A model generated the notes under the pieces. That model saw nothing but the letters and a program-made list of their open reading frames with translations. It made no database searches and had not been told where the DNA came from. From Oscillospiraceae bacterium Marseille-Q3528 (GTDB taxonomy: Bacteria > Bacillota > Clostridia > Lachnospirales > Lachnospiraceae), in the NCBI GenBank assembly GCA_018223385.1, contig JAGTTR010000022.1:17431-81430 (forward strand): a stretch of DNA of 64,000 nucleotides, given 5' to 3'. A program made the position numbers and the translations under genes. How positions within the stretch are numbered: the stretch's first letter is position 1; every line of letters begins with the position of its first letter. Below, in pieces: positions 1 to 64,000 of the stretch.

Positions 1-138
1 AATGATGACAGAGGAATTTGTGAACAGATGGATCAGACACTGGAAGAAATGCGGCAGGACGGCACATCCCTGAAGATCATTGGGAAATATCTGGATAATC
101 CCGGGAAGTATCTGGAGGTAGATGATTTTGGATATTAA
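1..138 (+). CDS. C-terminal end of a solute-binding protein (partial)
   Basis: Only the last 45 codons lie in the window, open from base 1 to the TAA at 136-138. The tail has a short helix followed by a D-G-T-x-x-K-I-I-x-K-Y pattern. That pattern is typical of the C-terminus of family 3 (amino-acid type) periplasmic binding proteins, in which a 'DGT' turn precedes the last helix. The function is therefore inferred as an extracellular ligand-binding protein or domain. Its stop codon lies inside the following sensor kinase gene (17-base overlap), which suggests translational coupling and a shared role. Whether it is a stand-alone lipoprotein or part of a larger sensor cannot be seen here. Confidence 0.55.
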   Translation, partial: NDDRGICEQMDQTLEEMRQDGTSLKIIGKYLDNPGKYLEVDDFGY

Positions 139-2308
139 GCAAAGGACGAAAGAAAAACGTTTCTGGCTGGCAGGTGGTCTGCTTGGGGTCTGTGTGGTTG
201 CAGTTGCCATATTTTACTTTTTCCGTGCGGAGAAAAAAGAAACAGAAAAAAGAATGGTGGAAATGGTAAATTATGTCAAGGTCCAGTGCGCAACCTATAT
301 CCGTTATAATGAATCTTCGGAATCCAAAAGTCTCCTCCGTACGATCGAAAATACGAGACAGATGAGCACAAATATTAATATGGAAACAGAAAATGGCGGA
401 CAGTTGAGCCCGGAGTTTCTGAAAGAGAATCTTCAGACCCTGTGGGTAGACGGTATTCTCGTGCTGGATGCAGAGGGAAGGATTGTTACTGCATACAGCA
501 CGGATGCGTCCCTGACGGATGAGATCACAGATTATCTGCGGAGAGATAACATCATGGATTTCACGGGATATGAAGAGAGAACTTACGCGGAACGGATTAA
601 TCGGGCAGATGGGTCACGTATCGACCTTGCAGCCTGTGCCAGAAAAGATGCGCCGGGCATCGTTGCAATTTATTATTATACATCTCCGGAATTTGTCAGA
701 AAATACACGCTGACGATACAGAGCCTTTTGAAGGGCTACAGTATTCAGAAAGACGGAACCGTCATCGTCGCTGATGAGGGGATAGTTGTTGCCAGTAACG
801 ATGAGAGGTTGTTGGGACAGAATACCGCCGACAATGAGATTGTTCAGAAAATAAAGAAGCATACAGACAGCCGGCATATTTTTCATCTGAAGAATGAGGG
901 ATCCGGCGGTTATGGAATTATGTTAAAGCAGAGGGATTATTATATCTATGCGTATTTTCCGGACACAGAGCTATTCCACAACCTGCCGCTGCATTTGACA
1001 GGTGTCATTTCCGTTTATCTCCTGATCCTCAGTCTGTTCCGGTTCGGGGGATACAGGGTCGAGCAGGCACATCAGAAGCAGCAACGGGAAAAAGATGAAA
1101 AATATAAGGAAGAACTCCTGAAAACAGCAAAAAGGGCAGAAGCAGCCAACGAGGCAAAAACCGAGTTCCTCCAGCGGATGAGTCATGATATCCGAACACC
1201 GATCAATGGGATCTGCGGCATGGTCGACGTGGCAGACCATTATGCAAATGATATGGAAAAACAGGCAGAATGCAGGGCAAAGATCAAAGAGGCATCCCAT
1301 CTGTTGCTGGAACTGGTAAATGAGGTCCTGGATATGAGCAAGCTGGAATCGGATGAAATTGTGCTGGAAGCAATCCCATTTGATCTGGGCAGTATTTCTG
1401 AGGAAATATTGGTTGTGGCCGAACAGATGGCGGCCGAACGGAACATTCAGATCGTGCGGGAAGCAAGAGAAGTCACACACTGGCATCTGATCGGAAGTCC
1501 GGGGCATGTGAAACGGATCCTGATGAATATCCTGTCAAATGCAGTGAAATATAACAGGGAAAACGGACGCATCTATATCAGAAGCAGGGAAATCCCTTCG
1601 GAACAGCCGGGAATGACAACCATTGAATTTGTCTGTCGGGATACGGGGATCGGGATGGCAGAAGCGTTCCAGAAACGCATTTTTGAACCGTTTTCACAGG
1701 AAAATACGGGAAGTCGGACAAAATTTGCCGGAACAGGACTGGGGATGCCGATCACAAAAAAACTCGTTGAGAAAATGGGCGGATCCATCACATTTGAAAG
1801 TAAAGAAGGTGAAGGGACTACCTTTGTGATCCGGATTCCGTTTCAGATAGATACTGACAGGAACGACAGGGTGGAAGAGGAAGAAAAAACAGAAGCCTCT
1901 ATCCGTGGCCTGCATATCCTTCTGGTGGAAGATAATGAACTGAATATAGAGATCGCAGAGTTTATTTTGGAAAACAAAGGGGCTGTAGTCACAAAGGCGG
2001 AAAACGGGGAAAAGGCCGTAGAATTTTTCAGAAACTCCGGTATCGGAGAATACGATGCGGTTCTTATGGATATCATGATGCCGGTGATGGATGGGCTGAC
2101 AGCTTCCAAAGCGATACGTGCAATGGACAGGCCGGATGCAAAGATCATTCCGATCATCGCCATGACGGCCAATGCGTTTACGGAAGATAAGATCAAAGCA
2201 TACGAAGCAGGCATGGATGAGCATATCGCAAAGCCGCTGGATCGCGAACAGTTGATAGAAATCGTTGCCAGATTGGCCCGGGAAAAGAAACTTGCGATGG
2301 AACTGTAG
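122..2308 (+). CDS. Hybrid sensor histidine kinase / response regulator
   Basis: A 728-residue membrane sensor. A transmembrane helix at about residues 14-34 is followed by an extracytoplasmic region to about 288 (Cache/PAS-like by size and position) and a second membrane helix at about 289-308. A short coiled coil leads to the HisKA helix with the phosphoacceptor H355 in S-H-D-I-R-T-P. The ATPase domain has the N box near 468-478, D-T-G-I-G-M near 507 and G-T-G-L-G-M near 537. A receiver domain at about 597-715 has acidic residues in V-E-D-N, phosphoacceptor D650 and K704. As a hybrid kinase it should autophosphorylate on H355 and pass phosphate to its own D650, then probably to an Hpt protein; one is encoded at 9583-9939. 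The ATG overlaps the end of the solute-binding protein gene, so that protein may present the ligand. No DNA-binding output domain is present. Confidence 0.9.
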   Translation: MILDIKQRTKEKRFWLAGGLLGVCVVAVAIFYFFRAEKKETEKRMVEMVNYVKVQCATYIRYNESSESKSLLRTIENTRQMSTNINMETENGGQLSPEFLKENLQTLWVDGILVLDAEGRIVTAYSTDASLTDEITDYLRRDNIMDFTGYEERTYAERINRADGSRIDLAACARKDAPGIVAIYYYTSPEFVRKYTLTIQSLLKGYSIQKDGTVIVADEGIVVASNDERLLGQNTADNEIVQKIKKHTDSRHIFHLKNEGSGGYGIMLKQRDYYIYAYFPDTELFHNLPLHLTGVISVYLLILSLFRFGGYRVEQAHQKQQREKDEKYKEELLKTAKRAEAANEAKTEFLQRMSHDIRTPINGICGMVDVADHYANDMEKQAECRAKIKEASHLLLELVNEVLDMSKLESDEIVLEAIPFDLGSISEEILVVAEQMAAERNIQIVREAREVTHWHLIGSPGHVKRILMNILSNAVKYNRENGRIYIRSREIPSEQPGMTTIEFVCRDTGIGMAEAFQKRIFEPFSQENTGSRTKFAGTGLGMPITKKLVEKMGGSITFESKEGEGTTFVIRIPFQIDTDRNDRVEEEEKTEASIRGLHILLVEDNELNIEIAEFILENKGAVVTKAENGEKAVEFFRNSGIGEYDAVLMDIMMPVMDGLTASKAIRAMDRPDAKIIPIIAMTANAFTEDKIKAYEAGMDEHIAKPLDREQLIEIVARLAREKKLAMEL

Positions 2309-2342
2309 ATTTTATGGTAAAATATATGCAGAGGTGAGAAGT

Positions 2343-3482
2343 ATGAAACTGATGCATTTATCGGACCTGCACCTGGGAAAACGGGTGAACGGGTTTTCCA
2401 TGCTGGATGACCAGCGCTATATATTGAAACAGATCATAGACGTGGTGGACGAAGAACAGCCGGATGGGGTGCTGATTGCCGGGGATGTGTATGACAAGCC
2501 GGTGCCGTCGGCGGAGGCGGTGCAGCTGCTGGATGATTTTCTCTGGCAGCTGTCCAGCCGGGGGCAGCAGGTATTCCTCATCAGCGGCAACCACGATTCC
2601 CCGGAGCGGGTGGCCTTTGGCGGGCGGCTCATGGGGCAGAGCGGCATTCACGTTTCGCCGGTCTATGACGGAAATGTGGCGTCGATGATTCTGTCGGATG
2701 CCTGGGGGGAGGTACGGCTGTACCTGCTCCCTTTTTTAAAACCGGCCCATGTGCGGCGGTTTTACGGTGATGAGGAAGAGATTGAAAACTACACGGACGC
2801 TCTGCGGACGGCCATTGCCCACATGGCGGTGGATGAAAGCAAACGCAATGTGCTGCTGACCCATCAGTTTGTCACGGGGGCAGTGCGCAGCGATTCGGAG
2901 GAGGTGTCGGTGGGCGGCACAGACAATGTGGACGGGGCGGTTTTTGACTGCTTTGATTATGTGGCACTGGGGCATATCCACCGACCGCAGAAGGTGGGGC
3001 GGGAGACGGTACGCTACTGCGGATCACCGTTAAAATATTCCTTTTCCGAGGCGGGACATGAGAAATCCGTCTCCATTGTGGAACTGGAAGAAAAGGGGAA
3101 TATCCATGTGCGCACGGTACCGCTGCGGCCCTGCCACGATCTGCGGGAGATCAGGGGAACCTATATGGAAGTGACGTCCCGACCATTTTATGAGGGCATG
3201 GCGCGGGATGATTACTTTCATATTACCCTGACGGATGAAACGGATGTGCCTAATGCCATCGGAAAGCTCCGGGTGATCTACCCGAATCTGATGAAGCTGG
3301 ATTACGACAATGCCCGTACCCGGGGAAGCCTTCAGCCCGCGGCAGTGTGGGATGCGGAAAAGCTGTCACCGATGGAGCTGTTTTCCAGACTTTATGAAAA
3401 ACAGAACCGGCAGCCTATGACCGGGGAGCAGACGGCTTTTGTGCAGGGACTGATAGAGAACATATGGGAGGATGCGCAATGA
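2343..3482 (+). CDS. sbcD: Exonuclease SbcD (Mre11-type nuclease subunit)
   Basis: A 379-residue calcineurin-like phosphoesterase, the nuclease half of the SbcCD complex. This complex opens DNA hairpins and processes double-strand ends using Mn2+. The metal-binding motifs are in the usual order: D8-L-H10, G-D-V-Y-D at 47-51, G-N-H-D at 82-85, H174 in T-H-Q-F and G-H-I-H at 210-213. The C-terminal part matches the SbcD capping region. I chose the ATG at 2343 because GAGGTGAGAAG lies just before it and the family motif D-L-H must sit near the N-terminus; a longer upstream reading has no ribosome-binding site. Its TGA overlaps the ATG of sbcC (ATGA), so the two subunits are translationally coupled. 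Confidence 0.95.
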   Translation: MKLMHLSDLHLGKRVNGFSMLDDQRYILKQIIDVVDEEQPDGVLIAGDVYDKPVPSAEAVQLLDDFLWQLSSRGQQVFLISGNHDSPERVAFGGRLMGQSGIHVSPVYDGNVASMILSDAWGEVRLYLLPFLKPAHVRRFYGDEEEIENYTDALRTAIAHMAVDESKRNVLLTHQFVTGAVRSDSEEVSVGGTDNVDGAVFDCFDYVALGHIHRPQKVGRETVRYCGSPLKYSFSEAGHEKSVSIVELEEKGNIHVRTVPLRPCHDLREIRGTYMEVTSRPFYEGMARDDYFHITLTDETDVPNAIGKLRVIYPNLMKLDYDNARTRGSLQPAAVWDAEKLSPMELFSRLYEKQNRQPMTGEQTAFVQGLIENIWEDAQ

Positions 3483-6328
3483 GACCACTTCGATTAACCA
3501 TGTCTGCCTTCGGCCCCTATGCAGGGAAAACAGAGCTTTCCTTGGAGCAGCTGGGTACCCGGGGGCTGTATCTTGTTACCGGGGATACCGGTGCCGGGAA
3601 AACGACGATTTTCGATGCCATCACCTTTGCCCTGTTCGGGGAGGCCAGCGGGGACAGCCGCACGGCAGATATGCTGCGCTCCAAATATGCAGATGCCGGA
3701 ACACCCACGCTGGTGGAGCTGGTGTTTGTTTATGCAGGGAAAACTTATAAGGTGCGGCGCAGCCCGGAGTATGAACGCCCGGCAAAACGGGGGGATAAGC
3801 TGGTAACCCAAAAGGCGGAAGCCGAGCTTACATTGCCGGATGGCCGTGTCATGACCGGACTGAAGGATGTGGATGCCCGGGTGCAGGATATTCTGGGAGT
3901 GACAAGAAAGCAGTTTTCCAGGATTGCCATGATCGCCCAGGGAGAATTTCGGCGGTTATTGCAGGCAAATACGAAAGAACGCATGGAAATCTTTCGGGGG
4001 ATTTTTAAAACAGAAGGGTATGCCACGCTGCAGCAGCAGTTGAAAAACGAGGCGTCCAGATCCAGAGAGCATTGCGCCGCGCTGCAGCAGAGTGTGCAGC
4101 AATATGTGTCGGGGCTTCGGTGTGAAGCGGAGGATCCGCTGGCTTCCCGGGTGGAACTGGCCAGAGAAGGGAGGCTTCCTTCGGATGAAATTTTACCGCT
4201 GCTGGAGCAGTTATTGGCACAGGATGAACAGGCAGCGGTGGCGCTGGAGGAAAGCCTGAACCGGACAGAGCAGCAGCTGGACGCGGTGGGACAGAAGCTG
4301 CGGGATGCGGCTGCTCGGGCAGAGCGGGAAAGCCAGAAAAAGGCCGTGCAGGAGAACCTCGAACAGGCAGAACAACGGCAGCAGGCCGTGCAGTCCACTG
4401 CGCAGGAGGCGCAGGCGCTTCTTCCCCAGGCGGAGGAGGCAAAGCGGCAGAAGGTGATCCTGGAACAGCAGCTGCCACGGTATGAAGAGCTGGAACAGAA
4501 ACAGGCAGATCTGCGGCAGACCAATCAGGCGATACAACGCAGAGAAAAAGAATTGTCGGATACGAAGAACCGGCTTTCCACACTGGCAGAAGAACTGACT
4601 GTCATGCAGACAGAGGCAGGGAGCCTGGGGGATGTATCCGTGGCTCTGGCAGAGGCCAGGCACCGGGAAGAACAGCTGCACCTTCAAAAAACAACCATTC
4701 AAAATCTGCAGCGGCAGCTGACGGATTACGGGAAACTGCTGGACAGACTGGCCCGGGCGCAGGAGGCGTATGTGGCAGCCCGGGAAACGGCAGAGCAGCG
4801 GCAGGCAGAGTATGTCCACAAGAACCGGGCGTTTCTGGATGCCCAGGCGGGCATTCTGGCCCGGGATCTGACGGAAGGGCAGCCATGCCCGGTGTGCGGA
4901 TCCCTCCATCATCCGGTGCTGGCAGAGGCGTCGGCAGAGGCGCCGGATCAGGCGGCGGTGGAACTGGCGAAACAGGCGGCAGATCAGGCAAGCCAGGAGA
5001 CCAGCGAGAAAAGTGCAGCAGCGGCAGCGCTGCGGGGACAGCAGGAAAGCCAGGAGGCAGCTCTTGTGGAGGCACTGCGGGTGCAGTTTGCAAAAGCAGG
5101 AGAGGAAGAGTTACAGACGATAGATCCCCGGAAACAGGAAAGGCCGAATGTGTTGATTGTTCTGGCGTTGGGTGTGCCGATGGATGTTCTTCAACAGCAG
5201 AAACATTTGACGTATCTGATACGAACAGCGGACGACCAACTGCGCACGCTGTCAGACCAGTTGAAAACACTGGAGAAAAAGCAGCAGCGCCGCCGGTCCC
5301 TGGACAAAACCATTCCTGAAAAGCTGGAAAAACAGAAGCAGACAACGGACGAGCTACAGGCTTTGGAGAAAACGCTTGCCGGGGAAACTGCCCGGCGGGA
5401 TGCACTGCAGACACAGATCCGCCAGCTGACGGAGCAGCTGCCCTTCGAAGACCGGAAAACGGTGGAAGAGCACATACAGAAGCTGGTGCAGAAGGCGCAG
5501 GAGGTCGAGAAGCAAAATGAGGCTGCCCGACAGGCACTGGAGGATGTGCAAAAGCAGATCGAAGGGTTACAGGGACAGAAAAAAACACTGGAAGAGCAGC
5601 TTCTGGCGCTGCCAGTCTGTGACGTGGAGGCGTTACAGGCAGAGCAGGAAGCTGCACAGCAGAAAAGAAGCCAGCTTACGGAAAAACAGCGGCAGCTTGC
5701 TGTGTATCAGAACAACCATCGGTCCGTGCGGGACAATTTTTCCAAGCAGTCCCAGGCGCTGACGGCGGCGGAGCACCGCTATCAGTGGGTGAAAGCACTG
5801 TATGAGACCGCCAGCGGCACCATCAGCGGCAAAGAAAAGATCACACTGGAAACATACATCCAGACCACCTATTTTGACCGCATCCTGAACCGGGCCAACG
5901 TCAGGCTCATGGTCATGTCCGATGGACAGTATGAGCTGAAACGGCGGGAACTCCCCGGCAATCGAAAATCCCAGAGCGGCCTGGATCTGGACGTCATCGA
6001 TCATTACAACGGCAGCGAGCGCAGCGCCGATACCCTGTCCGGCGGAGAGGCCTTTCTGGCGTCTCTGGCGCTGGCACTGGGGCTTTCCGATGAAGTACAG
6101 GCATCTGCAGGCGGTATCCGGCTGGACACTCTGTTCGTGGATGAGGGCTTTGGCTCTTTGAGTGAAAATGCGCTGGAGCTGGCCATGAAAGCCCTGACCG
6201 GGCTGTCCGAGGGCAACCGGCTGGTGGGCATCATTTCTCATGTGTCGGAGCTGAAAGAGCGCATCGACCGGCAGATCGTTGTCACGAAAGACCGCACCGG
6301 GGGCAGCCGGGCGGAGATCATCAAATAA
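3479..6328 (+). CDS. sbcC: Exonuclease SbcC (Rad50-type ATPase subunit)
   Basis: A 949-residue SMC-like ATPase that partners SbcD. The N-terminal Walker A G-D-T-G-A-G-K-T-T is at about 35-43. Long Gln/Glu/Ala-rich coiled-coil arms flank a zinc hook C-P-V-C at about 470-473. The ABC signature L-S-G-G-E is near 853 and the Walker B plus catalytic Glu (F-V-D-E-G) near 886. The length is slightly below the E. coli protein (about 1050). The start at 3479 is fixed by the ATGA overlap with sbcD. One oddity is a hydrophobic stretch (about residues 554-576, encoded near 5140-5205) that interrupts the coiled-coil pattern of the returning arm. The frame stays open and no alternative frame is better, so it is probably natural. 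Confidence 0.93.
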   Translation: MRPLRLTMSAFGPYAGKTELSLEQLGTRGLYLVTGDTGAGKTTIFDAITFALFGEASGDSRTADMLRSKYADAGTPTLVELVFVYAGKTYKVRRSPEYERPAKRGDKLVTQKAEAELTLPDGRVMTGLKDVDARVQDILGVTRKQFSRIAMIAQGEFRRLLQANTKERMEIFRGIFKTEGYATLQQQLKNEASRSREHCAALQQSVQQYVSGLRCEAEDPLASRVELAREGRLPSDEILPLLEQLLAQDEQAAVALEESLNRTEQQLDAVGQKLRDAAARAERESQKKAVQENLEQAEQRQQAVQSTAQEAQALLPQAEEAKRQKVILEQQLPRYEELEQKQADLRQTNQAIQRREKELSDTKNRLSTLAEELTVMQTEAGSLGDVSVALAEARHREEQLHLQKTTIQNLQRQLTDYGKLLDRLARAQEAYVAARETAEQRQAEYVHKNRAFLDAQAGILARDLTEGQPCPVCGSLHHPVLAEASAEAPDQAAVELAKQAADQASQETSEKSAAAAALRGQQESQEAALVEALRVQFAKAGEEELQTIDPRKQERPNVLIVLALGVPMDVLQQQKHLTYLIRTADDQLRTLSDQLKTLEKKQQRRRSLDKTIPEKLEKQKQTTDELQALEKTLAGETARRDALQTQIRQLTEQLPFEDRKTVEEHIQKLVQKAQEVEKQNEAARQALEDVQKQIEGLQGQKKTLEEQLLALPVCDVEALQAEQEAAQQKRSQLTEKQRQLAVYQNNHRSVRDNFSKQSQALTAAEHRYQWVKALYETASGTISGKEKITLETYIQTTYFDRILNRANVRLMVMSDGQYELKRRELPGNRKSQSGLDLDVIDHYNGSERSADTLSGGEAFLASLALALGLSDEVQASAGGIRLDTLFVDEGFGSLSENALELAMKALTGLSEGNRLVGIISHVSELKERIDRQIVVTKDRTGGSRAEIIK

Positions 6329-6345
6329 CAGAAGGAGTTGCTTGT

Positions 6346-7518
6346 ATGGATTTTTATAAACGTGCACAGGAATTAAAGGAAGAGACCATCGCAGACCGGC
6401 GGTATCTGCACACCCACGCGGAGGACGGCCTGGAGCTGCCTCAGACGAAGGCTTATGTGATGGAGCGGCTACGGGCTTACGGGCTGGAACCGAAGGACTG
6501 CGGCCACGGGGTGACGGCGACGCTGGGAGGCGGCCAGCCAGTGCTGCTTTTGCGGGCGGATATGGATGCGCTGCCCATGCCGGAGGAGAGCGGGGAGCCT
6601 TTCGCCTGCCCCACAGGGGAGGACGCCCACGCCTGCGGCCATGATTTTCACGCGGCCATGCTGCTGACGGCGGCGCGGATGTTAAAGGAACAGGAAGGGA
6701 TGTTAAAGGGAACGGTGAAATTCATGTTCCAGCCGGCGGAGGAGACGTTCCAGGGCAGCCGGGATATGATCGCAAACGGCATTCTGGAGGAGCCGCATGT
6801 GGATGCGGCGCTGGCCTACCATGTGTCCCCGGGGCGGATGCCGGTGGGGCTGTTTATGTACAATGCGGGCGGCACCATGATGTATTCGGTGGACGGTTTT
6901 CGGATCACGATCACAGGGAGAGGCTGTCACGGCGCTTATCCTCAGGCAGGGATCGATCCCATCAACATCGGGGTGCATGTGCATCTGGCGCTGCAGGAGC
7001 TGATCGCCAGAGAGTGTGATCCGTCCCATGCGTGTGTGCTGACAGTGGGCCAGTTTCATGCGGGTACGGCAGCCAACATCATCCCCCAGACGGCGGTGCT
7101 GGAGGGAACGATCCGCACCAATGAGAAGCAGGCGCGGGAGCTGCTGGTGCGCAGGATGAAGGAGGTGGCGGAGCGTACCGCTGCGGTGTACGGCGGAACG
7201 GCCAGCATCGAGATGCTCTCGGAGGTGCCGCCGCTGATCTGCGACCAGGCCATGACGGAGGAAATCGTTTCTTATATGAAGGAGCTGGATATCCCGGGAC
7301 TGACGCCGTATCCGGGGGTGTCTGCCAGTGCGTCCGAGGATTTTGCCGTGATCGCGGAGCGGGTGCCGTCGGTGTTCATGTATCTGTCTGCGGGTTACCT
7401 GGACGAGCGGGGCGATTATCCGGCCCACCATCCAAAGGTGCAGTTCAATGAGGAGGTGTGCCCCATCGGGGCTGCCTGCCTGGCGCACTGCGCGGTGCGC
7501 TGGCTGGAAGAACGGTGA
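6346..7518 (+). CDS. M20D-family metal-dependent amidohydrolase
   Basis: A 390-residue peptidase-family M20, subfamily D enzyme. This group includes hippurate hydrolases, N-acetyl-L,L-diaminopimelate deacetylases and IAA-amino-acid hydrolases. The metal site is visible: the L-R-A-D-M-D-A motif near 69-75, C97-x-H99 in A-C-G-H-D, the E-E pair near 131-132 in Q-P-A-E-E-T, a histidine in Y-H-V-S-P near 159 and a C-terminal S-A-S-E-D-F motif. An AGAAGGAG site lies 6-8 bases before the ATG. It follows sbcC by 17 bases and is probably co-transcribed. The substrate cannot be told from sequence. A role in diaminopimelate synthesis is possible because dapA and dapB are elsewhere in the window, but subfamily members with other N-acyl amino-acid substrates look alike. 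Confidence 0.88.
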   Translation: MDFYKRAQELKEETIADRRYLHTHAEDGLELPQTKAYVMERLRAYGLEPKDCGHGVTATLGGGQPVLLLRADMDALPMPEESGEPFACPTGEDAHACGHDFHAAMLLTAARMLKEQEGMLKGTVKFMFQPAEETFQGSRDMIANGILEEPHVDAALAYHVSPGRMPVGLFMYNAGGTMMYSVDGFRITITGRGCHGAYPQAGIDPINIGVHVHLALQELIARECDPSHACVLTVGQFHAGTAANIIPQTAVLEGTIRTNEKQARELLVRRMKEVAERTAAVYGGTASIEMLSEVPPLICDQAMTEEIVSYMKELDIPGLTPYPGVSASASEDFAVIAERVPSVFMYLSAGYLDERGDYPAHHPKVQFNEEVCPIGAACLAHCAVRWLEER

Positions 7519-7580
7519 GGGGCTCCATGACTCCATGAAAAAATAGTGAAAGAAAGCATTAATATCTGCACGATAAAACG

Positions 7581-7609
7581 TGGACAAAGGTTTGTAATGT
7601 GAGTATAAT
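7581..7609 (+). promoter_or_regulatory. Promoter of the GGDEF/HD-GYP gene
   Basis: TGGACA at 7581-7586, a 17-base spacer and a consensus TATAAT at 7604-7609. It lies about 57 bases before the ATG of the c-di-GMP enzyme gene and separates it from the M20 gene upstream. Confidence 0.7.
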
Positions 7610-7665
7610 CAGAGCTGGATACTTGAAAAGCTGATGAATAGATATAGATAAGGAAATACAGACAA

Positions 7666-9567
7666 ATGGAATCACAGATAAAGATGACAATGGAGGAATT
7701 ACAGCAGGAGAAGGCAAATCTGGAGAAGTTTTTCACAGAGGTACGGGTTTTGAAGGGGGCAGTGCTGGAAGCAGAAGAGGACAGAGACGGGATTGCATAT
7801 AAGGCGCTGAAGAATCGGTCCGGATGGAGCGGCCTGGAGCAGAGGGGCACAGTGACCTGTCAGGTGCTTGCAAGATATGTGGAGGTGGACGGCGAACCGT
7901 ATGTGCTGGAGATGTTCGGTGAGCTGGATGAGAATCCACAGCTGTATACCGGTGGCGCGGATACGTTGGAGATCTTTATGGAGAATTACAATGAGCGCCT
8001 GTACACAGATGCGCTGACCGGTGTTTATAACCGCCGGTATTATGAGGACGAGATCAAGCTGCTGAAGATCCGCGGGGGGATCGCAGTCATTGATCTGGAT
8101 GATTTTAAGCTGTACAATGATCTGTACGGCCATCATGCCGGGGACATGGCGCTCTGTGCGGCTACCCAGGCGATCCTCGAATGCGTCCGCAAGTCGGATA
8201 TCCTGATCCGCTACGGCGGCGATGAATTCCTTTTGATTTTGCCGGATATGTCGGCGGAATACTTTGATAAGAAACTGGAGCAGATCCATCAGAAGATCTG
8301 CAGTACAAAGGTCAGAGATTTCAATAGGCTCCAGCTGGCAGCCAGCATTGGCGGGGTCCTCGAGACAGACCATCCGGTGGAGGAGGCTGTGGAGCGGGCG
8401 GACCGGCTCATGTATCAGGCGAAAAACCGGAAAAATGCGGTGGTGACGGAGAAAAATAAGGATGGTATCATCTCGGAAATCAATGAGCTGGAAGAGAAAG
8501 CGGAAGAGGATGTGTGTAAGCAGATCGTTCTCATTGTGGATGATTCTGATTTCAACCGGGCATTGCTGGGGGAGATGCTGCGCAAGGATTTTTCTATTAT
8601 GGAAGCGTCTTCCGGCGAGGCATGTCTGGAAGCGCTGCAGCAGTATGGCACCGGCATTTCCCTTGTGCTGCTGGATATCGTCATGCCCGGCATGGACGGT
8701 TTCGGCGTGCTGAATGTGATGAATTCCCGTCACTGGATCGATGATATTCCGGTCATCATGATTTCCAGTGAGGATTCCGCCCAGCACATCCGGCGGGCGT
8801 ATGACATGGGCGTATCGGACTACATCAGCCGTCCCTTTGACGCGGAGGTCGTATACCGGCGTGTATTTAACACCATCAAGCTATATGCAAGACAGCGGCG
8901 GCTGACTGCTATCGTTTCCGACCAGATCAACCAGAAAGAGAAGAACTTCCAGATGATGGTTTCCATCCTGAGCCACATTGTAGAGTTTCGTAATGGGGAA
9001 AGTGGTCTGCATGTACAGCATATTCATATTCTGACGGAGATGCTGCTTGCACGGCTTGTGCAGAAGACGGATGCCTATCCGCTGTCCTGGTCGGAACAGT
9101 ATGTCATTGCCATCGGTTCAGCACTGCATGATATCGGCAAGATCGGTATTGATGAGAAGATTCTGAATAAGCCGGACAAGCTGACTGCCGAGGAGTTTGA
9201 GATCATGAAATCCCACACGCTGATCGGTGCGGCCATGCTGAATGACCTGAGTACATACAAGGATGAGCTTCTGCTGAAGGTGGCTTACCAGATCTGCCGC
9301 TGGCATCATGAACGGTATGACGGCGGCGGTTATCCGGATGGGCTGAAGGGAGAAGAGATTCCCATTTCCGCCCAGGTAGTGGCGCTGGCAGATGTGTACG
9401 ATGCTCTGGTGAGCAAGCGGGTATACAAGCCTGCTTTTTCCCATGAAAAAGCGCTGGAGATGATCATGAACGGTGAGTGCGGTGCTTTTAATCCGATTTT
9501 GCTGGAATGCCTGAAGGACATCAGTAAAGAGATCAGGATACGCTATGAGAATGATGAGATGAAATAA
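7666..9567 (+). CDS. Diguanylate cyclase - receiver - HD-GYP phosphodiesterase protein
   Basis: A 633-residue cytoplasmic protein with both arms of cyclic-di-GMP turnover. After an N-terminal region of about 110 residues (possibly sensory), a GGDEF domain spans about 112-260. It has an intact G-G-D-E-F at 184-188 and a product-inhibition I-site R-K-S-D at 175-178, five residues upstream as in active cyclases. A receiver domain at about 286-402 has V-D-D near 290-293 and phosphoacceptor D337. The usual switch lysine is replaced by arginine (S-R389-P). An HD-GYP domain at about 430-625 has H488-D489, the H-H pair near 547 and G-G-Y-P-D-G-L near 554-560. It makes and degrades c-di-GMP in one chain, and the receiver probably sets the balance. 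The Hpt gene follows after 15 bases. Confidence 0.92.
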   Translation: MESQIKMTMEELQQEKANLEKFFTEVRVLKGAVLEAEEDRDGIAYKALKNRSGWSGLEQRGTVTCQVLARYVEVDGEPYVLEMFGELDENPQLYTGGADTLEIFMENYNERLYTDALTGVYNRRYYEDEIKLLKIRGGIAVIDLDDFKLYNDLYGHHAGDMALCAATQAILECVRKSDILIRYGGDEFLLILPDMSAEYFDKKLEQIHQKICSTKVRDFNRLQLAASIGGVLETDHPVEEAVERADRLMYQAKNRKNAVVTEKNKDGIISEINELEEKAEEDVCKQIVLIVDDSDFNRALLGEMLRKDFSIMEASSGEACLEALQQYGTGISLVLLDIVMPGMDGFGVLNVMNSRHWIDDIPVIMISSEDSAQHIRRAYDMGVSDYISRPFDAEVVYRRVFNTIKLYARQRRLTAIVSDQINQKEKNFQMMVSILSHIVEFRNGESGLHVQHIHILTEMLLARLVQKTDAYPLSWSEQYVIAIGSALHDIGKIGIDEKILNKPDKLTAEEFEIMKSHTLIGAAMLNDLSTYKDELLLKVAYQICRWHHERYDGGGYPDGLKGEEIPISAQVVALADVYDALVSKRVYKPAFSHEKALEMIMNGECGAFNPILLECLKDISKEIRIRYENDEMK

Positions 9568-9582
9568 TGGGGGAGAATGACA

Positions 9583-9939
9583 ATGACGGTAAAAGAGTGC
9601 TATGAAAAAGTGGGATCCGATTATGAGGCTGTGCTGAAACGGCTGGGAAGTGAGGATATGCTGAAGCGCTTTTCCATTAAATTTCTGGATGATCCGAGTT
9701 TTCAGTCTTTGCAGGAGAATCTGAAGGCAGGCAACACCCGGGAAGCATTCCGGGCAGCGCACACGTTGAAGGGAATCTGCGCGAATCTGGGATTTGACAG
9801 ACTGTTTGAGACAGACAGAGAACTGACAGAGCTGCTGCGCGGAGGTGACCAGACCGGATGGGAGCCGCTGTTCGCACGGGTGGAAGCGGATTACAAAGCA
9901 CTGACAGTGGCCATTCGGGAGCTTGCAGCGGAAAGCTGA
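9583..9939 (+). CDS. Hpt-domain phosphotransfer protein
   Basis: A 118-residue all-helical Hpt domain with the conserved A-H-T-L-K-G-x-x-x-N-L-G motif; the phosphoacceptor is H60. Such proteins shuttle phosphate between the receiver of a hybrid kinase and a final receiver. I chose the ATG at 9583 rather than the ATG six bases earlier because the GGGGGAGAA site (9569-9577) gives a normal spacing only to 9583. It lies 15 bases after the GGDEF-REC-HD-GYP gene and is probably co-transcribed with it. The natural donor in this window would be the hybrid kinase at 122-2308. That pairing is inferred from domain logic and proximity. Confidence 0.88.
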   Translation: MTVKECYEKVGSDYEAVLKRLGSEDMLKRFSIKFLDDPSFQSLQENLKAGNTREAFRAAHTLKGICANLGFDRLFETDRELTELLRGGDQTGWEPLFARVEADYKALTVAIRELAAES

Positions 9940-9958
9940 GTATGGAAGGGGCTTTTTT

Positions 9959-12790
9959 ATGCCTGTTGATAAGAAAGATAGCAAGAAAAGAAAACATGTC
10001 TGTCTGGGCATCCTGGCCCACGTGGATGCGGGAAAAACAACTCTGTCGGAAGCGCTGCTCTACGAGAGCGGCAGCATCCGCAAACTGGGACGGGTGGATC
10101 ACCGGGACGCTTTTCTGGATACGGACGCGCTGGAGCGGGAGCGGGGCATCACCATCTTTTCCAAGATGGCAGAATTTTCTACGGAAGAGATGGACGTGAC
10201 GCTGCTGGATACGCCGGGGCATGCGGATTTTTCCACGGAGATGGAGCGCACCCTGCGGGTGCTGGACTATGCGGTGCTGGTCATCAGCGGCACGGACGGC
10301 ATCCAGGGGCACACGGAGACGCTGTGGAAGCTGCTGGAGCAGTACCGGATCCCCACGTTTCTGTTCATCAATAAGATGGATCGGCCGGGGACGGATGCCA
10401 GATCCCTGCTGCTGGAGCTGCGGCACCGGCTCCATGGCGGCTGCATCGACTTCGGACGGCCGGAGGGGGACGAGCTCTTTTATGAGGATGCGGCGCTGAC
10501 GGACGAGGATGTGATGGAGGACTTTTTGCTGACCGGGCGGGTGGAAGATGCGGTCATTGTCCGTCTCATCCGGGAGCGGAAGATTTTTCCCTGTTATTTC
10601 GGATCAGCGCTGAAACTGGAGGGCATCCGGGAGCTGCTGGCGGGACTGGAGGCGTATACAGAAGAGAAAACCTATCCGGCAGAGTTTGGTGCCCGGGTGT
10701 TCAAGATCGCCCGGGATGAGCAGGGCACAAGACTGACGTATCTGAAGGTCACCGGCGGCAGCCTCCGGGTGAAAACCATGCTGGAGGGCCGGGACTGGCA
10801 GGAGAAGGCTGACCAGCTGCGCATCTATTCCGGTGTCCGGTATACGACGGCGGAGGAGGTGGCTGCGGGCCGGATCTGTGCGGTCACCGGTCTGTCGTCC
10901 ACCGTGCCGGGAGAAGGGCTGGGCATCGAGCCGGAGGGGGAAAAGCCCAGACTGACACCGGTCTTGAGCTACCAGATCTGTCTGCCGGAGGAGACGGATG
11001 TGTACCAGGCCTTTCTGAAATTAAAGCAGCTGTCGGAAGAAGATCCCTCTCTTTCCATTGTGTGGGAAAAAGAAAGCGGCGAGATCCATGCCCGGGTCAT
11101 GGGTGAGATCCAGATCGAGGTGCTGCGCAGACTGATTCGGGATCGGTTCGATATGGAAGTGACCTTTGCGGACGGCAGCATTGTATACCGGGAGACGATC
11201 CTGGCCCCGGTGGAGGGCGTGGGCCACTTTGAGCCGCTGCGGCATTATGCGGAGGTGCACCTGCTGCTGGAGCCGGGAGAACCGGGCAGCGGCCTGACCT
11301 TTGCCACAGCCTGCAGCGAGGATGTGCTGGATCTCAACTGGCAGCGGCTCATTCTTACCCATCTGGCGGAGGTGCCCCACCGGGGCGTGCTCACCGGATC
11401 ACAGATCACGGACATGAAGATCACCCTGCTGTCGGGGAAAGCCCATCTGAAGCATACCGAGGGCGGGGATTTCCGGCAGGCCACGTACCGGGCGGTGCGC
11501 CATGGCCTTATGCGGGCCGAGAGCGTGCTGCTGGAGCCGGTGTATGTGTTCCGGCTGGAGGTGCCTGCAGAGCTGACGGGCCGGGCCATGTCGGATCTGC
11601 AGCGGATGAACGGCCAGCTGGACGAGCCGCAGACGGAGGACGACTACACCATCCTCACCGGCAGTGCGCCGGTGGCTGCCATGCAGGGGTATCCATCCCA
11701 AGTGGCTGCCTACGGCAAGGGCCGGGCAAGGCTGTCCCTTCGCCTGAAAGGCTATGAGCCGTGCCACAATGCGGAGGAGGTCATTGCCGCTTCCGGGTAC
11801 GATCCCGAGGCGGATGCAGCGCATCCGGCGGGATCGGTGTTCTGTGCCCATGGGGCCGGATACTATGTGCCCTGGCAGGAGGTGGCGGAACATATGCACC
11901 TGCCCTGGGGATGGCTGCCGGGCCAGAAACGGCCGGAACCCGGCAGTACCGGACGGCCTGCGGGCATGCGCAGCGGCGGCGGAAACGCCGGGCGGATGGC
12001 CGGGGGCTTCGGGGCTGAGGACAAGGAGCTGGAAGAGATCTTCCGGCGCACCTACGGCGAAGACAAACGGGAACGGACGCGAGCGGCGCGGCTGGTGACG
12101 GCGGCGGAGCAGAGTGCATCCCCGGCGAGAGTGACCGGGACAGATGCTGACGGTGAACAGCACAGTGGGAAGCTGGCTGGTATGGGAAATGCCAATCCGG
12201 CAGACAAGCCCGAAGAGTACCTGCTGGTGGACGGCTACAACATCATTTTCTCCTGGGACGAGTTAAAAGACCTGGCGAAGGACAGTCTGGACGGCGCCAG
12301 GGGGCGGCTCATGGAAATCCTGAGCAACTATCAGGGCATCCGGGGCGGTACGCTGATCCTGGTGTTTGATGCTTACCGGGTGGCGGGCGGCCAGGGCTCC
12401 ATCTCCAAATATCACAACATTTATGTGGTATTTACCAAGGAGGCGGAGACGGCAGACCAGTATATCGAGAAAACGGTACATGCCATGGGCCGCAAAGCCC
12501 GGGTGACGGTGGCCACCTCCGACGGCCTGGAGCAGGTGATCATCCTGGGGCAGGGTGCGGTGCGCATGTCGGCCCGGATGCTGAAAGAAGAGATTCTGTC
12601 GGCATCGGCAGAGCTGCGGGAGCTGTACCGGGAGGTGATCCAGGAGACGACCGTGCGCAGTGGAAGCGGCCTTTTCGATAAACTTTCCGAAGAAGAGGCA
12701 CAGGCCGTGCAGGACGCCCGGCTTGGCAGACGGGAGCTGTTTGATGTCGACGAAGATCACAAGATTGTGAAAAATAACGAAAAAAAGTAA
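9959..12790 (+). CDS. TetM/EF-G-like translational GTPase fused to a Rae1/YacP-type NYN ribonuclease
   Basis: A 943-residue protein. Residues 1 to about 660 are a translation-factor GTPase of the ribosomal-protection (TetM/TetO) branch of the EF-G family. G1 is A-H-V-D-A-G-K-T-T, followed by the switch motif R-E-R-G-I-T-I, G3 D-T-P-G-H-A-D-F and G4 N-K-M-D, with EF-G-like domains II-V behind. A Gly/Arg/charged linker (about 660-750) leads to a C-terminal NYN domain (about 750-943). It has V-D-G-Y-N, V-F-D-A-Y-R, E-T-A-D-Q-Y-I-E-K and V-A-T-S-D-G-L-E-Q, which match the acidic active-site pattern of YacP/Rae1. Rae1 of Bacillus subtilis cleaves mRNA in the ribosomal A site. The start at 9959 is set by GGAAGGGGC eight bases upstream. 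It is probably a chromosomal ribosome-associated factor; tetracycline resistance should not be assumed. Confidence 0.88.
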   Translation: MPVDKKDSKKRKHVCLGILAHVDAGKTTLSEALLYESGSIRKLGRVDHRDAFLDTDALERERGITIFSKMAEFSTEEMDVTLLDTPGHADFSTEMERTLRVLDYAVLVISGTDGIQGHTETLWKLLEQYRIPTFLFINKMDRPGTDARSLLLELRHRLHGGCIDFGRPEGDELFYEDAALTDEDVMEDFLLTGRVEDAVIVRLIRERKIFPCYFGSALKLEGIRELLAGLEAYTEEKTYPAEFGARVFKIARDEQGTRLTYLKVTGGSLRVKTMLEGRDWQEKADQLRIYSGVRYTTAEEVAAGRICAVTGLSSTVPGEGLGIEPEGEKPRLTPVLSYQICLPEETDVYQAFLKLKQLSEEDPSLSIVWEKESGEIHARVMGEIQIEVLRRLIRDRFDMEVTFADGSIVYRETILAPVEGVGHFEPLRHYAEVHLLLEPGEPGSGLTFATACSEDVLDLNWQRLILTHLAEVPHRGVLTGSQITDMKITLLSGKAHLKHTEGGDFRQATYRAVRHGLMRAESVLLEPVYVFRLEVPAELTGRAMSDLQRMNGQLDEPQTEDDYTILTGSAPVAAMQGYPSQVAAYGKGRARLSLRLKGYEPCHNAEEVIAASGYDPEADAAHPAGSVFCAHGAGYYVPWQEVAEHMHLPWGWLPGQKRPEPGSTGRPAGMRSGGGNAGRMAGGFGAEDKELEEIFRRTYGEDKRERTRAARLVTAAEQSASPARVTGTDADGEQHSGKLAGMGNANPADKPEEYLLVDGYNIIFSWDELKDLAKDSLDGARGRLMEILSNYQGIRGGTLILVFDAYRVAGGQGSISKYHNIYVVFTKEAETADQYIEKTVHAMGRKARVTVATSDGLEQVIILGQGAVRMSARMLKEEILSASAELRELYREVIQETTVRSGSGLFDKLSEEEAQAVQDARLGRRELFDVDEDHKIVKNNEKK

Positions 12791-12879
12791 AAAAAGTATA
12801 AAATTTTTCCATATATTTCCACTGGCATTTTTGAGAAAAAAGTGATAAAACATAGGTAACACAAAAAGAAATGCAGTGA

Positions 12880-13150
12880 ATGGGATACACTGCGGTGGAT
12901 TTTTTCATGACAGAGAGCCGTCGGTCGGTGCGAGACGGAATGAAGCCCACAGCAGCATCACCCTGGAGCATCCCGCTGAAACAGATCTTCGGATCGGCAG
13001 TAGGAGGGGACGGATTCTCACCGTTACAGGAGACGCTGTTGGCATGCGACAGCAGATAAGAGACCGGGAAGTTCCGGTAAGCAGAGTGGTACCACGGAAG
13101 AATGACTTTCGCCCCTGCAGTCTTTGTACAAGGACTGCGGGGGTTTTTTG
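12880..13150 (+). promoter_or_regulatory. T-box riboswitch leader upstream of cstA
   Basis: A structured leader in the 448-base gap before cstA. The strongest mark is the T-box sequence AGAGTGGTACCACGG (13083-13097). It is followed by a Rho-independent terminator (CCCC-t-GCAGTC paired with GACTGC-g-GGGG, 13112-13144, then a T-run to 13149). Upstream is a stem-I-like region with AGAGAG followed by a GGTCGGTG loop (about 12910-12935), as in other T-boxes. Uncharged tRNA should favour the antiterminator and switch on the downstream gene. The specifier codon is not resolved by eye; candidates lie in the segment near 12955-12970, where ATC, TGG and CTG can all be read. The left boundary is approximate. 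Confidence 0.85.
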
Positions 13151-13238
13151 ATTTTTCAGATGGTAATTTTTCCGCAGCAGCATTGTTTTTGTGAAAATAC
13201 TTTCCACCCGTGTGGAAATCAGAAAAGAGGAGTTACAT

Positions 13239-14936
13239 ATGAATGGAATCACAATGATGGTTATCGCCATCGTCGTTCTGGGAGGCGCCTATCTGTTATA
13301 CGGCCGTTATCTGGAACGGAAATGGGGCATTGACCCCAACGCAAAAACGCCCGCTTATGAAATGGAGGACGGTGTAGACTATGTACCGGCAGACACCAAT
13401 GTGGTATTTGGTCATCAGTTCGCATCTATTGCCGGTGCAGGCCCGATCAACGGCCCCATCCAGGCTGCCATGTTCGGCTGGCTGCCGGTACTGCTGTGGG
13501 TTCTGGTGGGCGGCGTGTTCTTCGGTGCTGTGCAGGATTTTGCATCCATGTACGCATCGGTGAAAAATAAAGGACGTACCATCGGTTACATTATCGAGGA
13601 GTACATTGGCAAGTTGGGCAAAAAACTGTTCCTTCTGTTCTGCTGGCTGTTCTGCATCCTTGTCGTTGCCGCTTTCGCAGACGTGGTAGCCGGTACCTTC
13701 AATGGCTTTGCCACAGATGCTGCCGGTGCTGTGACAACAGTAAAAGCCAACGGTGCCGTGGCAACCACCTCCATGCTGTTTATCGTAGAGGCAGTGATCC
13801 TTGGAATGATTTTAAAACATGCCCGTCTGAATAAATGGGTGAACACCGCCATCGCCATCCTGATGCTGGTGGCAGCTGTTGCCATCGGACTGAACTGCCC
13901 GGTTTATCTCACAAGAACCACCTGGCATATCATTATTTTTGCCTATGTTCTTGTGGCCTGTGTAACGCCGGTATGGGCACTGCTCCAGCCAAGAGATTAC
14001 CTGAACAGTTACCTGCTGATCTTCATGATCGTGGGTGCCATTGTCGGTGTGTTCGTATCCAATCCGTCCTGTAACCTGGAAGCTTTCACCGGATTCAACG
14101 TGGATGGGCAGTACCTGTTCCCGATCCTGTTTGTTACCATTGCCTGCGGTGCCGTTTCCGGCTTCCACTCGCTGGTATCCTCCGGAACCGCATCCAAGCA
14201 GATCAAGAGTGAGCGCAACATGCTGCCGGTATCCTATGGTGCGATGCTGATGGAAAGTATGCTGGCTGTCCTGGCACTGATCGCAGTCGCATCCTTCGCG
14301 AAGGGAGAGGCAGCAGCCCAGGGCCTGACCACACAGCCGCAGATTTTCGCAGGCGCCATTGCAAACTTCCTGACAGCTGCAGGCCTGCCTTATGATCTGG
14401 TATTTACCCTGATCAATCTGGCTGTATCCGCTTTCGCCCTGACATCCCTGGACTCCGTTGCCCGGATCGGCCGTCTGTCCTTCCAGGAGTTCTTTGTGGA
14501 GGACGGTATGGATGAGGGCAACATGAGCCCGTTCCTGAAAGTAGTTACCAACAAATACTTTGCAACCATCCTGACACTGGTGCTTTCCTATCTGCTGGCA
14601 AAGGTCGGTTATGCGGAAATCTGGCCGCTGTTTGGTTCTGCCAACCAGCTGCTGTCTGTTCTGGCACTGGTTGCCTGTGCTGTATTTTTAAAGAAAACCA
14701 ACCGGCAGGGCGCAATGCTCTGGTTCCCCATGGTCTTCATGATGGGTGTGACCTTTACCGCCCTGAGCATGACCATTGTCAAACTGAGCAAAGCATTTGT
14801 GACTACAGGATTAACCCTTGGAACAACCCTGCAGCTGATCTTTGCAGTCCTGCTGCTCATCCTTGGTGTCATCGTAGCTGTACAGGGCATCCGCAAACTG
14901 GCAGAGAAAACTGAAAAAACCGCGAAGGTAGCGTAA
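13239..14936 (+). CDS. cstA: CstA-family carbon starvation / peptide or pyruvate permease
   Basis: A 565-residue polytopic membrane protein with the CstA signature near the N-terminus (F-G-H-Q-F-A-S-I-A-G-A-G-P-I-N-G-P) and about 14-16 hydrophobic segments. CstA proteins were first described as peptide permeases induced by carbon starvation, and related proteins import pyruvate. The start at 13239 has AAAGAGGAG seven bases upstream; a longer reading into the T-box region lacks support. The gene stands alone between a T-box leader and a strong terminator. Its expression is therefore likely tied to the charging of one tRNA, which favours an amino-acid or peptide uptake role over pyruvate. The substrate is inferred. 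Confidence 0.9.
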   Translation: MNGITMMVIAIVVLGGAYLLYGRYLERKWGIDPNAKTPAYEMEDGVDYVPADTNVVFGHQFASIAGAGPINGPIQAAMFGWLPVLLWVLVGGVFFGAVQDFASMYASVKNKGRTIGYIIEEYIGKLGKKLFLLFCWLFCILVVAAFADVVAGTFNGFATDAAGAVTTVKANGAVATTSMLFIVEAVILGMILKHARLNKWVNTAIAILMLVAAVAIGLNCPVYLTRTTWHIIIFAYVLVACVTPVWALLQPRDYLNSYLLIFMIVGAIVGVFVSNPSCNLEAFTGFNVDGQYLFPILFVTIACGAVSGFHSLVSSGTASKQIKSERNMLPVSYGAMLMESMLAVLALIAVASFAKGEAAAQGLTTQPQIFAGAIANFLTAAGLPYDLVFTLINLAVSAFALTSLDSVARIGRLSFQEFFVEDGMDEGNMSPFLKVVTNKYFATILTLVLSYLLAKVGYAEIWPLFGSANQLLSVLALVACAVFLKKTNRQGAMLWFPMVFMMGVTFTALSMTIVKLSKAFVTTGLTLGTTLQLIFAVLLLILGVIVAVQGIRKLAEKTEKTAKVA

Positions 14937-14950
14937 AGCTTCGCGCCTCA

Positions 14951-14997
14951 CCCCCGGAGGGATCCCATATTGGGCTCCCTTTCGGGGGATATTTTTT
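14951..14997 (+). terminator. Terminator of cstA
   Basis: CCCCCGGAGGGA pairs with TCCCTTTCGGGGG (ends at 14988), followed by ATATTTTTT. It lies 15 bases after the cstA stop. Confidence 0.85.
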
Positions 14998-15071
14998 GTG
15001 CGTTGACAGATTTTCCCGACTGGTCTATGATAGCAACATGATGAAAAATCAAACAGAAATGGGGCAGTGAT

Positions 15072-15575
15072 ATGCGGGATCAGTTGACGAAAAATGATAT
15101 CAAAAAAATAGAAGAAGAGATCGAATACCGGAAACTGGTGGTGCGAAAGGAAGCCATTGAGGCGGTGAAGGAAGCCAGAGCCCAAGGGGATCTGAGTGAA
15201 AACTTTGAGTATTATGCGGCGAAGAAGGACAAGAATAAAAATGAGAGCCGGATCCGCTATCTGGAGCGGATGCTCCGCACCGCGGTGGTGGTCTCTGACG
15301 AGTCCAAAGAAGATGAAGTGGGCATCAACAACACGGTGACCCTTTATATGGAAGAGGACGATGAGACAGAAACTTACAAGCTGGTGACCAGTATCCGGGG
15401 CAATTCCCTGGAAGGAAAGATCAGCACCGAGTCCCCGCTGGGTAAGGCCATCCTTGGGAAAAAGCAGGGGGATCGGGTGCTGGTAAAGGTCAACGACAAT
15501 TACGGCTATTATGTGGTGATCAAAGCCATTGATAAAAGCACCAACGATGCGGAAGACGATATCCGTAAATTCTGA
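15072..15575 (+). CDS. GreA/GreB-family transcript cleavage factor
   Basis: A 167-residue protein with the two-part Gre layout. An N-terminal antiparallel coiled coil (to about residue 80) has the acidic tip G-D-L-S-E-N-F-E-Y near 40-48. A C-terminal FKBP-like globular domain ends near I-K-A-I-D. Gre factors enter the RNA polymerase secondary channel and stimulate cleavage of backtracked RNA. The acidic Asp/Glu pair in the tip is present, so the catalytic role is likely intact. The length is slightly above canonical GreA (about 158), and GreA cannot be separated from a Gre paralogue here. The M28 peptidase gene follows 23 bases later. Confidence 0.85.
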   Translation: MRDQLTKNDIKKIEEEIEYRKLVVRKEAIEAVKEARAQGDLSENFEYYAAKKDKNKNESRIRYLERMLRTAVVVSDESKEDEVGINNTVTLYMEEDDETETYKLVTSIRGNSLEGKISTESPLGKAILGKKQGDRVLVKVNDNYGYYVVIKAIDKSTNDAEDDIRKF

Positions 15576-15598
15576 CAAAAAGGAGGCGCCAATCGGCA

Positions 15599-17791
15599 AT
15601 GGAAAAGACAGAAGAGAATTATTTGGAGGCGCTGGATATCGGATATTCTTATAACCTGGCAAAAAAGCTGGAGGAATTTCGAAGCAACCCTGCCCTGGGC
15701 TACCGGACGGCCGGTTCCGCAGCAGAGCGGCAGGCCGGACAATTCCTGGCCAGGGAAATGGAGCGCATCGGCTTTTCGGACGTGTCCTGTGACCGCATCG
15801 ACGTGGATGCCTGGGAGTTTGAACGGGCGGAACTGACGGTGGAGGAAGCGGGCCGGGCGCCCCATCATTTTCAGCTGGGGGCCTACCAGACCCATTTTGT
15901 CACCGACGGGCCGGAGATATTTTCGCTGGTGGACGTGGGCAGGGGAACGGCTGCGGACTATGAAGGGCTGGATGTGACGGGCAAGCTGGTGCTGGTCAGC
16001 ATCAACCAGCGGGAGGAATGGTGGATCAACTACCCGGTGTATCAGGCGAAATGCAAAGGTGCCCGGGCGCTGATCGCTGTTCAGGACGGCGGTTACGGCG
16101 ATGTGGACGAGAAAGCGCTGAATGCCCAGGATATCGCGGGCCCGGAGGATGCACCGGCGTTCTCCATTTCCCGGGCGGATGCGGCAGTGCTGAAACGGCT
16201 CATGCACGGGGAGAAGGAGATCACCGTACAGTTTGACGCGGTGTCCCGGATCCGGCGGGATGCCCATACCTGCAACATTGTGGGACGGCTGCCGGGGCGG
16301 CACAAAGACCGTTATCTCATGCTGTCGGCCCATTATGATTCCTATTTTGACGGATTCCAGGATGACAATACCGCCATTTCCATGATGCTGGAGATCGGCC
16401 GGGCTTTGAAAGAAAGCGGCTACGAGCCGGAAAATACCATTCTGTTCTGTGCCATGGCGTCAGAGGAATGGGGCGTGTGCGACTCCAAGTACGACTGGTC
16501 AACAGGGGCTTATGAAGAAGTGTTCCGGGTGCATCCCGAGTGGCGGGGCAAGGTTATCGCGGATTTCAACTTTGAGCTTCCGGCACTCATGCACAAGGCC
16601 CAGGATGCCATCCACAGCACCCATGAGTACCGAGCGTTTCTGGAAACCTTTTTAAAGAAACTGCCGGTGTCAGCGGCGTGCTATCCGGAGGGCATCTGCG
16701 TCAGCACTCCCATTGAGACCTGGTCGGATGATTTTTCCATTGCGATCTCCGGTATCCCGTCCATGGTCAACAATTTTTCGGACGGCAGCTTCATGGAGAC
16801 CCACTATCATTCCCAGTTCGACAATGACGAATTTTATGACGAGAAGGTATACCGGTTCCACCATGAGCTGTACGGGCTGCTGCTCATGCGCATGGATCGG
16901 CTGGCGGTGGCACCGCTGAACTTCGGGGAGCTGTTTGCCCGGGTGCGGCAGTCGCTGGACAGGGAGCAGACAAAAGCGTATGGACTTCCGGTGCAGGCGC
17001 TGGCGGATCTGCTGGAGGAGGGCGAGCTGCAGGGGCGGCTTGTCTATGCGAAAATCTGTGAGATCAATGCCTGGTATGACAGGCTTCTGCGGGAAGGCAA
17101 CCGGCAGGAGGCAGAAGAACTTTTCCAGGCCGTGAGGGAGATGGAGCAGACTCTTCTGGCGCTGTTCTATCAGGAGCAGAGCGAGCTGGTGACACTGAGC
17201 TGGCATGATGATGTGCTCTTTCCCCAGGAAACCGCCCAGAACAACCTGCGCTGCCTGGAGGCGGCGTTGGATGCCCTGCGGGAGGCCCAGAAAGCCGCAG
17301 AACCCAATCAGGTGGCGAATGAGCAGGCCGGAGTAGGAGACGCAGAACAGGTGACCGGTGTGCAAGTTTATATCCGTAAAGCTCTGGAAGCACTTTATGA
17401 GATCGACAACAACCGCTATGCGTTTCAGTTCGATGAGGAGGTATACCGGCATTTCACAGACTATGTGCTCTCCCAGCCGGAGAGCCGGACGAAGTGGGGT
17501 ACCGGGCGGATCCGTGACCACGAGAACCTGTATGCGCTGGTGCGCAGTCTGATGACGGAGCTGGCAGAGACATCATCCGACGACAGCGCCAGTCGTGGCG
17601 AGGGCGAATCCGATGCGGTGATGCGGTCTGTGCATGCCACGGAGCAGGAGGCAGCCCGCCAGCAGCGCTTGAAAGAGGCACGCACTTGGCTGGAACAGGC
17701 GAAGCTGCGCCAGATCGCCTGCTGCCGGAGAGATCTGGAAGGAATGCAGAAAACGGTGCAGGAAATGATCGCAAAGCTGCAGACGCTCTGA
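15599..17791 (+). CDS. M28-family metallopeptidase with PA-like insert and long helical C-terminus
   Basis: A 730-residue protein without an obvious signal peptide. The region from about 90 to 210 resembles a PA (protease-associated) insert. The zinc peptidase core follows, with H245 in S-A-H-Y-D-S, a downstream D-D-N-T bridging-aspartate motif, the E-E pair in M-A-S-E-E-W-G near 289-293 and a C-terminal histidine in E-T-H-Y-H-S near 400. Family M28 enzymes are aminopeptidases or carboxypeptidases with two zinc ions. The last 280 or so residues are Glu/Gln/Ala-rich helices with no family I recognise, so the protein is much longer than a minimal M28 enzyme. AAGGAGG at 15580-15586 supports the start. 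The gene lies in a tight row with the Gre factor, GNAT and patatin genes. Confidence 0.82.
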   Translation: MEKTEENYLEALDIGYSYNLAKKLEEFRSNPALGYRTAGSAAERQAGQFLAREMERIGFSDVSCDRIDVDAWEFERAELTVEEAGRAPHHFQLGAYQTHFVTDGPEIFSLVDVGRGTAADYEGLDVTGKLVLVSINQREEWWINYPVYQAKCKGARALIAVQDGGYGDVDEKALNAQDIAGPEDAPAFSISRADAAVLKRLMHGEKEITVQFDAVSRIRRDAHTCNIVGRLPGRHKDRYLMLSAHYDSYFDGFQDDNTAISMMLEIGRALKESGYEPENTILFCAMASEEWGVCDSKYDWSTGAYEEVFRVHPEWRGKVIADFNFELPALMHKAQDAIHSTHEYRAFLETFLKKLPVSAACYPEGICVSTPIETWSDDFSIAISGIPSMVNNFSDGSFMETHYHSQFDNDEFYDEKVYRFHHELYGLLLMRMDRLAVAPLNFGELFARVRQSLDREQTKAYGLPVQALADLLEEGELQGRLVYAKICEINAWYDRLLREGNRQEAEELFQAVREMEQTLLALFYQEQSELVTLSWHDDVLFPQETAQNNLRCLEAALDALREAQKAAEPNQVANEQAGVGDAEQVTGVQVYIRKALEALYEIDNNRYAFQFDEEVYRHFTDYVLSQPESRTKWGTGRIRDHENLYALVRSLMTELAETSSDDSASRGEGESDAVMRSVHATEQEAARQQRLKEARTWLEQAKLRQIACCRRDLEGMQKTVQEMIAKLQTL

Positions 17792-17834
17792 TGCGGGGCA
17801 CACGAAAACAAAAAGGATAAGAGGAACACATACG

Positions 17835-18479
17835 ATGGAATCAGATCGTTTATATCAGGTAAAAAAAGAAGACTTTGGAAAGCTGGAGCAGCTTCTGACC
17901 CGCTGTTTTATCGAGGATCCGCTGTATTGTCAGCTGATCCCGGATCATCAGATGCGGGAAAAACTGCTGCCGGAGCTGTTTGACTGTGACCTGACGGAAT
18001 TTTACGAAAACTGCGAGATTTTCGCGGACAGTGAAGAGATGAGAGGCATCTTGGTCGTGTCGGATGAGGCGGAGCCCTACAATATTTTCAAATATTTTCT
18101 GACGGAGGCCCAGGCCTCCCTGCGGACGGATGGATTTCTCATCAGGGAGGATCCGTCCCTGAAAACCTTCTGGAACTTTTTTGTGGGGCGGGATTATCTG
18201 AACTCCCGGTGGACAGCCCAGCTGCATCAGCAGCAGCGGCTGCACATCATTTATCTGGCGGTGGATCCGAAGGCCCAGCATCACGGCGTGGCCGATCTGC
18301 TGCTGCATGAGGTGATCCGTTATTCCGAGGAAAACCGCATGATGATCTCGCTGGAGACACACAACGAGAAAAATGTGGCCATGTATGAGCATTTTGGTTT
18401 TAAGGTATTTGGAATCGTGGAAAAACATTTTCCGCTGAAACAGTATTGCCTGATCCGGGAAATTCAGGCAGAGGTCTGA
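17835..18479 (+). CDS. GNAT-family N-acetyltransferase
   Basis: A 214-residue GCN5-related acetyltransferase. The acetyl-CoA binding region lies in the C-terminal half: a strand I-I-Y-L-A-V-D-P near 137-144, then Q-H-H-G-V-A-D-L-L-L-H, which replaces the usual Q/R-x-x-G-x-G/A loop. It is followed by L-E-T-H-N-E-K-N-V-A-M-Y-E-H-F-G-F-K, the family's C-terminal signature. The first 100 residues are less typical. The substrate is unknown. The gene is 43 bases after the M28 peptidase and 15 bases before the patatin gene, so the three are probably co-transcribed. A purine-rich AAGGATAAGAGGA precedes the ATG. Confidence 0.85.
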   Translation: MESDRLYQVKKEDFGKLEQLLTRCFIEDPLYCQLIPDHQMREKLLPELFDCDLTEFYENCEIFADSEEMRGILVVSDEAEPYNIFKYFLTEAQASLRTDGFLIREDPSLKTFWNFFVGRDYLNSRWTAQLHQQQRLHIIYLAVDPKAQHHGVADLLLHEVIRYSEENRMMISLETHNEKNVAMYEHFGFKVFGIVEKHFPLKQYCLIREIQAEV

Positions 18480-18494
18480 GAGGAGGACACAAGC

Positions 18495-19352
18495 ATGGAA
18501 CTGAAACGTTGCGCAATGGTACTGGAGGGCGGCGCTGTGAAGGGCATTTTTACCTCCGGGGTACTGGATTATCTGATGAAAAGGGATTTTTATCCGGAGT
18601 ACGTGGTGGGCGTGTCCGCCGGTGCCTGCAATGCGGTGGATTATGTATCGAAGCAGCCGGGCCGTACCCGGGACTGCTTTATCACCCGGAGGCCGGATGA
18701 GCGGTATCTGCGGTTCAGCAACGTGTTCCGCCATCGTCCGGTGTACGACATGGACATGGTGTTTGACCAGTTTCCCAACAAATCCCATCCCTTTGATTTT
18801 GATACCTTTTACCGCTCGCCGATGAAATGTGAGATGGTGGTGACCAACTGCCTGACGGGAAAGGCGGAGTATAAGACGCCGGATCCGGACAAAAAGAAGT
18901 TCATGGATACGTGTCGGGCGTCCAGCAGCATGCCCTTCGTGTCGCCGCTGGTCATGCTGGATCATGTCCCTTATCTGGATGGCGGCATTGCGGATTCCGT
19001 GCCTCTTGCGCGGGCGCAGCAGCTGGGGTATGAGAAGATCGTGGTGGTGCTGACGAAGAACCGGGGTTACCGCAAGGAGCCCAGCCGCATGTTTACGAAA
19101 ATGGCGGCTTACGAGTACCGGAAATACCCGAAGCTGTGCCAGACCATTGCCAGACGTTATGTGGCCTACAACCGTACCATGGAGCGGCTGGAAAAGCTGG
19201 AGGAGGAAGGAAAGATTTTTGTCATCCGGCCGAGAATGAAGGCCATCGGGCGGATGGAGCAGGATCGGAAGAAGCTGGCGGCGTTTTACGTGGACGGCTA
19301 CCGCCTCATGGGAGAGCAGTACGCGGCCCTGTGCAAATATCTGGAAAAATAG
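18495..19352 (+). CDS. Patatin-like phospholipase
   Basis: A 285-residue patatin-family acyl hydrolase. The oxyanion-hole loop reads E-G-G-A-V-K-G (about 11-17), the nucleophile elbow G-V-S41-A-G is near 39-43 and the dyad aspartate is in D-G-G near 162. These form a Ser-Asp dyad that deacylates lipids. No signal peptide is visible, so it is probably cytoplasmic and acts on the inner membrane leaflet. This length fits the short bacterial group (RssA/YjjU-like). GAGGAGG lies nine bases before the ATG. It is the last gene of the Gre-M28-GNAT-patatin row, before a weak terminator. Confidence 0.88.
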   Translation: MELKRCAMVLEGGAVKGIFTSGVLDYLMKRDFYPEYVVGVSAGACNAVDYVSKQPGRTRDCFITRRPDERYLRFSNVFRHRPVYDMDMVFDQFPNKSHPFDFDTFYRSPMKCEMVVTNCLTGKAEYKTPDPDKKKFMDTCRASSSMPFVSPLVMLDHVPYLDGGIADSVPLARAQQLGYEKIVVVLTKNRGYRKEPSRMFTKMAAYEYRKYPKLCQTIARRYVAYNRTMERLEKLEEEGKIFVIRPRMKAIGRMEQDRKKLAAFYVDGYRLMGEQYAALCKYLEK

Positions 19353-19410
19353 CCAAAAGCCCTTTTCCAACAGAAGAAATTCTGGTAAAATAAATACAGA
19401 AGAATGCAGA

Positions 19411-19438
19411 AAGTGTCCGCATCGTTCGGGCACTTTTT
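19411..19438 (+). terminator. Short hairpin with T-run before hprK
   Basis: AAGTGTCCG and CGGGCACTT pair around a 7-base loop and run into TTTTT. It lies between the patatin gene and hprK, only about 20 bases before the hprK start, so it may act as either a terminator or an attenuator-like leader hairpin. Confidence 0.55.
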
Positions 19439-19459
19439 CGTTGTAAAAGGAGAGAGACT

Positions 19460-20398
19460 ATGGCATCGGTAAAGTTATCGAAATTTGTGGAGGCAATGGG
19501 CTTTAAGAACCTGACGCCGGACATTGATCTGACCAAGATCCGGCTCACCGTTCCTGATATTAACCGACCGGCACTGCAGCTGACAGGATATTTTGAGCAT
19601 TTTGATAAGGAAAGAGTGCAGATGGTGGGATATGTGGAGTATACCTATCTGCAGAACATGCCGCTGGAGCGTAAGATCGAGATCTACCGGCAGTATCTTT
19701 CCTATGAAGTTCCGTGTACGATCTTCTGCAGCCTGGCAAGCCCGGATCCGGAATTCCTGGAGCTGGCCGTGCAGTTTGGCCGTCCGGTATTTTACACCGA
19801 TCAGAAGACCTCTTCCGTGATGGCAAAGGTCATCCACTGGCTGAGCATTGAGCTGGCACCGTGTATTTCCATTCATGGTGTGCTGGTGGACGTATACGGC
19901 GAGGGGATTCTCATCATGGGGGAGAGCGGTATCGGTAAGAGCGAGGCGGCGCTGGAGCTCATCAAGCGGGGCCACCGTCTGGTTACCGATGATGTGGTGG
20001 AGATCCGCCGGATCAACGAGACAGAGCTCATCGGCACGTCCCCGGAGATCACGAGACATTTCATCGAGCTGCGGGGCATCGGTATCATCGATGTGAAGGC
20101 ACTGTTCGGTGTGGAGAGCGTAAAAGAGTCCCAGTCCATCGACCTGGTCATCAAGCTGGAGGACTGGAATAAGGATAAAGAATATGACCGTCTGGGCCTG
20201 GAGGAGGAGTATACGGAGTTTCTGGGCAACAAGGTGGTCTGCCATTCCCTGCCCATCCGTCCCGGCCGGAACCTGGCCATCATCGTAGAGTCTGCGGCAG
20301 TCAACCACAGACAGAAGAAGATGGGTTACAATGCGGCCAAGGAGCTGTACAAGCGGGTACAGGAGAGCCTGGCAAAGCGCAGAGAGGCTGACGACTGA
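19460..20398 (+). CDS. hprK: HPr kinase/phosphorylase
   Basis: A 312-residue HprK. It phosphorylates or dephosphorylates Ser46 of HPr (and Crh), linking glycolytic flux to CcpA carbon catabolite control. The C-terminal kinase domain has H139 in S-I-H-G, Walker A G-E-S-G-I-G-K-S at 154-161, the D-D pair in V-T-D-D-V-V near 177-178 and the family signature E-L-R-G-I-G-I-I-D-V near 203-212. The N-terminal half is the usual regulatory domain. AAAGGAGAG precedes the ATG. The glucokinase gene follows 97 bases later, a sensible carbon-metabolism pair. Confidence 0.96.
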   Translation: MASVKLSKFVEAMGFKNLTPDIDLTKIRLTVPDINRPALQLTGYFEHFDKERVQMVGYVEYTYLQNMPLERKIEIYRQYLSYEVPCTIFCSLASPDPEFLELAVQFGRPVFYTDQKTSSVMAKVIHWLSIELAPCISIHGVLVDVYGEGILIMGESGIGKSEAALELIKRGHRLVTDDVVEIRRINETELIGTSPEITRHFIELRGIGIIDVKALFGVESVKESQSIDLVIKLEDWNKDKEYDRLGLEEEYTEFLGNKVVCHSLPIRPGRNLAIIVESAAVNHRQKKMGYNAAKELYKRVQESLAKRREADD

Positions 20399-20495
20399 TC
20401 TGAGAATAGCGGATGACCGGCAATGGCCAGCAGGGTATCATGCATGCCATGTATAGAATAAATGAGATAGAAAAATGGAAGTGAGAGAAAAGACA

Positions 20496-21437
20496 ATGAG
20501 CAGATATGTATTTGGAATAGATGTGGGCGGAACGACGGTGAAATGCGGCCTCTTTGACCTGGAGGGCAATGTGCTGGACAAATGGGAGGTGCCCACCCGC
20601 AAGAAGGACGGTGGAAAATACATTCTGCCGGATGTGGCCGCCAGTGTGAAGAAGGTCATGGAGCATAAGGGCATAGATGCGGCGGACGTGGAAGGCCTTG
20701 GCGTGGGCGTTCCCGGGCCGGTGAACGAGGCCGGACAGGTGCCTGTGGCAGTCAATATTGGCTGGGGCTTCGTGGACGTGGCAAAGGAGATGCATGCGCT
20801 CACCGGCCTGAAGGTGCAGGCGGGCAATGATGCCAACGTGGCTGCCCTGGGAGAGATGTGGAAGGGCGGCGCCAGAGGCTGCCGCAATGTGGTGCTTGCC
20901 ACGCTGGGAACCGGTGTGGGCGGTGGCATCATCATCGGCGGAAAGGTGATCGCAGGCTCCCACGGTGCCGGTGGAGAGATCGGCCATATCCATGTGGAGG
21001 ATGCAGAAGAGGAAGTGTGCAACTGTGGCAATAAGGGCTGTCTGGAGCAGATGGCATCGGCTACAGGCATCGTCCGGCTGGCAAGGCGGCATCTGGCGGC
21101 ATCGGATGAGCCGTCCCTGCTGCGGGATAAGAGTAAGAAGCTCTCAGCCAAGCTTGTCTTTGATGCGGTGAAGGAAGGCGATGCGCTGGCCTGCGAGATC
21201 GCAGATCAGTTTGGCTGGTATCTGGGCAGAGCCTTCGCGCAGATCGCAGGAGTGGTGGATCCGGAGGTGTTTGTGCTGGGCGGCGGTGTATCCAAAGCGG
21301 GCCCCATCCTCATTGATTATGTGAAGAAATATTACCTGCAGTATGTATTCCCCACCTGCCGGGAGGCAAACTTTGTACTGGCTCAGCTGGGAAATGATGC
21401 GGGTATCTACGGCGCAGCGAAACTGGTGTTAGAATAG
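20496..21437 (+). CDS. glcK: ROK-family glucokinase
   Basis: A 313-residue ROK-family sugar kinase that makes glucose 6-phosphate. The phosphate-binding D-V-G-G-T-T is at 9-14, G-A-G-G-E-I-G-H-I lies before the zinc site, and the ROK cysteine motif is C175-x-C177-G-x-x-G-C182-L-E. I prefer the ATG at 20496 over one 21 bases upstream because GGAAGTGAGAG is well spaced to it and the mature family N-terminus begins a few residues before the phosphate loop. Other ROK kinases of mannose or N-acetylglucosamine cannot be excluded, but the hprK context and the Firmicutes-type sequence favour glucokinase. Confidence 0.9.
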   Translation: MSRYVFGIDVGGTTVKCGLFDLEGNVLDKWEVPTRKKDGGKYILPDVAASVKKVMEHKGIDAADVEGLGVGVPGPVNEAGQVPVAVNIGWGFVDVAKEMHALTGLKVQAGNDANVAALGEMWKGGARGCRNVVLATLGTGVGGGIIIGGKVIAGSHGAGGEIGHIHVEDAEEEVCNCGNKGCLEQMASATGIVRLARRHLAASDEPSLLRDKSKKLSAKLVFDAVKEGDALACEIADQFGWYLGRAFAQIAGVVDPEVFVLGGGVSKAGPILIDYVKKYYLQYVFPTCREANFVLAQLGNDAGIYGAAKLVLE

Positions 21438-21526
21438 CGGGAGAGATCCACAGAAGCAGTGTGGATGACTGTCCGAATGCTGCTGAAAGAATGTTGAAAA
21501 CTTTAGTATTGTGCAGTTTGAAAGAA

Positions 21527-21590
21527 ATGCCCTGCAAATCGGTCAGGATTTTGTGAAATCCGGTGATTGACTTTGCAGGGCAAATTTTGT
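21527..21590 (+). terminator. Terminator of glcK
   Basis: A long hairpin: TGCCCTGCAAA pairs with TTTGCAGGGCA, with an inner GGATTT-tgtg-AAATCC stem, followed by AATTTT. The promoter of the next short unit overlaps its 3' arm. Confidence 0.7.
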
Positions 21591-21601
21591 ATCATAATAG
21601 C

Positions 21602-21673
21602 AAGTTCAGAGGAACAAAGAACTACATAATGAATTAGCCGACAAAGACGTCACTACTCAAGTGGCGTCTTTTT
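21602..21673 (+). ncRNA. Candidate small RNA (about 72 nt) with its own promoter and terminator
   Basis: TTGACT at 21567-21572, a 17-base spacer and TATCAT at 21590-21595 form a plausible promoter. The transcript would begin near 21602 and end at a terminator with AAAGACGTCAC pairing with GTGGCGTCTTTTT (21643-21673). No real protein fits inside; an AGAGGAAC site leads only to ATG-AAT-TAG, a two-codon frame. The unit is therefore a candidate non-coding RNA. It could also be a leftover leader or a second terminator of glcK. The unexplained remainder of this 474-base gap is T-rich. Confidence 0.35.
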
Positions 21674-21723
21674 ACCTTTTTTTGGACAATAGGTCCTATT
21701 CTCTCCCTTTTTTTCCGACCAAT

Positions 21724-21752
21724 GACTAGATCGCGAGCAATCGCGACTAGTC
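21724..21752. repeat. Near-perfect 29-bp palindrome
   Basis: GACTAG-a-TCGCGA-gcaa-TCGCGA-CTAGTC, a two-step inverted repeat with one unpaired base. It sits between the small-RNA candidate and the PBP1A terminator and has no T-run directly after it. Its role is unknown; a protein-binding site or remnant of a mobile element is possible. Confidence 0.6.
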
Positions 21753-21802
21753 GATTGTGGTTGGTATTTTTTTGCCCAAATTCATCCGCAGCGGGATAGC
21801 AA

Positions 21803-21868
21803 AAGCCCCGGAGATGGGAACGTGAACAGATCTGGCATCTGTCACGAACCCGTTTCCGGGGCTGTTTT
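21803..21868 (-). terminator. Terminator of the PBP1A gene, possibly bidirectional
   Basis: AAGCCCCGG (21803-21811) pairs with CCGGGGCT (21856-21863), with an inner GGAACGTG/CACGAACCC portion. A TTTT run follows on the minus strand and GTTTTT on the plus strand, so it can stop transcripts from both sides. Confidence 0.8.
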
Positions 21869-21911
21869 TGTCTTTACCTATTCTTTTATAGGTTGGAGAG
21901 TTTATCAGTGG

Positions 21912-24632
21912 CTATCCTTCAGGATTAGCTGCATCCTGTCCGGTGGTATCTGTACCGCCGGTGTCACCTGCGCCGGTATCGGCGGCAGGCTGGTTATTCG
22001 GGTTGTTCAGGTCATCCACGGATACGGACGGCACGTCGCCGTTCACATGGATGGGGCACAGACCGGTGGCGATGTCTGCCGGGATCGTGTACGGCGTATC
22101 GTCGGTGGTGCCTTCCGCAGGCTCCGGCCGTTTGATATATGCCTGGGTGATCCGCAGCTCCTCCGGACAGAACTGGCTGGCCAGCTGGCCGGACTCTGCA
22201 CAGATGGATACTCTTACGTGCACATCGCAGTAATCCGTGGGCTCTGTTCCTGTCTCAAAGACCTCGGTTGTCACCATGCTGCCTCTCGGATCGCTGTCAC
22301 ACAGGCCCGCCACGGCTAGTTTGCCGGATTTCTTACAAACCGTTGCCGTGGAAATATTGTCCGGCTTGGTAAAGTCCTTGTTTTCCAGATTTGCATGAAC
22401 CCGGGACATGACCTTCTTCCACAGGATCTTGTGGAAATTCCGGCTGTTGCTGGGCAGGGATTCGTTGGAATCGTAACCGCTCCACACGCCGCAGGTGTAG
22501 TATGGGGAGTAGCCCTCAAACCACACATCGCGGAAATCGTTGGATGTTCCGGACTTTCCGGCCAGTGTCATGCCGGAGAAGTTGGCGATGGTACTCGTTC
22601 CTCTGGTGAGAACGCCCTTCATCACATCGGTGAGTAGCCATGCGGTTGTCTCCTTGATGGCCCGGTTGGATTCCGGTGTGGTGTTATCCAGGATCACTTC
22701 GCCGTCATGGTTGACAACTTTCGTGTAAAATACCGGCGGATTGTATGTGCCGCCGTTGGCGATGGCCGCATAGGCTGCCGTCAGCTCCAGGTTGGTGACA
22801 CCATCGGTGAGGCCGCCCAGTGCCATGGACTGGTTGATATCGGTAAATGTCTTGGATACTTTCTGTCCATTTTCCCACACATAGCGGGTTTCATTTTCCA
22901 CCAGAGAGTCTATGTGGAACCGGTTTTTCGCGTAATCAAATCCCGCCTGGGGGGTGATGGCTGTCAGCACCTTGACCGCCGGAATATTGTAGGAAAATAC
23001 AATGTTGTCCCGGATGCTGGTCATGCCGTGGTACCGGTCGGAGTTGAAGTTGGTGACCGGCTGACCGCTGGCGTAGGTGTACGGGCAGTCGTCGATGCCG
23101 GTGGCTACCGTATAGCCGTAGGCGTCAATGGCAGGTGCGTAGGCACTGATGACCTTGAAGGTGGAACCCGGGGAACGGGTCGTGTTGGTGGCACGGTTCA
23201 GCGTCAGGTTTGCGGTCTTGTCGCCGCGGCCGCCCACGATGGCCTTCACATAGCCGGTGGCCTGTTCCATGAGCACCATGGATGTCTGGGGCTGCGGGGT
23301 CAGGTCAATGCGCTCGCCCAGCACCTCATCGCCCAGCTCCAGTACATCGGTCTTGTACTGCTCCACATATTCGTTGGCCTTGTCTGCGGATGCAAACAGG
23401 GTGGAGAAGGTGCCGCCGTCCACGCCTTTGACACCCTGGGACTTGAAGTGGCTCACCAGCATTTCAATACTGTGGTTCTCGGTAGTGCCGTCAGCCTTCT
23501 TCACCGTCAGGGCGTAGTCCAGGCTCACCTGGGTGCCTGCCGGATAGTTGTCCGGGTTGGAGTATTCCTCATCGGCAATGGCCTGAATGGACGGATCCTG
23601 AGTGGAATAAATGCTCAAACCGCCGCTGTACAGCAGGTTGTAAGCCTGGTTGTGGCTGTAACCCAGCTTGTTTTCCAGATCGTTCATGACCTGCTCGATG
23701 GTTGCGTCTACAAAATATGTATTGTACGTATCTGCAGTATCTTCTACTTCCTTGTTGACCTCCTGGATCCGGGAGTACACGTCATCAGCCAGCGCTTCCT
23801 CGTACTGATCCTGATCGATATATCCCTGTTCCAGCATGTTTTTCAGCACCTGTGCCCGGCGCTCCTGGTTCTTCTCCGGGTTCGTGATGGGGTTCAGGCT
23901 GGTGGGGCTCTTGGTGATGCCTGCGATACATGCGGATTCTGACAGCGTCAGCTCGGAAACGGGCTTGCCGAAATAGCGGTAGGATGCCGCTTGTACACCC
24001 AGGGTATTCTGTCCCAGGTTGATGGTGTTCAGATAATTTTCCAGGATCTGCTTCTTGTCCATGACCTTCTCCAGCTGCAGGGCAAGGTACTGCTCCTGGA
24101 TCTTTCGCTGGATCTTGTCCACGAAGCCTTTCTCCTCCACCCAGGTCGTGAAGACGTTATTCTTCAGAAGCTGCTGGGTGATGGTGCTGGCTCCCTCTTT
24201 AAATTTGAAGCCCCGGGCAATGCCCCTGACAGCCGCACGCAGGATACCCTGCGGGTCGATCCCGTGGTGCTGGTAAAAACGCTCATCCTCGATGGCGACA
24301 AAGGCGTGCTGCAGATCCTCGGGGATGTCGTCGATCTTGACATACACCCGGTTCGCGCTGGACGCCACCAGGGAGGAAATCTGGTTCCCTTCCGAATCAT
24401 AGATGAAAGATTTATAAGATTCCGGAGATACATTGATATTGGTAATATCCGGTGCTGCATCTATAATTCCTTTCATGACACCGACGCCGGCGCATGTGCC
24501 GAGAACGACAATCGCCAGCAGGCAGATGATAAATCCTTTGAAGAAAACGACGCTGAGCTTCTTTCCCATCTTGCGGGATTTGCTGTTCAGTGCCTTCTGT
24601 TTGGCAGAGGTACTCTTTTTTCCATAATTCAT
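21912..24632 (-). CDS. Class A penicillin-binding protein (PBP1A type)
   Basis: A 906-residue bifunctional cell-wall synthase. A short cytoplasmic basic N-terminus is followed by one membrane anchor at about 28-52. The glycosyltransferase (GT51) domain has the catalytic glutamate in A-I-E115-D-E-R-F-Y and the G-A-S-T-I-T-Q-Q motif near 147-154. The transpeptidase domain has the active-site serine in S-P-G-S-T-F-K near 488, an S-Y-N motif about 60 residues later and K-S-G-T-S near 690. The C-terminus carries a cysteine-containing region followed by a low-complexity Asp/Gly/Thr tail. It polymerises glycan strands and cross-links stem peptides outside the membrane. The gene is transcribed alone, divergent from the small gene at 24907. 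Confidence 0.93.
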   Translation of the reverse strand: MNYGKKSTSAKQKALNSKSRKMGKKLSVVFFKGFIICLLAIVVLGTCAGVGVMKGIIDAAPDITNINVSPESYKSFIYDSEGNQISSLVASSANRVYVKIDDIPEDLQHAFVAIEDERFYQHHGIDPQGILRAAVRGIARGFKFKEGASTITQQLLKNNVFTTWVEEKGFVDKIQRKIQEQYLALQLEKVMDKKQILENYLNTINLGQNTLGVQAASYRYFGKPVSELTLSESACIAGITKSPTSLNPITNPEKNQERRAQVLKNMLEQGYIDQDQYEEALADDVYSRIQEVNKEVEDTADTYNTYFVDATIEQVMNDLENKLGYSHNQAYNLLYSGGLSIYSTQDPSIQAIADEEYSNPDNYPAGTQVSLDYALTVKKADGTTENHSIEMLVSHFKSQGVKGVDGGTFSTLFASADKANEYVEQYKTDVLELGDEVLGERIDLTPQPQTSMVLMEQATGYVKAIVGGRGDKTANLTLNRATNTTRSPGSTFKVISAYAPAIDAYGYTVATGIDDCPYTYASGQPVTNFNSDRYHGMTSIRDNIVFSYNIPAVKVLTAITPQAGFDYAKNRFHIDSLVENETRYVWENGQKVSKTFTDINQSMALGGLTDGVTNLELTAAYAAIANGGTYNPPVFYTKVVNHDGEVILDNTTPESNRAIKETTAWLLTDVMKGVLTRGTSTIANFSGMTLAGKSGTSNDFRDVWFEGYSPYYTCGVWSGYDSNESLPSNSRNFHKILWKKVMSRVHANLENKDFTKPDNISTATVCKKSGKLAVAGLCDSDPRGSMVTTEVFETGTEPTDYCDVHVRVSICAESGQLASQFCPEELRITQAYIKRPEPAEGTTDDTPYTIPADIATGLCPIHVNGDVPSVSVDDLNNPNNQPAADTGAGDTGGTDTTGQDAANPEG

Positions 24633-24716
24633 GAAATTGCCTCCTTTATCCCGTTATTATATCAAATTGCAATAATGAATACAATCAGCTTCATATTTTT
24701 TTAAGATAAGTTCAGT

Positions 24717-24775
24717 CATTCGTTGCCGGGGAAAGATCTTGTGCTTGCACAGAGATCTGGACGCGGGAACGAATG
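24717..24775. repeat. Palindromic intergenic element with AGATCT core
   Basis: CATTCGTT at the left pairs with AACGAATG at the right. The core has AGATCT-tgTGCttGCAcag-AGATCT. The core resembles module B of the AGTTCAC-bounded elements (GACAGAT..CATGC..GAAATCTG), although the ends differ. It sits between the divergent PBP1A gene and the 24907 gene. Confidence 0.6.
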
Positions 24776-24906
24776 AGCGGAGCGCCGGGTAATGAGCAGA
24801 AATGTAGTCATTCTCTCACAAGCATCTGCATATATTAGAAATATATACATGATTTCCTATCGTAATTTACAGGGACATGCTATAATAACGGAAAGGAATG
24901 ACAAAC

Positions 24907-25209
24907 ATGGATGCATGGATATACCGCGGCGGACAGACCATCTGGGACGATGAACACCGGCCCATCCGCCTGGAATATTATCTGCAAAGAGAAGTCCGAG
25001 ACGTGCGCACCGGAACGTGTATCTACGGGATCCGGGTGGAACAGTACCGGGAAATCGGCGGGCGGACAAGCTACGAGGAGGAGACAGCGCCGGCCCTGTC
25101 CTATTCCGGCCGCCAGGTGGCCGGGCTCATTGAAAAACTGCGGCGGCTGTCCGTGACGCCCACGGGGCTGCTGGAGGCAGTGGATGATGAGGTGGGGGAG
25201 TGGGTGTAA
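24907..25209 (+). CDS. Small conserved protein of unknown function (DUF6514-like?)
   Basis: A 100-residue soluble protein with no membrane segment. The central part has a strand with C-I-Y-G-I-R-V-E-Q-Y. The C-terminus has a helix and a T-P-T-G-L-L-E-A-V-D-D-E-V pattern. That layout (a 'YGI' strand, then a late 'P..L..V.D.' motif) recalls a small Clostridia family I know as DUF6514, but this assignment is tentative. I chose ATG 24907 over 24898 because AAAGGA (24892-24897) is properly spaced only to the former. A TATAAT at 24881-24886 is the likely -10 box, with no good -35. No function can be assigned. Confidence 0.65.
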   Translation: MDAWIYRGGQTIWDDEHRPIRLEYYLQREVRDVRTGTCIYGIRVEQYREIGGRTSYEEETAPALSYSGRQVAGLIEKLRRLSVTPTGLLEAVDDEVGEWV

Positions 25210-25213
25210 GTTA

Positions 25214-25389
25214 TGCCGCGCCGATTCTGCACTGGCCCGTTGATTTTCTGCGTTTTGCTGCGCCGCCGATGGCTGAACGATTGCGCAAACTCGCCTGAGA
25301 ACAGGCTCGGACAAGCGCAACCGGCCAGCGCTATGCTCGCAAAACTGGAAAATCTGCCGACGGCCAGAGGGCAGAATCGGCGCGGCAGG
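25214..25389. repeat. ~176-bp imperfect palindrome (MITE-like element)
   Basis: The two halves are imperfect reverse complements. The outer ends match exactly over GCCGCGCCGATTCTGC. Inside, matching blocks TGGCC, GATTTTC, GTTTTGC and a TTGCGC block occur in the same order on both arms, and the centre is GCCTG-agaa-CAGGC. The whole could fold into one long hairpin. It fills the gap between the 24907 gene and yigZ. It happens to be open in the yigZ frame, which creates a false N-terminal extension. No transposase is nearby. Confidence 0.75.
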
Positions 25390-25461
25390 AACCCGGTGGA
25401 GGAGTGGAAGCGTTTTGCTGCGCTGCGGGGAAAATTTGGAAAAGAAAGAGAGACTGGAGCA

Positions 25462-26139
25462 ATGGCTGAAAATACAAAGGATAGCTTTCTGATGACGCTG
25501 GAGGGCGGGGAAGGGGAGATCGTGGAGAAAAAGTCCCGATTTATCGCCACGGTTCGCCCGGTGGCGTCGGAGGAGGAAGCACTGGCTTTTATTGAGGAGA
25601 TGAAGAAGAAATACTGGGACGCGCGTCACAACTGCTCGGCGTTTGTGATCGGCCGCAACCAGGAGCTGATGCGTTTTTCGGATGACGGGGAGCCCCAGGG
25701 GACGGCGGGAAAGCCGATGCTGGATGTGCTGCTGGGGGAAGGATTACATAATACGGCAGTGGTGGTGACCCGGTATTTCGGCGGCACGCTGCTGGGGACG
25801 GGCGGCCTTGTCCGGGCGTATTCCGGGGCGGTGCAGGAGGGACTGCGTCATGCGGTGACGGCGGAGCAGTGCTATGGCATCCGGCTGTCCATTGAGACGG
25901 ACTATAACGGCATCGGCAAGATCCAGTACATTCTCGGTCAGCGGGGCATTGCCACCCTGTCCTCAGAATATACAGATAAGGTGATGCTGGAGGTGTTGGT
26001 CCCGGCAGCGCAGCAGGGAGAACTGACGGCAGCGCTGACGGAGGGCACCAACGGACGGGCGGTGCTGACACCGGGGGATCCGTGCTGGTACCTTATGGTG
26101 GATGGAGAACTGTTGCCGGATCGGATTATGCCGGCGTAG
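25462..26139 (+). CDS. YigZ/IMPACT-family protein
   Basis: A 225-residue protein of the YigZ family (IMPACT N-terminal fold plus a ferredoxin-like C-terminal domain). The hallmark K-S-R-F-I-A near 20-25 is followed by W-D-A-R-H-N-C-S-A-F near 52-61 and F-S-D-D-G-E-P-Q-G-T-A-G-K-P-M-L near 73-88. The eukaryotic relative IMPACT binds GCN1 and dampens the amino-acid starvation response; the bacterial role is unclear, and nucleic-acid or ribosome binding has been proposed. The open frame continues 83 codons upstream, but that part lies in a palindromic repeat and has no ribosome-binding site. GACTGGAGC before 25462 and the family's usual length (about 210-220) fix the start. Confidence 0.88.
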   Translation: MAENTKDSFLMTLEGGEGEIVEKKSRFIATVRPVASEEEALAFIEEMKKKYWDARHNCSAFVIGRNQELMRFSDDGEPQGTAGKPMLDVLLGEGLHNTAVVVTRYFGGTLLGTGGLVRAYSGAVQEGLRHAVTAEQCYGIRLSIETDYNGIGKIQYILGQRGIATLSSEYTDKVMLEVLVPAAQQGELTAALTEGTNGRAVLTPGDPCWYLMVDGELLPDRIMPA

Positions 26140-26224
26140 ACAATCGATCCCCGGACCACGTTGGGGCTTTGCATTTTTGGAAAAATCTTGTATGAGAAAA
26201 ATATCAGCCTTCTATGATGCGAAA

Positions 26225-26257
26225 AAAGGAGATCCCGCGAAGGATCTCCTTTTTACA
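26225..26257. terminator. Bidirectional terminator between yigZ and typA
   Basis: AAAAAAGGAGATC-ccgcgaag-GATCTCCTTTTT: an 8-9 bp stem with A-run and T-run on opposite sides. It serves both convergent genes. Confidence 0.9.
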
Positions 26258-26295
26258 CGCCCGAAAGCATATTTTTATTGAAAATTTTGTTCTAT

Positions 26296-28137
26296 TTACT
26301 GCACCGGTTTTTTATTGATGGATGCACGTTTTCTTAAAGTCGGATCCAGGATCTTCTTGCGCAGACGCAGGCTCTTGGGGGTAACCTCCAGCAGCTCGTC
26401 GGTGTCGATGAATTCCAGGGACTGCTCCAGGCTTAAGATCCGGGGCGGTGTCAGGGTCAGGGCATCGTCGGAACCCGAAGCACGGGTGTTGGTCAGATGT
26501 TTGCGCTTGCAGACGTTGACCTCGATATCGTCGGATTTGCCGTTCTGGCCGATGATCATACCGGCATATACCTTCTCGCCGGGGCCGATGAACAGGGTGC
26601 CGCGCTCCTGTGCCACGAACAGGCCGTAGGTAACCGCCTCGCCGCTCTCGAAAGCGATGAGGGAACCCTGCTTGCGGTACTGGATGTCTCCCTTGTACGG
26701 GCCGTACTCATTGAAGATCGTGTTGATGATACCGTTTCCCTTGGTGTCTGTCATAAACTCACCGCGGTAGCCGATGAGGCCGCGGGCGGGAATGGAGAAC
26801 TCCAGACGGGTGTAGCCGCCGGAAGCAGCGCCCATGTTCAGCAGCTCGCCTTTTCTCTGGCTTAACTTGTCAATAACGGTACCGGTAAATTCCTCCGGTA
26901 CGTCGATGTAAGCCAGCTCCATGGGCTCTAAGAGTTTGCCGTTCTCGTCGCGGTGGTACAGCACCTCAGCCTTGCTGACAGCGAACTCATAGCCTTCCCG
27001 GCGCATGTTCTCGATGAGGACGGACAGATGCAGCTCACCACGGCCGGACACCTTGAAGCTGTCCATGTTGTCTGTCTCTTCCACACGCAGGCTGACATCG
27101 GTGTTCAGCTCCCGGAACAGACGCTCACGCAGGTGACGGGAGGTGATGAACTTTCCTTCCTGTCCTGCCAGCGGGCTGTCGTTGACAAGGAACTGCATGG
27201 CGATGGTAGGCTCGGAAATCTTCTGGAACGGGATGGCTACCGGGTTATCTGCGGAGCAGATCGTATCGCCGATGTGGATATCTGCAATACCGGAAATGGC
27301 TACGATGGAGCCGATGCCGGCAGATTTTACTTCTACTTTGTTCAGACCGTCGAACTCGTACAGCTTGCTGATCTTGACGCGCTGTTTTTTGTCCGGGTCG
27401 TGATGGTTTACCAGTACGGCGTCCATGTTGACACGGATTTCGCCGTTGTCCACTTTGCCGACACCGATACGGCCCACATATTCGTTGTAGTCGATGGTGC
27501 TGATGAGCACCTGTGTGCTTGCCTCCGGATTTCCTTCGGGAGCCGGGATGTAGTCCAGGATCGTCTCAAACAGGGGAACCATGTTTTCCGGCTTGTCGTT
27601 TAAGTCGCGCACAGCATAGCCTGCTTTTGCAGATGCGTATACGAAGGGGCAGTCCAGCTGCTCGTCGGAAGCGTCCAGATCCATGAAAAGCTCCAGCACT
27701 TCGTCGATGACAGCCTCCGGTCTTGCCTCCGGCCGATCAATCTTGTTGATGCAGACAATAACCGGCAGATCCAGCTCCAGCGCTTTTCGCAGAACGAATT
27801 TGGTCTGAGGCATGGGGCCCTCAAATGCGTCAACAACGAGGACAACGCCGTTGACCATCTTCAGCACACGCTCTACCTCGCCGCCGAAGTCTGCGTGCCC
27901 GGGGGTGTCAATGATGTTGATCTTGGTGTTCTTATAATATACGGCAGTATTCTTGGAAAGAATGGTGATGCCGCGCTCACGCTCAATGTCGTTGGAATCC
28001 ATCACGCGCTCCGCCACTTCCTGATTCTCACGGAATACGCCGCTCTGTTTTAACAGTTCATCTACGAGTGTCGTCTTGCCGTGGTCAACGTGTGCGATGA
28101 TGGCAATATTTCTGATATCTTCTCTTTTTGTCCGCAT
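26296..28137 (-). CDS. typA: Ribosome-associated GTPase TypA/BipA
   Basis: A 613-residue translational GTPase. G1 is A-H-V-D-H-G-K-T-T at 15-23, the switch motif is R-E-R-G-I-T-I near 53-59, G3 is D-T-P-G-H-A-D-F and G4 is N-K-I-D. EF-G-like domains II, III and V and the BipA-specific C-terminal domain follow. The motif [14 protein letters not shown] in that last domain is diagnostic. BipA assists 50S subunit assembly and growth under stress or cold. The gene is monocistronic, with a shared terminator downstream. This is one of two translational GTPases in the window; the other carries a nuclease domain. Confidence 0.96.
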
Positions 28138-28338
28138 GGGATTTATACACCTTTCTTTGTATCCGTTTCGGATTTCGTAACTGAATTTAAAGTCGTCTCA
28201 ACTGTACAGTTTATCACATGTTGACGAGATTACAAGTTTTTTTTCACATTCCGGTTCTAAAATGAGGGAAAACGAAATACATATAGTATTACACAAAATT
28301 ACAAAACGAGACTTCGTTACAGGAAGGGAGAACAACAG

Positions 28339-28965
28339 ATGGTAGATCAGGTAATTGAAAACAATCAGGTAATTATGGCGGGGGAAATCGTGTCTGAGTT
28401 CGTGTTCAGCCATGAGGTGTTCGGGGAAGGTTTTTACATGCTGGAGATCAGTGTCCGGCGGCTGAGCAATTCCTATGATGTGATTCCGCTCATGATATCG
28501 GAACGGCTCATCGATGTTACCCGGGATTACCGGGGAGAAACGATCGCGGTGTCCGGGCAGTTCCGCTCCTATAACCGGCATGAGGAAAAGAAAAATCGGC
28601 TGGTGTTGTCTGTATTTGTGCGGGAGCTGGAATTTGTGGAGGAAGAACCGGAAAGTTCCCGGACGAATCAGATTTTTCTGGAAGGCTACATATGTAAAAT
28701 GCCGGTATACCGGAAAACGCCTCTGGGGCGGGAGATCGCGGATCTTCTCGTGGCGGTGAACCGTCCTTACGGAAAATCGGATTACATCCCGTGTATCTGC
28801 TGGGGAAGAAATGCCAGATACGCTTCCGGTTTCGAGGTGGGCGCCCACATTCAGCTGTGGGGGCGGATCCAGAGCCGGGAGTATACGAAAAAAATCAGCG
28901 AGGAGGAGATCGAGCGGCGGATCGCCTACGAGGTGTCCGTGAGCAAGCTTGAGTTTATTGAGTAA
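28339..28965 (+). CDS. Tandem OB-fold single-stranded DNA-binding-like protein
   Basis: A 208-residue protein that reads as two OB folds in a row. The first (about 8-100) has the V-I-M-A-G-E-I strand and ends with L-V-L-S-V-F-V-R-E-L-E-F. The second (about 112-208) has the SSB-like start N-Q-I-F-L-E-G-Y-I-C and P-V-Y-R-K-T-P-L-G-R-E-I-A-D-L-L-V-A-V-N-R, then Y-I-P-C-I-C-W-G-R-N-A and L-W-G-R-I-Q-S-R-E-Y. The second domain closely follows the SSB core, while the acidic C-terminal tail of canonical Ssb is absent. It is therefore an accessory SSB-like protein common in Clostridia, and its partner is unknown. AGGAAGGGAG precedes the ATG at good spacing. Confidence 0.75.
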   Translation: MVDQVIENNQVIMAGEIVSEFVFSHEVFGEGFYMLEISVRRLSNSYDVIPLMISERLIDVTRDYRGETIAVSGQFRSYNRHEEKKNRLVLSVFVRELEFVEEEPESSRTNQIFLEGYICKMPVYRKTPLGREIADLLVAVNRPYGKSDYIPCICWGRNARYASGFEVGAHIQLWGRIQSREYTKKISEEEIERRIAYEVSVSKLEFIE

Positions 28966-28971
28966 TTTTCG

Positions 28972-29053
28972 TTACAGTTCACTTGTATGTTCTTGTGGAC
29001 AGATTCCATGCTTGCATGAAAATCTGGCTACATGAACATCGTGTGAACTGTAA
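28972..29053. repeat. AGTTCAC-bounded palindromic element, copy 1 (82 bp)
   Basis: TTACAGTTCAC at the left end is the exact reverse complement of GTGAACTGTAA at the right. The core is module B only: GACAGATTCCATGC paired with GCATGAAAATCTGGC. It starts seven bases after the SSB-like gene's stop. Confidence 0.85.
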
Positions 29054-29157
29054 TTAACTTTCCTATGCACAGCATATTGAATTGCAGGATGGGTTATGGT
29101 ACTATAATCAAATATCATTAAAAAAATATGGATTTTGTTTTGACCCAGAGGTGCATG

Positions 29158-29673
29158 ATGAAAAATGGAATTATAAAAGTATACTACGGGGACGGCAAGG
29201 GAAAGACAACAGCGGCCATCGGCCAGGGAATCATGGCGGCCAGCGAGGAGCGCTCGGTGATCATCATCCAGTTTCTGAAAAGCCGGAACCGGGAAGAAAT
29301 GAGCTTTATCAGTCGTCTGGAACCGGAGATCAAGCTGTTCCGTTTTGAAAAATCTGATGCCTGCTTTGCAGATCTGACGCCGGAGCAGAAGGCAGATGAG
29401 AAGGCCAATTTACGGAACGGCATGAATTTTGCCAGGAAGGTACTTTCTACCGGGGAGTGCAATGTGCTGATCCTGGATGAGGTGCTGGGTCTGCTGGACA
29501 ACGGCATCATCACGGTGGAGGATCTGACCCAGCTGCAGGAAATGGCAGGGGAGACCGAACTGATCTTCACCGGACAGAAGGCTTCTGATGAGGTGCTTGG
29601 GATCGCTGACGAGGCTTACCGTCTGGAAACCGTGAAGGATACGGTAGGTGAATCGAAGGTGAAAGATGTATAG
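29158..29673 (+). CDS. CobA/BtuR-family corrinoid adenosyltransferase
   Basis: A 171-residue P-loop enzyme of the CobA/CobO/BtuR family, which transfers the adenosyl group of ATP to cob(I)alamin or its precursor. The Walker A G-D-G-K-G-K-T-T-A-A-I-G is near 10-21, and V-I-I-I-Q-F-L-K and L-I-L-D-E-V-L follow the family pattern. The N-terminal start is uncertain: CAGAGGTG lies immediately before two consecutive ATG codons (29155, 29158), and the second has the better spacing. A reading from 29128 has no ribosome-binding site. No other cobalamin genes are nearby, so it may serve salvage. Confidence 0.82.
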   Translation: MKNGIIKVYYGDGKGKTTAAIGQGIMAASEERSVIIIQFLKSRNREEMSFISRLEPEIKLFRFEKSDACFADLTPEQKADEKANLRNGMNFARKVLSTGECNVLILDEVLGLLDNGIITVEDLTQLQEMAGETELIFTGQKASDEVLGIADEAYRLETVKDTVGESKVKDV

Positions 29674-29740
29674 CGGTTTTTCGGATGGCGCAAGAGAGCA
29701 GTAACGCTTTCTGATATTGGTGTGGTGTCTGTTTTGGGGC

Positions 29741-29769
29741 TTGACACGGACATACAGGCCATGTATAGT
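29741..29769 (+). promoter_or_regulatory. Promoter of the lysine riboswitch-dapAB unit
   Basis: Perfect TTGACA at 29741-29746, a 17-base spacer and TATAGT at 29764-29769. It lies about 18 bases before the start of the lysine riboswitch. Confidence 0.85.
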
Positions 29770-29786
29770 AAAATATAGACATACTT

Positions 29787-29975
29787 TGGTAGAGGTTGCG
29801 TTTGACATCAGTACATGACCGGATGCCGCGGAGGCAGATGATGATTATGGAAAGGGGAGGACGCCGAAGGAGCAGAGCAGCCGACGGCTATGTTCCTGGG
29901 CATACGGTGAAGAACCGTATGACTGTCATCGCAAGATGGGGCGCTATCGAAAGGAAGAGAGAATTCCTGAAGCTT
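29787..29975 (+). promoter_or_regulatory. Lysine riboswitch (L box) upstream of dapA
   Basis: The conserved L-box blocks appear in order. They are GGTAGAGGTTGCG with a following CATCAGTA (from 29788), GGAAAGGGGA..GCCGAAGG near 29850-29873, CTGGGCATACGG, GACTGTCATCGC near 29920-29931 and a closing GAGAGAATTCC. Lysine binding should favour the terminator at 29978-30006 and lower dapA-dapB expression. It occupies most of the 431-base gap between the corrinoid adenosyltransferase gene and dapA. Confidence 0.88.
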
Positions 29976-29977
29976 TT

Positions 29978-30006
29978 GGGGCGCCGTTTCTGCGGCGCCT
30001 TTTTTT
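29978..30006 (+). terminator. Riboswitch-controlled terminator before dapA
   Basis: GGCGCCG (29980-29986) and CGGCGCC (29993-29999) form a strong hairpin followed by seven T bases. It is the expression platform of the lysine riboswitch. Confidence 0.9.
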
Positions 30007-30104
30007 GACGCACAGGGGCAGCCCTGATCCGGCTGGACAGGAGAACGGCTGAACTTGTGCGGCAAAGGACTGTATACGAAATATATAAAGGGAGGTATTT
30101 GAAT

Positions 30105-30995
30105 ATGGCAATTTTTACAGGATCAGGTGTGGCGATCGTAACACCTTTTCATGAAAACGGAGAAGTGAATTATGAGATGCTGGGAGAACTGATCGAATTC
30201 CAGATCGCACATAAAACCGATGCGATCATCATTTGCGGAACGACAGGTGAGGCTTCTACCATGAGCCACGAGGAGCATCTGGAATGTATCCGTTATGCGG
30301 TGGAGAAGACCGCCGGCAGAATTCCGGTCATTGCCGGCACCGGCTCCAACTGCACAGAGACAGCCGTTTATCTTTCTCAGAAAGCGGAAACCTATGGGGC
30401 GGACGGCCTGCTGGTAGTGACGCCCTACTATAATAAAGCAACCCAGAAGGGCCTGATCCGTCATTTCACGACCGTGGCGAACGCAGTGTCTCTTCCAATC
30501 GTTTTATATAATGTGCCGGGCAGAACGGGCTGCAACATTTTGCCGGAGACGGCGGCAGCCCTGTGTGAGAATGTGGAAAACATTGTGGCTATCAAGGAAG
30601 CTTCCGGCAACATCGGGCAGGTGGCAAGACTGGCGGCCCTGACAAAGGGCAGGATGGATATCTATTCCGGCAACGACGATCAGGTAGTGCCGCTTTTGTC
30701 TCTGGGCGGCAAAGGCGTCATTTCCGTGCTGGCAAATATTGCGCCGGAGACCGTGCATGACATGGTGGCAAGCTATCTGGACGGTGATCCGCAGAAGAGC
30801 CTGGAGATTCAGCTGAGTGCGCTGCCGCTCATCGAGCAGTTGTTCAGTGAGGTAAATCCGATCCCGGTGAAAAAGGCCGTGAGCCTGATGGGCTATGAGG
30901 CTGGCCCGCTGCGCATGCCGCTGACGGAGATGGAGCCGGAGCACGCACAGAAGCTGGGAGAAGCCATGGAGACCTTCGGTATTTCCCTCGTTTGA
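30105..30995 (+). CDS. dapA: 4-hydroxy-tetrahydrodipicolinate synthase
   Basis: A 296-residue (beta/alpha)8 aldolase that condenses pyruvate with aspartate semialdehyde, the first committed step to diaminopimelate and lysine. The family motifs are G-T-T-G-E-A near 44-49, the tyrosine-containing Y-N-V-P-G-R-T near 133-139 and the Schiff-base lysine in V-A-I-K-E-A-S-G near 161. AAAGGGAGGT lies about eight bases before the ATG. The gene stands behind a lysine riboswitch and 65 bases before dapB, so the pair is controlled by lysine. Confidence 0.96.
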   Translation: MAIFTGSGVAIVTPFHENGEVNYEMLGELIEFQIAHKTDAIIICGTTGEASTMSHEEHLECIRYAVEKTAGRIPVIAGTGSNCTETAVYLSQKAETYGADGLLVVTPYYNKATQKGLIRHFTTVANAVSLPIVLYNVPGRTGCNILPETAAALCENVENIVAIKEASGNIGQVARLAALTKGRMDIYSGNDDQVVPLLSLGGKGVISVLANIAPETVHDMVASYLDGDPQKSLEIQLSALPLIEQLFSEVNPIPVKKAVSLMGYEAGPLRMPLTEMEPEHAQKLGEAMETFGISLV

Positions 30996-31060
30996 AAGGA
31001 CGAGGCGCTGCTGGGACTGTAGAGATACAGACCCGGCGAGCCCTCAGAAAGGATAAAAAA

Positions 31061-31816
31061 ATGGTAAAAGCGATCATGCATGGCTGCAGCGGGAAAATGG
31101 GACAGGTGATCACCGGTCTCGTTGCAGAGGATCAGGAAATAGAAATTGTCGCAGGGGTGGATCCGTATCCCCGGGAAGGGGCGCCCTACCCGGTATACGA
31201 AAGTCTGGATGCCTGCGATGTGGAAGCGGATGTGATCATTGATTTCAGCAATGCGGCAGCAGTGGATGCGCTGCTGGCATACAGCATCCGGCGGCAGATT
31301 CCGGCGGTGGTGTGCACAACCGGACTCTCCGAAGAGCAGAAGACCCATATCTATGCGGCGGCAGAGCAGGTGGGCATCGTCTACTCCGCCAACATGTCAC
31401 TGGGCATCAACCTGCTCATGAAGCTGGTGCGGGAGGCAGCCCAGGTGCTGGCAGATGCCGGCTTCGACATCGAGATCGTGGAAAAACACCACAACCAGAA
31501 GGTAGATGCTCCCAGCGGCACGGCCCTTGCGCTGGCAGACAGCATCAATCATGCGCTGGACGATGCGTACAGCTATACTTACGACCGCAGCCAGCACCGG
31601 AAAAAACGGGAAAAGACCGAGATCGGCATTTCTGCCGTGCGCGGCGGCACCATTGTGGGAGAGCATGAGGTGATCTTCGCAGGCACCGATGAGGTCATCG
31701 AGTTCAATCATCGGGCATATTCCAAGAGCATTTTTGGGAAAGGCGCCGTACAGGCAGCCAAGTTCCTGGCAGGAAAACCACAGGGACTGTACACCATGGC
31801 GGATGTCATCGGGTAA
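31061..31816 (+). CDS. dapB: 4-hydroxy-tetrahydrodipicolinate reductase
   Basis: A 251-residue NAD(P)H-dependent reductase, the next step after DapA. The nucleotide-binding turn G-C-S-G-K-M-G is near 8-14. The catalytic and substrate motif is E-K-H-H-N-Q-K-V-D-A-P-S-G-T-A near 137-151, with the usual HH pair and lysine. AGAAAGGA precedes the ATG at 31061; the upstream in-frame extension lacks a start signal. It ends the dapAB unit before a terminator. Confidence 0.96.
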   Translation: MVKAIMHGCSGKMGQVITGLVAEDQEIEIVAGVDPYPREGAPYPVYESLDACDVEADVIIDFSNAAAVDALLAYSIRRQIPAVVCTTGLSEEQKTHIYAAAEQVGIVYSANMSLGINLLMKLVREAAQVLADAGFDIEIVEKHHNQKVDAPSGTALALADSINHALDDAYSYTYDRSQHRKKREKTEIGISAVRGGTIVGEHEVIFAGTDEVIEFNHRAYSKSIFGKGAVQAAKFLAGKPQGLYTMADVIG

Positions 31817-31840
31817 AAAAATTCGGCATATTATGAAAAC

Positions 31841-31881
31841 AGAGAGCTGTGAACCCTTCCTGGGATTTCACAGCTCTCTTT
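31841..31881. terminator. Bidirectional terminator between dapB and the metal ATPase
   Basis: AGAGAGCTGTGAA pairs with TTTCACAGCTCTCT around a 12-base loop. The two flanking genes converge here. Confidence 0.85.
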
Positions 31882-31923
31882 GCTATGGTCGGCCTTCTCT
31901 GTCAGGAGAGGGCTTGCTTCATC

Positions 31924-33795
31924 TTACTCTGTCTTTAACGCCCGCATGGAGTTGAGGATAGCGATAACGGATACACCTACATCTGCGAACACGGCTTCCC
32001 ACATGTTGGCCATGCCCAGAGCGCCGAGGATGAGCACCAGTGCCTTGACGGCCAGGGCGAAGACGATGTTCTGGTGAACGATGGTCAGCGTCTTGCGGGA
32101 GATGCGTACGACGGAAGCGATCTTGCGGATGTCATCATCCATCAGCACCACGTCGGCAGCCTCGATGGCAGCGTCGGAACCCATGCTTCCCATGGCAATG
32201 CCGATATCAGCCCGGGACAGTACCGGCGCATCGTTGATGCCGTCGCCCACGAAAGCGAGCCGTTCTTTTTCCGTTTCTTTGGACAGAAGGGCTTCCACCT
32301 GGCTGACCTTATCCTGGGGCAGCAGCTCTGCGTGTACCTCGTCGATGTCCAGCTCTTTTGCCACCAGCTCGGCAGCTTCTTTTCGGTCACCGGTGAGCAT
32401 GACGCATTTCTTTACGCCGACTGCCTTCATGCCGCGGATGGCTTCCTTTGCACCGTCCTTGATGGTGTCGGAGATGACGATGGCGCCGGCGTATTTGCCT
32501 TCACACGCCACATAGATGACCGTGCCGATGCTTTCGCAGGCAGCCGGGGTGATGTTCTGGGCCCGCATGAGCTTCTCGTTGCCGATGAATACTTCCTGCC
32601 CGTCGATCTGTACCTGAATGCCGTGACCGGCTACCTCTTTGGCGTCATTGACCCGGTTCATATCCAGCGGCTGTCCATACGCCTCCCGGATAGAGGCGGC
32701 GATTGGATGGGTGGAGTAGCCCTCACCCAGTGCAGCCAGGTTCAGAAGCGTTTCTTTCGTAAAACCTTCCGCAGGGAGGATTTCTGTTACCTTGAATTCG
32801 CCTTTGGTCAGGGTGCCGGTCTTGTCGAAGACCATCGTATCCATCTGGGCCAGTGCTTCCAGATAGTTGCTGCCCTTGACGAGAACGCCCAGCTTGGAGG
32901 CAGCGCCGATGCCGCCGAAGAAGCCCAGCGGAACGGAGATGACCAGCGCACACGGACAGGAAATAACGAGGAAGATGCAGGCTCTCTGGATCCAGTCACT
33001 CCAGCCGCCTCCCAAAACAAGGGGAGGAACGATGGCCAGAATCACAGCGGCGATGGTGACAACCGGGGTGTAATATTTGGCAAACCGGGTGATAAAGTTC
33101 TCCACATGTGCCTTTTTGCTGCTGGCGTTTTCCACCAGCTCCAGGATCTTGGAAACGGTGGAATCGTCGAATTCCTTCGTGGTGCGTACTTTCAGCGTGC
33201 CGTTGCCGTTGACACAGCCGCTGATGATCTCGTCGCCCACAGCTGCTTTTCGGGGAACAGATTCCCCGGTGAGGGCAGCGGTATCAATGAGGGACTCGCC
33301 CTCCACCACCACGCCGTCCAGCGGGATGCGCTCGCCGGGCTTGATGACGATGATGGTGCCGATCTCCACATCATCGGGATCTACCTGTTTCAGTTCTCCG
33401 TCTTCTTCAATGTTGGCATATTCCGGACAGATGTCCATCATAGCTGCGATGGACTGGCGGGATTTTCCGACAGCATATCCCTGGAACAGCTCGCCGATCT
33501 GATAGAACAGCATGACGGCTACGGCCTCGGAATATTCCCGGACACCCAGGGCACCGAAGGTGGCGATCATCATCAGAAAATTTTCATCAAAAACCTGACC
33601 GTGGCTGATGTTGCGGATGGCTTTCCAGACGATATCATAGCCGATGATGAGATAGGGTACCAGATAAATGAGGAAGAGCAGAACGCTGCCCTCCAGGCTT
33701 TCCAGGTTGCCGGTGTGTTCTGCGGCGAACAAAACCGCAAAAATCACAAATGTTACGATAATACGGACAAGCATTTTCTTTTGCTTCTCTGTCAT
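31924..33795 (-). CDS. Heavy-metal P1B-type ATPase (Zn/Cd/Pb efflux type)
   Basis: A 623-residue membrane ATPase without an N-terminal metal-binding domain. Visible motifs are the T-G-E-S-V-P-R actuator motif near 200, the C-P-C metal-translocation motif near 277, the phosphorylation site D-K-T-G-T-L-T near 321 and the G-D-G-I-N-D-A-P hinge near 515. The C-P-C plus the final helix pattern point to Zn2+/Cd2+/Pb2+ export; a copper role is less likely. I chose the start at 33795 because AGGAG lies seven bases before it; the open frame upstream adds 21 unsupported residues. A separate HMA protein gene lies directly upstream, which may supply the missing metal-binding module. Confidence 0.9.
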   Translation of the reverse strand: MTEKQKKMLVRIIVTFVIFAVLFAAEHTGNLESLEGSVLLFLIYLVPYLIIGYDIVWKAIRNISHGQVFDENFLMMIATFGALGVREYSEAVAVMLFYQIGELFQGYAVGKSRQSIAAMMDICPEYANIEEDGELKQVDPDDVEIGTIIVIKPGERIPLDGVVVEGESLIDTAALTGESVPRKAAVGDEIISGCVNGNGTLKVRTTKEFDDSTVSKILELVENASSKKAHVENFITRFAKYYTPVVTIAAVILAIVPPLVLGGGWSDWIQRACIFLVISCPCALVISVPLGFFGGIGAASKLGVLVKGSNYLEALAQMDTMVFDKTGTLTKGEFKVTEILPAEGFTKETLLNLAALGEGYSTHPIAASIREAYGQPLDMNRVNDAKEVAGHGIQVQIDGQEVFIGNEKLMRAQNITPAACESIGTVIYVACEGKYAGAIVISDTIKDGAKEAIRGMKAVGVKKCVMLTGDRKEAAELVAKELDIDEVHAELLPQDKVSQVEALLSKETEKERLAFVGDGINDAPVLSRADIGIAMGSMGSDAAIEAADVVLMDDDIRKIASVVRISRKTLTIVHQNIVFALAVKALVLILGALGMANMWEAVFADVGVSVIAILNSMRALKTE

Positions 33796-33924
33796 GATAC
33801 ATACTCCTTTCTTTTTCGAAATCAAAACCGGTCCGCCGGACCAGTGGATGATATGCATGATAAGAACAGGAAAGCCCGGGCACAGACGATCTGGACACCG
33901 GGCTTTGCAGATGGGGAGAGGATC

Positions 33925-34146
33925 CTACAGGAGAATCTTGCAGTCAGGCTCCACCTTGGCGCAGACAGAAACAACCTGCTTCATGATGTCGTCGAAAGCT
34001 GCGTCGTCAGCGGTCTCAACGGTCATTTTCTGGGTCATAAATGATACGGATGCGTCATTGACACCGGGGATTTTCTTGATAGCCTCTTCCATTTTTGCTG
34101 CGCAGTTTGCACAGTCCAGATCCTGCAGTTTGAATTTCTTTTTCAT
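33925..34146 (-). CDS. Small heavy-metal-associated (HMA) domain protein
   Basis: A 73-residue ferredoxin-like HMA domain with the metal-binding D-C-A-N-C-A motif (C-x-x-C near residues 11-14), followed by M-E-E-A-I-K-K-I-P-G-V. Its length matches a stand-alone metallochaperone or a detached N-terminal domain of the P-type ATPase. AGAAAGGAAG precedes the start at 34146. It lies 129 bases upstream of the ATPase in the same operon. Confidence 0.88.
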   Translation of the reverse strand: MKKKFKLQDLDCANCAAKMEEAIKKIPGVNDASVSFMTQKMTVETADDAAFDDIMKQVVSVCAKVEPDCKILL

Positions 34147-34218
34147 AGTATCTGCTTCCTTTCTTTCTTGCATTTTTTAAAATACTGAGTGGAAATATTT
34201 TCCCTCGATTGTATCGAT

Positions 34219-34590
34219 TTACTCCTCGATGTGCTCCCGGCCCTGCCCGATGATCGTGCGGACATGATCGTCAGCCAGTGAGTAGAAGACCGATTTGCCT
34301 TCCCGCCTGCTGGTCACCAGCTTGGAACGCTTGAGGATCTTGAGCTGATGGGAAATCGCGGACTGGGTCATGCCGAGGATCTGTGCCAGATCGCACACGC
34401 ACACCTCTGCTTCAAACAGAACAAAGAGGATGCGGATCCTGGTGGAGTCGCCGAACACTTTGAAAAGCTCTGCCAGATCATAAAGCTCTTCTTCTGCGGG
34501 CATCTGCTCATTCACCGTCTTCAGGACATCGGGGTGCACCTGAAAGCATTCACAGCAATCTAATTCGTTTTCTTTCTTATCGTCTGCCAA
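34219..34590 (-). CDS. ArsR/SmtB-family metal-responsive repressor (CadC-like)
   Basis: A winged-helix repressor of 123 residues if read from the TTG at 34590. A longer ATG-started reading (to 34644) would run through the operator itself, and an AGGTGAG site lies just upstream of the TTG. The recognition helix region contains M-T-Q-S-A-I-S-H-Q-L-K. The metal-sensing E-V-C-V-C-D-L-A motif in helix 3 and the N-terminal D-C-C-E-C-F are typical of Cd/Pb/Zn sensors of the CadC type. Metal binding should release the operator and induce this gene, the HMA protein and the ATPase. The start choice is moderately certain. Confidence 0.85.
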   Translation of the reverse strand: MADDKKENELDCCECFQVHPDVLKTVNEQMPAEEELYDLAELFKVFGDSTRIRILFVLFEAEVCVCDLAQILGMTQSAISHQLKILKRSKLVTSRREGKSVFYSLADDHVRTIIGQGREHIEE

Positions 34591-34629
34591 ATTTCTCACC
34601 TGCCTTTGCTGAACAATCAGTAAAACGAT

Positions 34630-34678
34630 TGAACAACTGTTCATATGTTCATAATATCACGCTTTCTGAAAATGTCAA
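34630..34678 (-). promoter_or_regulatory. Promoter and ArsR-type operator of the metal-efflux operon
   Basis: On the minus strand, TTGACA (34673-34678), a 16-base spacer and TATTAT (34651-34656) form a promoter. Just downstream is a perfect 6-2-6 inverted repeat TGAACA-gt-TGTTCA (34630-34643), the form bound by SmtB/CzrA/CadC regulators. A further TGAACAT half-site lies between them. The operator covers the expected transcription start. Confidence 0.85.
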
Positions 34679-34735
34679 TAGAAAAGTTGGAAAAAAATGA
34701 CCAATAAATGAGAAAAACATGGCACGTCGGATGTC

Positions 34736-34764
34736 TTGTACCGGAAAAGGAATTATATTATAAT
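34736..34764 (+). promoter_or_regulatory. Promoter of fbp
   Basis: TTGTAC at 34736-34741, a 17-base spacer and consensus TATAAT at 34759-34764, 35 bases before the fbp start. Confidence 0.75.
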
Positions 34765-34799
34765 AGAAAAAACACCGTTTTTGGGAGGATTTTATAATC

Positions 34800-36764
34800 A
34801 TGGAGGAGTTGGAACTGAAGTATCTGAAAGGGCTGGCAAAACAGTACCCTACGATCGCACAGGCATCGACGGAGATCATCAATCTGCAGTCCATTTTGAA
34901 CCTGCCGAAGGGGACGGAGCATTTCCTGTCGGATGTGCACGGCGAGTATGAACAGTTTAAGCACGTACTGAAGAACGGTTCGGGATCGATCCGCCGCAAG
35001 ATCGACGATGAATTCGGCAACACGTTAAGTATCCGGGACAAGAAGAGTCTGGCGACGCTGATTTATTATCCGCACCGGAAGATGGAACGGATCCTGAAAG
35101 AGGAGACGAATCTGGACGACTGGTACAAGATCACGCTGCACCGGCTCATTCAGATCTGTAAGCGGGTATCTTCCAAATATACGCGTTCCAAGGTGCGGAA
35201 AGCTCTGCCCAAGGATTTCGCCTATATTATAGAAGAGCTGATCACGGAGAAGGAGGAAATCTCCGACAAAGAGGCATATTATAACGAGATCATCAACACG
35301 ATCATCCGCATTGACCGGGCGCCGGAGTTCATTGTGGCGCTCTGCACGCTCATTCAGCGGCTGGTGGTAGATCATCTGCACATCGTCGGCGATATTTTTG
35401 ACCGTGGCCCCGGCGCGGCGCAGATCATGGACATTCTCATGAACTATCATTCTGTGGATATCCAGTGGGGCAATCATGATGTGCTGTGGATGGGCGCAGC
35501 GGCAGGACAGCTGGCCTGCATTGCCAACGTCATCCGTATCAGCGCCAAGTACGGCAACCTGGACACCATTGAGGACGATTACGGCATCAACCTGATCCCG
35601 CTGGCAACGCTGGCGCTGCATACCTACCGGGATGACCCGTGCAGCTGCTTCAAGATTTCCTATCGGACCGACCAGTCCGATGTGCGAAATATGGAGCTTG
35701 ACCGGCTCATGCACAAGGCCATCACCGTCATCCAGTTCAAGCTGGAGGGGCAGATCATCAAGGCGCGGTCGGAGTTCGGCATGGAGAGCCGTCTGCTGCT
35801 GGATAAGATTGATTATGAGACACAGACCATTACCATTGAGGGCAAGCAGTACAAGCTGGATGACTGTCATTTCCCGACGGTGGATCCCAAGGATCCCTAT
35901 GCGCTGTCACCGGAGGAAGCCCGGGTGATGGATAAGCTGCGCACCGCGTTCCTGCGCTGTGACCGTCTGCAGCAGCACATCCGTTTTCTGCTGCTGAAGG
36001 GCAGCCTGTATAAAGTATACAATTCCAACCTGCTTTATCACGGATGCATTCCTTTCGATGAAAAGGGGAACTTTAAGAAGGTCAATATTTTCGGCCAGGA
36101 ATACAGCGGCAAAGCCCTTTATGACATTCTGGAGGTTTATGCCAGAAGAGGATACAACGCGCCGGAGGGAAGCAAGGAGCGCAAGGACGGCCAGGATATG
36201 CTCTGGTTCATCTGGTCCAACGAGAATTCCCCGGTGTACGGCAAGGCCAAGATGGCCACCTTTGAGCGGTATTTCATCCGGGATGAGAAGCTGCGCAAGG
36301 AGCAGAAGAACATTTACTATCAGCTCATCGAGAAAGAGGAAGTGCTGAACCGGATCCTGGAGGAGTTCGGCCTGCCGACACAGGGCTCGCACATCATCAA
36401 CGGTCACATGCCGGTGCAGCTGCTGAAAGGGCAGAAGCCGGTGTACTGTGACGGCAAGCTGCTGATCATCGACGGCGGTTTTGCCAAGGCGTACCAGAAG
36501 GAGACCGGCATTGCGGGCTACACGCTCGTTTACAATTCCTACGGTCTGCGGCTCGTTGCCCATGAACCCTTCGAGTCCACCGAGGCAGCCATCGAAAAAG
36601 AGAGCGATATTCATTCTGAGACGACCATCGTGGAGCAGGTACTGCGCCGCAGAAGCGTGGGAGACACCGATGTGGGCCGGGATCTGAAGAGCCAGATCGC
36701 CGATCTGGAGAAGCTGCTGCAGGCATACCGCGACGGCACGATTTTAGAGACGGGGATGATTTAA
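34800..36764 (+). CDS. fbp: Class III fructose-1,6-bisphosphatase
   Basis: A 654-residue enzyme of the Firmicutes-type (class III) fructose-bisphosphatases, which act in gluconeogenesis and are unrelated to the E. coli enzymes. The metallophosphoesterase motifs are visible: [10 protein letters not shown] near 41-50, G-D-I-F-D-R-G-P near 197-204 and G-N-H-D-V-L-W near 223-229. The length agrees with the Bacillus enzyme (about 670). GGGAGGA lies 11-12 bases before the ATG. The gene has its own promoter and is divergent from the metal-efflux operon. Confidence 0.95.
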
Positions 36765-36849
36765 GTATATAAAAATAAAAACGGGGCATATTATCAGCAG
36801 GAGACAGCGCACACGCTGTTTTACATCTATTCGTAAAGGAGAACGATTT

Positions 36850-37233
36850 ATGAAAAAATGGAAGAGCCTGCTGCTGGTATGCATGCTTATTTTTGCCATT
36901 GGCATGGTTACGGCCTGTGGTCGTTCCAACAACAGCGGTAATCAGACGGAAAACGGAACGGAAAATACAGGCACGAATACAGATGGTCCGGTGGATGAAA
37001 CACCGGATATGAACGGGGCTGTTGACGGGGACGGCGCTGTGGAGGAGCAGATGCAGGAAGACACGATCCCGGATAACGGCGGCACCGGCAGCGGAATGGG
37101 TGCCACCAGCGGCCCGGAGGATACCGGCCTCATTGAGGAGACCGGGGATGCGCTGCAGCGCGGCGTGGATGACATGACCAATGGCGTGAAAGATATGTTG
37201 GATCCTAACGACGACAGCCAGAACAATCCGTAA
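36850..37233 (+). CDS. Small acidic secreted lipoprotein, unknown function
   Basis: A 127-residue protein with a lipoprotein signal: a K-K-W-K start, a hydrophobic core at about 7-20 and a lipobox ending V-T-A-C at about residue 23. The rest is low-complexity, rich in Asn, Gly, Thr, Asp and Glu, with almost no hydrophobic residues, so it is probably disordered outside the membrane. AAAGGAGAACG precedes the ATG. No function can be assigned. It follows fbp by 85 bases and is closed by its own terminator. Confidence 0.75.
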   Translation: MKKWKSLLLVCMLIFAIGMVTACGRSNNSGNQTENGTENTGTNTDGPVDETPDMNGAVDGDGAVEEQMQEDTIPDNGGTGSGMGATSGPEDTGLIEETGDALQRGVDDMTNGVKDMLDPNDDSQNNP

Positions 37234-37241
37234 TACAGATC

Positions 37242-37278
37242 GAAAGGGCATTCTGCGATAGAAAGAGTGCCCTTTCTT
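37242..37278 (+). terminator. Terminator of the lipoprotein gene
   Basis: GAAAGGGCA (37242-37250) pairs with TGCCCTTTC (37268-37276), followed by TT. Confidence 0.75.
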
Positions 37279-37448
37279 CAAAATTTATGCATGCACTATG
37301 CGAAAGTCTGCGCTTGTCTGAGATCTTGGCGTTGCCAGGTGCCAGTGGCGCTTGTTCAGCAACGATTGAAATAAAGTGCAGGAATCATAAAAAAGGGCAG
37401 CGGCAGGATGCGGCCTGTCTTTATAAATTCGCAGAAATGTACATAAAA

Positions 37449-37512
37449 ATAGATGTATATGAGAATAGTTATACACAAGAATAAATATACGCAAGAATAG
37501 ACGTATACAAGA
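37449..37512 (+). repeat. Tandem repeat, 16 bp x 4, in the hisA leader
   Basis: Four exact-length 16-base units occur back to back: ATAGATGTATATGAGA, ATAGTTATACACAAGA, ATAAATATACGCAAGA and ATAGACGTATACAAGA. The last ends eight bases before the TTGGAGGAAC ribosome-binding site of the HisA-like gene. The units share ATA...TA.....AGA and diverge elsewhere. Confidence 0.85.
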
Positions 37513-37532
37513 ATGGGTTGGAGGAACAGAGG

Positions 37533-38318
37533 ATGAGATTTCGGCCATGTATTGATATTCATAACGGAAAGGTAAAACAGATCGTGGGAGGAAGCTTAAG
37601 CGACCGGGGCGATCAGGCAGCAGAAAATTTTGTGTCCGAGATGGACGGCGCCTACTATGCCGATTTTTATAAAAAAGACGGTTTGAAAGGCGGCCACATC
37701 ATTTTGCTGAATCCGGCATCCTCCCCCTATTATGAGGCAACGAAGCAGCAGGCGCTTTTGGCACTTGGGGCGTATCCTGGCGGCTTTCAGCTGGGCGGCG
37801 GCATTACCCCGGACAATGCGAAAGCATTCCTGGATGCAGGGGCCAGCCATGTGATCGTCACGTCCTATGTTTTTCGGGATGGGAAAATCAGCACGGACAA
37901 TCTGCGCCGGATGCTGGACTGTGTGGGGAAGGAACATCTGGTGCTGGACTTGAGCTGCCGCAAAAAGGACGGTGCCTACTATGTGGTGACGGATCGCTGG
38001 CAGAAATTCACAGAGACGAAGGTCACGGAAGAGACGCTGGAATGGCTCCGGGACAGTTGCGCGGAATTCCTCATTCACGCGGTGGATGTGGAGGGCAAAG
38101 CCTCCGGCATTGAGGTGCCGCTGGTGGAGCTGCTGGCCGATATGGACAATTTTCCGTGTACATATGCGGGCGGTGTGGGCAGCTTCGAGGATCTGGCCCG
38201 GTTAAAGCAGGCCGGACGGGGGAAGGTAGATGTGACCATTGGAAGCGCCCTGGATCTGTTTGGCGGGAAAATGCCATATCGAGAAGTGCTGGAATACATA
38301 AAGAAAGCAGCTGATTAA
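37533..38318 (+). CDS. hisA: Eukaryotic-type HisA (ProFAR isomerase)
   Basis: A 261-residue TIM-barrel isomerase. It should convert ProFAR to PRFAR in histidine synthesis. The sequence follows the eukaryotic HIS6-type subfamily more than the usual bacterial HisA. It starts M-R-F-R-P-C-I-D-I-H-N-G-K-V-K-Q-I-V-G-G. It then has L-N-P-A-S-S-P-Y-Y, Q-L-G-G-G-I-T near 86-92, V-D-V-E-G-K near 190-195 and a T-Y-A-G-G-V late strand. The length equals that of fungal HIS6 proteins. GGAGGAAC precedes the ATG. It stands alone, with no other his genes in the window. The assignment rests on motif recall, so a HisA-like paralogue remains possible. Confidence 0.82.
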   Translation: MRFRPCIDIHNGKVKQIVGGSLSDRGDQAAENFVSEMDGAYYADFYKKDGLKGGHIILLNPASSPYYEATKQQALLALGAYPGGFQLGGGITPDNAKAFLDAGASHVIVTSYVFRDGKISTDNLRRMLDCVGKEHLVLDLSCRKKDGAYYVVTDRWQKFTETKVTEETLEWLRDSCAEFLIHAVDVEGKASGIEVPLVELLADMDNFPCTYAGGVGSFEDLARLKQAGRGKVDVTIGSALDLFGGKMPYREVLEYIKKAAD

Positions 38319-38323
38319 CAAGA

Positions 38324-38483
38324 TACAGTTCACCCGCGCCATTCGCAAAATTGCATCTTCGATGCTCTCCGCTGCTGCACAGCTCATTTTTGCTCAGACA
38401 TTGGCGCTCCCTTTGTACATTTATGCAGACAGATTTTCATGCAAGCACGAAATCTGTCCACATGAATGTACAAGTGAACTGTA
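38324..38483. repeat. AGTTCAC-bounded palindromic element, copy 2 (160 bp, modules A and B)
   Basis: TACAGTTCAC at the left and GTGAACTGTA at the right are exact reverse complements. Inside is module A (CGCGCCATTCGCAAAA, then GCATC/GATGC and GCTGC/GCAGC hairpins, ending in TCATTTTTGCT). A 25-base spacer follows, then module B (GACAGATTTTCATGC paired with GCACGAAATCTGTC). It begins five bases after the hisA stop and fills most of the gap to hpf. Confidence 0.85.
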
Positions 38484-38523
38484 AGATCAATTATTAAAAA
38501 ATACTTAATTTATCCGAAAATTG

Positions 38524-38551
38524 TTGCAATTTATCTGGGATATGGTATAAT
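38524..38551 (+). promoter_or_regulatory. Promoter of hpf
   Basis: TTGCAA at 38524-38529, a 16-base spacer and TATAAT at 38546-38551, about 65 bases before the start. Confidence 0.7.
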
Positions 38552-38616
38552 TAGAACATAACAGAGGACGCGACAAAGATCTCTGTTGTAATCCAAAGGA
38601 AAAGGGGTTGGACAGT

Positions 38617-39144
38617 ATGCGTTTTACGATTAGCGGAAAAAACATAGATGTAACGGAGGGCTTGAAGGCCGCGGTTACAGACAAGCTGGGAAAGCTTGAG
38701 AAATATTTCACTCCTGATACAGAGATTATCGTCACACTCAGCGTGGAGAAGGAACGGCAGAAGATCGAGGTAACGATCCCCGTGAAGGGCAATATGATCC
38801 GTTCCGAACAGGTCAGCAACGACATGTACGTTTCCATTGATCTGGTGGAAGAAGTCATCGAGCGTCAGCTGAAGAAGTACAAGAAGAAACTCATCGACAA
38901 GAAGCAGAGTGCAGTCAGCTTCAACAAAGAGTTCATCGAGAAAGACTACGACACCGACGACCACATCGAGATCATCAGAAGAAAAAGCTTCGGCATGAAG
39001 CCCATGTATCCCGAGGACGCATGCGTACAGATGGAACTTCTGGGACACAATTTCTTCGTATTCCGCAATGCAGAGAGTGATGAAGTTTGCGTCGTTTATA
39101 AGAGAAAAGGCAACACCTACGGTCTCATCGAGCCGGAGTGCTAA
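38617..39144 (+). CDS. hpf: Long-form ribosome hibernation promoting factor
   Basis: A 175-residue HPF. The N-terminal domain (about 1-100) has the M-R-F-T-I-S-G-K-N-I-D-V-T-E-G-L start. A linker leads to the C-terminal dimerisation domain (about 115-175) with P-M-Y-P-E-D-A and A-E-S-D-E-V-C-V-V-Y-K-R-K-G-N-T-Y-G-L-I. Long HPF joins two 70S ribosomes into inactive 100S dimers in stationary phase. AAGGAAAAGGGG precedes the ATG at 38617. It is a single gene with its own promoter. Confidence 0.94.
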   Translation: MRFTISGKNIDVTEGLKAAVTDKLGKLEKYFTPDTEIIVTLSVEKERQKIEVTIPVKGNMIRSEQVSNDMYVSIDLVEEVIERQLKKYKKKLIDKKQSAVSFNKEFIEKDYDTDDHIEIIRRKSFGMKPMYPEDACVQMELLGHNFFVFRNAESDEVCVVYKRKGNTYGLIEPEC

Positions 39145-39258
39145 GAACCATCGGTTGAGCGGCTGGAATAGCCGTTTTCCGGTTTTACTTTATGGATCAG
39201 CCGGATGAGTAGCTAAGGAGCAAAAGTTCCATATAAGAGATAAGAAATAACAACAGAC

Positions 39259-39305
39259 AGGCGTGTTTCTTCCTATATAAAAGGAGGGGATGCGCCTGAT
39301 TTTTA
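39259..39305 (+). terminator. Terminator between hpf and secA
   Basis: AGGCGTGTTTCTTCCT pairs with AAGGAGGGGATGCGCCT, followed by GATTTTTAT. The 356-base gap otherwise holds the secA promoter and no credible gene. Confidence 0.6.
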
Positions 39306-39444
39306 TATGTAAGCCTATTATTTCATTTGCACCACCGGAAAGCTTATAAAATTCCGCAATGCCAGCATCGAGATACAGTGCCGCAGGACGCTCCATAGTT
39401 AGTTCTTGTGTTTGACGAACAAATGCCGTATAATATACTTTGAC

Positions 39445-39472
39445 TTGAAATCGCTATTACCTTTTGTATAGT
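39445..39472 (+). promoter_or_regulatory. Promoter of secA
   Basis: TTGAAA at 39445-39450, a 16-base spacer with TG before the -10, and TATAGT at 39467-39472. A TATAAT at 39429 also exists but lacks a properly spaced -35. Confidence 0.55.
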
Positions 39473-39500
39473 ATAGGAAGAAACAGGAGAACAAAGATTT

Positions 39501-42068
39501 ATGAAATTATCAGAGAAACTGTTTGGTACACACAGTACGAGAGAGTTGAAACGGGTGTATCCTATCGTGGATAAGATCGAAGCACTTCGCCCGGAGATGA
39601 CTGCGCTCACTGATGAGGAACTGAAAGGAAAGACGAAAGAGTTCAAGGATCGTCTGGCCAACGGAGAGACCCTGGACGACCTGCTGGTGGAAGCCTTCGC
39701 CGTTGTCCGGGAAGCTGCCCGCCGGGTGCTCGGCATGGAGCATTACCGGGTACAGCTCATCGGTGGTATCATCCTGCATCAGGGGCGAATCGCAGAGATG
39801 CGTACCGGTGAAGGTAAGACCCTCGTATCCACTCTTCCGGCTTACTTAAATGCCCTGGAAGGTAAGGGCGTCCACATCGTGACGGTCAACGACTATCTGG
39901 CACACCGTGACGCAGAGTGGATGGGCGCTGTTCATGAATTCCTGGGGCTGAAGGTGGGCTGCGTGCTCAACTCCATGGAGAAAGACGAGCGCCGGGAAGC
40001 GTACAACTGTGATATCACTTACATTACCAACAACGAGCTGGGATTTGACTACCTGCGTGACAACATGGTCATCTACAAGGCACAGCTGGTACAGCGCGGC
40101 CTTCACTACGCCATCATCGACGAGGTGGATTCTGTCCTCATCGACGAGGCCAGAACCCCGCTGATCATTTCCGGTCAGAGCGGCAAGTCCACGAAGCTGT
40201 ATGAGGTGTGCGACATTCTTGCCCGCCAGCTGGAGAAGGGCGAGTACCGGGAGCTGTCTAAGATGGATGCCCTCATGGGTGAGATGGTGGAGGAGTCCGG
40301 CGACTTTGTGGTCAACGAGAAAGATAAGATCGTGAACCTGACCGAGTCCGGTGTGAAGAAGGTGGAGGATTTCTTCCACATTGAAAACCTGGCAGACCCG
40401 GAGAATCTGGAGATTCAGCACAACATCATTCTGGCGCTGCGTGCCAACTACCTGATGTTCCGTGACCGGGATTATGTGGTGCAGGATGACAAAGTACTGA
40501 TCGTCGATGAGTTCACCGGCCGTATCATGCCGGGCAGACGGTATTCCGACGGCCTGCATCAGGCCATTGAGGCAAAAGAGAAGGTACAGGTAAAACGGGA
40601 GAGCAAGACGCTGGCCACCATCACCTTCCAGAACTTTTTCAACAAATATGATAAAAAATGCGGTATGACCGGTACGGCGCAGACCGAGGAAAAAGAGTTC
40701 CGTGACATTTACGGCATGGACGTCATCGAGATCCCCACCAACCGACCGGTACAGAGAAAGGATCTGCACGATTCTGTATACAAGACGAAGAAAGAAAAGC
40801 TGCGTGCGGTTGTCCGTGACATCAAGGAGACCCATGAGACCGGTCAGCCGGTGCTGGTGGGCACCATCAATATCGATGCTTCCGAGGAACTGAGCCGGAT
40901 GCTGAACAGAGAAGGCATTCCACATAAGGTGCTGAACGCCAAGTTCCATGAGCTGGAGGCAGAGATCGTCAAGGATGCCGGTGTGCACGGCGCCGTGACC
41001 ATTGCCACCAATATGGCAGGCCGTGGTACGGATATCAAGCTGGACGATGCAGCCAGAGAAGCCGGAGGATTAAAGATCATCGGCACTGAGCGTCATGAGT
41101 CCAGACGTATCGACAACCAGCTGCGCGGACGTTCCGGCCGTCAGGGAGATCCGGGATGCTCCAAGTTCTACATTTCCCTGGAGGACGATCTGATGCGCCT
41201 GTTCGGTTCCGAACGTCTCATGTCCGTCTTCAATGCACTGGGCGTGCCGGAGGATGAGGAGATCCAGCACAAGATGCTGACCGACGCCATCGAGAAAGCC
41301 CAGATGAAGATCGAGAGCAACAACTTTGGTATCCGTAAGAACCTGCTGGAGTACGACCAGGTCATGAACGAGCAGCGTGAGATCATTTACGGTGAGCGCC
41401 GCAGAGTGCTGGACGGCGAGAACATGCGGGACGTGATCTACAAGATGATCATGGATATCGTGGAAAATGCCGTAGATACGTGTATTGCCGAGGATTCTGA
41501 CCCGGAGGAGTGGGATTTCACAGAGCTCAACGAGCTGCTGCTGCCCATCATTCCGCTGCCGCTCATCACCCGCGAGGCAGCAAAGGGCATGTCCAAGAAC
41601 GAGCTGAAACAGGATCTGAAGCAGAAAGCCGTTGTTTTATATGAAGTAAAAGAAACCGAATTCCCGGAGCCGGAGATGATCCGTGAGGCAGAGCGCGTGA
41701 TTCTGCTGAAAGTCATTGACCGGAAGTGGATGACCCATATCGACGACATGGAGCAGCTGCGGCAGGGCATCGGCCTGCAGGCATACGGCCAGAGAGACCC
41801 GCTGGTAGAATATAAGCTGAACGGCTATGAGATGTTCGATGCCATGACAGAGAGCATCCGGGAAGACACCGTAAAACTGCTGCTGCATCTGAAGATCGAG
41901 CAGAAGGTAGAGCGGGAAGAGGTTGCCAAGGTAACCGGCACCAATAAGGATGAGACCGGCCCCCGGGCGCCGAAGAAGCGGGAAAACGCCAAGGTTTACC
42001 CCAACGATCCGTGCCCGTGCGGAAGCGGTAAGAAATACAAGCAGTGCTGCGGCAGAAAGCAGATTTAA
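39501..42068 (+). CDS. secA: Protein translocase ATPase SecA
   Basis: An 855-residue motor that drives preproteins through SecYEG. It shows Walker A M-R-T-G-E-G-K-T near 98-105, the [16 protein letters not shown] block near 208-223, [10 protein letters not shown] in the second nucleotide-binding fold and the C-terminal zinc site [13 protein letters not shown]. The length matches Gram-positive SecA. AACAGGAGAAC precedes the ATG. prfB follows 31 bases later, the common secA-prfB order of Firmicutes. Confidence 0.97.
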
Positions 42069-42099
42069 AGAAAATCAGAAAAAAAGGATGTGATTTCGC

Positions 42100-43228
42100 G
42101 TGGTAGAATTAGATAATTTTAAAAGCATTCTGAATTCCTATGAAAGTCCATTAGCGGAAGTGAGGGATTCACTTTGACCTCGCTAACAAGGAAAAGCGGA
42201 TCGAAGAATTAGAAAGAGAAATGGAAGCGCCGGGATTCTGGGACGATACCGAGCGCTCCCAGAAATACATGGTGGAGCTCAAGAGTCTCAAGGATGACAA
42301 GGAGACGTATGAGCAGCTGGAAAGCCAGTATGAGGACATTGCCACACTCATCGAGATGGGGTATGAGGAAAATGACGCCTCTGTCATCCCGGAGATCGAG
42401 GAAATGCTGCAGGAATTCATCAGCACCTACGACAATATCCGGATGAAGACGCTGCTGTCAGGCGAGTACGATGCCTGCGGTGCGATCCTGACGCTGCATG
42501 CCGGGGCAGGCGGCACAGAAGCCTGTGACTGGGCAGCCATGCTGTATCGGATGTACTGCCGCTGGGCAGATGCCAAGGGCTACAGCGTGGAGGTGCTGGA
42601 CTATCTGGACGGCGACGAGGCGGGCATCAAGTCCGTCACCTTCCAGGTCAACGGCGAGAATGCCTACGGTTACCTCAAATCCGAGAAAGGCGTTCACCGG
42701 CTGGTGCGGATTTCGCCGTTCAATGCGGCGGGCAAACGGCAGACCTCCTTTGTTTCCCTGGATGTCATGCCGGACATTGAGGAAGACCTGGATGTGGATA
42801 TCGACGAGAAGGATCTGCGGATCGACACGTACCGTTCCAGTGGTGCGGGCGGTCAGCACATCAACAAGACGTCCTCGGCCATCCGTATCACCCACCTTCC
42901 CACAGGCATCGTTGTCCAGTGTCAGAATGAGCGTTCCCAGTTCCAGAACAAGGACAAAGCCATGCAGATGCTGAAAGCCAAGCTGTACCTGCTCAAGCAG
43001 CAGGAAAACGCAGAGAAGCTTTCCGGTATCCGCGGCGAGACGAAGGAGATCGGCTGGGGCAGCCAGATCCGCTCCTACGTTATGCAGCCATATACGATGG
43101 TGAAGGATCACAGAACGGGGGAGGAGTCCGGTAACGTGCAGAGTGTGCTGGACGGCAACCTGGATCCGTTCATCAATGCCTATTTAAAATGGATCAGTTT
43201 AAAAAACAGTGCGCAGGAAGAGAGCTAA
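42100..43228 (+). CDS. prfB: Peptide chain release factor 2, with programmed +1 frameshift
   Basis: RF2 is read from a GTG at 42100 with AAAAAGGA upstream. After 25 codons the first frame meets C-T-T T-G-A at 42172-42177. The classic +1 shift (CTT-TGA-C read as Leu-Asp) then continues from GAC 42176 to the TAA/TAG end at 43228, giving about 375 residues. AGGG five bases before CTT supplies the stimulatory Shine-Dalgarno-like pairing. The specificity motif S-P-F (R-I-S-P-F-N) and catalytic G-G-Q (A-G-G-Q-H-I-N-K) are intact. RF2 ends translation at UGA and UAA, and its own in-frame UGA makes synthesis self-regulated. This is a regulated gene, not a broken one. Confidence 0.95.
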
Positions 43229-43241
43229 AAGCTCATAATCG

Positions 43242-43330
43242 CAGTTCACACGCGCCATTCGCAACATATTCCTGTGGACAGATTTTCATACGAGCATGAA
43301 ATCTGCCCGCAGAAATATGTGAGTGAACTG
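43242..43330. repeat. AGTTCAC-bounded palindromic element, copy 3 (89 bp)
   Basis: CAGTTCAC at the left and GTGAACTG at the right are exact reverse complements. It has the first 16 or so bases of module A (CGCGCCATTCGCAA), then jumps to module B (GACAGATTTTCATAC paired with GCATGAAATCTGCC). It looks like an internally deleted version of copy 2. It starts 13 bases after prfB. Confidence 0.85.
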
Positions 43331-43333
43331 TAA

Positions 43334-43355
43334 AAAACAGTTGCGCGCTGTTTTT
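43334..43355 (+). terminator. Terminator after prfB
   Basis: AAAACAG-ttgcgcg-CTGTTTTT directly after repeat copy 3. Confidence 0.65.
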
Positions 43356-43419
43356 ATTTGTGTTAATATCTTTCGTGAAAAAACAAGTGTATCCCCAGGA
43401 CAAACAGAAGGCGGTTATT

Positions 43420-43863
43420 ATGTCAGAAAAGAAAAAGTATTATGTGGTGACGGGCAAGGCAGTGCCGGAAGTATTGCTAAAAGTGGTGGAAGCCAAGAAG
43501 CTTCTGGATGCGGAGAAGGTGCTGACCGTGCAGGAGGCTACCGACCAGGTAGGCATCAGCCGGAGCTCATTTTACAAGTATAAGGATGATATTTTCCCGT
43601 TTCATGAGAATGCCAAGGGACGGACAATTACGATGATGATGCAGATGGATGATGAGCCGGGCGCCTTATCAGAGGTGCTGGGCAAGGTGGCGGAATACAA
43701 CGCGAACATCCTTACCATCCACCAGAGTGTTCCAATCAACGGAATCGCTTCGCTGACGATGAGTATTGAAGTCCTGCCTACGACAAAGGATCTGTCAGAA
43801 ATGATGGAACAGATGGAGTCTCAGAAAGAGATACATTATGTAAAAATACTAGCCAGGGAGTGA
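43420..43863 (+). CDS. pheB: ACT-domain protein PheB
   Basis: A 147-residue protein. An N-terminal helix-turn-helix-like segment (V-Q-E-A-T-D-Q-V-G-I-S-R-S-S-F-Y-K-Y near 32-49) is followed by an ACT domain (about 70-145) with D-D-E-P-G-A-L-S-E-V. This is the PheB/UPF0735 family, often encoded directly before homoserine dehydrogenase in Firmicutes. It is probably an amino-acid-sensing regulatory protein; the name does not show that it acts in phenylalanine synthesis. AGAAGGCGG precedes the ATG at 43420. hom follows after five bases. Confidence 0.88.
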   Translation: MSEKKKYYVVTGKAVPEVLLKVVEAKKLLDAEKVLTVQEATDQVGISRSSFYKYKDDIFPFHENAKGRTITMMMQMDDEPGALSEVLGKVAEYNANILTIHQSVPINGIASLTMSIEVLPTTKDLSEMMEQMESQKEIHYVKILARE

Positions 43864-43868
43864 GCATT

Positions 43869-45080
43869 ATGATTCAGGTAGCAATCATGGGATATGGAAC
43901 CGTTGGTTCCGGAGTAGCAGAAGTCATTCACACGAACCGGGAGGGCATCAAGAGAGAACTGAAGGAAGACATGGAAGTAAAATACATCCTCGATCTTCGC
44001 GATTTCCCGGGAGACCCTGAGGAGAAAAAGATCGTTCATGATTTTGATATCATCGTCAACGATCCTGAGATCGACATCGTGGTAGAGACAATGGGAGGCG
44101 TGCATCCGGCATATGAGTTTTCCAAGCGTGCGCTGGAGGCCGGTAAGAGCGTTTGCACCTCCAATAAAGAGCTGGTGGCATCCTGCGGCGCAGAGCTGCT
44201 GGAGACAGCCAAAGAGCACAACGTGAACTATTTTTATGAGGCCAGCGTTGGCGGCGGCATTCCGATCATCCGTCCGTTAAACTATGCGCTGACCGCAGAG
44301 ATCATTGAGGAGATCACCGGTATCCTCAACGGAACGACCAACTACATCCTGACCCGCATGAAAAATGAGGGACTGGATTTTGCAGAGGTGCTGAAAGCAG
44401 CCCAGGATCTGGGTTACGCAGAGAAGAACCCGGAGGCAGACGTGGAGGGCTATGATGCCTGCCGCAAGATCGCCATTCTCTCTTCCCTGGCTTTCTGTCA
44501 TCAGGTAGATTACAAGGACATTTATACCGAGGGAATCACGAAGATCACCGCTACGGATATCAAATATGCCAACGTGATGGGCAGAAGCATCAAGCTGCTG
44601 GCATCCGGCCGCAGAGACGGCGAGAACGTCTATGCCATGGTGGCACCGTTCATGATCGACAGCCAGAACCCGCTTTATATGGTAAATGACGTTTACAACG
44701 GCATTCTCGTGCGCAGCAACATGCTGGGCGAGACGATGTACTACGGCAAGGGCGCAGGCAAGCTTCCCACCGCCAGCGCAGTGGTGGCAGACGTCATCGA
44801 CGCAGCCCGTCATAAAGGAACGACAGCCAAGTTCCTCTGGGACAAGAGCAAGCTGCAGGTGGCAGATATCAAACACTGCAAGAACCGTTTCTTCGTCCGC
44901 ATGGAGGGCAGCCGGGAGGAAGTGCTGGCAAAAGGTGCTGCATATTTCGGCGCTGTGGAGCCCGTGGCATCCGTTGTGGCAGGCGAGGCAGCATTCGTCA
45001 CCGGAGAGATGGAAGAGGCAGCCTTTGAAGAAGCAGCCAAGAAGGCCGGCGGCATCATCGGCCGGATTCGTGTCAAATAA
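43869..45080 (+). CDS. hom: Homoserine dehydrogenase
   Basis: A 403-residue NAD(P)-dependent enzyme that reduces aspartate semialdehyde to homoserine, on the way to threonine and methionine. The nucleotide-binding G-Y-G-T-V-G-S-G-V is near 7-15, E-A-S-V-G-G-G-I-P near 122-130 and the catalytic N-G-T-T-N-Y-I-L segment near 155-162. A C-terminal ACT-type region follows. The ATG at 43869 is preferred over a GTG nine bases before, given AGGGA spacing. lysC follows 27 bases later, placing two aspartate-pathway enzymes in one unit with PheB. Confidence 0.95.
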   Translation: MIQVAIMGYGTVGSGVAEVIHTNREGIKRELKEDMEVKYILDLRDFPGDPEEKKIVHDFDIIVNDPEIDIVVETMGGVHPAYEFSKRALEAGKSVCTSNKELVASCGAELLETAKEHNVNYFYEASVGGGIPIIRPLNYALTAEIIEEITGILNGTTNYILTRMKNEGLDFAEVLKAAQDLGYAEKNPEADVEGYDACRKIAILSSLAFCHQVDYKDIYTEGITKITATDIKYANVMGRSIKLLASGRRDGENVYAMVAPFMIDSQNPLYMVNDVYNGILVRSNMLGETMYYGKGAGKLPTASAVVADVIDAARHKGTTAKFLWDKSKLQVADIKHCKNRFFVRMEGSREEVLAKGAAYFGAVEPVASVVAGEAAFVTGEMEEAAFEEAAKKAGGIIGRIRVK

Positions 45081-45107
45081 ATCAAGGGTAGAAACGAGGA
45101 GGAAGCT

Positions 45108-46316
45108 ATGCTTATTGTGAAAAAATTCGGCGGCAGCTCTGTTGCGGACAAGGACCGCATCTTTAATGTGGCAGAGCGCTGCATCGAGGATTACAAGAAA
45201 GGACACGACATCATCGTGGTACTTTCTGCCATGGGAAAGACGACAGACCGTCTCATCGCCCAGGCACAGGAGATCAACCCCCTGGCGCCCAAGCGGGAAA
45301 TGGATATGCTGCTGGCCACCGGCGAGCAGGTGTCTGTGGCCCTGATGGCCATGGCCATGAACTCTCTGGGGGTTCCGGCGGTATCCCTCAATGCGTTCCA
45401 GGTACAGATGCACACCACATCCACCTACAGCAATTCCCGGTTTAAGAGAATCGACTGCGACCGGATTCGGCATGAGCTGGACAACCGCAGAATCGTCATC
45501 ATCACCGGATTCCAGGGCATCAACAAATATGATGACTTTACCACACTGGGCCGGGGCGGCTCCGATACGACGGCTGTGGCGCTGGCAGCAGCCCTGCACG
45601 CAGATGCCTGCGAGATCTACACCGATGTGGAAGGTGTGTACACCGCAGACCCGCGCATCGTGCCCAACGCCCGCAAGATGAAAGAAATCTCCTACGATGA
45701 GATGCTGGAGCTGGCTTCTCTGGGAGCAAAGGTGCTGCACAACCGCTCAGTAGAGCTTGCGAAAAAATACGGAGTACAGCTGGTCGTACGCTCCAGCTTA
45801 AACAGAGCACCGGGAACGGTGGTCAAGGAGGGAACACATATGGAAAGAATGTTAGTAAGCGGCGTAGCCGTAGATAAAAATACAGCAAGAATCTCAGTTA
45901 TCGGCCTGAAGGATGAGCCGGGTATCGCTTTTAAGCTCTTCAACCTGCTGGCAAAGAACAAGATCAATGTAGACATGATCCTGCAGTCCGTTGGCCGTGA
46001 CGGCACCAAGGATATCTCCTTCACCATCCCGCGTCTGGATGCCAGAGAAGTGAAAGACATTCTGGAGGACAACAAGAACCGCATCACCGCTCAGAAGGTA
46101 GAGTGCGAGGAGAACATTGCCAAGGTATCCATCGTCGGCGCCGGCATGATGTCCAACCCGGGCGTGGCTGCCAAGATGTTCGAGTGCCTGTACAACGTGG
46201 GCATCAACATCAAGATGATCTCCACCTCCGAGATCCGCGTATCCGTCATCGTGGATGAGAAAGATGCAGACAGAGCCCTGCAGGCCGTGCATGACTCCTT
46301 TGGACTGGAAGATTAA
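45108..46316 (+). CDS. lysC: Aspartate kinase
   Basis: A 402-residue aspartokinase, the entry step to lysine, threonine, methionine and diaminopimelate. The kinase domain opens with K-K-F-G-G-S-S-V-A and contains T-T-L-G-R-G-G-S-D-T-T-A near 145-156. Two C-terminal ACT domains (about 262-402) include G-L-K-D-E-P-G-I-A-F-K, the usual feedback site for lysine or threonine. GAGGAGGAAGC is just before the ATG. No riboswitch is visible upstream, so feedback is probably at the enzyme level. It ends the pheB-hom-lysC unit. Confidence 0.95.
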   Translation: MLIVKKFGGSSVADKDRIFNVAERCIEDYKKGHDIIVVLSAMGKTTDRLIAQAQEINPLAPKREMDMLLATGEQVSVALMAMAMNSLGVPAVSLNAFQVQMHTTSTYSNSRFKRIDCDRIRHELDNRRIVIITGFQGINKYDDFTTLGRGGSDTTAVALAAALHADACEIYTDVEGVYTADPRIVPNARKMKEISYDEMLELASLGAKVLHNRSVELAKKYGVQLVVRSSLNRAPGTVVKEGTHMERMLVSGVAVDKNTARISVIGLKDEPGIAFKLFNLLAKNKINVDMILQSVGRDGTKDISFTIPRLDAREVKDILEDNKNRITAQKVECEENIAKVSIVGAGMMSNPGVAAKMFECLYNVGINIKMISTSEIRVSVIVDEKDADRALQAVHDSFGLED

Positions 46317-46337
46317 AAATCGTATATGAAATATAAA

Positions 46338-46408
46338 AGCGGCGAATTCAGAAATCACGCAATCCGGAATACCGGATGATGCGGGTGACGGATTCGCCGT
46401 TTTTTTTC
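46338..46408 (+). terminator. Terminator of lysC
   Basis: AGCGGCGAATTC (from 46338) pairs with GGATTCGCCG (46390-46399), with an inner CCGG stem, followed by eight T bases. Confidence 0.85.
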
Positions 46409-46433
46409 GTGATTTACCAGAGAAAATGACAGA

Positions 46434-47390
46434 TTAAGGTTCGCTTTCAATGGCAAGAGCTTGCATATCGTGATCCGGGTTTTGCAGACCATCCACCAGA
46501 AGGCTGGCTGTGTATTGTGCCAGGGAAGTCAGAGGAACCCGAATTTTGGTACAGCGTGTGGTTAGATATCGGTCGAACTGTGTGTCACCCAGATAGAAAA
46601 CATCCAGAGATTCAGGAATTTTCAATTCTCCTGTTACTTTATCCTGAAAAACATCCCAGATGGCATCGGAACCAAAAGCGCACAGTGCGATGGAGTGGTT
46701 GCTTTGCGCCAGCACATCAAGTTTTGCTGCTGCATTTTCTGTGCGGACAAAGCTGGCGTTTTCAGCAGGAAAGTCTGTAGAATCCAATGCAGAACGGAGC
46801 ATTCGATACTGTTCTTCTTCTGAGTAAAGATAATTTGGATTGGTGAGAATCAGCAGGTGCTGTTTGCGCTTTTTTATCATACCGAATAAATGAGAAAGAG
46901 AATGTTCCATATGAACAGCAATGGTGTCAGCAAAAGGAACCGCTTCATTTGCGCCGATGATAATCATTGGAATACCGGATGGGACAATTCTCGGAATTTT
47001 GGGAACCACATCCGGAGATACAAGCCAGATCAGGCCGCCGGCAATGCCGTTACACAGCATGCGGATGGCAGAGGTATCATCGTTTTCCTGAAGATCCAGG
47101 CTAAGAACCAGCATATGGTATCCCTGGCTTTTTAACTGTTCTTCGCACATTTTTATGACAGACATATAGTAAGGGGAGGAAAGATTGGGCGTGATAAAGC
47201 CGATGAGATTGCTTTTCTTATCCTTCAGCCCTTTTGCCAGCAGATTAGGCGCATAGTTTAATTCCTGAATCGCTTTGTTGACCTTATCTCGTGTGGAATC
47301 TTTTACCTTTTTGGTGCCGGTAAGTACATAAGATACTGTCGCGATGGATACACCGGCCCGCTCCGCGACATCTTTGATGGTTACACTCAT
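46434..47390 (-). CDS. LacI-family transcriptional regulator
   Basis: A 318-residue repressor. The N-terminal helix-turn-helix is T-I-K-D-V-A-E-R-A-G-V-S-I-A-T-V-S-Y-V-L (residues 4-23), with the hinge L-N-Y-A-P-N-L-L-A-K-G-L near 49-60. The C-terminal domain has the periplasmic-binding-protein fold of the family, slightly shorter than usual. The effector is unknown. TAGGAGAAC overlaps the stop of the upstream transporter gene, so this is the last gene of a minus-strand operon with two NhaC-family transporters. Two LacI-like operators lie at the head of that operon. Confidence 0.92.
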   Translation of the reverse strand: MSVTIKDVAERAGVSIATVSYVLTGTKKVKDSTRDKVNKAIQELNYAPNLLAKGLKDKKSNLIGFITPNLSSPYYMSVIKMCEEQLKSQGYHMLVLSLDLQENDDTSAIRMLCNGIAGGLIWLVSPDVVPKIPRIVPSGIPMIIIGANEAVPFADTIAVHMEHSLSHLFGMIKKRKQHLLILTNPNYLYSEEEQYRMLRSALDSTDFPAENASFVRTENAAAKLDVLAQSNHSIALCAFGSDAIWDVFQDKVTGELKIPESLDVFYLGDTQFDRYLTTRCTKIRVPLTSLAQYTASLLVDGLQNPDHDMQALAIESEP

Positions 47391-47399
47391 ATTGTTCTC

Positions 47400-48839
47400 C
47401 TAAAATAAAATATTTTGAAACCGATAGTCATCATCCAGCTGTTGATCCCGTTTTCGTCCAATGCCGGTAATGGCAGAGAAGAGAAAAATACCTCCGATGA
47501 AAAAAGCATGAATGGTAAATGGAATCAGAGATACCGGATTCGTAATTACCGGGCACCAGCTGTAGGTTTGCGCCACAAGAAGGCTGGTAGCGCAGAATAC
47601 CATACCTGGCCCTCCCCATGGCATTGTGTAGCTGAACATTGCCTGGATGGCATCTGAAAAGTTTGCCGTACGGTATAATGACAAATCATATTTGTCTGCG
47701 ATGCCCTTCATAATAGGCCCGGCAATGATCTGGGAAGCAACCGTACTGCACAGAGCCAGGGAAGACAGGGCGATGACACAGCAATTGATCAGCTCCGCCT
47801 GTTGCGTGGAGTGGATATTCTCTTTGATTTTTTCCAGAATTAGATCAATTGCGCCGCTGGCGGTCATAATATGAGATAAAGCATAGGAAAGAAAAATAAA
47901 AATAATCAGACCAGAAAAACCGCTGATTCCATCCACAACAGAACCTGTCGCTGTGCCGTTTTCGAATTTTAAAACGTCACTGATTTTCAGAAGCCCGGTT
48001 GGAATTCCAATCGAAATTGCCAAAATACCGCCTGCGGTCATGGATAGAACAAGGTTGACACCTTTGATAGCCAGAACAACAACCAGCGTGGCGGGAAACA
48101 GCATAATTAGCCCCCGCGGATTGGCTGTGGCAAGCAGCTGCTCGTAGGTGGTATTGGAAACATGAATATTGCCTTCCAGAAGAAACCCAAGGATTGTATG
48201 AATGGCAAGAGAAAGGCTTCCGGCTGTCAGTGTATAGGGAATTCGGCTTCGCATAACCCCGGGAATATCAACACCCATCGTGGCAGTGGCAACAATGGTG
48301 GTATCGGAAATGGGAGACAAATTATCGCCGAAGCAGCCACCACTGATGATGGATCCGCCGAGAACCAGCGGATGGGCTCCAAGTGCAATCCCGGCAGGAT
48401 AAAGAAGGGACGTCATCATAAGAACTGTACCGCTTCCTGTGCCGGTGGAGGTGGAGTAAATACAACTTAAAAGAAAGGACAGTGCGATAAACCATCCGCT
48501 TTTCAGATGCGTTACACCACCCAGCCAGATCAGCCCGCTGGTAAGTCCGGACACTTTCAGGATTCCTGCAAAAATCCCACTGAAAATCCAGCAGAAAATT
48601 ACAACTGTGATCAGATCTGTGGATGTGCCTTTAATAATAGAATAAAAACATTCCTGAGGGCTTTTGGCAAGAAGCAGGCAGAGTACCACGCAAAAGGCGG
48701 CAATGACCCAATATGCCTGGAAAGTAGCATATCCTGTGCAGGCAAGAAGAAAACAACCCGTAAGGAAAGTACCAAAAGGAATGATACTGATCAGGGGTCC
48801 ACCGTGAAATTCCAGATAATCTTTCTTCTGTGTGTTCAT
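47400..48839 (-). CDS. NhaC-family Na+/H+ antiporter-like transporter (copy 1)
   Basis: A 479-residue protein with about 11-12 membrane helices. Family signs are S-C-I-Y-S-T-S-T-G-T-G-S-G-T near 140-153, S-G-G-C-F-G-D-N-L-S-P-I-S-D-T-T near 178-193 and the M-F-S-Y-T-M-P-W-G-G-P-G motif in a late helix. NhaC-family members exchange Na+ for H+ or for organic acids such as malate/lactate, so the substrate is open. GGAGGG lies six bases before the start at 48839. It is the paralogue of the next gene upstream; the two share all these motifs. Confidence 0.88.
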   Translation of the reverse strand: MNTQKKDYLEFHGGPLISIIPFGTFLTGCFLLACTGYATFQAYWVIAAFCVVLCLLLAKSPQECFYSIIKGTSTDLITVVIFCWIFSGIFAGILKVSGLTSGLIWLGGVTHLKSGWFIALSFLLSCIYSTSTGTGSGTVLMMTSLLYPAGIALGAHPLVLGGSIISGGCFGDNLSPISDTTIVATATMGVDIPGVMRSRIPYTLTAGSLSLAIHTILGFLLEGNIHVSNTTYEQLLATANPRGLIMLFPATLVVVLAIKGVNLVLSMTAGGILAISIGIPTGLLKISDVLKFENGTATGSVVDGISGFSGLIIFIFLSYALSHIMTASGAIDLILEKIKENIHSTQQAELINCCVIALSSLALCSTVASQIIAGPIMKGIADKYDLSLYRTANFSDAIQAMFSYTMPWGGPGMVFCATSLLVAQTYSWCPVITNPVSLIPFTIHAFFIGGIFLFSAITGIGRKRDQQLDDDYRFQNILF

Positions 48840-48894
48840 AAAATCCCTCCGCTCATATAACAGCATTATAGCATAAGAAATGAAAAAACAGAAT

Positions 48895-48938
48895 AAGACG
48901 AGGACATCCCGCAGGGGGATGCCTTCGTCTTGAAGAAG
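48895..48938 (-). terminator. Hairpin between the two NhaC-family genes
   Basis: On the minus strand, AAGACGAAGGCATCCC pairs with GGGATGTCCTCGTCTT, followed after a few bases by a T-rich run. It may reduce transcription of the downstream transporter and lacI. Confidence 0.75.
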
Positions 48939-48955
48939 TAAAAAAGGATTGGTTT

Positions 48956-50437
48956 TTATTCCATGGTATTGAAATATTCCTCTGTATATCCCAGATTTTT
49001 GATGTCCATACGCTGGTCAAATTTCCGACCGATGCCGGTAATGGCACATACGAGAAATACAAGACCGATGGCAATTCCGTAAATACCGCAGAAGAACAGT
49101 TTGGCCGGAGAGGTAAGTACCGGGCACCATCCATAGGCGGAATTGGCAATCAGTGAGGTTGCGCACATGGTCAGGGCCGGGCCGCCCCAGGGCATTGTGT
49201 AACTAAACATTGCCTGTACTGCATCGGAGAAATTGGCAATTCGATAGTGAGACAGATGATATCTGTCTGCAATTTCCAGCATAACCGGTCCGGCAACAAT
49301 CTGAGAAGTAATATTGTTGCAGAGCCCAAGAGCAGAGAGGGCAATGCATACCCAGCAGGCGATTTCCGCGCCAACCTTTGTTTTGACGAAACGTTTCTCC
49401 AGCTTTTCCAGAAGCAGTGTCAGCGCGCCGGATGCCTGCATCAGATGAGCCATTGCAAAAACAAGGAAAATCAGAATAATCATGCCATACCATCCGGTAA
49501 TGGCATCTGTGATCGTGCCGCCTACGGTGCCTGCAACGGTATCAATGGATACTAGGCTGGCAGGACTCATCAGGCCGGTAACAATACCGAGCACAATGGC
49601 AAGAATTCCGCCATAAGTCAGAGCTTCAATCAGCGTCCGTCCTTTCAGTGCAAGAAAAACTATCAGAGCCGCCGGGAGAAGCATGATCAGCCCCTTGGGA
49701 TGTGCCTGTGTTACGATACTGGTATATTCGGTCTCGGAAATGTTCACGGCATTGGTGCTTAAGGCGCCGCCCACGGTTACAATGATGAGGGTAATGAATC
49801 CGGCCACCAGGGTATAAGGCATGCGGTTTTTTACCAAACCGGACACGTCTACGCGCATAGTTGTGGCAGCGGTAATGGTAGTGTCGGAAATGGGAGCAAG
49901 ATTATCTCCGAATCCGCCGCCGGAGATAATGGCTGCGGCCATCCACCATGGGTCTGCACCGAGAGCAACACCGGCAGGATACAGAAGAACGGTCATGGCG
50001 GCAACTGTACCGGATCCTGTTCCCGTTGCAGTAGAGTAAATGCAGGAAACAAGGAAGGTGAAACCGACGAACAGACCACCGGTGAGACCGGTGTTAAGTC
50101 CAAGCCAGATCAGACCGTTTACCAGGCCGGATGCTTTCAGAATGCCGGCAACAGCACCAGACCAGAGCCAGCAGAAGACAGCAGTGGTCAAAAGCGGGGA
50201 TGCGGTTCCACGGCAAATCTCATCGAAATATTTCAAAGGATCCTTACAGAGCCACATACCGATGATAATACAGGCGATGGCGACGAGCCAGAAGCCTTCT
50301 ACAGTTGCAACGTTGAAGATTGCCAGTCCGAATGATCCGAGAACAAACAAAAGAAACGGAACAAGACTGGTATATACGCCGCCGCGAAATTTCAGGGCGG
50401 GAGCTTTTTGCGTCTGCTTTGACGATTCACTTGACAT
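48956..50437 (-). CDS. NhaC-family Na+/H+ antiporter-like transporter (copy 2)
   Basis: A 493-residue polytopic protein, paralogous to the copy downstream. It has S-C-I-Y-S-T-A-T-G-T-G-S-G-T near 137-150, S-G-G-G-F-G-D-N-L-A-P-I-S-D-T-T near 176-190 and M-F-S-Y-T-M-P-W-G-G-P-A. TGGAGGG lies five to six bases before the ATG. It is the first gene of the transporter-transporter-lacI operon, with the LacI-type operators 65-100 bases upstream. Two copies in one operon suggest either a hetero-oligomer or two related substrates. Confidence 0.88.
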   Translation of the reverse strand: MSSESSKQTQKAPALKFRGGVYTSLVPFLLFVLGSFGLAIFNVATVEGFWLVAIACIIIGMWLCKDPLKYFDEICRGTASPLLTTAVFCWLWSGAVAGILKASGLVNGLIWLGLNTGLTGGLFVGFTFLVSCIYSTATGTGSGTVAAMTVLLYPAGVALGADPWWMAAAIISGGGFGDNLAPISDTTITAATTMRVDVSGLVKNRMPYTLVAGFITLIIVTVGGALSTNAVNISETEYTSIVTQAHPKGLIMLLPAALIVFLALKGRTLIEALTYGGILAIVLGIVTGLMSPASLVSIDTVAGTVGGTITDAITGWYGMIILIFLVFAMAHLMQASGALTLLLEKLEKRFVKTKVGAEIACWVCIALSALGLCNNITSQIVAGPVMLEIADRYHLSHYRIANFSDAVQAMFSYTMPWGGPALTMCATSLIANSAYGWCPVLTSPAKLFFCGIYGIAIGLVFLVCAITGIGRKFDQRMDIKNLGYTEEYFNTME

Positions 50438-50484
50438 AGGAATCCCTCCATTATAATTGTTGGTAGATATTACAACGAACTATT

Positions 50485-50534
50485 TATATGCGCATATACA
50501 ATTTAAACGTTTAACTAAAGTTTAAACGTTTCAC
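50485..50534 (-). promoter_or_regulatory. Tandem LacI-type operators and a 14-bp palindrome before the NhaC operon
   Basis: Two direct copies of TTTAAACGTTT followed by A/C-AC are at 50502-50515 and 50521-50534. Each has the central CG and palindromic AAACGTTT typical of LacI-family operators. A perfect palindrome TATATGCGCATATA lies at 50485-50498. The lacI gene is the last gene of the operon starting at 50437, so autoregulation is likely. Confidence 0.75.
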
Positions 50535-50671
50535 TGATTAGATACAATAACATATGTTTGCAGATGATGTAAAAATTTTGCTGTGCAAAATACACAAAAT
50601 AGCAGGAGAGCTTTCTTTCAACGGGTCGGAATGGTATAATAGAAAAACTGACAGGAAGGATGGAAGTATTT

Positions 50672-52825
50672 ATGGATATGATCAAGACACTGGCCCAGGA
50701 GCTTTCGATTAAGCCCTGGCAGGCAGAAGCTGCCGTAAAACTGATCGACGAGGGAAATACGATTCCCTTTATTGCAAGATATCGAAAGGAAGCCACCGGC
50801 GAGCTCAACGACGAGGTGCTGCGTGCTCTCGGAGAGCGGCTGACGTATCTGCGCAATCTGGAAGAGAAGAAGCAACAGGTACTGTCCAGCATTGAGGAAC
50901 AGGGAAAACTGACCGAAGAGCTGAAGAACCAGATCGAGGCTGCCCAGACAATGGTGGTGGTGGACGATCTGTACCGGCCGTTCCGGCCCAAGCGCAGAAC
51001 CCGTGCCATGATCGCCAGGGAAAAAGGCCTGGAAGGGCTGGCTAATGTGATTCTGCTCCAGATGACGAAGGAGCCGCTGGAAAAAGAGGCGGAGAGCTAT
51101 ATTTCTGAGGAAAAGGGCGTGGCATCGGCAGCAGAGGCGCTGACCGGTGCGAAGGACATTCTGGCGGAGAGCATTTCGGATGAGGCGGACTACCGGATGC
51201 ACATCCGAAAGCTGACGTTCCAGAAGGGAATGCTGACTTCTGCGGCCAAGGATCCCGGGCAGCAGTCGGTTTACGAAATGTATTATACTTATGAAGAACC
51301 GGTAAATAAGGCGGCAGGCCACCGGATTCTGGCGCTGAACCGCGGAGAGAACGAGAAGATCCTGACGGTGAAGATCGCGGCGCCGGAGGACGATATCCTC
51401 CGTTATCTGAAAAAACAGATCATCACGAAGGACAATCCGGTGACGGCGCCGGTGCTGGAGGAGGTCATTGAGGACAGCTACAAGCGGCTCATTGCCCCGG
51501 CCATCGAGCGGGATATCCGCAACGAGCTGACAGAGAAAGCGGAGGACGGCGCCATCCGTGTCTTCGGCAAAAACCTCACCCAGCTGCTCATGCAGCCGCC
51601 CATTACGGGCAAGGTGGTGCTGGGCTGGGATCCGGCGTTCCGTACCGGCTGCAAGCTGGCAGTGGTGGATGCCACTGGAAAAGTGCTGGATACGACTGTG
51701 GTGTATCCCACAGCGCCCACCACGGAGAAGAAGATCCGGGAGGCCAAGGACACTGTGGAAAAACTCATCCGCAAGTACCACGTTTCCCTGATTTCCCTGG
51801 GAAATGGCACGGCGTCCAGAGAGTCCGAGCAGGTCATCGTGGATCTTTTAAAAGAGATCAACGAGCCGGTTTCCTATGCCATCGTCAATGAGGCCGGGGC
51901 ATCGGTGTATTCCGCCAGCAAACTGGCCACAGAGGAATTCCCCAACTTTGATGTGGGACAGAGAAGTGCGGCATCCATCGCCCGCCGTCTCCAGGATCCG
52001 CTGGCGGAGCTGGTAAAGATCGATCCCAAGTCCATCGGCGTGGGCCAGTACCAGCACGACATGAACCAGAAGAAATTAAGCGAAGCCCTTACCGGCGTGG
52101 TGGAGGACTGCGTGAACCGGGTAGGCGTGGATCTGAACACCGCCTCTGCCTCCCTGCTGGAGTATATTTCCGGCATTTCCAAGCCCATCGCAAAAAATAT
52201 TGTGGCGTACCGGGAGGCCAATGGCCGATTCACCAACCGCAGACAGCTGTTAAAAGTGGGCAAGCTGGGGCCGAAGGCTTTTGAACAGTGCGCAGGATTC
52301 CTTCGCATCACCGGCGGGGACAATCCGCTGGATGCCACCAGTGTGCACCCGGAGAGCTATGATGCGGCTACAAAGCTGCTGTCCAAGCTGGGTTACAGCC
52401 CGGAGGGTGTGGAAAAAGGCAATCTGACCGGCATTGTCATGCTGGCGGGCCGGAGCAAAAATCTTTCCAAAGAGCTGGAGATCGGCGACATCACCCTGAT
52501 GGACATTGCCAAAGAGCTGGAAAAACCGGGCCGTGACCCGAGAGAAGAGATGCCCAAACCGATCCTGCGCACAGATGTGCTGGAAATGAAGGATCTGAAG
52601 CCGGGCATGATCCTGAAAGGCACTGTCCGCAACGTCATTGATTTCGGCGCCTTTGTGGACATCGGCGTCCATCAGGACGGCCTGGTGCACATTTCCCAGA
52701 TGACCGATCGCTACATCAAGCATCCGCTGGAAGCAGTCAGCGTAGGCGACATCGTGGAGGTTAAGATCCTGGACGTGGATCTGCAGAAAAAGAGGATCTC
52801 TTTGACCATGAAGTTAGGCAAATAG
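50672..52825 (+). CDS. tex: Tex-family RNA-binding protein
   Basis: A 717-residue Tex protein. It has an N-terminal helical region, a YqgF/RNase-H-like domain (G-W-D-P-A-F-R-T-G-C-K-L-A-V-V-D near 320-335), helix-hairpin-helix motifs (N-T-A-S-A-S-L-L-E-Y near 488) and a C-terminal S1 domain (G-T-V-R-N-V-I-D-F-G-A-F-V-D-I-G). Tex binds nucleic acid and affects transcription; in some pathogens it affects toxin expression. I chose ATG 50672 because GGAAG is five to six bases before it; an ATG 12 bases upstream sits too close to its own GGAAGG. A TATAAT at 50635 is the likely -10 box. Confidence 0.93.
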   Translation: MDMIKTLAQELSIKPWQAEAAVKLIDEGNTIPFIARYRKEATGELNDEVLRALGERLTYLRNLEEKKQQVLSSIEEQGKLTEELKNQIEAAQTMVVVDDLYRPFRPKRRTRAMIAREKGLEGLANVILLQMTKEPLEKEAESYISEEKGVASAAEALTGAKDILAESISDEADYRMHIRKLTFQKGMLTSAAKDPGQQSVYEMYYTYEEPVNKAAGHRILALNRGENEKILTVKIAAPEDDILRYLKKQIITKDNPVTAPVLEEVIEDSYKRLIAPAIERDIRNELTEKAEDGAIRVFGKNLTQLLMQPPITGKVVLGWDPAFRTGCKLAVVDATGKVLDTTVVYPTAPTTEKKIREAKDTVEKLIRKYHVSLISLGNGTASRESEQVIVDLLKEINEPVSYAIVNEAGASVYSASKLATEEFPNFDVGQRSAASIARRLQDPLAELVKIDPKSIGVGQYQHDMNQKKLSEALTGVVEDCVNRVGVDLNTASASLLEYISGISKPIAKNIVAYREANGRFTNRRQLLKVGKLGPKAFEQCAGFLRITGGDNPLDATSVHPESYDAATKLLSKLGYSPEGVEKGNLTGIVMLAGRSKNLSKELEIGDITLMDIAKELEKPGRDPREEMPKPILRTDVLEMKDLKPGMILKGTVRNVIDFGAFVDIGVHQDGLVHISQMTDRYIKHPLEAVSVGDIVEVKILDVDLQKKRISLTMKLGK

Positions 52826-52920
52826 TTCACTCGTACATGTATATCATGAGCAAAAATGAGCTGCGCAGCAGCGGAGAGCATCGCAGATGCGGTTTTGCGA
52901 ATGGCGCGAGTGAACTGTAG
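52824..52920. repeat. AGTTCAC-bounded palindromic element, copy 4 (97 bp, inverted module A)
   Basis: AGTTCACTCG at the left and CGAGTGAACT at the right are exact reverse complements. The inside is module A in the opposite direction to copy 2 (AGCAAAAATGAGCTGC to TTTTGCGAATGGCGCG), nearly identical to copy 2 when reversed. The first bases of the element overlap the TAG stop codon of tex. Confidence 0.88.
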
Positions 52921-52946
52921 CTCGCTCGTATGTGCGTATGCTGTAG

Positions 52947-52975
52947 TTGACAACTTGGAAAAAATAGCGTAAGAT
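52947..52975 (+). promoter_or_regulatory. Promoter of the FMN riboswitch-ribU unit
   Basis: TTGACA at 52947-52952, a 17-base spacer and TAAGAT at 52970-52975, just upstream of the riboswitch. Confidence 0.75.
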
Positions 52976-52990
52976 AAATACAAATAGTAC

Positions 52991-53106
52991 AGGTTCTTCG
53001 GGGCAGGGTGCAATTCCCGACCGGCGGTGACAGTCCGCGACTCGCGCAAGCGATTGATTTGGTGCAATTCCAAAACCGACAGTACAGTCTGGATGAGAGA
53101 AGAGCG
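52991..53106 (+). promoter_or_regulatory. FMN riboswitch (RFN element)
   Basis: The RFN blocks occur in order: TTCTTCGGGGCAGGGTG, then ATTCCCGACCGGCGGTGA, AGTCCGCGAC, GGTGCAATTCCAAAACCGAC, AGTACAGTCTGGATG and closing GAGAAGA. FMN binding should stop transcription at the terminator at 53199-53229 and shut off the downstream riboflavin transporter. The 90-base stretch between aptamer and terminator probably carries the antiterminator. Confidence 0.95.
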
Positions 53107-53198
53107 TGGAGCATTTGCGTTGTGATGGATTTACGGGCACTGCGTCTGGCAGGCTCGTACAAGTGATCGACAGAACGCAGATATTACCCATGTTGATT

Positions 53199-53229
53199 CG
53201 CCCCGGTGGAACGCCGGGGCTTTTCTTTT
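53199..53229 (+). terminator. Riboswitch-controlled terminator before ribU
   Basis: GCCCCGG (53200-53206) and CCGGGGC (53214-53220), followed by TTTTCTTTT. Confidence 0.9.
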
Positions 53230-53298
53230 GCCAAAATTTATCAGGTGGATGAAAGAAAACTGAGGAACCCGTCACAAAATCATGAGGAGATGGGACAT

Positions 53299-53898
53299 AT
53301 GAGAAGTGAAAAAACAAGAACAATGGTAGAGATCGCCATGCTTTCAGCAATCGCAGTGGTACTCATGTTATTTGAGTTCCCGCTGCCCTTTATCGCACCG
53401 CCGTTTTACGAGCTGGATTTCAGCGAGGTGCCGGTGCTCATCGGTGCATTTGCCCTGGGGCCCTGGGCCGGCGTGATCATCGAGGCCATCAAGATCCTGC
53501 TGAACCTGGTCATCAATGGAACGATCACCGCTTTTGTCGGCGAGATCGGCAACTTTATCATCGGTGTGGCGTTTGTCCTTCCGGCAGCGCTGATCTACAA
53601 GCATAAGAAATCCAAGAAAACTGCCATGATCGGTCTGGCCACCGGCGGCATCATCATGATCGTTGCCTCCTGCTTTATCAATGTATTCATTCTGCTTCCG
53701 GCCTACGGCAAGGCATTTGGCATGCCGGTGTCTGCGTTTGTGGATATGGCGGCAGCGATTCATTCCTCCATCAACAGCATGGCAGGCTTTGCACTCCTGT
53801 GCGTGGCACCCTTCAATCTGCTGAAGGTAGTGCTGGTGTCCGTGATCACCATGCTGCTCTACAAGCACATCAGTCCGATTCTGAAAGGAAGAAGATAA
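53299..53898 (+). CDS. ribU: ECF transporter substrate-binding subunit RibU (riboflavin)
   Basis: A 199-residue membrane protein with about six helices, the S-component of an energy-coupling-factor transporter for riboflavin. The family start (M-L-S-A-I-A-V-V-L-M-L-F-E-F-P-L-P) and Y-E-L-D-F-S-E-V-P-V-L-I-G are visible near 16-55. It needs the shared EcfAA'T module, which is not in this window. GAGGAG lies nine bases before ATG 53299. The FMN riboswitch directly upstream confirms the substrate class. Confidence 0.93.
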   Translation: MRSEKTRTMVEIAMLSAIAVVLMLFEFPLPFIAPPFYELDFSEVPVLIGAFALGPWAGVIIEAIKILLNLVINGTITAFVGEIGNFIIGVAFVLPAALIYKHKKSKKTAMIGLATGGIIMIVASCFINVFILLPAYGKAFGMPVSAFVDMAAAIHSSINSMAGFALLCVAPFNLLKVVLVSVITMLLYKHISPILKGRR

Positions 53899-53929
53899 TT
53901 TTCATAATGATTGCTGAAAAATACAGCAG

Positions 53930-53990
53930 ATCCCCTTTTTGCGGGTTTGTTCTGAAAAACGGAACCAACCTGTAAAGAGGGGATTTTTTT
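53930..53990 (+). terminator. Terminator of ribU
   Basis: ATCCCCTTTTTGCGGGTTTGTTC pairs, with few mismatches, with GGAACCAACC..AGAGGGGAT, then seven T bases. The rest of the 328-base gap to the ABC operon is AT-rich and holds the next promoter. Confidence 0.88.
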
Positions 53991-54143
53991 GTGTTTATTT
54001 GAATTTAGAAAATCTTAAGAATTGTGCAAGGAAGTCCTAAAGAAATTTTTTTTATAGTCAGATGCGGATGGAGAACAGTCATATTCATACAGGCAGGTTT
54101 TTTATGTCATAAAAATTGTCTGCAAAAATAAATGGATATGGAG

Positions 54144-54189
54144 TTGACAAATAAAACTATTTATCTTATTGTATTAATGTAATAATACA
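54144..54189 (+). promoter_or_regulatory. Promoter with palindromic operator before the ABC export operon
   Basis: TTGACA (54144-54149), a 17-base spacer and TATTGT (54167-54172). Overlapping the -10 and the expected start is a perfect 7-6-7 inverted repeat TGTATTA-atgtaa-TAATACA (54170-54189). The form recalls operators of GntR-family YtrA-type regulators, but this is only a resemblance. No regulator gene lies in this operon. Confidence 0.75.
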
Positions 54190-54226
54190 GGTGGAAAGAG
54201 TGTGTAATGACGATGGAGGCAGGGGA

Positions 54227-54919
54227 ATGGGACTGATTACGATCAAAGATATGTGTAAGATTTATAATCCCGGAGAGAACGAAGTGCGTGCGCTGGATCA
54301 TGTGAACCTCACCATTGACCGGGGGGAATATGTGGCGATCATCGGGCATTCCGGCTCGGGAAAATCCACACTGATGAATATGCTGGGCTGTCTGGATGTG
54401 CCCACCAGCGGCAGCTATTACTTGAACGGGCAGGATGTTTCGCGGATGACAGACGATGAGCTGTCGGACATCCGCAATGTGGAGATCGGCTTTATTTTTC
54501 AGGGCTTTAACCTGATCGCCAATCTGACAGCCATAGAAAATGTGGAGCTTCCGCTGATTTACCGGGGCGTGCCCAAGGCAAAACGCCGGGAGCTGTCGGT
54601 GGCAGCGCTGAAAAAGGTGGGACTGGCGCATCGGATGAATCACAAGCCCAGCCAGATGTCGGGCGGCCAGCAGCAGCGGGTAGCCATTGCCCGGGCCATT
54701 GCAGCGGAACCGCCGGTGATCCTGGCGGATGAACCCACCGGTAACCTGGATTCCGCATCCACGAAGGAAATCATTGCCATTCTGGAACAGCTGCACGATT
54801 CCGGCAGGACGGTGGTCATCATCACCCACGATGACGAGATCGCGGAGCAGGCGGCCCGCCGGGTGCGGATCAAAGACGGAAGAGTGGTACTGGATACAAA
54901 ATATGAGGAGGAAAAATAG
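54227..54919 (+). CDS. ABC transporter ATP-binding protein (MacB/LolD type)
   Basis: A 230-residue ATPase. Walker A is G-H-S-G-S-G-K-S-T near 38-46, the signature M-S-G-G-Q-Q-Q-R near 143-150 and Walker B I-L-A-D-E-P-T-G-N-L-D near 163-173, followed by an H-loop T-H-D-D. The N-L-D-S run after Walker B is typical of the MacB/LolD export group. GGAGGCAGGGG precedes the ATG at 54227. The membrane fusion protein gene follows by one base after the stop and the permease after that, giving a complete MacAB-like exporter without an outer membrane component, as expected in a Gram-positive. The exported molecule may be a peptide or drug. Confidence 0.93.
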   Translation: MGLITIKDMCKIYNPGENEVRALDHVNLTIDRGEYVAIIGHSGSGKSTLMNMLGCLDVPTSGSYYLNGQDVSRMTDDELSDIRNVEIGFIFQGFNLIANLTAIENVELPLIYRGVPKAKRRELSVAALKKVGLAHRMNHKPSQMSGGQQQRVAIARAIAAEPPVILADEPTGNLDSASTKEIIAILEQLHDSGRTVVIITHDDEIAEQAARRVRIKDGRVVLDTKYEEEK

Positions 54920-54920
54920 C

Positions 54921-56681
54921 ATGCTTGATCAGGAAAAACGGGAGGCAGAGCGGAAAACGGCACAGAGCCGGAATATAGAGGAACAGTCGGTGGAAGCAGG
55001 GAAGACAGCTGCCGGGGAAAACGGCAAAGGAGCGGAAATGCAGAAAGAGGAACCGGCAGAAAAGAATGATCAGGAAACGTCTGTTGCCGCTTCGGAACAG
55101 GAGAAAACCGGAAAGAAGAGAAAGAAAAAAGCGAAACAGGCAGAGACAGCCAAAGATCTGCCGGAAACGGTCATGCCGCCGAAGAAACGGAAAAAGAAGA
55201 TCAAAAAATGGATGATCGTGGCAGCGATCATAGTCATTCTTCTTGTGGTCAATATCGCCACGAAACTGCTGCGGCCCGCAAGTCTGCCGGCGCTGGCAGG
55301 CAGCTATGCCCAGACCGGAGACGTGGAGCAGACGCTGGATACCAGCGGATATGTGTCCAGTGAGGTGGAAGAGACAGTGTTCTCCCCAGTGACGGCTTAT
55401 GTGTCCAGCAGTGTGCTGGAGGAGGGGCAGCCGGTGACTGCCGGAGAGAAAGTGGTGGAGTTCGATACCGAAACGCTGGAAAAAGCGGCGGAGCAGGCAA
55501 GACTGACGAAGGTGGCCAGCGCTTACGGTTATCAGGATACGATCCAGAAAGCCAACAAGAACGACCAGGATCTGGCCAATGCCAACACTTCCATTGATAT
55601 TTTGAATCAGCAGATCGACGATCAGAAGAGCTATATCGCGGACATTCAGAACGAGATCAAAAATAAGCAGAATGAGGCGGCCAGCCAGGTGGCAGAGCAG
55701 ACGAAGCCCATCTCAGATCGAAACATTGAAATCGGGAATAAAATCCGGGAGCTGCAGGATCAGATCGATCATCCGACGGAGACGACAGATACCAATGCCA
55801 TCAATGAAGAATTGAGCAAATTGTATCAGGAAAAGACAGAGAATGACAAAAAGCTCTCCGCTCTTACCGCTTCCGCCGGTGTGGATACTTCTTCCCAGGA
55901 AGCGAAACTGGCAGACGCCCAGGAGCAGCTGGCCAAATGGCAGGCAGATCTGGCAGAATATGAAGGAAAGAAATCCTCTGCGGAGGCAGGACAGATGTCC
56001 GGCAGTGCCAGAGCCCAGCTTTCTACGAATCAGAAGCTGGAAAGCCTGACGGCAAGCACGGCGGCAGAATCCTTGGAAAAAGCGAAGGAAGGCATCACCG
56101 CAGACCGAAACGGTGTGGTGACAGACGTGCAGATTGTGGACGGCTCCCCGGTGAGCGAGGGCGCGGCCCTGTTTAAAATTTCTTCTCTGGATGACGTGAA
56201 GGTAGATATTTCCGTGACAAAATACAATCTGGAGAGCATTGCCCTGGGGCAGAAAGCGGACATCACCGTGGCCGGAAAATCCTATCAGGGAACCGTGTCC
56301 AAGATCAACCGGATCGCCACAAAAAATGACTCCGGCACACCGGTGGTGGGTGCCCAGATCCATATTGACAATCCGGATGCAGAGCTTTTCCTGGGGGTAG
56401 AGGCCCGGGTCAGCGTACACATGGCGAAATCCGAGGGTGTGGTGCTGGTGCCGGTAGAAGCCGTGAACACGGGCACCTCCGGTTCCTTCTGTTGGGTGAT
56501 CAACAGTGAGGGCGTGGTGGAAAAACGAACCGTGGAGACCGGCGTTTCCTCCAGTGAATACACGGAGATCACCTCCGGCATTGCCAGCGGGGAGTATGTG
56601 ATTTCTGATGCTTCCGCAGAGGCGCTGGAGGGAAGCAAGGCAGCACCGGCAGTGGATGGCACCACAGCCGCACTCCAGTAA
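54921..56681 (+). CDS. Membrane fusion protein (MacA/HlyD type) with charged cytoplasmic N-terminus
   Basis: A 586-residue adaptor. The first 96 residues are a charged low-complexity region (Glu, Lys, Ala, Gln) ending in basic clusters (K-K-R-K-K-K near 65-70 and near 88-93). A single membrane helix is at about 97-116. Outside follow a biotinyl/lipoyl-like strand region, a coiled-coil hairpin (about 200-380), a second lipoyl half and beta-barrel domains (T-V-A-G-K-S-Y-Q-G-T-V near 453-463). It links the ABC permease to the cell surface. GAGGAGGAAAAA precedes the ATG. The cytoplasmic extension is much longer than in ordinary MacA proteins. Confidence 0.88.
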   Translation: MLDQEKREAERKTAQSRNIEEQSVEAGKTAAGENGKGAEMQKEEPAEKNDQETSVAASEQEKTGKKRKKKAKQAETAKDLPETVMPPKKRKKKIKKWMIVAAIIVILLVVNIATKLLRPASLPALAGSYAQTGDVEQTLDTSGYVSSEVEETVFSPVTAYVSSSVLEEGQPVTAGEKVVEFDTETLEKAAEQARLTKVASAYGYQDTIQKANKNDQDLANANTSIDILNQQIDDQKSYIADIQNEIKNKQNEAASQVAEQTKPISDRNIEIGNKIRELQDQIDHPTETTDTNAINEELSKLYQEKTENDKKLSALTASAGVDTSSQEAKLADAQEQLAKWQADLAEYEGKKSSAEAGQMSGSARAQLSTNQKLESLTASTAAESLEKAKEGITADRNGVVTDVQIVDGSPVSEGAALFKISSLDDVKVDISVTKYNLESIALGQKADITVAGKSYQGTVSKINRIATKNDSGTPVVGAQIHIDNPDAELFLGVEARVSVHMAKSEGVVLVPVEAVNTGTSGSFCWVINSEGVVEKRTVETGVSSSEYTEITSGIASGEYVISDASAEALEGSKAAPAVDGTTAALQ

Positions 56682-56710
56682 GCGGCCGAACCGCAGGAAG
56701 GAGCAGGTAT

Positions 56711-57946
56711 ATGGCACAATTACTGGAATATATCAAGATGGCGCTGGAAAATATCCGGGCCAATAAAGGAAGATCCATCCTGACCATGCTGGGCATCATC
56801 ATCGGGATTTCCTCGGTGATCATGATCATTTCCATCGGAAACGGGTTTCAGGATCAGATCAATGATCAGTTAAACAGTATGGCCGGCGGACAGGTGGCGA
56901 TCTATGTATCAGACGATGGGAAGGGTGACGAATATAACATTACAGAAGCTGATATGGAGGCCATCCGCGAAAAAGTAAGCAATGTCCGGGGCGTGGTAGA
57001 TAACTGGAATCTGGCAGGTACCGCCCTGTCCCCCAAGGGGGATTTTGATGCTATGGTCACGGCGGGAAACTGGGATCTGGAAAAATACGATCAGAAAGCG
57101 GTGATTCGTGGAAAATATTTTACAAAAGAAGATTATTATAACAGCAACAAGGTATGCGTCATCAGCCAGAATGATGCGGTGCGTCTGTTTGGTACCGATG
57201 ATGTGATCGGTATGACACTGGAACTGACGATTTCCAATGTGACCCAGGAGATGACCATCGTAGGCATCACAGAAAGTGAAAAAAACGCGAGTGGCATGAT
57301 GTCTATGGGGTATATGTCAGACCAGGTGACGCTGTCGATACCGGCAACCGTTCTGGAGGAGGGATACGGATATTATCTGGGAGAGGGATCCTACTCGGTA
57401 ATCATTATGTGCCAGAGTGCAGAGGATTCCCGGCAGGTGCTCACCGATTCCCTGCGGCTTCTGGAGGCCAGGCACCAGTGCCAGGGACAGAGTGTTTACA
57501 TGACCCAGAGCGCTGCGGATGAGATTGACCAGATCAACAACATTCTGGGCATGATCACGGCATTTATCGTGCTGGTGGCTGCCATTTCCCTGCTGGTAGG
57601 CGGCATCGGTGTCATGAATATCATGCTGGTGTCTGTGACAGAGCGGACGAGAGAGATCGGTATCCGCAAAGCGCTGGGGGCACGGACGGGATCTGTTTTG
57701 CTGCAGTTTCTGTCAGAGTCTGCCATCATTACCCTGCTGGGCGGACTCATCGGTATTATCCTGGGGCTGCTGGGCGCTTACGGTATCTGCTCTCTGCCCA
57801 TGCTTGGCTTTGCGCCGGGCGTGCGGATCACGACCATTCTCATTGCTACCGTTTTTTCTTCCAGTGTGGGAATTTTCTTCGGTATTTATCCTGCCAGAAA
57901 GGCGGCAAAAATGCATCCCATTGATGCGTTAAGACAGAACGGATAA
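56711..57946 (+). CDS. MacB-type ABC transporter permease
   Basis: A 411-residue permease with the MacB/FtsX layout. One N-terminal membrane helix (about 22-42, G-R-S-I-L-T-M-L-G-I-I-I-G-I-S-S) is followed by a large extracytoplasmic domain to about 275. Three C-terminal helices contain G-G-I-G-V-M-N-I-M-L-V-S-V-T-E-R-T-R-E-I-G-I-R-K-A-L-G-A, the FtsX-family signature. It uses mechanotransmission to push substrates outward. GGAAGGAGC precedes the ATG. It ends the ABC operon; a terminator follows. Confidence 0.94.
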   Translation: MAQLLEYIKMALENIRANKGRSILTMLGIIIGISSVIMIISIGNGFQDQINDQLNSMAGGQVAIYVSDDGKGDEYNITEADMEAIREKVSNVRGVVDNWNLAGTALSPKGDFDAMVTAGNWDLEKYDQKAVIRGKYFTKEDYYNSNKVCVISQNDAVRLFGTDDVIGMTLELTISNVTQEMTIVGITESEKNASGMMSMGYMSDQVTLSIPATVLEEGYGYYLGEGSYSVIIMCQSAEDSRQVLTDSLRLLEARHQCQGQSVYMTQSAADEIDQINNILGMITAFIVLVAAISLLVGGIGVMNIMLVSVTERTREIGIRKALGARTGSVLLQFLSESAIITLLGGLIGIILGLLGAYGICSLPMLGFAPGVRITTILIATVFSSSVGIFFGIYPARKAAKMHPIDALRQNG

Positions 57947-57983
57947 GCAGGGCTTCAAGGGAAATCAGGTTGTCATAAAGAAG

Positions 57984-58024
57984 ACAGTGTGCTATAATGC
58001 GTTTTATATAGCACGCTGTTTTTT
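57984..58024 (+). terminator. Terminator of the ABC export operon
   Basis: ACAGTGTGCTATA pairs with TATAGCACGCTGT, then TTTTTT. Confidence 0.85.
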
Positions 58025-58088
58025 GATTTCACCGGAAATGGTTTTCGGCGGGATTTTGATGAAACAGAGGATGATAAGGAGAGAAAAC

Positions 58089-58604
58089 ATGGAGAAAAAA
58101 CCGGAAGTTCGTTTTAAAGTGGATGTCGTGATCACGGAGGAGACACTGCGGGATTATCTGATGCAGCGCACGTATTCCAATGCAGGAATCATCATTCCGT
58201 CATTATTCGGTATCGGATTTTTATATCTGGCAGTAACCAAGTGGGGACAGGTGGATACGCTGCAGTGGGGCGCATACCTGCTGTTTGGCCTGATTTTTCT
58301 GTTTGGTGTGCCTCTCAATGTATGGTCTCGCAGCAGAAGGGATGTCAGAAGAAATAAGTCCCTGCAGAGGCCGGTGCCTTATTTTCTGGATGATGAGGGT
58401 ATTTATTATGGCGAGGGCGAGCGGGACGTGCTGCCCTGGAACAAGATCCATCATATCATTTCTTCCAAGCGCAATGTGATCGTTTATGCAACGCCCAAGA
58501 TGGCTTTCTTTTTCCCGAAGGAATGTATCGGCGAGGATTACGAAGAGATGACAAAGTTCATTATGGGAAAAATGGAACCCGGACGTGCAAAATTTGCAAA
58601 ATAA
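58089..58604 (+). CDS. YcxB-like membrane protein
   Basis: A 171-residue protein with two adjacent membrane helices (about 33-52 and 60-80) followed by a cytoplasmic domain. The late segment L-P-W-N-K-I-H-H-I-I-S-S-K-R-N-V-I-V-Y matches the C-terminal YcxB-like domain pattern (W-x-x-I..., then V-I-Y). The role of this family is unknown. ATAAGGAGAG precedes ATG 58089; in-frame codons further upstream overlap the previous terminator. tsaE follows 13 bases later, probably in the same transcript. Confidence 0.75.
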   Translation: MEKKPEVRFKVDVVITEETLRDYLMQRTYSNAGIIIPSLFGIGFLYLAVTKWGQVDTLQWGAYLLFGLIFLFGVPLNVWSRSRRDVRRNKSLQRPVPYFLDDEGIYYGEGERDVLPWNKIHHIISSKRNVIVYATPKMAFFFPKECIGEDYEEMTKFIMGKMEPGRAKFAK

Positions 58605-58617
58605 GGACAGAAGATCG

Positions 58618-59055
58618 ATGACGATAGAGAGTTTCAGCCCGGAAGATACCTTTGCCCTGGGAAAAAGCATCGGGGAAAAGGCACAGCCGGGACAGATTTA
58701 CACGCTGGAAGGGGATCTGGGCACCGGGAAAACCGTGTTTACCCAGGGACTGGCTGCGGGCCTTGGCATTACGGAGCCGGTGAACAGCCCCACGTTCACC
58801 ATCGTGCAGGTGTACGAGGAGGGACGGCTGCCGCTGTACCATTTTGATGTATACCGCATTGGCGATATCGAGGAAATGGATGAGATCGGCTACGAAGATT
58901 ATTTTTATGGAGAAGGGGTCTGCCTCATTGAGTGGGCAGGGCTGATCCGGGAGCTTCTTCCGGACAGGCGGACGACAATTCGGATCGAGAAGGATCTGGA
59001 AAAAGGCTTTGACTACCGGAAGATTACGATCGAAAGTGAGGGCGAATGCAGATGA
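58618..59055 (+). CDS. tsaE: tRNA t6A synthesis ATPase TsaE
   Basis: A 145-residue P-loop protein. Walker A is G-D-L-G-T-G-K-T near 32-39, and S-P-T-F-T-I-V and the H-F-D-V-Y-R motif near 77-82 are family marks. With TsaB and TsaD it makes threonylcarbamoyl adenosine at position 37 of ANN-decoding tRNAs. AAGGAC lies about ten bases before the ATG. Its stop overlaps the tsaB start (ATGA), so the two are translationally coupled. Confidence 0.95.
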   Translation: MTIESFSPEDTFALGKSIGEKAQPGQIYTLEGDLGTGKTVFTQGLAAGLGITEPVNSPTFTIVQVYEEGRLPLYHFDVYRIGDIEEMDEIGYEDYFYGEGVCLIEWAGLIRELLPDRRTTIRIEKDLEKGFDYRKITIESEGECR

Positions 59056-59756
59056 AGCTGCTTGCGCTGGACAGCTCGGGGCTGGTGGCCTCGGTGGCTG
59101 TCGTGGAAGATGATAACATGCTGGCTGAATACACAGTTAATTATAAGAAGACTCATTCCCAGACGCTGCTGCCCATGCTGGATGAGATCGTCCGCATGAC
59201 GGAACAGGATCTGGGGACAGTGGATGCCATCGCGGTGGCGGCAGGGCCGGGCTCTTTTACCGGGCTGCGGATCGGCTCCGCCACGGCCAAGGGACTGGGG
59301 CTTGCGCTGGACAAGCCTCTCATTGCTGTGCCTACGGTGGACGCGCTGGCCTTCAATTTATATGGAAGCAGCGCCCGCATCTGCCCCATCATGGACGCCA
59401 GAAGAAGTCAGGTGTATACCGGTGTGTATACCTTTGCGGGAGACGAATTCCGGGTACTTTCTCCCCAGCGGCCCCAGGCGGTGTCCGATCTGGTGGAGGA
59501 GCTGAACGCCGGTGAGGGAGAAGTGATTTTCCTGGGAGACGGCGTGCCGGTATATCGGAAAACCATCGAAGAGCAGATGAAGGTGCCGTTCCGGTTTGCA
59601 CCTGCGCACTGCAACAAGCAGCGGGCGGCCTGCGTGGCGGTGCTGGGCATGCGGTATTTCCGGGAAGGAAAATATGAGACGGCGGCGGAGCATGCGCCGG
59701 ATTACTTAAGACCTTCTCAGGCAGAACGGGAACGGGCGGAAAAAGAACATGCATGA
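59052..59756 (+). CDS. tsaB: tRNA t6A synthesis scaffold TsaB
   Basis: A 234-residue ASKHA-fold protein that forms the TsaB-TsaD-TsaE complex. It shows L-A-L-D-S-S-G near 4-10 and A-A-G-P-G-S-F-T-G-L-R-I-G near 68-80. I chose ATG 59052 because it overlaps the tsaE stop as ATGA and has GAGGG at normal spacing; the ATG six bases upstream is too close to that site. rimI overlaps its end. tsaD lies about 1.8 kb downstream. Confidence 0.94.
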   Translation: MKLLALDSSGLVASVAVVEDDNMLAEYTVNYKKTHSQTLLPMLDEIVRMTEQDLGTVDAIAVAAGPGSFTGLRIGSATAKGLGLALDKPLIAVPTVDALAFNLYGSSARICPIMDARRSQVYTGVYTFAGDEFRVLSPQRPQAVSDLVEELNAGEGEVIFLGDGVPVYRKTIEEQMKVPFRFAPAHCNKQRAACVAVLGMRYFREGKYETAAEHAPDYLRPSQAERERAEKEHA

Positions 59757-60201
59757 GACAACCGATCGGGTGATCGTTCGCCCGATGACAGAAGAAGATT
59801 TGCCCCAGGTCGAGACCATTGAGCAGGAGAGCTTTTCCATGCCATGGTCTCTCGATGCATTCAGGAGCACCATCGCCCGGGAAGACACGATCTACATGGT
59901 GGCCTGTGAGGAGGACGAAATCGTCGGCTACTGTGGTATGTACGTCAGCTTCGATGAGGGCGAGATTCCCAATGTGGCGGTGAAGTCCACCAGCAGAAAT
60001 CGGGGCACCGGAGAAAAGATGCTGGCCGTTTTGCTGGAATGCGCGGCAGCCAGAGGGGTGAGCTCTGTGTTCCTGGAAGTGCGGGAGAGCAACGGGGCGG
60101 CCAGGCGGCTGTACGGGAAGCTGGGCTTCCAAGAGGCTGGCATTCGGAAGAATTTTTATGAAAAACCCAGGGAACATGCTGTTATAATGTGGAAGAAGTG
60201 A
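59749..60201 (+). CDS. rimI: Ribosomal protein S18-alanine N-acetyltransferase-like RimI
   Basis: A 150-residue GNAT enzyme. The acetyl-CoA site R-N-R-G-T-G-E-K-M-L near 83-92 and the E-V-R-E-S-N-G-A-A-R-R-L-Y-G-K-L-G-F motif near 107-124 match RimI, which acetylates the N-terminus of ribosomal protein S18 in E. coli. The start overlaps the end of tsaB by eight bases. tsaB-rimI-tsaD neighbourhoods are common in Firmicutes, which supports the call; a different substrate cannot be excluded. Confidence 0.9.
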   Translation: MHETTDRVIVRPMTEEDLPQVETIEQESFSMPWSLDAFRSTIAREDTIYMVACEEDEIVGYCGMYVSFDEGEIPNVAVKSTSRNRGTGEKMLAVLLECAAARGVSSVFLEVRESNGAARRLYGKLGFQEAGIRKNFYEKPREHAVIMWKK

Positions 60202-60235
60202 CAGCAACCACCACTGGGCAGATACGTATATTTTC

Positions 60236-60323
60236 GGTACAATTTATTTATAAGCAAAAATAAGCTGCGCAGCAGCGGAGAACATCGAAGATGCGGTTTT
60301 ACGAATGACGTGGGTGAACTGTA
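60236..60323. repeat. AGTTCAC-bounded palindromic element, copy 5 (degenerate left end)
   Basis: The right end reads GGTGAACTGTA. The left end is eroded to GGTACAATTT. Between them is inverted module A (AGCAAAAATAAGCTGC to TTTTACGAATGACGTG), about 85-90% like copy 4. It lies between rimI and the zinc-ribbon-like gene. Confidence 0.75.
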
Positions 60324-60364
60324 TGCATCATAGGTAAACCGCGGCGAGAATCGGGAGGAAAAGT

Positions 60365-60613
60365 ATGCGAAAATATACAAAGAGCGGCGAATTGCTGCGG
60401 GCAGTGTGCAACTGCTGTGGAAAAGAACTGAAAGTGGAAAACGGAATCCTGAAAGAAGGGATTTTTTCGGCGGAAAATATCTGGGGATATTTTTCCGATA
60501 AGGATATGGAAGTGCATTCTCTGGATCTGTGTGAATCCTGCTATGACAGCTGGGTCAGCGGCTTTGCTGTCCCGGTGGAGGTGCAGGAGGCCACGGAGAT
60601 CCCGGGGGTCTAA
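60365..60613 (+). CDS. Small two-CxxC (zinc-ribbon-like) protein
   Basis: An 82-residue soluble protein. Two cysteine pairs, C-N-C-C near 15-18 and C-E-S-C near 56-59, are about 40 residues apart and suit one zinc site. Between them is an aromatic and acidic segment (E-N-I-W-G-Y-F-S-D-K-D). GGGAGGAAAA precedes the ATG. I do not recognise a named family. It lies 24 bases before rnz and is probably co-transcribed with it. Confidence 0.75.
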   Translation: MRKYTKSGELLRAVCNCCGKELKVENGILKEGIFSAENIWGYFSDKDMEVHSLDLCESCYDSWVSGFAVPVEVQEATEIPGV

Positions 60614-60637
60614 CAGAAAGGAAAGAACAGAAAGAAT

Positions 60638-61549
60638 ATGATAGATGTATGCCTGCTTGGGACGGGAGGGATGATGCCCCTGCCCTATCGCTGGCTCACT
60701 TCTCTGCTGGTGCGTTACAATGGCAGCAGTCTGTTGATCGACTGCGGAGAGGGAACCCAGATTGCAATGAAAGAGAAGGGCTGGAGCTTCAAGCCTATTG
60801 ATGTGATATGTTTTACCCATTACCATGCGGATCATATCAGCGGCCTGCCGGGGCTTCTGCTCACCATGGGCAATGCGGAGCGGACAGAACCGCTGACCAT
60901 GATCGGCCCCAAGGGGCTGGAACGGGTGGTGACGGCGCTTCGGACCATTGCGCCGGAGCTGCCGTTTCCCATTCGGTTTTTGGAGATCAACGGTCTGGAG
61001 CAGACCTTTGCATTGAACGGTTATCGGCTGAAAGCTTTTCGGGTGAACCATAATGTCACTTGCTACGGCTACACGCTGGAGCTGGACCGGGCAGGCAGAT
61101 TCCAGGCAGACCGGGCGAAGGAGCAGAACATCCCGCTGGCATACTGGAACCGCCTGCAAAAAGGCGAGACCATCGAGGCGGAGGGCCGGATTTTTACGCC
61201 GGATATGGTGCTGGGCGCACCGCGGAAGGGCATCAAGCTGACCTACTGTACCGATACCCGGCCTACAAAGTCCATCGTGGAAAATGCTGCCGGATCGGAT
61301 CTTTTTATCTGCGAGGGCATGTATGGAGAGCCGGGAAAAGAGGCCAAAGCCAGGGAATACAAGCATATGACCTTCAAAGAGGCGGCCGGGCTTGCCCGGG
61401 ATGCGGCGGTGAAGGAGATGTGGCTGACCCATTACAGCCCGTCGCTGGTGCATCCGGAGGATTATATGGGCGATGTGAAGAAAATTTTCCCGATGGCGTC
61501 TGTCTGCCGGGACGGACGGACAAAGGAACTGGATTTCGAGGAAGAATAG
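60638..61549 (+). CDS. rnz: Ribonuclease Z
   Basis: A 303-residue metallo-beta-lactamase-fold RNase that removes 3' trailers from tRNA precursors. The metal motif T-H61-Y-H63-A-D65-H66 is present, with I-D-C-G-E-G-T-Q near 34-41 and a later T-D-T-R-P-T near 207. The sequence is of the RNase Z/ElaC group. In bacteria lacking CCA in tRNA genes this enzyme is needed, and both tRNA genes in this window lack an encoded CCA. AGAAAGGAAAG precedes the ATG. Confidence 0.9.
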   Translation: MIDVCLLGTGGMMPLPYRWLTSLLVRYNGSSLLIDCGEGTQIAMKEKGWSFKPIDVICFTHYHADHISGLPGLLLTMGNAERTEPLTMIGPKGLERVVTALRTIAPELPFPIRFLEINGLEQTFALNGYRLKAFRVNHNVTCYGYTLELDRAGRFQADRAKEQNIPLAYWNRLQKGETIEAEGRIFTPDMVLGAPRKGIKLTYCTDTRPTKSIVENAAGSDLFICEGMYGEPGKEAKAREYKHMTFKEAAGLARDAAVKEMWLTHYSPSLVHPEDYMGDVKKIFPMASVCRDGRTKELDFEEE

Positions 61550-61567
61550 ACGGGAGATAGAGAGAAA

Positions 61568-62590
61568 ATGGAAAAAGATATTTATATACTGGCGATCGAG
61601 AGTTCCTGTGATGAGACTGCCGCAGCGGTGGTAAAAAACGGGCGCACTGTGCTGTCCAACGTCATTTCTTCTCAGATTGCCCTGCACACCTTGTATGGCG
61701 GTGTTGTGCCGGAGCTGGCGTCCAGAAAACATATCGAGAAAATCAACCAGGTGATCACCCAGGCACTGACAGATGCGGACATGACGCTGGATGATATGGA
61801 TGCCATTGCTGTGACCTACGGTCCCGGCCTGGTGGGGGCGCTGCTGGTGGGCGTGGCCGAGGCGAAGGCCATTGCCTATGCGAAGAAAAAGCCGCTGGTG
61901 GGCGTACATCATATCGAGGGACATATCTGTGCCAATTTTATCGAAAACAAAGAACTGGAGCCGCCGTTTATCTGTCTGGTGGTGTCTGGCGGCCATACCC
62001 ATCTGGTGGTAGTGGAAGATTATGGAAAATACAAGATCCTGGGAAGAACCCGGGACGATGCGGCGGGAGAAGCCTTTGATAAAGTGGCCCGTGCCATTGG
62101 CCTTGGGTATCCCGGCGGCCCGAAGATCGACAAGATTTCCAAAGAGGGCAATCCGGAGGCGATCACCTTTCCCCGGGCAAAAGTGGGCGATTCCGAGTAT
62201 GATTTCAGCTTCAGCGGGCTGAAATCCTCTGTGTTAAACTATCTGAATTCCTGCCAGATGAAAGGCGAGGAGATCAACCGGGCAGACGTGGCGGCCTCCT
62301 TCCAGAAAGCGGTCACCGACGTGCTGGTGCAGAATGCCATGCACGGGGTGAAGGCGTATGGGCTGAACAAGCTGGCCATTGCAGGTGGCGTGGCTTCCAA
62401 CAGTGCCCTGCGTGCAGCCATGAAAGAAGCCTGTGAGAAAAACGGGGTGGAGTTCTACTATCCGTCCCCGATCTTTTGCACAGACAATGCGGCCATGATC
62501 GGTGTGGCCGGTTATTACGAATATATGGCCGGCGTGCGTAGCGGTCTGGATCTCAATGCGGTGCCCAATCTGAAGCTGGGAGAGCGGTAG
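61568..62590 (+). CDS. tsaD: tRNA t6A synthesis enzyme TsaD
   Basis: A 340-residue ASKHA-fold enzyme that transfers the threonylcarbamoyl group to A37 of tRNA. It has the S-S-C-D-E-T motif near 12-17, the iron-binding H115-I-E-G-H119 and V-S-G-G-H-T-H-L near 137-144. A late V-A-S-N-S-A-L-R and the conserved D in C-T-D-N-A follow. GGGAGATAGAGAG precedes the ATG. Together with tsaE and tsaB nearby, the window holds the t6A complex; the TsaC/YwlC step is not here. Confidence 0.96.
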
Positions 62591-62598
62591 GAGGAATA

Positions 62599-63321
62599 AT
62601 GGTGGAAAAGGTAACGGCGATTGTTCTGGCGGCGGGTGCGGGAAAACGGATGCACAGCGCTGTACGCAAACAGTATATGTTATTGTGTGGCAAGCCCGTG
62701 CTCTATTATTCCCTCCGGGCATTCCAAGACTGCCCTTTTGTGGATGAGATCGTTCTCGTCACCGGACAGGATGAGATTGCTTACTGTCAGGAACAGTTCG
62801 TGGAGCAGTACGGTTTCTCCAAAGTGCACGCGGTGGTGGCTGGCGGCAAAGAACGCTACCATTCTGTCTATGAAGGGTTAAAAGCCTGTCCGGATGTGGC
62901 ATATGTCTTTATTCATGACGGTGCCCGGCCGCTTGTAGATCAGGAAACGCTGATGCGGGCTTATACAGAGGTGCAGGCATGTGATGCCTGCGTGGTCGGT
63001 ATGCCCTCCAAAGATACGGTCAAGATTGCGGATGAGGAAGGGAACATCAGCAGTACCCCCAACCGGGCACTGGTGTGGACGATCCAGACACCCCAGGTCT
63101 TTTCTTATTCCCTGGTAAAGAGAGCCTACGATATGCAGATGCAGCAGGAAAATGCGCTGATCACAGATGATGCCATGGTGGTGGAGAATATGCTGGGAAC
63201 GAAGATCCGGTTGGTGGAAGGCTCCTATGAGAATCTCAAGATCACGACGCCGGAGGACATCCCGGTGGCGGAGGCAATCCTGGAGAGAAAAAATGTTGAA
63301 AAAAGAGTTGACAAGAAATGA
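62599..63321 (+). CDS. ispD: 2-C-methyl-D-erythritol 4-phosphate cytidylyltransferase
   Basis: A 240-residue cytidylyltransferase of the MEP isoprenoid pathway. The nucleotide loop L-A-A-G-A-G-K-R-M near 10-18 is followed by R-K-Q-Y-M near 25. V-A-G-G-K-E-R near 82-88, H-D-G-A-R-P near 107-112 and the C-terminal T-T-P-E-D motif are also present. GTAGGAGG is six bases before the ATG. The last residues are basic. The tRNA promoter follows after about 80 bases. Confidence 0.94.
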   Translation: MVEKVTAIVLAAGAGKRMHSAVRKQYMLLCGKPVLYYSLRAFQDCPFVDEIVLVTGQDEIAYCQEQFVEQYGFSKVHAVVAGGKERYHSVYEGLKACPDVAYVFIHDGARPLVDQETLMRAYTEVQACDACVVGMPSKDTVKIADEEGNISSTPNRALVWTIQTPQVFSYSLVKRAYDMQMQQENALITDDAMVVENMLGTKIRLVEGSYENLKITTPEDIPVAEAILERKNVEKRVDKK

Positions 63322-63402
63322 CAATGATGGTAATATAAATGACAGCTCTGCAAAACACAGCAGTTCGGAAATAAAATCTCTGAAAAAGGGAAAAGAAAGC
63401 TC

Positions 63403-63431
63403 TTGACATTGTGAATGAAGTGTTGTAGAAT
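63403..63431 (+). promoter_or_regulatory. Promoter of the serine tRNA genes
   Basis: TTGACA at 63403-63408, a 17-base spacer and TAGAAT at 63426-63431, 16 bases before the first tRNA. Confidence 0.85.
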
Positions 63432-63447
63432 ATTCAAGCACATGTTT

Positions 63448-63533
63448 GGAGAGGTGTCCGAGTGGTTTAAGGAGCTGGTCTTGAAAACCAGTGATTCCGA
63501 AAGGGACCGTGGGTTCGAATCCCACCTTCTCCG
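63448..63533 (+). tRNA. tRNA-Ser (anticodon TGA)
   Basis: An 86-base tRNA. The acceptor GGAGAGG pairs with CCTTCTCC before the discriminator G, and the anticodon loop CTTGAAA in a CTGGT/ACCAG stem reads TGA. A long variable arm (TTCCGAAAGGGA) and GGTTCGAATCC T-arm are present. CCA is not encoded. The long arm fits serine. Confidence 0.95.
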
Positions 63534-63596
63534 TTTGAATTGCAGACGGTGGCGATTCGTAATTTAATAAGGAAGAAACATTTGTTTCAGGCATCT

Positions 63597-63685
63597 GGAG
63601 AAGTACCCAAGAGGCTGAAGGGGCTCCCCTGGAAAGGGAGTAGGTCGTTAATAGCGGCGCGAGGGTTCAAATCCCTCCTTCTCCG
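63597..63685 (+). tRNA. tRNA-Ser (anticodon GGA)
   Basis: An 89-base tRNA. The acceptor GGAGAAG pairs with CCTTCTCC, the anticodon loop CTGGAAA in a CTCCC/GGGAG stem reads GGA, and there is a long variable arm (TAGGTCGTTAATAGCGGC). CCA is not encoded. It probably shares a transcript with the tRNA-Ser upstream. Confidence 0.95.
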
Positions 63686-63713
63686 TTCGCTTTGAAAATA
63701 ATTTAAAAAGTTG

Positions 63714-63742
63714 TTGACAAAGCGAAAGACAAGTGATAGAAT
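63714..63742 (+). promoter_or_regulatory. Promoter of the rRNA operon
   Basis: TTGACA at 63714-63719, a 17-base spacer and TAGAAT at 63737-63742. A leader of about 170 bases follows before the 16S gene. Confidence 0.8.
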
Positions 63743-63920
63743 AACAAAGCTGACATTGAGACAGCAAGTTATTGAAAACTTAAGAACCTTGATAATCGAA
63801 CAGTGAAACAACCCTGAAAATTTCTTTAAGAGATTTCAGAACAGCATAGAATTTCGATTCTAATGCAACCTTAAAAACAGTAAGTAAGGAAAAGCTAGTA
63901 AGTTTTTTCTGACAAAGGAT

Positions 63921-64000
<80 letters not shown>

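Follow-up and report, generated by a model that had tools for sequence, protein, structure and literature searches.

A translational GTPase joined to a Rae1/YacP nuclease domain in Lachnospiraceae: a candidate ribosome-targeted Rae1

Rae1/YacP of Bacillus subtilis was reportedly the subject of work by Leroy in 2017. Partial texts of two papers (PMC6613710, PMC10100781) present Rae1 as a translation-dependent endonuclease acting in the ribosomal A site, and the B. subtilis gene is described, also in partial text, as co-transcribed with yacO, a homologue of rlmB. Cleavage of mRNA in the A site is likewise attributed to RelE-type nucleases in the available part of PMC12320835. Closer to the present case, the accessible part of Atkinson 2015 (PMC4342817) lists Tet-NYN fusions in ten Clostridiales species, classes them as Tet proteins and suggests an RNase-based resistance for them. 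In the literature consulted, where the other papers were judged by title and the start of the abstract, both parts were found together in Atkinson 2015 only, and no experiment on the function of the fusion was found. An earlier note on the DNA studied here had been aware of no biochemical description of the arrangement; this stands insofar as the available text of Atkinson 2015 holds no experiment, while the architecture itself is mentioned there. The architecture is already known, and what is new is a GTPase clade of its own, the replacement of rae1, four invariant acidic residues in the NYN domain and a motif in the linker.

The gene lies in a window (the whole stretch of DNA that was analysed) of 64,000 nucleotides:

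9959..12790, + strand: fused trGTPase-Rae1 gene, a single open frame of 943 aa plus stop
9944..9951, + strand: Shine-Dalgarno-like GGAAGGGG, 7 bases upstream of ATG 9959, read from the sequence

Because GGAAGGGG sits at that distance before it, ATG 9959 is a likelier start than the alternative in-frame TTG at 9923, which would give 12 extra residues. On balance we incline, from the sequence, to read the product as a ribosome-targeted Rae1, in which the sole Rae1/YacP nuclease of the cell would be tethered flexibly to an EF-G/Tet-like GTPase of its own clade.

The order proposed in the earlier note, a GTPase followed by an NYN domain in one frame, was recovered by Pfam, and the GTPase half comprises the following parts:

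9992..10660, + strand: G domain, residues 12-234 (Pfam GTP_EFTU, 1.6e-52)
10685..10903, + strand: domain II, residues 243-315 (Pfam EF-G_D2, 22.5 bits, under its cut-off of 27)
10958..11167, + strand: domain III, residues 334-403 (Pfam EFG_III, 1.9e-08)
11177..11518, + strand: domain IV, residues 407-520 (Pfam EFG_IV, 5.1e-16)
11216..11257, + strand: GVGHFEPLRHYAEV in domain IV, a segment characteristic of the clade, residues 420-433; pattern in 51/55 fused proteins
11435..11473, + strand: domain-IV loop III GKAHLKHTEGGDF, residues 493-505, aligned with SPVSTPADF, the corresponding loop in Tet(M)/Tet(O)
11525..11770, + strand: domain V, residues 523-604 (Pfam EFG_C, 7.4e-18)
11798..11899, + strand: C-terminal extension, residues 614-647, bearing the motif S-V-F-C-x-x-G; pattern in 51/55 fused proteins

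All domains of the 943-aa protein passed their Pfam cut-offs except EF-G_D2. The conserved motifs that the earlier note had read in both halves hold among 55 aligned fused proteins; in the G domain these are the P-loop AHVDAGKTT, DTPGH and NKMD, whose patterns were present in 54/55, 55/55 and 54/55 (as NK.D), respectively. The EPLRHYAEV-type pattern of domain IV occurs in 16/17 unfused rows of the clade and in 0 rows of ribosomal protection proteins (RPPs), EF-G or intermediates, the HT-GGDF pattern of loop III in 53/55 fused proteins and 17/17 unfused clade rows. The S-V-F-C-x-x-G extension, modelled by AlphaFold2 as a hairpin plus a helix, is common to most of the unfused clade as well.

The best PDB sequence matches of this half are TetO and TetM, and some such proteins are named as TetM/TetW/TetO/TetS family in public records, both of which favour reading the protein as a tetracycline RPP to which the NYN tail gives a further, RNase-based mechanism of resistance, perhaps acting on rRNA, as already proposed in print (Atkinson 2015, PMC4342817, in the part available). 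We regard this as very unlikely. The score with the NCBIfam model tet_protect, 405 bits, fell short of the cut-off of 775, loop III reads LKHTEGGDF instead of SPVSTPADF, and in the GTPase tree the 2 RPP rows fall outside the clade of fused plus unfused rows (100/98), so that the wording "TetM-like" of the earlier note has to be given up. Moreover, separate RPP-like genes of 643-644 aa exist elsewhere in some of the genomes with the fusion, and the gene replaced here, rae1, is a resident gene. The EF-G model TIGR00484 was not reached either (283.9 bits, cut-off 659.4). Within the clade, the fused rows cluster together (100/100) and 0/17 unfused rows fall among them, so that in the rows sampled the fused GTPase has a single origin.

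The identification of the tail as Rae1/YacP proved sound, with PF05991 matched far above its cut-off and the YacP structures 5mq9 and 5mq8 as the best PDB sequence matches (E about 2e-27):

12221..12721, + strand: NYN_YacP (Rae1) domain, residues 755-921 (PF05991, E=1.9e-48, 165 bits against a cut-off of 24.6)
codon starts 12230, 12368, 12455 and 12521, + strand: four invariant Asp, D758, D804, D833 and D855, kept in all 55 of the 55 fused proteins aligned

In the NYN/PIN fold these four residues make up the acidic active site, and loss of active-site residues among homologues, an objection raised in the earlier note, was looked for and not seen in those 55 proteins. AlphaFold2 on the whole protein gave a mean pLDDT of 81.4 and a pTM of 0.63, both domain parts being mostly confident. 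Among the 50 matches listed by Foldseek against the PDB there were EF-G and EF-2 type factors only and no NYN structure; being uninformative on this half, the structural search leaves its identity to the sequence matches.

Between the two halves, unfused GTPases stop before and nearly all stand-alone NYNs begin after a region that is probably mostly disordered, as judged from the AlphaFold2 model:

11924..12202, + strand: linker, residues 656-748, with pLDDT <50 at 656-691 and 697-748
12008..12055, + strand: linker motif around DKELEEIFRRTYG, a low-confidence modelled helix, residues 684-699

In fused proteins the linker has a median length of 96 residues, with the middle half at 93-101 (n=51). 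The motif pattern was found in 50/55 linkers, as opposed to a mean of 2.7 and a maximum of 7 in 200 shuffles, and E690 is kept in 53/55 and I694 in 52/55 fused proteins. The frame is interrupted in or near the linker at at least four loci (G001, G069, L204 and L231, the last also broken near its start), for which sequencing error or real loss or decay seem likelier than a programmed frameshift.

A narrow linker length and a conserved linker motif speak against a neutral or merely stoichiometric fusion, in which GTPase and Rae1 act apart and share one chain by historical accident. The same holds for the absence of unfused GTPase rows nested in the fused clade (0/17), and therefore of any fission among the sampled rows. 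Such an accident, which we consider unlikely, is nevertheless favoured by the fact that the GTPase and the NYN are each found alone, and by the co-occurrence of the unfused genes, not significant when pooled. Four genomes (G200, G203, G228 and G242) contain the GTPase without any NYN match, and therefore this protein can exist alone. For separately encoded parts, the pooled table comprised 10 genomes with both, 4 with the GTPase only, 117 with the NYN only and 121 with neither (Fisher p=0.17), with p=1.0 in the class sample and p=0.0005 in the family sample, statistics that ignore relatedness and count twice those genomes present in two samples (G202 at least). This table and the four genomes with the GTPase alone also weigh against the ribosome-targeted reading, as do the interrupted frames, the activity of B. 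subtilis Rae1 without such a GTPase and the weak support of the NYN tree. All 13 NYN-less genomes of the family sample also lack the GTPase (13/13). Functional coupling deduced from this co-loss in Lachnospiraceae was considered and dropped in view of the pooled p value for separate genes; the co-loss is for the most part a trivial consequence of both parts lying in a single fused gene.

The ribosome-targeted Rae1 that we prefer also agrees with the distribution of the fusion. In a sample of 140 Lachnospiraceae genomes, 119 carried the fused type (a count that takes in interrupted and contig-split frames), 8 a stand-alone NYN and 13 neither part. This recurrence argues against an assembly error joining two genes, a concern of the earlier note. 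Of the 80 best named loci in an NYN scan, 75 were likewise of the fused type, toward which the scan was biased because the query was built from fused NYNs. The fusion is widespread in Lachnospiraceae, is carried by many bacteria of the gut and is present in many other Clostridia. A mobile gene was also considered and set aside: among 72,556 plasmid records, 23 matched the NYN part, and 2 of the 10 matches listed have annotations suggesting the fused type, both on large plasmids (252 and 518 kb).

The expectation that stand-alone rae1 would be missing from genomes with the fusion was upheld. No second complete NYN was seen in fused genomes of the 140-genome family sample; the second matches were a contig-edge fragment (G066), a contig-edge piece under the cut-off (G097) and a frame split into two neighbouring pieces (G146). 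A second weak match in G294, with no rlmB or sigH nearby, was taken as chance. Stand-alone rae1 adjoins rlmB and/or sigH in 32/34 loci, and the rlmB-sigH slot had no rae1 gene in 9/9 fused genomes of a hand-picked set, gene names being checked on two loci. Decayed remnants of rae1 remain in that slot in two fused genomes (G197 and G057), and in G226, a congener of G197, the stand-alone rae1 is intact and the fusion is lacking. Judging from these sequence comparisons, the stand-alone gene of the rlmB-rae1-sigH cluster has given way to the fused one. That the fused NYN descends from the rlmB-adjacent rae1 is compatible with the NYN tree, which is weakly supported and needs 2 label changes, and a single origin of the fused NYN is not rejected (p-AU 0.361).

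Stand-alone rae1 lies next to rlmB, which encodes a 23S rRNA methyltransferase, and often close to what we take to be mrnC, a small gene with an RNase III domain. This location could indicate a factor for ribosome assembly or stable-RNA processing, whose GTPase would act on immature ribosomes and whose NYN would trim rRNA or tRNA. According to the available text of Atkinson 2015 (PMC4342817), a role of the NYN domain in rRNA and tRNA maturation was proposed by Anantharaman and Aravind (2006). This remains improbable in our opinion: partial texts describe B. subtilis Rae1 as a translation-dependent mRNA cleaver, and 13/140 genomes of the family do without both parts.

As a ribosome-targeted Rae1, the fusion would cut mRNA on translating or paused ribosomes, like B. 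subtilis Rae1. The GTPase module with GTP would bind the ribosomal factor site, leading to a higher local concentration of the nuclease, and GTP hydrolysis would end or time the visit. The delivery of the nuclease to the A site, as conceived in the earlier note, would meet a steric problem: when an EF-G-type factor is bound, its domain IV occupies the decoding site, and therefore a simple co-occupancy of the A site with the NYN is unlikely. Sequential use would rather be expected, because the two domains probably cannot share the A site: the GTPase would dock and leave, and the tethered nuclease would then enter the vacated A site or reach nearby mRNA. A more elaborate and rather doubtful version is a surveillance that tries to rescue and then cuts, where the GTPase would clear or reset the paused A site and, after hydrolysis, a persisting pause would let Rae1 enter and destroy the mRNA. 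The motif in the tether of ~96 residues would then dock on the ribosome or a partner, with hydrolysis as the timer from repair to decay.

Around the fused gene, the two largest neighbour groups were found in 10 loci each of 75 fused named loci. One is a MATE-type transporter-like protein (identified by sequence reading) with no fixed place, and the other a GreA-like protein that is always downstream on the same strand. A conserved operon partner was rejected, since 10/75 loci are too weak a basis for function. A GreA-like gene is also present in the window, and PADLOC gave no match to a defence system.

Because it has displaced stand-alone Rae1 in the genomes examined, the fusion offers a natural system for asking how Rae1 finds paused ribosomes, and a possible route to the targeting and timing of an A-site mRNA nuclease. 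Public entries named as TetM/TetW/TetO/TetS family are unlikely to be resistance genes if they carry an NYN tail, a point of relevance to resistome surveys.

Compared with known systems, the fusion has in common with B. subtilis Rae1/YacP the NYN_YacP domain and its acidic residues; the B. subtilis protein is a stand-alone Rae1 of about 170 aa that acts without such a GTPase. Tet(M)/Tet(O), whose function is drug displacement, are likewise five-domain translational GTPases and the nearest solved sequences, but they have no nuclease, differ in loop III and belong to a separate clade. RelE-type nucleases, also ribosome-dependent and cutting mRNA in the A site, have an unrelated fold, a toxin-antitoxin context and no GTPase. 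The window protein belongs with the Tet-NYN fusions of Atkinson 2015, which, in the part available, have the same architecture and come from the same bacterial class. In that text they are not tied to Rae1, whereas here the GTPase is separate from the RPP rows and the fused gene replaces rae1.

The frame at 9959-12790 (+) encodes 943 residues, and the proposal of the earlier note that it joins a translational GTPase to a NYN nuclease in one open frame was borne out: the frame is real, and Pfam finds an EF-G/Tet domain set, with domain II matched weakly, and NYN_YacP at residues 755-921 (E=1.9e-48). The Shine-Dalgarno-like GGAAGGGG stands 7 bases upstream of the ATG at 9959. A PDB sequence search led from the front of the protein to TetO and TetM and from its tail to YacP. 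Both parts were well modelled by AlphaFold2 on a 49-sequence alignment, and the 50 matches listed in a Foldseek comparison with the PDB were EF-G and EF-2 type factors. The features around the fusion are:

7666-9939, + strand: GGDEF-receiver-HD protein, then Hpt-domain protein, immediately preceding the fusion gene
12867-13119, + strand: T-box leader (RF00230, 94.3 bits, gathering cut-off 93)
13191-14936: CstA-family carbon starvation protein gene, just downstream of the T-box leader
15072-15575, + strand: GreA/GreB-like protein, 167 aa

In 10 of the 75 fused loci among the best 80 named loci, a relative of the GreA/GreB-like protein is encoded downstream of the fusion on its strand.

The GTPase reaches neither the tet_protect cut-off (405 vs 775 bits) nor that of EF-G (283.9 vs 659.4 bits). 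With a GTPase profile of 21 rows (A1), members of the clade formed by the fused and the related unfused GTPases scored at least 717 bits in the class sample, where, among the matches listed, rows of the length of tetracycline ribosomal protection proteins (RPPs) scored 448-476 bits (lower RPP scores are possible) and EF-Gs up to about 450 bits. In the GTPase tree the fused rows make up one group with support of 100/100, all 17 unfused rows falling outside it, and fused and unfused rows together are split from two RPP rows and four intermediates (100/98). Two domain IV patterns, GHFEPLRHYAEV (51/55 fused and 16/17 unfused clade rows) and HT-GGDF (53/55 and 17/17), are absent from the RPP and EF-G rows compared, the second also occurring in one intermediate row (L131); at the loop of the HT-GGDF pattern Tet(M) and Tet(O) carry SPVSTPADF instead. 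A C-terminal extension bearing SVFCxxG is likewise common to fused and most unfused clade members. As its features also occur in unfused members, the distinctive GTPase is older than the fusion. Unfused GTPases scoring between clade and RPPs were found in six genomes, G304 (587 bits), G217 (526), G276 (503), G380 and G339 (544-546) and G090, placed by a single-sequence search; four of them are rows of the tree, and they possibly represent a further subfamily. Within the window, a 613-aa frame at 26296-28137 (-) shows a match of about 41% to the GTPase part across 128 residues and probably encodes a further translational GTPase, for instance TypA or LepA.

The linker that separates the extension motif from the DGYN of the nuclease has a median length of 96 residues; the middle half of the values falls at 93-101 and the full range is 85-224 (n=51 of 55). 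Since unfused GTPases stop just past the extension, and stand-alone NYNs almost always start at or shortly upstream of DGYN, this linker belongs to the fusion. Of the 55 linkers, 50 contain the pattern E[LIV]x(1-2)[IL][FILMYA], compared with 2.7 on average and at most 7 across 200 shuffles, a generous comparison because the pattern was chosen after the linkers had been inspected; near variants are visible by eye in the five non-matching ones. In the AlphaFold2 model pLDDT is below 50 at residues 656-691 and 697-748, and an assigned helix at 684-699 is itself mostly of low confidence. We infer that the conserved motif may be a helix by which the fusion docks to the ribosome or to some partner.

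A protein search with the NYN part only, against proteins roughly as long as the fusion, scored at least 7977 candidates, all with E up to 0.001, and EF-G-type domains plus NYN were present in the precomputed domains of the 120 matches listed. Among 140 Lachnospiraceae genomes (one per genus, at least 90% complete), NYN was found in 127, 119 fused and 8 stand-alone (G011, G028, G033, G079, G084, G090, G118 and G173), and the 13 genomes lacking it also lacked a GTPase match at 1e-40. The class sample gave 100 of 147 genomes (54 fused, 46 stand-alone), the fused counts of these two samples being read by eye from tables and including interrupted or contig-split frames. In the phylum sample 84 of 149 genomes were over the cut-off (11 fused, 73 stand-alone), and the 11 clade GTPases found there were the 11 fused ones, including the interrupted frame of G001; some genomes are common to more than one sample. 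When named loci were ranked with a query made from fused NYNs, 75 of the best 80 were fused, of which 73 were complete and 2 lay at contig edges; the others were two interrupted frames and three loci whose NYN lies close to the end of a contig or locus. Among the named hosts of the fusion are Blautia, Robinsoniella, Mediterraneibacter, Frisingicoccus and Lachnoclostridium.

NYN matches also lie under a feature named TetM/TetW/TetO/TetS family resistance protein in Agathobacter rectalis (NZ_CP143948) and under one named translation factor GTPase family protein in Monoglobus (NZ_OY725736); these annotations point to fused genes that are probably misnamed in public data. Two human-faecal 'Bacteriophage sp.' records, MT835514 and MT835563, have NYN_YacP matches (52% and 65% identity) that may be host DNA. 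A 139-aa contig-edge NYN fragment (L159, contig C121) in G066, which also carries the fusion, is possibly contamination, for which this genome is listed at 5%.

In PMC6613710, PMC10100781 and PMC12320835, B. subtilis Rae1 is described as a translation-dependent A-site endonuclease. D758, D804, D833 and D855 of the window protein are invariant in 55/55 fused proteins. In all but two of 34 loci (the exceptions being L039 and L057) the stand-alone gene is adjoined by rlmB and/or sigH, and in 9/9 hand-picked fused genomes these two stand side by side without an intervening NYN gene. Their names were checked on two loci only: rlmB passes the TIGR00186 cut-off in G001 and G280, and sigH of G001 passes NF006148 (219 vs 208 bits) and falls below TIGR02859 (210 vs 294.8 bits), a cut-off passed in only 4/14 genomes. 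In the fused genome G197 the slot holds two remnants matching the intact stand-alone Rae1 of G226, of the same genus (one at 46% over 98 columns, the other at 57% over 37), with stops in all three frames read across the gap, and in G057, also fused, the first ~30 rae1 codons are left between rlmB and sigH. Remnants occur in 2/10 slots inspected, which is not a rate, as G057 was chosen for a second NYN piece that the first survey had shown there. Fossils of this kind are the trace to be expected if the fused gene replaced Rae1. In the NYN tree fused and stand-alone rows are set apart with two label changes and weak support, and a topology with only one fused group was not rejected (p-AU 0.361).

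The fusion keeps the nuclease and adds to it a ribosomal GTPase with conserved motifs, and the simplest reading is that the GTPase targets the nuclease. Because the decoding site is filled by domain IV of an EF-G-type factor, the nuclease would probably act once the GTPase has dissociated, or on mRNA that the tether allows it to reach. Counting against tight coupling, separate GTPase and NYN genes showed no significant association when pooled (both present in 10 genomes, just the GTPase in 4, just NYN in 117 and neither in 121; p=0.17), in a table read by eye from the three surveys; by sample the values were p=0.0005 (family) and p=1.0 (class), all of them ignoring relatedness and counting twice the genomes in two samples, G202 at least.

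Searches of the open-licence PMC literature turned up no paper with this architecture beyond that of Atkinson 2015 (PMC4342817), which describes a YacP-like NYN domain acquired by Tet proteins in ten species of Clostridiales and puts forward RNase-based resistance as its mechanism. The window protein is therefore a Rae1 borne on a GTPase, and its architecture had been reported before; what is new here is that it is separate from the RPPs, that rae1 has been displaced and has left fossils, that the fused rows form one clade and that the linker holds a conserved motif.
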